Origin: Streptosporangiaceae bacterium
GTDB lineage: Bacteria > Actinomycetota > Actinomycetes > Streptosporangiales > Streptosporangiaceae
Direction: 5' to 3'
DNA: 9,434 nt
Assembly (NCBI GenBank): GCA_030052355.1
Contig: JASIGS010000370.1
Coordinates: 1 to 9,434 of the forward strand
Within the stretch, counting starts at the first letter, position 1. The number at the start of each line of letters is the position of its first letter. Positions 1 through 9,434 of this stretch are shown piece after piece. Under the pieces are notes generated by a model. That model saw nothing but the letters and a program-made list of their open reading frames with translations, had not been told where the DNA came from and searched no databases. A program made the position numbers and the translations under genes.

Positions 1-10
1 TAGCCAGTCT

Positions 11-1333
11 TCATGCGCGGGCGAAGTCCGCTATGTCCTGGTCGAAGTCTTCGACCATCTGCTCCGTCAGGGTGCGCCTGGTCTCGGCGATGCCGCGCAG
101 GATGTCGGCCGTGGTCGCCAGTTCCGCGCCGGCGTCCAGCAGCACCCGCTCGAAGACGAGCTGCGCGGTGCGCCGCGCGGCGAACTCGATGTCCGCCGGG
201 GTGAACAGCCAGCACTGCTCGACGACCGCGGCCATGTCGATCTCTTCGTGCGGGATCGATCGCAGGTACCTGTCCCAGATCGCCCGGCGCGCGTCTTCGT
301 CCGGCGGGCCTACCGGCAGCACGTAGTCGAACCGGCCGTGCCGCAGGAACGCGGTATCCAGCGCCCTGACCGAGTTCGTCGCGCAGATGAGCAACCGCTG
401 GTCCTGCTCGCGGAACACCGGGATGAGCTTGAGCATCTCGTTGGTGACGCCCTGGGCCGCGGACACGGTCCTGGGCCGGCGCAGCCCGGCGATCTCCTCA
501 ACCTCGTCGATGAACACCAGCACCTTGTCGAGCTCCGCGACCAGCGCGAAGGACTCGCGCAGCGCGGCCGCCAGGCCAGCCGGGGAGTCCCCGGCCAGCC
601 GGGACGGGAACAGCTCGACGAACGGCCAGGACAGGCGCGCCGCGACGCCCTTGGCGAAGGTCGTCTTGCCCGTCCCGGGCGGACCGAACAGCACCACGGC
701 CCGCGGCGGGACCAAGCCGAGCCGCTCGGCTAGCTGGGGCCGCGCGAGCGGGAGGATCACCCGCCGCTCGATCAGGTCCTTCTCCCTGGCCATGCCCTCG
801 AGCTCGGCCCAGATGCCGGGCCGGAGCATGCGCCCGCCTAGCCTGTCGAGGATGCCGATGTCTTGCGGGCCGACCGGCTCGAGCTTCTCGTAGAAGGCCA
901 TGCCCTGCCTGACCCGGTAGCCGCAGTGCCTGAGCGCCAGCGCGCCGACCTCGTCGTCGCTGGCCAGCAGGCAGTCGATGCGGTGCACGCCCAGAGCCAC
1001 CAGCCGGCGCTCCAGCCCGGTCAGCATGGCACTGCCGATGCCGCGGTTGCGCCAGGCCGGCGACAGGCTGATCCGCACCACCCACGCGCGCCCGTTGCTG
1101 ACGGTGGCGACGGCGGTCCCCACAAGGTCATCGGCCACCACGGCCACGACGGCGGGCTCCCCGGCCCGGACGGCTGAAACGAGGTCCGACAGCCCGAATA
1201 CCGGAGTCTCGCCGCTCGTTCGCGGGTCACCCCACAGTCGCACCGCGGCGTCGAGGTCATCGTCATGGAAGTCGCGCACTCGCCACAACGCCATCGGGCC
1301 GGTCTCCCGCACCGGCTGCGGGGCCTCGCTCAC
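11..1333 (-). CDS. GNAT acetyltransferase / AAA+ ATPase fusion protein
   Basis: This 440-residue protein joins two domains. Residues about 15-150 form a GNAT N-acetyltransferase; the acetyl-CoA loop R95-x-x-G98-x-G100 (RNRGIG) is visible, followed by the usual C-terminal half ending near AFYEK. Residues about 180-400 form a classic AAA+ ATPase: Walker A GPPGTGKT (217-224), Walker B VFIDE (273-277), sensor-1 ATN (318-320) and candidate arginine fingers R331 and R334 in FLRHGRFD. FTPADIEFAAR (377-387) matches the C-terminal lid. Both domains look intact; there is no signal peptide or membrane segment, so it is probably cytosolic. The GTG start at 1331-1333 overlaps the upstream usp stop as GTGA, implying translational coupling; Met14 is a later alternative. 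The acetylation substrate and ATPase client are unknown. Domain calls are secure; a role in modifying or remodelling the neighbouring stress protein is inference. Confidence 0.9.
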   Translation of the reverse strand: MSEAPQPVRETGPMALWRVRDFHDDDLDAAVRLWGDPRTSGETPVFGLSDLVSAVRAGEPAVVAVVADDLVGTAVATVSNGRAWVVRISLSPAWRNRGIGSAMLTGLERRLVALGVHRIDCLLASDDEVGALALRHCGYRVRQGMAFYEKLEPVGPQDIGILDRLGGRMLRPGIWAELEGMAREKDLIERRVILPLARPQLAERLGLVPPRAVVLFGPPGTGKTTFAKGVAARLSWPFVELFPSRLAGDSPAGLAAALRESFALVAELDKVLVFIDEVEEIAGLRRPRTVSAAQGVTNEMLKLIPVFREQDQRLLICATNSVRALDTAFLRHGRFDYVLPVGPPDEDARRAIWDRYLRSIPHEEIDMAAVVEQCWLFTPADIEFAARRTAQLVFERVLLDAGAELATTADILRGIAETRRTLTEQMVEDFDQDIADFARA

Positions 1334-1884
1334 GCCGCCACCACCGGTGTCGCGTCAGTCGCGTGCTCATGACCCTGGCCCGGCCCGGGCACCACCAGGA
1401 CAGGGCAGCTCGCGTGCCGGGCGCAGTACCGGCTGACCGAGCCGTGTATCAGCCGCCGCACCGGATGGCCCGGATTGGTGCCGACAACCAGGACGTCACC
1501 AGGCTCACTGGCGATACCGACGAGCGCCAGCCCCGGATCACACTCGGGTGTCTGGATGGCGACCATGGTCGGCGTGCCGGCGGCGATGGCGTTGAACACC
1601 CTGTGCACGAGCAGCCGTGAGGCTGCGTTCTGCTGCGATCCGGAGAAGCTGAGCACGATGTGCGGATGGGTCAGGTGGCGCATCCGGCGGCCGCCATGCC
1701 TCGGCTGGCCCAGCGCCCAGGCCCGCACCGCGACTAGCTTCGCGTCGTGCGACCGCGCCAGCTTGACCGCGGTCGCCACCGCCGCTAGCCCCGACTTCGT
1801 GTCGTCCACACCGACCACCACGCGCCTTATCCCGGTGCTGCCGGCCGTGCTCAGCCAGGCCGGCTGATCCTCAGTCACTGCCAT
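1330..1884 (-). CDS. universal stress protein (single UspA domain)
   Basis: A 184-residue UspA-fold protein. The N-terminal strand RVVVGVDDTKSG (21-32) carries the early Asp typical of nucleotide-binding Usps, and residues 130-166 carry the C-terminal ATP-loop region and final strand CPVLVVP. In the motif G-x2-G-x9-G-[ST], G135 and G148-S149 sit at the right spacing, but the second glycine position is P138, with G139 beside it, so ATP binding is plausible but not assured. The ATG at 1882-1884 was chosen over a long upstream extension because GGGAGGT lies 7-8 nt before it and homology starts soon after. The N-terminal 18 residues and the His-rich tail (170-184) are probably disordered. It sits between the split-barrel flavoprotein and the GNAT-AAA+ gene, overlapping the latter by 4 nt. 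Usps of this kind are typical DosR-regulon members; a candidate box lies about 97 nt upstream. Confidence 0.93.
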   Translation of the reverse strand: MAVTEDQPAWLSTAGSTGIRRVVVGVDDTKSGLAAVATAVKLARSHDAKLVAVRAWALGQPRHGGRRMRHLTHPHIVLSFSGSQQNAASRLLVHRVFNAIAAGTPTMVAIQTPECDPGLALVGIASEPGDVLVVGTNPGHPVRRLIHGSVSRYCARHASCPVLVVPGPGQGHEHATDATPVVAA

Positions 1885-1889
1885 CGCCG

Positions 1890-1900
1890 ATACCTCCCGA
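1890..1900 (-). promoter_or_regulatory. ribosome binding site that fixes the usp start
   Basis: On the minus strand this reads TCGGGAGGTAT, with the GGGAGGT core ending 7-8 nt before the ATG at 1882-1884. It is the strongest Shine-Dalgarno sequence in this operon and is why the shorter 184-residue reading is preferred over an in-frame extension to 2448, which would overlap the upstream flavoprotein gene in another frame. Confidence 0.7.
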
Positions 1901-1974
1901 TGCGAGGATCTTTGCTGGTACCAAGCTTGGCGCGCGGTACGCGCCCCGTCTGCTGCCGGAAGACCCGTCAGCAG

Positions 1975-1988
1975 GTGACCTTTGGGCC
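1975..1988 (-). promoter_or_regulatory. candidate DosR-type box upstream of usp
   Basis: The minus strand reads GGCCCAAAGGTCAC, about 10 of 14 positions matching the DosR core GGGACTWWAGTCCC. It shares the core CAAAGGTC with the candidate box at 7979-7992. It lies in the 122-nt gap between the flavoprotein stop and the usp start, centred about 97 nt before the usp ATG, so it could serve a second promoter inside the operon. The match is imperfect and judged by eye. Confidence 0.4.
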
Positions 1989-2006
1989 GCCTCCTGTGAT
2001 GCTCCG

Positions 2007-2441
2007 TCACGCGCCGTCGTGCGAGTGCCGGATGCGCCTGCCGGTGACGCGCGCCGGGGTGATGCTGATGAAGTGGTCCCTGGGGCCGCCAGCCCAGGCC
2101 ACTACCCCGGCGGCCTCGGCCGCCGCCCGCTCTCGCTCCGACTCGATGTGGTGAGCCGGGCCCTGAACCAGCACGCTCCACCCCTCGCGCGCGGCGACGT
2201 CGAACTCGTCGACCTCGAACGCCACCCGGAACTCCGCGTGCGATATGCCCGTGCGCAGGTCCTCGTCCGTCGAGCTGTCCTCCTCGGTCCGGAACAGCAC
2301 GGCACCGTCGTGGAACTTGTAGTTCACCGGCAACACGGTCAGGTCGTAACGTCCCGCGTAGACGAGCCTGCCGATGCCGCCTGGCGCGATGAGGCGCAGG
2401 CACTCGGCCTCGTCCAGACTTTCCAGCACAACATCGGACAC
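2007..2441 (-). CDS. pyridoxamine 5'-phosphate oxidase family (split-barrel flavoprotein)
   Basis: A 144-residue small cytosolic protein of the FMN/F420-binding split-barrel superfamily (Pyridox_ox_2 type). Characteristic blocks are GRLVYAGRYDLTVLPVNYKF (24-43), the flavin-binding strand pair; AVLFRT (47-52); FEVDEFD and WSVLVQGPAHHI (75-99); and the C-terminal ISITPARVTGRRI (125-137). Length is normal for the family. The GTG start at 2439-2441 follows AGGAG with 8 nt spacing (minus strand, about 2450-2455). Members reduce or bind diverse substrates, and the cofactor (FMN or F420) and substrate cannot be read here; true PNP oxidase activity is unlikely because these short paralogues usually lack it. 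It leads the usp / GNAT-AAA+ gene set and shares a 143-bp divergent promoter region with the HAD gene. Small proteins of this class recur in mycobacterial and streptomycete hypoxia regulons (known); the shared regulation here is inferred. Confidence 0.88.
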   Translation of the reverse strand: MSDVVLESLDEAECLRLIAPGGIGRLVYAGRYDLTVLPVNYKFHDGAVLFRTEEDSSTDEDLRTGISHAEFRVAFEVDEFDVAAREGWSVLVQGPAHHIESERERAAAEAAGVVAWAGGPRDHFISITPARVTGRRIRHSHDGA

Positions 2442-2531
2442 TGCGCACGCTCCTGTCCTGGGTTCGCGGTTAGCCGTCCCCTACCCGTGCCCTCCTGTCA
2501 CCATGCTGTCCGCGGTAGGCCGCAGCGAACA

Positions 2532-2545
2532 GGGCCGAAGGACCC
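2532..2545. promoter_or_regulatory. candidate DosR-type box between flavoprotein and HAD genes
   Basis: GGGCCGAAGGACCC is an imperfect palindrome with arms GGGCC and GGGTC, matching 10 of 14 positions of the DosR core. It lies between two divergent genes, centred 46 nt before the HAD GTG start and 97 nt before the flavoprotein start, so it could serve either or both. A weaker look-alike, CGGACTGTTGGCCG at 2554-2567, is centred exactly 22 bp away. Confidence 0.5.
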
Positions 2546-2571
2546 GCTGACGGCGGACTGTTGGCCGCGCC

Positions 2572-2584
2572 TACGCTGGAGACC
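2572..2584 (+). promoter_or_regulatory. putative -10 element of a leaderless HAD transcript
   Basis: TACGCT (2572-2577) fits the actinobacterial -10 pattern TAnnnT and ends 7 nt before the GTG at 2585, so transcription could begin at the start codon. There is no well-spaced Shine-Dalgarno sequence (GGAG lies only 3 nt upstream). A palindrome centred at -46 fits activation by a DosR-type factor. Prediction only. Confidence 0.4.
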
Positions 2585-3331
2585 GTGGCCGCAGGACTTC
2601 CGGACAGCATCAGGGCGTGCCTGTTCGATCTGGACGGCGTCCTGACACAGACCGCGTCCGTACACGACAAGGCCTGGAAGGCGACGTTCGACGTCTTCCT
2701 GCGCAGCCGAGCCGAGCGGGACGGCGTTCCTTTCGTTCCGTTCGACCCTGTTGCCGACTACGACCAGTATGTCGACGGCAAGCCCCGGCTGAACGGCGTC
2801 AGGTCGTTCCTCGGCGCGCGCGGCATCACGCTCCCGGAAGGCAACGACGACGACCCGCCCGGCAGCCCGACCGTGCACGGGCTGAGTAACGCCAAGAACC
2901 AGACACTGCTCAAGCTGCTCGCCGACGAAGGGGTCAAGCCCTACTCGGGCTCGGTTCGCTATCTGCAGGCCGTTCGGGCAGCTGGGCTCGCGACCGCGGT
3001 GGTGTCGTCCAGTGCCAACTGCCGCGCGGTCCTGGCTGCAGCCGGGCTGGCCGGCCAGTTTGGCGCCGTGGTTGACGGCGTGCTGGCAGCCGAGCAGCAC
3101 CTGGCCGGCAAGCCGGCGCCGGACACCTACCTGGCAGCGGCAACCGCCCTGGCCATGCCGCCTGCCGCCGCGGCGGTGTTCGAGGACGCTCTCGCAGGGG
3201 TCGAGGCCGGCCGGTCCGGCAGCTTCGGCTGGGTCGTCGGCGTCGACCGAGTCGGCCAGTCGGATGCGCTGCGCGCCGCTGGAGCCGACGTCGTGGTGAC
3301 CGATCTGGCCGACCTGCTGCCTGAGGCTTAA
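2585..3331 (+). CDS. HAD hydrolase, beta-phosphoglucomutase-like
   Basis: A 248-residue HAD subfamily IA enzyme. Motif I DLDGVLT holds nucleophile D15 and acid/base D17; motif II is the SSS cluster at 141-143; motif III is K176 in GKPAPD; motif IV is E200-D201 in VFEDA. A helical cap occupies about 25-110. By recall the sequence closely resembles mycobacterial Rv3400-type proteins, including [10 protein letters not shown] and the [11 protein letters not shown] stretch, a group annotated as beta-phosphoglucomutase and often paired with a GH65 trehalose/maltose phosphorylase. Such enzymes interconvert beta-glucose 1-phosphate and glucose 6-phosphate; a simple sugar-phosphate phosphatase is the alternative. 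No GH65 gene is present here. GTG 2585 was chosen because homology starts at [17 protein letters not shown] and a -10 is correctly spaced; TTG 2561 would add 8 residues. It ends 84 nt before the convergent alcohol dehydrogenase, with a strong terminator between them. Confidence 0.9.
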
Positions 3332-3370
3332 CCGGCACCGCTGGCGCGGACGCTCGAGTACCGGCAGCGA

Positions 3371-3415
3371 GACGAACGTCCCGGTCGTGCGGGAGCACGA
3401 CCGGGACGATTCGTT
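3371..3415. terminator. bidirectional hairpin terminator
   Basis: CGTCCCGGTCGTGC (3377-3390) pairs perfectly with GCACGACCGGGACG (3395-3408) over 14 bp around a GGGA tetraloop. With A3409 bulged, the stem extends by five or six pairs (3371-3376 with 3410-3415). There is no long T run on either strand, as is usual for actinobacterial intrinsic terminators. It sits between convergent genes and touches the stop codon of the alcohol dehydrogenase, so it can stop transcription from both sides. Confidence 0.85.
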
Positions 3416-4455
3416 CAGCGCGTCATCATCACCTTGATCGCGCCGGTGTCGGCGGCCCGCCCGAAGACGTCGTAGGCAGTCAGGATGTCGCCGAGCTCGA
3501 ACTTGTGGGTAACGAACCGCGCCGCGTTGATCTGGTGCGACTCCACCAGCCGCAGCAACGTGGCTGTCGAGGTGGCGTCGACCAGGCCGGTGGTCACCGT
3601 GATGTCACGGATCCACAGCGACTCCAGGTGCAGCGTCGCGGGCTTGCCATGCACTCCGATGTTCGCCACGTTGCCGCCAGGCCGGACCAGGCTCGTGCAC
3701 AACTCGAAGCTGGCCGGCACGCCGACGGCTTCGATCGCGACGTCGGCGCCCCGGCCGCCGGTGACGCTCTGCACGAAGGCCACCGCGTCCTCACGACCGT
3801 TGTTGACCGTCAGGTCAGCGCCGAACTGGGCGGCAGCTTCCAGCCGCGCGTCGGCCAGGTCGATCGCGATGACGTGACTGGGCGTGTAGAGCCTGGCGCC
3901 GGTGATCGCGGCCAGCCCCACCGGGCCCGCGCCCACGACCGCGATGGTCTGACCGGGTCCCACCCTGCCGTTCAGCACGCCAACCTCGTACCCGGTGGGC
4001 AGGATGTCGGCGAGCATGAGGATCTCTTCGTCCGCGACGCCATCCGGCACCGGGTACGTGGACGTGTCGGCGAACGGGACCCGCACGTACTCGGCCTGCG
4101 TGCCGTCGATCATGTAGCCGAAGATCCAGCCCCCGCCGCCGGTGCACTGACCGGGGTGGCCCTCCCGGCAGTACTGGCACCGCGCGCACGCCGAGATGCA
4201 CGAGACGAGGACCCGGTCGCCCGGGCGGACACCGGTGACACCCGGGCCTACAGCCTCGACCGTGCCGACCGCCTCGTGACCGAGTATCCGGCCGGCCGCC
4301 ACTTCGGGTGTGTCGCCCTTGAGGATGTGCAGATCCGTCCCGCAGATCGTGGTCGACTCGACGCGCACGATGGCGTCCGTCGTGTCCTTGATCACCGGGT
4401 CCGGGACATCCTCCCAGGCCTTCTTGCCGGGACCGTGATAGACCAGTGCCTTCAT
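3415..4455 (-). CDS. zinc-dependent alcohol dehydrogenase (MDR family)
   Basis: A 346-residue medium-chain dehydrogenase. Catalytic zinc ligands are C38 (ICGTD), H60 and E61 (GHE); four structural-zinc cysteines lie at C90, C93, C96 and C104; the Rossmann loop is GAGPVG (175-180) followed by D199 in VIAIDLAD, which suggests NAD(H) rather than NADP(H). Length is normal and no key residue is missing. It probably interconverts alcohols or diols with aldehydes or ketones, and under low oxygen could recycle NADH; the substrate cannot be read. The ATG at 4453-4455 was chosen because AGGAGG stands about 5 nt upstream and MKALVYHGPGKK is the family N-terminus; the longer in-frame extension to 4530 has no such support. 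It is convergent with the HAD gene and divergent from the SRPBCC-like gene. Two palindromes at 4523-4558 sit in its promoter region. Confidence 0.94.
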   Translation of the reverse strand: MKALVYHGPGKKAWEDVPDPVIKDTTDAIVRVESTTICGTDLHILKGDTPEVAAGRILGHEAVGTVEAVGPGVTGVRPGDRVLVSCISACARCQYCREGHPGQCTGGGGWIFGYMIDGTQAEYVRVPFADTSTYPVPDGVADEEILMLADILPTGYEVGVLNGRVGPGQTIAVVGAGPVGLAAITGARLYTPSHVIAIDLADARLEAAAQFGADLTVNNGREDAVAFVQSVTGGRGADVAIEAVGVPASFELCTSLVRPGGNVANIGVHGKPATLHLESLWIRDITVTTGLVDATSTATLLRLVESHQINAARFVTHKFELGDILTAYDVFGRAADTGAIKVMMTR

Positions 4456-4522
4456 GACCGCCTCCTGCGATGTGTGCCGCGTGGTCACGTTCAAGGCTCG
4501 TGTCCGCGCTGACCAGCGGCCA

Positions 4523-4536
4523 GGGCACAACGCCCC
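4523..4536 (-). promoter_or_regulatory. weak second DosR-like palindrome in the alcohol dehydrogenase promoter
   Basis: GGGCACAACGCCCC is an imperfect palindrome matching about 9 of 14 DosR-core positions. Its centre is exactly 22 bp from the centre of the better box at 4545-4558 and about 75 nt before the alcohol dehydrogenase ATG. It is included because of the regular spacing, not its score. Confidence 0.3.
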
Positions 4537-4544
4537 GCGGCACG

Positions 4545-4558
4545 GGTACCAACGTCCC
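4545..4558 (-). promoter_or_regulatory. candidate DosR-type box upstream of alcohol dehydrogenase
   Basis: The minus strand reads GGGACGTTGGTACC, 11 of 14 matches to the DosR core. It shares GGGACGTTGGT with the box at 6576-6589 in another intergenic region, which argues against chance. It lies about 97 nt before the alcohol dehydrogenase start codon. Confidence 0.55.
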
Positions 4559-4566
4559 GGCGTGCA

Positions 4567-4673
4567 TGTGGCGGGAGAGACCCGCCCGTTTCTCGCGGAT
4601 GCAGATTTCGCGGTGTGCTAGCCGGTACAGCGCCAGTAGCTCCGCGATCCCATATCTGGTCTCTCCCGCCACA
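4567..4673. repeat. 107-bp nested inverted-repeat element (MITE-like or structured RNA)
   Basis: Sixteen bases at 4567-4582 (TGTGGCGGGAGAGACC) are repeated perfectly in inverted orientation at 4658-4673. Inside, TCGCGGA (4593-4599) pairs with TCCGCGA (4641-4647), leaving exactly 10 unpaired bases on each side between the two stems, and GCTA/TAGC (4618-4621, 4637-4640) can extend the fold. No target-site duplication is obvious at the ends. It sits in the divergent region between the alcohol dehydrogenase and SRPBCC-like genes, flanked by palindromes on both sides. It could be a non-autonomous insertion element, a structured transcript or a DNA cruciform; an open minus-strand frame through it has no support as a gene. 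Confidence 0.75.
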
Positions 4674-4705
4674 ACCATCACAGCGTGCCCGCCCGCTGCC
4701 TGGCA

Positions 4706-4719
4706 GGGCCGTGAGTCCC
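4706..4719 (+). promoter_or_regulatory. distal DosR-type box of the SRPBCC-gene promoter
   Basis: GGGCCGTGAGTCCC matches 11 of 14 positions of the DosR core. Its centre lies 47 bp upstream of the perfect palindrome at 4753-4766 and 22 bp from the intermediate site at 4728-4741, forming the outer member of a three-site array. Confidence 0.45.
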
Positions 4720-4727
4720 CTTCCACC

Positions 4728-4741
4728 GGGACGTCTGGCAC
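4728..4741 (+). promoter_or_regulatory. middle DosR-like site of the SRPBCC-gene promoter
   Basis: GGGACGTCTGGCAC has an intact left arm GGGAC and a degenerate right arm (9 of 14 matches), like the asymmetric secondary sites known from mycobacterial DosR promoters. Its centre is 22 bp from the upstream site and 25 bp from the downstream palindrome, about two helical turns each. Confidence 0.35.
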
Positions 4742-4752
4742 GCCCGCCGCAC

Positions 4753-4766
4753 GGGACCTAGGTCCC
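4753..4766 (+). promoter_or_regulatory. perfect-palindrome DosR-type box
   Basis: GGGACCTAGGTCCC is a perfect 14-bp palindrome and matches the DosR core GGGACTWWAGTCCC at 12 of 14 positions. Its centre is 42.5 nt before the GTG at 4802, the standard position for a class II activator if transcription starts at that codon. A weak -10, TTCAAT (4790-4795), ends 6 nt before the GTG. This is the best such site in the window. Confidence 0.7.
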
Positions 4767-4801
4767 TATCGCCGCCAAGGCCGCGCGGTTTCAATGGGCC
4801 G

Positions 4802-5341
4802 GTGTTCGTGCACGAGGAAGCCGACCTTGACCTGAGCTTCGCCGCAGCCCAGGAGGTGCTGGCCGACCTTGCCCGTGGCGGCTTGCTCCTTAACGCCTCG
4901 CGTGCCGCTTACGGGGACGGGGTCACGGGCCTCGCGAGGGTCGGCCCTGTTGGCTCGGTCCGCGGCCTGTCGAGGCTGGTCAGGGTGGACATGGGGGACC
5001 CGGTCGTGCGCCGCGACTCGGCACATCTCGCGCTCAGGTGGCAGGCGACGGGGCCGGGCAGCGCGCTGTTCCCCGCTCTCGACGCTGACATCGAGATAGC
5101 GCCAGCCGCCGGCACGGGTACCAGGCTGACCATTGACGGGGTGTACCGGGCGCCGATGGGCACCATCGGGGCGGGCCTCGACCAGGCCGTGCTGAGCCGC
5201 GTCGCCGCCGCGACGATCCGGGACTTTGCCGGCCGGGTGGCGAAGGCCATCACCGCCATCGCCGCCGGCTCAGCACGCGCCGACCAGGCTCCGGGCGAGG
5301 GGCAGCCTGCCGAGCCGCCGCCCGCATCGCTGCTCCCTTAG
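4802..5341 (+). CDS. uncharacterised SRPBCC/START-like protein
   Basis: A 179-residue protein I do not recognise by name. Its layout fits the SRPBCC helix-grip fold: an opening strand FVHEEADLDL (2-11), a short helix FAAAQEVLADLARG (13-26), strands around 54-114 including SRLVRVDM, AHLALRWQATG and TRLTIDGVY, then a long C-terminal helix from about 125 to 155. The tail (156-179) is rich in Ala, Pro and Gln and is probably disordered. No catalytic motif, signal peptide or membrane segment is visible. Related folds bind lipids or other hydrophobic ligands, but no ligand can be assigned. No Shine-Dalgarno sequence precedes the GTG at 4802, while a -10-like TTCAAT and a perfect DosR-type box are placed as for a leaderless transcript starting there; GTG 4808 is an in-frame alternative. 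It ends 19 bp from the convergent STAS-PAS gene. Confidence 0.75.
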   Translation: MFVHEEADLDLSFAAAQEVLADLARGGLLLNASRAAYGDGVTGLARVGPVGSVRGLSRLVRVDMGDPVVRRDSAHLALRWQATGPGSALFPALDADIEIAPAAGTGTRLTIDGVYRAPMGTIGAGLDQAVLSRVAAATIRDFAGRVAKAITAIAAGSARADQAPGEGQPAEPPPASLLP

Positions 5342-5360
5342 CCAGCCGCGGACCACGGGT

Positions 5361-6452
5361 TCACTGGCGACCCGGCGGACCGCCTGCGCGCTCGTTGCCG
5401 AACAGGTGCTCACGTATCTCGTGCACCGTGTCGTCCAGTTGCCGCAGCGCCTCCGCTATGCGGTGCTTGGCGTGGTCGTGCGGCAGGTCGATCGCCCCCT
5501 GCAGGCTCAGGCCGACCTTATGCAGGTCGTTCACCACCCGGTCAAGCAGCTCGCGAGCGTGATGGCCGTGGCGTGCCGCCACGGCGCTACGGGCAAGATC
5601 GGCCAGATCACTGGCACGCTGCGACGGAGCGACGTCCCGCACGACGGCAAGAGTGAAGCGGCCCGTTGCGGTCGGCACCGGCTTCAGGCTGACGTTGACA
5701 GGGAACGTGGCACCGTCCTTGCGCAGCCCGACCAGCCTGCCCATCGCGCCCATCGGCCTGGCAGTCGGATGCTGGCTATACCGGGCGCGGTAGCCCTCGT
5801 GCGCGGCCCGAAGGCCGGCCGGAACAAGCAACTCCACCCGCTGGCCGATCAGCTCGCCGTGCCGGTAGCCGAACATCTCCTCCAGCCGCCGGTTGGCCAG
5901 CGCCAGGACGCCGTCGTCGTCGGCTAGCAGGACTCCGTCGTCCAGGGCGTCAACCAGCCGCCACAGTGCCGCCGGGGTGACCGTCGCCCGGTCCCCGCCT
6001 GCTGGCCCGGCCGCAGGTTCCTGCGACGACGACGCCGGGTCGGCCGCGCGCTGACCGTTGCCACGTTGCGTGCCAGGCCGTCGTGCCAGCGGGATCACCG
6101 TCCCGGGCACACTGGGCGCGAGCGCCGCCTCTACCGAGGGGTAGATCGACACCAGCCGGTCTAGCCCGTTCGCATCGAGCACCCGCCGCACAATCGGAGC
6201 CGTGACGACCAGGCGCAGCTGAGTCCCGCTGACCGCGGCACGGTGATGAGCGCGCACCAGGGCGTCCGCCCCGCCGTGATCGCAGGAGAGCGTGCCGCTC
6301 ATGTCCGCGACCAGCACCGCCGCGCCGCGGTTGATGAGGGTCAGCAGTTCCTCGCGGACATCCCCCGAGTTCGACGCGTCGATCTGCTCAGGCAGGGCCA
6401 CCACCGCCGCCTGGCGCACCCAGCGCACCGGGAGCAACGTCTCCTCAGACAC
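5361..6452 (-). CDS. STAS-PAS protein with degenerate histidine-kinase dimerisation region
   Basis: A 363-residue signalling protein. Residues 1-115 form a STAS (anti-anti-sigma) domain; ADMSGTLSCDHGG (49-61) aligns with the anti-sigma-antagonist loop, but glycine 60 replaces the usual phosphorylated serine. A Pro/Ala/Gly linker spans about 120-155. Residues 160-275 form a PAS domain with LANRRLEEMFGY (185-196), H218-EGYRARY, and RKDGATFPV (244-252). H218 occupies the position of the FixL haem-ligand histidine, though this His is also common in non-haem PAS domains. Residues 297-352 (LLDRVVNDLH...LSLQGA...DDTVHEIREHLFG) resemble the HisKA_3 helices of DosS/NarX-type kinases, retaining DLH with H311 but lacking about eight residues after it and having no HATPase domain. 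It may be a decoy or adaptor for a two-component sensor (inference). The GTG at 6450-6452 lacks a clear ribosome binding site. Confidence 0.85.
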   Translation of the reverse strand: MSEETLLPVRWVRQAAVVALPEQIDASNSGDVREELLTLINRGAAVLVADMSGTLSCDHGGADALVRAHHRAAVSGTQLRLVVTAPIVRRVLDANGLDRLVSIYPSVEAALAPSVPGTVIPLARRPGTQRGNGQRAADPASSSQEPAAGPAGGDRATVTPAALWRLVDALDDGVLLADDDGVLALANRRLEEMFGYRHGELIGQRVELLVPAGLRAAHEGYRARYSQHPTARPMGAMGRLVGLRKDGATFPVNVSLKPVPTATGRFTLAVVRDVAPSQRASDLADLARSAVAARHGHHARELLDRVVNDLHKVGLSLQGAIDLPHDHAKHRIAEALRQLDDTVHEIREHLFGNERAGGPPGRQ

Positions 6453-6575
6453 GGCGGCTGACCCGGGTGCGACCCGGCGCGAACTGAGCCGGGCAGGAAG
6501 CTGCGGTGAACGGGCGCACGCTGTCGGGCCCTCGGTTCTGGGTGAGCGGGCCGATGATGCCGCTCAGTCTAAGGG

Positions 6576-6589
6576 CGGACCAACGTCCC
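6576..6589. promoter_or_regulatory. candidate DosR-type box, distal of pair
   Basis: The minus strand reads GGGACGTTGGTCCG, 11 of 14 matches to the DosR core and nearly identical to the site at 4545-4558. It lies between the divergent STAS-PAS and aldolase genes, 130 nt from the first start and about 160 nt from the second, so it may serve either. Confidence 0.55.
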
Positions 6590-6611
6590 GCCGACCTCAG
6601 GCTGATGGGCT

Positions 6612-6625
6612 CTGACGAACGTCCC
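6612..6625. promoter_or_regulatory. candidate DosR-type box, proximal to aldolase
   Basis: The minus strand reads GGGACGTTCGTCAG: a strong arm GGGACGTT and a weaker opposite arm. It is centred 36 bp from the previous site, about three and a half helical turns. A transcript starting about 42 nt downstream (near 6655-6660) would just precede the AAGGAGG at 6656-6662. Confidence 0.4.
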
Positions 6626-6672
6626 CGGCGCCGCGCCAGGCTCAGGTCATGCGGCGAAGGAGGCAGCGTGCG

Positions 6673-6729
6673 ATGAAGCTGATGACAGCCGCGGTCCAGA
6701 CCGGTGAGCGCAACGGCGACGCAGGGTGA
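6673..6729 (+). CDS. possible 18-residue leader peptide before aldolase
   Basis: A short ORF, MKLMTAAVQTGERNGDAG, starts at ATG 6673 and is preceded by AAGGAGG (6656-6662) with a 10-nt gap, the strongest Shine-Dalgarno sequence in this intergenic region. Its TGA (6727-6729) lies 12 nt before the aldolase ATG, and the aldolase ribosome binding site AGGAG overlaps that stop. The arrangement would allow translational coupling. An in-frame ATG at 6649 would give 26 residues. I recognise no homologue, and no attenuator-like codon run is present; it may simply be a decayed or chance ORF. Confidence 0.3.
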   Translation: MKLMTAAVQTGERNGDAG

Positions 6730-6741
6730 GGAGACGCAGTG

Positions 6742-7635
6742 ATGAACCCCCGGCCACGCATCAACGACCTCGGCCTGAGCACAGGGAAAAAGGCGCGACT
6801 GCGCCGGATCCTGTATCAGAACGGACCGGGCAACGGCACCGCGATCTTGCTGCCCTATGACCAGGGGCTCGAGCACGGCCCGCGCGACTTCTCCGCCAAT
6901 CACCTGGCCAGTGATCCGGCCTACGTCATCCGGCTTGCCATCGAGGGCGGCTTCAGCGGCATCGCCCTGCAGATCGGTCTCGCCGAGAAGTTCTACTGGG
7001 ACTACGCCGGTGAAGTCCCGCTGGTCCTGAAGCTCAACGGGAAGACTGACATACCGTCAGGCATCGACCCGCTGTCGCCGCTGAACGCGACGGTGGCGGA
7101 CGCGGTCCGGCTCGGCGCCGACGCGGTCGGCTACACCCTCTACGTGGGCTCGCCGGCGCAGGAGCGCGACTTCAGCCAGTTCCGGCGCGTCCGCGAGGAC
7201 GCGGAACGACTCGGCATGCCGCTCATCGTGTGGTCCTACCCGCGCGGCGCGGCCGTCGACGCCAAGGGCGGCAAGGACTCGTTCTACGCGGTCGACTACG
7301 CCGCCAGGACGGCCAGCGAGCTCGGGGCCGACGTCGTCAAGGTCAACTTCCCGCACCCGGAGAAGCAGGCTGGCGTGCCGCCCGCCTACCAGGACGAGAT
7401 CTCCTCGCAGCACGCCATCGATGCCGTCGTCCGGTCCGCGAACAGGACGCTGCTGCTTGTCTCCGGCGGCGAGCGGGCCGACGACGCGGCCATGCTGGAG
7501 AAGGCAAGGCAGTCAATGGAGGCGGGCGCGACCGGCCTGATCTTCGGCCGGAACGTCTGGCAGCGACCGCACGAGGAGTCGCTGCACTTCGTCTCCGAGC
7601 TGCGGAAGATCCTGGCCAGGTACCCGTCAGCATGA
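6742..7635 (+). CDS. class I fructose-bisphosphate aldolase, DhnA/FbaB type
   Basis: A 297-residue TIM-barrel aldolase of the DeoC/FbaB (archaeal-type class I) family, cleaving fructose 1,6-bisphosphate to dihydroxyacetone phosphate and glyceraldehyde 3-phosphate through a Schiff base. Visible marks are the N-terminal LLPYDQGLEHGP (36-47, with D40), KLNGKT (97-102), WSYPRG (164-169, catalytic-type Tyr), the Schiff-base lysine K200 in ADVVKVNFP, SGGE (241-244) and the phosphate-binding FGRNVWQR (268-275). Length is normal and the protein looks complete. ATG 6742 was chosen, with AGGAG (6729-6733) 8 nt upstream; an adjoining GTG at 6739 would add one residue. The related fold also includes 2-amino-3,7-dideoxy-heptulosonate synthases, but the motifs favour the aldolase. 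It is the glycolytic/gluconeogenic member of the set and lies downstream of paired DosR-like boxes, suggesting induction with the low-oxygen genes. It ends 20 bp from the convergent whiB gene. Confidence 0.92.
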   Translation: MNPRPRINDLGLSTGKKARLRRILYQNGPGNGTAILLPYDQGLEHGPRDFSANHLASDPAYVIRLAIEGGFSGIALQIGLAEKFYWDYAGEVPLVLKLNGKTDIPSGIDPLSPLNATVADAVRLGADAVGYTLYVGSPAQERDFSQFRRVREDAERLGMPLIVWSYPRGAAVDAKGGKDSFYAVDYAARTASELGADVVKVNFPHPEKQAGVPPAYQDEISSQHAIDAVVRSANRTLLLVSGGERADDAAMLEKARQSMEAGATGLIFGRNVWQRPHEESLHFVSELRKILARYPSA

Positions 7636-7655
7636 CCCGCCCCGAGCCCGGGCAG

Positions 7656-7913
7656 TCACGCCGCCCTTTTCCGCCAGGCGCGTCGCCTTCGCTCGAGCCT
7701 CCGCTCGTGCAGGTTCATGCCACCCCAGATGCCGTGCTTGACGAACGTGCTCAGCGCCAGGTCCAGGCACTGAGTGCGCACCGGGCACTCCTCGCAGACG
7801 GCCCGCGCCAGCGCCTCTCTGGCCTCGCGTTCCGCCAGACCTTCGCCGTCCGGTCCGAAGAACAGCGCGGAGTCCGCGACCCGGCAAGCAACGTCGCGTT
7901 CCCAGACGAACAT
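7656..7913 (-). CDS. WhiB-family iron-sulfur transcriptional regulator
   Basis: An 85-residue WhiB-like protein. In this numbering the four [4Fe-4S] ligands are C10, C40, C43 and C49, in the family pattern C-xn-C-x2-C-x5-C. GIWGG (61-65) is the beta-turn that contacts the principal sigma factor, and the Arg/Lys-rich tail HERRLERRRRAWRKR is the usual DNA-binding end. All key residues are present. The start at ATG 7911-7913 was chosen because GGAGG (7920-7924) lies 6 nt upstream; the ATG at 7926-7928 would add MRRRW but has no Shine-Dalgarno sequence. Wbl proteins respond to O2, NO or redox state through the cluster and act with sigma-A. Which Wbl class this is cannot be settled by eye. It diverges from carbamate kinase, and a DosR-like box centred about 72 nt before this start could drive it. 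Confidence 0.95.
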   Translation of the reverse strand: MFVWERDVACRVADSALFFGPDGEGLAEREAREALARAVCEECPVRTQCLDLALSTFVKHGIWGGMNLHERRLERRRRAWRKRAA

Positions 7914-7978
7914 CCAGCGCCTCCGCATCAGTGACTCATGACCCCCGTCAGCACATCAGCGCGCGGCCACCATCGGCA

Positions 7979-7992
7979 GGGGCAAAGGTCCT
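7979..7992. promoter_or_regulatory. candidate DosR-type box between whiB and carbamate kinase
   Basis: GGGGCAAAGGTCCT matches 10 of 14 DosR-core positions and shares CAAAGGTC with the box before usp. From its centre, a start site about 42 nt away on the minus strand would give whiB a 30-nt leader with its GGAGG; on the plus strand it lies about 101 nt before carbamate kinase. The whiB assignment fits spacing better. Confidence 0.45.
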
Positions 7993-8086
7993 CACCGCAC
8001 CCGGCCAGCAGCGGCCGGCCGCGGCCAGGCGGGTTCGCGACGACCCCGCAGGCGCCCGCCGGTGGCCTGCTGCCACATTAGAGATC

Positions 8087-8992
8087 ATGAGGATCGTCGC
8101 CGCACTCGGTGGTAACGCCCTGCTGGAGCGGGGCGACAGGCCGGACTCTGACATTCAGCAATCACACGTAGAGCACGCGGTAGCGGCCCTGGCCCCGCTG
8201 GCGCACCAGCATGACCTGATCGTCACGCACGGGAACGGCCCGCAGGTGGGCATGCTGGCGCTCGAAAGCGCGCGGGATCCGGCGCTGTCGCATCCGTATC
8301 CATTCGACGTGCTGGGCGCTCAGACGCAAGGCATGATCGGCTACTGGCTGGTGCAGGCGCTGGCGGCGGCCATTCCCGGTGCGCGGGTCGGGTGCCTGAT
8401 CTGCCAGACCCGGGTCGACCCCGCCGATCCGGCGTTCGGCAATCCGACCAAGTTTGTCGGCCCGGTGTACCCGGAGGAGCAGGCTCGCGCCCTGGCCGCA
8501 GAGCGCGGCTGGACCATCGGCCGTGACGGTGTCGCCTGGCGCCGCGTGGTCGCATCCCCCGAGCCGCGCGAGATCGTGGAGATGTCCCTGATCAAGACGC
8601 TGATCGCAGCCGGGGTTCTGGTCGTGTGCGCCGGGGGCGGCGGTATCCCGGTGACGGCGGACGACGCCGGCGCGCTGCACGGCGTCGAAGCCGTGGTGGA
8701 CAAGGACCTGACGGCGGCGCTGCTCGCCGGTGCCGTGGACGCCGACGCGCTGTTGCTGCTGACCGACGTCGACTCGGTGACCGACGGCTTCGGCACCCCC
8801 GGCGCCCGGCCGGTCTCCCACGGCACGCCGGCCGAGCTGCGGGCACTGGCCCTGCCCGCTGGCTCCATGGGCCCCAAGGTCGAGGCCGCGTGCCGGTTCG
8901 CGGAGACGACCGGCCGGATCGCGGCGATCGGCCGCCTCGATGATGCGCAGGGGCTCCTGGCCGGGACCGCGGGCACGACCGTGCGCCGGTAG
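8087..8992 (+). CDS. arcC: carbamate kinase
   Basis: A 301-residue amino-acid-kinase-fold enzyme. It makes ATP from carbamoyl phosphate and ADP, the last step of the arginine deiminase pathway. Family blocks are ALGGNALL (6-13), THGNGPQVG (47-55), CQTRVDP (106-112), the inserted PYP-lid region (about 120-165), CAGGGGIPV (181-189), VVDKDLTAALLA (203-214), LLLTDVDSV (223-231) and GSMGPKVEAA (259-268). Length matches the family, and no key residue is missing. The ATG at 8087 was chosen because homology begins exactly there. An in-frame extension to 7931 is unsupported. No ribosome binding site precedes it; CACATT (8074-8079) could be a -10 for a leaderless transcript. It converges with an ornithine carbamoyltransferase gene, its pathway partner, rather than sharing an operon with it. 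Substrate-level ATP formation without oxygen suits the hypoxia theme. Confidence 0.96.
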   Translation: MRIVAALGGNALLERGDRPDSDIQQSHVEHAVAALAPLAHQHDLIVTHGNGPQVGMLALESARDPALSHPYPFDVLGAQTQGMIGYWLVQALAAAIPGARVGCLICQTRVDPADPAFGNPTKFVGPVYPEEQARALAAERGWTIGRDGVAWRRVVASPEPREIVEMSLIKTLIAAGVLVVCAGGGGIPVTADDAGALHGVEAVVDKDLTAALLAGAVDADALLLLTDVDSVTDGFGTPGARPVSHGTPAELRALALPAGSMGPKVEAACRFAETTGRIAAIGRLDDAQGLLAGTAGTTVRR

Positions 8993-9023
8993 CAACGCGC
9001 GCGCCGGCGGTCCCGGTGGAGCG

Positions 9024-9434
9024 TTAGCCCTCCGGCGGCTCGAGCACGGACAGCTGTTCTGGTGGCACGATCGTGGCCAGCATCGTGGCCTTGATCGTGT
9101 GCATCCTGTTCTCGGCCTGGTCGAACACGATCGATGCCGCGGACTCAAACACGTCATCGGTGACCTCGAGGGCATCGATGCCGCGCTTGTCATAGATCTG
9201 CTGGCCGATCTGCGTGTGCCGGTTGTGCAAGGCCGGCAGGCAGTGCATGAACCTGACCGCGGGGTTACCGGTGGCTGCCAGCACGGCCGCGTTCACCTGG
9301 TAGGGCAGCAGCTGATCGATGCGCTGGTCCCACTTCTCCGGCGGTTCGCCCATCGACAGCCACACGTCGGTGTAGATGAAGTCGGTGCCAAGCACCGCGG
9401 GGCCGACGTCATCGGTCACCGTCAGCCGGGCACC
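9024..9434 (-). CDS. arcB: ornithine carbamoyltransferase, C-terminal part (truncated by window edge)
   Basis: The last 136 residues of an ornithine carbamoyltransferase whose N-terminus lies beyond 9434; full-length family members have roughly 310-340 residues. The reading frame is open through the window edge, so the GTG at 9419 is internal. The visible part holds [12 protein letters not shown], the ornithine-binding [11 protein letters not shown] loop with its catalytic-type Cys, [27 protein letters not shown] and the final helix. The carbamoyl-phosphate motif (STRT type) would lie outside. The FES...[13 protein letters not shown] block resembles catabolic ArcB enzymes, and carbamate kinase next door supports phosphorolysis of citrulline to ornithine and carbamoyl phosphate; biosynthetic ArgF cannot be excluded from this fragment. 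Arginine deiminase, if present, should lie upstream on this strand, outside the window. Its stop is 31 bp from that of the convergent carbamate kinase. Confidence 0.93.

Follow-up and report, generated by a model that had tools for sequence, protein, structure and literature searches.

DrrS (MTS1338) of Mycobacterium tuberculosis is a small RNA about 100 nt in length. It is structured and under the control of DosR, whose site lies 34 bp upstream of the start and overlaps the -35 element, and it is unusually stable, a property in which its 5' stem-loop is involved (PMC5360333). DevR/DosR of M. tuberculosis is a NarL-type regulator that binds cooperatively to one, two or more boxes before its targets (PMC3029386). 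For OsdR of S. coelicolor, the sites of the four top-scoring entries fall in the range -81 to -158, mostly near -81 to -102 (PMC5069765). Outside mycobacteria, OsdR/DosR-type regulons have so far been described via protein genes.

We have analyzed a stretch of 9,434 nucleotides (the window) from an actinobacterium close to Streptosporangiales MAGs. With a probability of roughly 80%, it is part of a DosR/OsdR hypoxia/dormancy regulon island in which the minus strand of 4567-4673 is a small structured RNA gene of ~100 nt. The features of the window are as follows; boxes and the terminator hairpin carry no strand.

1330-1884, minus: universal stress protein (Usp; PF00582, scanned as the longer ORF 1330-2448)
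1975-1988: weak DosR-type box, before Usp
2007-2441, minus: split-barrel flavoprotein Pyridox_ox_2 (PdxOx; PF12900)
2532-2545: DosR/OsdR-type box between PdxOx and HAD, with the top OsdR-matrix score of the window (9.9)
2561-3331, plus: HAD hydrolase, beta-phosphoglucomutase subfamily (domain search)
3377-3408: putative terminator, a perfect 14-bp hairpin where two genes converge
3415-4455, minus: Zn-dependent alcohol dehydrogenase (ADH), with a 93% identical ortholog in the relative G001
4545-4558: DosR-type box between the RNA and ADH, conserved in L001
4567-4673, minus: putative small RNA driven by DosR, a structured element between ADH and the CoxG-like gene (covariance-model span 4572-4668)
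4669-4682, minus: -10-like stretch TGTGATGGTTGTGG immediately preceding the RNA and resembling the family consensus
4706-4719: proximal DosR-type box, a 14-mer (GGGACTCACGGCCC on the minus strand), lying at -51 relative to the model 5' end; it aligns with L001 and is conserved there
4728-4741: distal DosR-type box at -73, 22 bp further upstream (OsdR-matrix score 5.0)
4753-4766: exact palindrome GGGACCTAGGTCCC, at -98 for the RNA and 36 bp before the CoxG-like start; perhaps a third box or a divergent one; not conserved in L001
4802-5341, plus: CoxG/polyketide-cyclase-like protein (PF10604, E 2.4e-4, a weak match under the curated cut-off)
5361-6452, minus: STAS-PAS protein (domain search)
6576-6589: DosR-type box between the divergent STAS-PAS and FbaB genes
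6612-6625: DosR-type box in the same region, 36 bp from box 6576
6739-7635, plus: class I fructose-bisphosphate aldolase type (DeoC/FbaB; under the curated NCBIfam cut-off)
7656-7928, minus: WhiB-type protein (PF02467)
7979-7992: weak DosR-type box, with WhiB (51 bp) on one side and carbamate kinase on the other
8087-8992, plus: carbamate kinase (domain search)
9024-9434, minus: ornithine carbamoyltransferase, C-terminal part (PF00185), running past the window end

Palindromic sites and their probable regulator

An earlier note on this DNA had listed eight palindromes of the form GGGAC-N4-GTCCC, and all of them are present. The site at 4753 has no mismatch; those at 4545, 4706 and 6576 have one, those at 2532, 6612 and 7979 two, and that at 1975 three. 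The strings described as shared are likewise there: GGGACGTTGGT at 4545 and 6576 on the minus strand, and CAAAGGTC at 1975 (minus) and 7979 (plus). Sites were scored with a matrix made from 25 distinct S. coelicolor OsdR sites, which are predicted and in part EMSA-tested (Table 1, PMC5069765). By this matrix 1975 and 7979 score 1.1 and 3.3, and the other six noted sites and 4728 score 5.0-9.9. Taken alone, 1975 and 7979 are weak. They are favoured because their distances to a start codon, counted from the sequence (91 bp from 1975 to Usp, 95 bp from 7979-7992 to carbamate kinase), are like those of 2532 (91 bp, PdxOx) and 4545 (90 bp, ADH), which is a plain count rather than a comparison with chance.

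With up to two mismatches allowed, the motif has 11 matches in 1195 intergenic positions versus 7 in 8239 coding ones (Fisher p = 1.8e-6). When the intergenic stretches were dinucleotide-shuffled, the mean was 1.33 matches and the maximum 6, so that none of 1000 shuffles reached 11; at one mismatch or fewer, 5 intergenic matches are observed versus a shuffle mean of 0.10. A chance origin of the motif fails on both the intergenic excess and the shuffles, and the DosR-type palindromes upstream of the window genes are above chance level, as is expected of a DosR/OsdR regulon. Seven of the 11 matches are sites of the earlier note (1975 is not among them) and four are new (3369, 4728, 7931 and 9001). 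The match at 3369 overlaps the terminator hairpin. At a score of at least 6 the OsdR matrix finds 8 intergenic and 4 coding matches in the window, and its third best match (867) is coding. In the relative Trebonia kvetii, where the background frequency of the motif was checked, the strict form (one mismatch or fewer) is absent from 56 kb of intergenic background and has 8 occurrences in the 16.6 kb of intergenic sequence that surrounds dosR, the RNA, FbaB and ADH. Upstream of FbaB, a site at up to two mismatches is found at 37 of 64 loci versus 25.3 expected from shuffles; this excess is modest, and fbaB alone is therefore not taken as proof.

The gene content (Usp, PdxOx, ADH, aldolase, WhiB and carbamate kinase) fits DosR/OsdR regulons, as had been proposed. 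The window is without dosR and dosS, in line with the suggestion that the regulator acts from elsewhere, and all 7 relatives searched carry an evident DosR ortholog (61-66% identity); in T. kvetii dosR adjoins a GAF-GAF-HisKA_3-HATPase kinase, which is the DosS architecture. Real intergenic palindromes, fitting genes and DosR in every relative searched thus largely support the earlier reading, and the palindromes look like genuine sites of a low-oxygen response regulator. Boxes 4706 and 4728 (perhaps also 4753) call for a reading that the note did not foresee. Judged from sequence, their likeliest role is that of a promoter for a minus-strand small RNA gene, beyond simply serving the flanking protein genes.

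A proposed structured RNA between ADH and the CoxG-like gene

The element is ~100 nt long and has a three-way-junction fold, made up in the window of a perfect 16-bp closing stem, a P2 hairpin and a P3 hairpin with a GAGAA loop. It forms an inverted repeat, its fold has a z of -5.8, both of its strands fold well, and its ortholog in G001 is 89% identical. Model R1 was made from an alignment of three related sequences from two relatives, obtained through weak blastn matches to the window element. R1 matches the window copy, which is absent from it, with 36.9 bits (E 1.9e-4 in 1.22 Mb), and R2, in which that copy is included, scores it at 58.2 bits. Alignments A2-A4, in which inspection by eye showed the closing stem out of register, were left out of the models. 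Among 15 whole genomes searched at E<=1, R1 matched 8: both genomes that supplied the seed, Planosporangium G013 and five more. The Planosporangium matches (L146 and L152) are regarded as chance, being without boxes or the conserved core by eye, with R2 and R3 silent there. An R3 match at L231:5602-5690 was rejected likewise (E 0.077, without boxes, in a TetR-type coding frame by eye).

In the outer stem, P1, 13 of 13 pairs show changes on both sides. Over the whole structure 86.0% of cells pair, versus 36.8-49.2% when the partners are slid by 1-3 columns; among 84 distinct sequences the values are 89.1% and 36.8-48.8%. The inner P2 pairs hold in just 71% of cells (67%, as helix 3, in the 84-sequence set). 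The sequence between the stem arms is the most conserved part of the element, the internal hairpins are conserved too, and two unpaired parts are near-invariant, the GAGAA loop and the AUC linker that joins P2 to P3. Wobble counts (148 G-U versus 136 A-C cells) do not decide the strand, and inspection by eye revealed no clear U-tract terminator.

No Rfam 15 covariance model matched over the window element up to E 5, or on the element's strand in 12 + 11 further loci up to E 1. A sub-threshold mir-615 match (E 0.11) overlaps L142 on the other strand. No mention of this RNA was found in the literature passages available, as distinct from supplementary sRNA tables, where single members may already be listed. 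A core 14-mer (as DNA, reverse complement or in RNA spelling) was met in one paper of the literature searched, with a virus protein as its subject by title and abstract. The element appears to be a previously uncatalogued RNA (Rfam 15 is without it), shared with other soil actinobacteria including many Streptomyces.

Upstream boxes, distribution and neighbours of the RNA element

Of all the palindromes in the window, those in the tightest cluster stand before the RNA element, at a distance typical of the family. The spacing of the boxes was examined in two sets of members (35 and 49) at an OsdR-matrix score of at least 6, in a proximal slot near -52 (7 offsets) and a distal slot near -74 (8 offsets). 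The proximal slot is filled in 18/35 and 30/49 members, the distal slot in 9/35 and 10/49 (19/84 in all), and one or the other in 23/35 and 33/49 (56/84 in all); control slots average 0.6-0.7%. The remaining 28 of 84 members have no box of this score in either slot, and L156 and L175 have none by eye. A site within 120 bp lies upstream in 60 of 86 members and downstream in 19. In the window the boxes might simply serve the protein genes of an ordinary DosR regulon island, the RNA element being incidental: gene content and boxes fit known regulons (PMC5069765, Table 1), and box 4753 stands close to the CoxG-like start (36 bp). The box-to-RNA distance is nevertheless kept across loci with differing protein neighbours, and we consider this explanation quite unlikely.

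The RNA is present in 24 of 345 genomes of the closest relative's order, as one copy in 17 and as 2-4 copies in 7, and in 64 of 199 sampled Streptomyces under strict filters. It was not found in viral contigs (one exact-pattern scan) or phages. The multiple copies, the long perfect terminal inverted repeat and wobble counts that favour neither strand would suit a DNA element instead of an RNA gene, that is, a mobile or repeat palindrome (MITE/REP-like), a DNA cruciform or a protein-binding site. Such an element is very unlikely given the single copy in most carriers, conservation that centres on the sequence between the arms and extends to the internal hairpins, and a regulator site at a set distance and mainly on one side.

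A cis-acting leader deserves mention since ADH follows on the same strand both in the window (112 bp) and in G001 (L001/L145; 133 bp); the element would then be a structured ADH 5' UTR, acting as a riboswitch or stability leader in a DosR-box transcript that reads through into ADH. Across the family the downstream gene is on the RNA strand in 15, opposed in 16 and absent in 3 of 34 loci, and in 16, 29 and 6, respectively, of 51 further loci. By these crude gene calls the 85 loci together give 31 same, 45 opposed and 9 none, which is not the co-direction expected of a leader or riboswitch. The copy at L137 sits between the ends of two convergent genes; the one at L138 is opposed to the genes on either side. 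In addition, ADH has its own box, conserved in L001, between the RNA and the gene; this separate box, 90 bp before the ADH start, would serve ADH. A leader is thus improbable, and a small RNA gene with its own promoter is the preferred reading.

Outside the order set, 16 of 20 RNA genomes have a DosR match, and 9 of these 16 have the RNA no more than 30 kb away from a dosR gene (87 bp in G518); the other 4 of 20 have no DosR match at E<=1e-60. At order level DosR is found in 23 of 24 RNA genomes versus 302 of all 345, and this co-occurrence is uninformative because DosR is so widespread anyway. The 63 flanking proteins include 7 CBS, 6 BON, 2 HSP20, 2 PdxOx and 1 Usp, counted without a control set. 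The genomes lacking a DosR match, and the many GerE-type domains in the relatives (41 matches in G001), could point to a different regulator of the NarL/LuxR type whose site is similar. This too is unlikely, as the RNA adjoins or sits near dosR in several genomes and the sites match the published OsdR matrix.

Proposed action and comparison with known systems

The element is best read as a DosR/OsdR-driven small RNA analogous to DrrS. Low oxygen or NO would activate a DosS-type kinase and a DosR encoded elsewhere, as the orthologs in relatives suggest, and DosR would bind the boxes at about -52 and -74. RNA polymerase would start at the base of the closing stem, as predicted from the box distance and the -10-like sequence. 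The transcript would fold into the three-way junction that covariation indicates, its 5' and 3' ends held in a 12-16 bp stem, and with its ends so tied it should be long-lived. In what is the weakest step, it might act in trans, through the AUC linker and the GAGAA loop, on mRNAs or on a protein of the dormancy response.

We judge it somewhat more probable than the contrary that the DosR/OsdR hypoxia switch of filamentous actinobacteria has, as a standing output, a conserved and structured RNA acting in trans. This RNA would form a post-transcriptional branch of dormancy with an origin separate from that of mycobacterial DrrS, present in about a third or more of Streptomyces. If so, hypoxic dormancy would gain a post-transcriptional layer in the shape of a widespread RNA before which the boxes of the regulator keep a set spacing. 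The family comes with a ready condition (low oxygen, NO) and a regulator for expression tests in harmless Streptomyces, among whose carriers of the element is S. tropicalis K1PA1 (G707:C56:405215-405304), and it could serve genome annotation as a regulon marker.

The window resembles the DevR/DosR regulon, as far as that is described in the source available, in having single or multiple boxes before targets, and differs in being without dosR and dosS. To our knowledge, the DevR/DosR core list does not include aldolase, carbamate kinase or STAS-PAS. The OsdR regulon of S. coelicolor (SCO0204/SCO0203) has the same type of palindrome, and its predicted targets share Usp, Zn-dehydrogenase and pyridoxamine oxidase with the window; the targets in its Table 1 are protein-coding, and the word sRNA is absent from the paper (PMC5069765). 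By the accessible part of its description, DrrS, unlike the RNA proposed here, arises from a longer transcript by 3' processing, and its core promoter was still responsive to DosR when the site was absent (PMC5360333). The present family, from Streptosporangiales-order and Streptomyces-type genomes, is likened to DrrS apart from any comparison of sequence or structure, as a structured small RNA of similar size with a DosR-type site upstream. The box ends ~37 bp before the model 5' end, or ~32 bp before the stem base, where the start is predicted, versus 34 bp in DrrS.

Palindromes in the window and their background

Every position at which the earlier note had placed one of eight palindromes of the form GGGAC-N4-GTCCC was borne out, with 0 to 3 mismatches to that motif. 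With up to two mismatches allowed, the window has 11 matches over 1195 intergenic positions versus 7 over 8239 coding positions (Fisher 1.8e-6). Shuffled intergenic stretches gave a mean of 1.33 and a maximum of 6 such matches, and none of 1000 shuffles reached 11. Seven of the 11 are among the eight sites previously listed; site 1975, having three mismatches, falls outside this count. The other four lie at 3369, 4728, 7931 and 9001, of which 7931 and 9001 carry two mismatches each. Distances from site to start codon, counted from the sequence, are nearly equal: 91 bp for Usp, 91 for the Pyridox_ox_2 flavoprotein, 90 for the alcohol dehydrogenase (ADH) and 95 for carbamate kinase. Published S. 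coelicolor OsdR sites supplied a matrix independent of the window; it likewise favours intergenic DNA, with 8 intergenic versus 4 coding matches at scores of 6 or more, and sites 1975 (1.1) and 7979 (3.3) score low. In the ADH promoter region, sites 4545 and 4706 are aligned and conserved in locus L001 of the closest relative, MAG JOPF160 (G001); 4728 and 4753 are not. Motif match 3369 overlaps a hairpin (3377-3408; 14 perfectly paired bp, loop of 4 nt) that lies where the HAD and ADH genes converge and that we read as a two-way terminator.

The background frequency of the motif was assessed in Trebonia kvetii, with crude gene calls by GC-frame. At no more than one mismatch, 15 arbitrary stretches held no match in 56,349 intergenic bases and 7 in 243,651 coding bases, while the five stretches (100 kb) that surround dosR, the RNA described below, the class I aldolase gene fbaB and ADH held 8 in 16,610 and 4 in 83,390, respectively; the same comparison in the window gives 5 in 1,256 and 2 in 8,178. 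Because the strict matches in T. kvetii concentrate around regulon loci, the strict motif marks the regulon and not intergenic DNA in general. The contrast is weaker at up to two mismatches (intergenic 1.39 per kb in regulon stretches versus 0.62 in background; coding 0.76 and 0.71); the OsdR matrix at scores of 8 or more gives 0.42 versus 0.23 intergenic matches per kb.

Genes of the island and the DosR regulator

Pfam and NCBIfam matches identify the window proteins as AAA+GNAT, Usp, Pyridox_ox_2, HAD (beta-phosphoglucomutase family), Zn-ADH, a weakly matching CoxG-like protein, STAS-PAS, a class I FBP-aldolase type, WhiB, carbamate kinase and OTC. The first of these (11-1333) is a single reading frame in which a GNAT acetyltransferase domain is joined to an AAA ATPase domain. 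In JOPF160, ADH (93% identity), aldolase (87-88%), carbamate kinase (80%) and OTC (84%) are grouped together; no CoxG, STAS-PAS or WhiB gene was found on that contig (L001 1-5446, ADH-FbaB-carbamate kinase-OTC).

All 7 relatives searched encode a DosR-type regulator (61-66% identity); other members of the regulator family in these genomes show 36-45%, except for second or partial DosR copies in G002 and G003. In G002, a DosR-like fragment ends an 8.6-kb contig (C695) that also carries an ADH ortholog. In T. kvetii a GAF-GAF-HisKA_3-HATPase kinase adjoins dosR. The best PDB match of the DosR-type regulator is DevR (3c3w, E 1.7e-74). Its gene also lies in the aldolase neighbourhood (flank up to 10 kb) at nine actinobacterial loci, which suggests that fbaB is a regular regulon member.

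Aldolase loci with a DosR-type regulator gene nearby: L006, L007, L014, L017, L018, L020, L024, L031, L064

On sequence evidence a DosR/OsdR island at the window is well supported, and DosR would presumably bind its sites.

A proposed structured RNA upstream of ADH

The region upstream of ADH contains a perfect 16-bp inverted repeat with arms 75 bp apart, and these features:

Window 4567-4673, minus strand: putative small structured RNA
Window 4706: proximal DosR-type box of the RNA
Window 4728: distal DosR-type box of the RNA

The RNA element, which is 89% identical in JOPF160, folds much more stably than its shuffled versions (z -5.8, minus strand). Weak blastn matches in two relatives turned out to be copies of this element whose stem arms differ yet stay complementary. 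A covariance model (R1) built from three aligned sequences of these two relatives, with the window copy left out, detects that copy at 36.9 bits, a detection not wholly independent since the seeds were found via the window sequence. The second model (R2; 16 members, window included) found the element in 24 of 345 genomes of JOPF160's order (35 places), 17 of 394 genomes sampled across the class (JOPF160 included) and 64 of 199 sampled from the genus of S. tropicalis, counts that are probably lower bounds since searches over more than 40 genomes ran with stricter filters. Among 39 named genomes R2 matched four, namely all four Streptomyces; a wider model (R3) matched two of the 39, both Streptomyces, and added nothing. 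A Streptomyces plasmid (NBC_01276) holds a degenerate copy (25.2 bits) between two CBS genes, where no feature is annotated. Scans of the window and further loci against Rfam 15 gave no match on the strand of the element.

The consensus consists of a closing stem, P1, and two hairpins, P2 and P3. In alignments fitted to the structure, a bias in its favour, 34 distinct sequences show changes on both sides in 13 of 13 P1 pairs and pairing in 86.0% of cells overall, versus 36.8-49.2% with the partner slid; 84 distinct sequences show 89.1% versus 36.8-48.8%, with both-side changes in 23 of 30 pairs. The weak point is inner P2 (71% and 67% of cells, respectively). Among unpaired positions, conservation is highest for A-T-C in the linker joining P2 and P3 and for G-A..G-A-A in the loop of P3. 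Both strands fold well and wobble cells (148 G-U versus 136 A-C) do not tell the strand; we infer the minus strand in the window because the promoter boxes sit on that upstream side.

Proposed promoter and neighbourhood of the RNA

The upstream flank lies outside every model. It was examined for OsdR-matrix scores of at least 6 in a proximal slot of 7 offsets and a distal slot of 8, after removal of 2 near-duplicates from 86 members. Among the 35 order-set members, which include the window, 18 have such a score in the proximal slot, 9 in the distal slot and 23 in at least one of the two; among the 49 class/Streptomyces members the counts are 30, 10 and 33. Control slots reach that score in 0.6-0.7% on average and in at most 5.9% and 4.1%. 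In 21 of the 49 class/Streptomyces members the best site sits at exactly -52; where both boxes are seen, some 22 bp separate them. Sites within 120 bp lie upstream in 60 of 86 members and downstream in 19. At L156 and L175 no DosR boxes were seen by eye upstream of the RNA, where there is a -10-like stretch, TATACT; these copies may be paralogs that are controlled differently.

Outside the order set, 16 of 20 genomes with the RNA have a DosR match, and in nine of the 16 the RNA is within 30 kb of dosR: 87 bp in G518 (C1:192922-193737), about 3-8 kb in six, and 14 and 28 kb in two. The remaining seven have it at a greater distance or on a different contig. G623, G405, G602 and G704 gave no DosR match at E<=1e-60, although the copies in the first two (L178, L179) still reach matrix scores of 9.2 and 11.3. 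Among the order-set matches listed, the distance is about 12-19 kb in T. kvetii, G062 and G063.

By crude gene calls, the nearest gene downstream is on the strand of the RNA at 15 loci, opposite at 16 and absent at 3 of 34, and in a second set at 16, 29 and 6 of 51. At L137 the genes on either side of the copy converge on it, and at L138 both neighbouring genes run opposite to the copy. These placements argue against a cis leader. In an uncontrolled tally of flanking proteins (63 scanned of 67 called), CBS and Fer4_22 were found 7 times each, BON 6, HSP20 and Pyridox_ox_2 twice each and Usp once; MFS and ABC transporters also occur. At L162, L166 and L168 the RNA lies between a Fer4_22 iron-sulphur protein and a Pyridox_ox_2 or CBS-BON protein; L167 has Fer4_22 on one side. 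An ADH-like gene adjoining the copy at L136 (735-1716) is seemingly split over two frames.

Covariation, box spacing and neighbourhood together strongly support the prediction that the element is a conserved gene for a structured RNA, driven from a DosR promoter. Our best guess is that it would be a regulator acting in trans, since it is independent of its neighbours and two short unpaired sequences are nearly unchanged. In the window, about 37 bp separate the end of the box from the model's 5' end. In M. tuberculosis, as described in PMC5360333, the primary DosR site overlaps the -35, and for the DosR-controlled small RNA DrrS the site is located 34 bp ahead of the start. We liken the element to DrrS in its proposed control logic only, and do not file it as DrrS.
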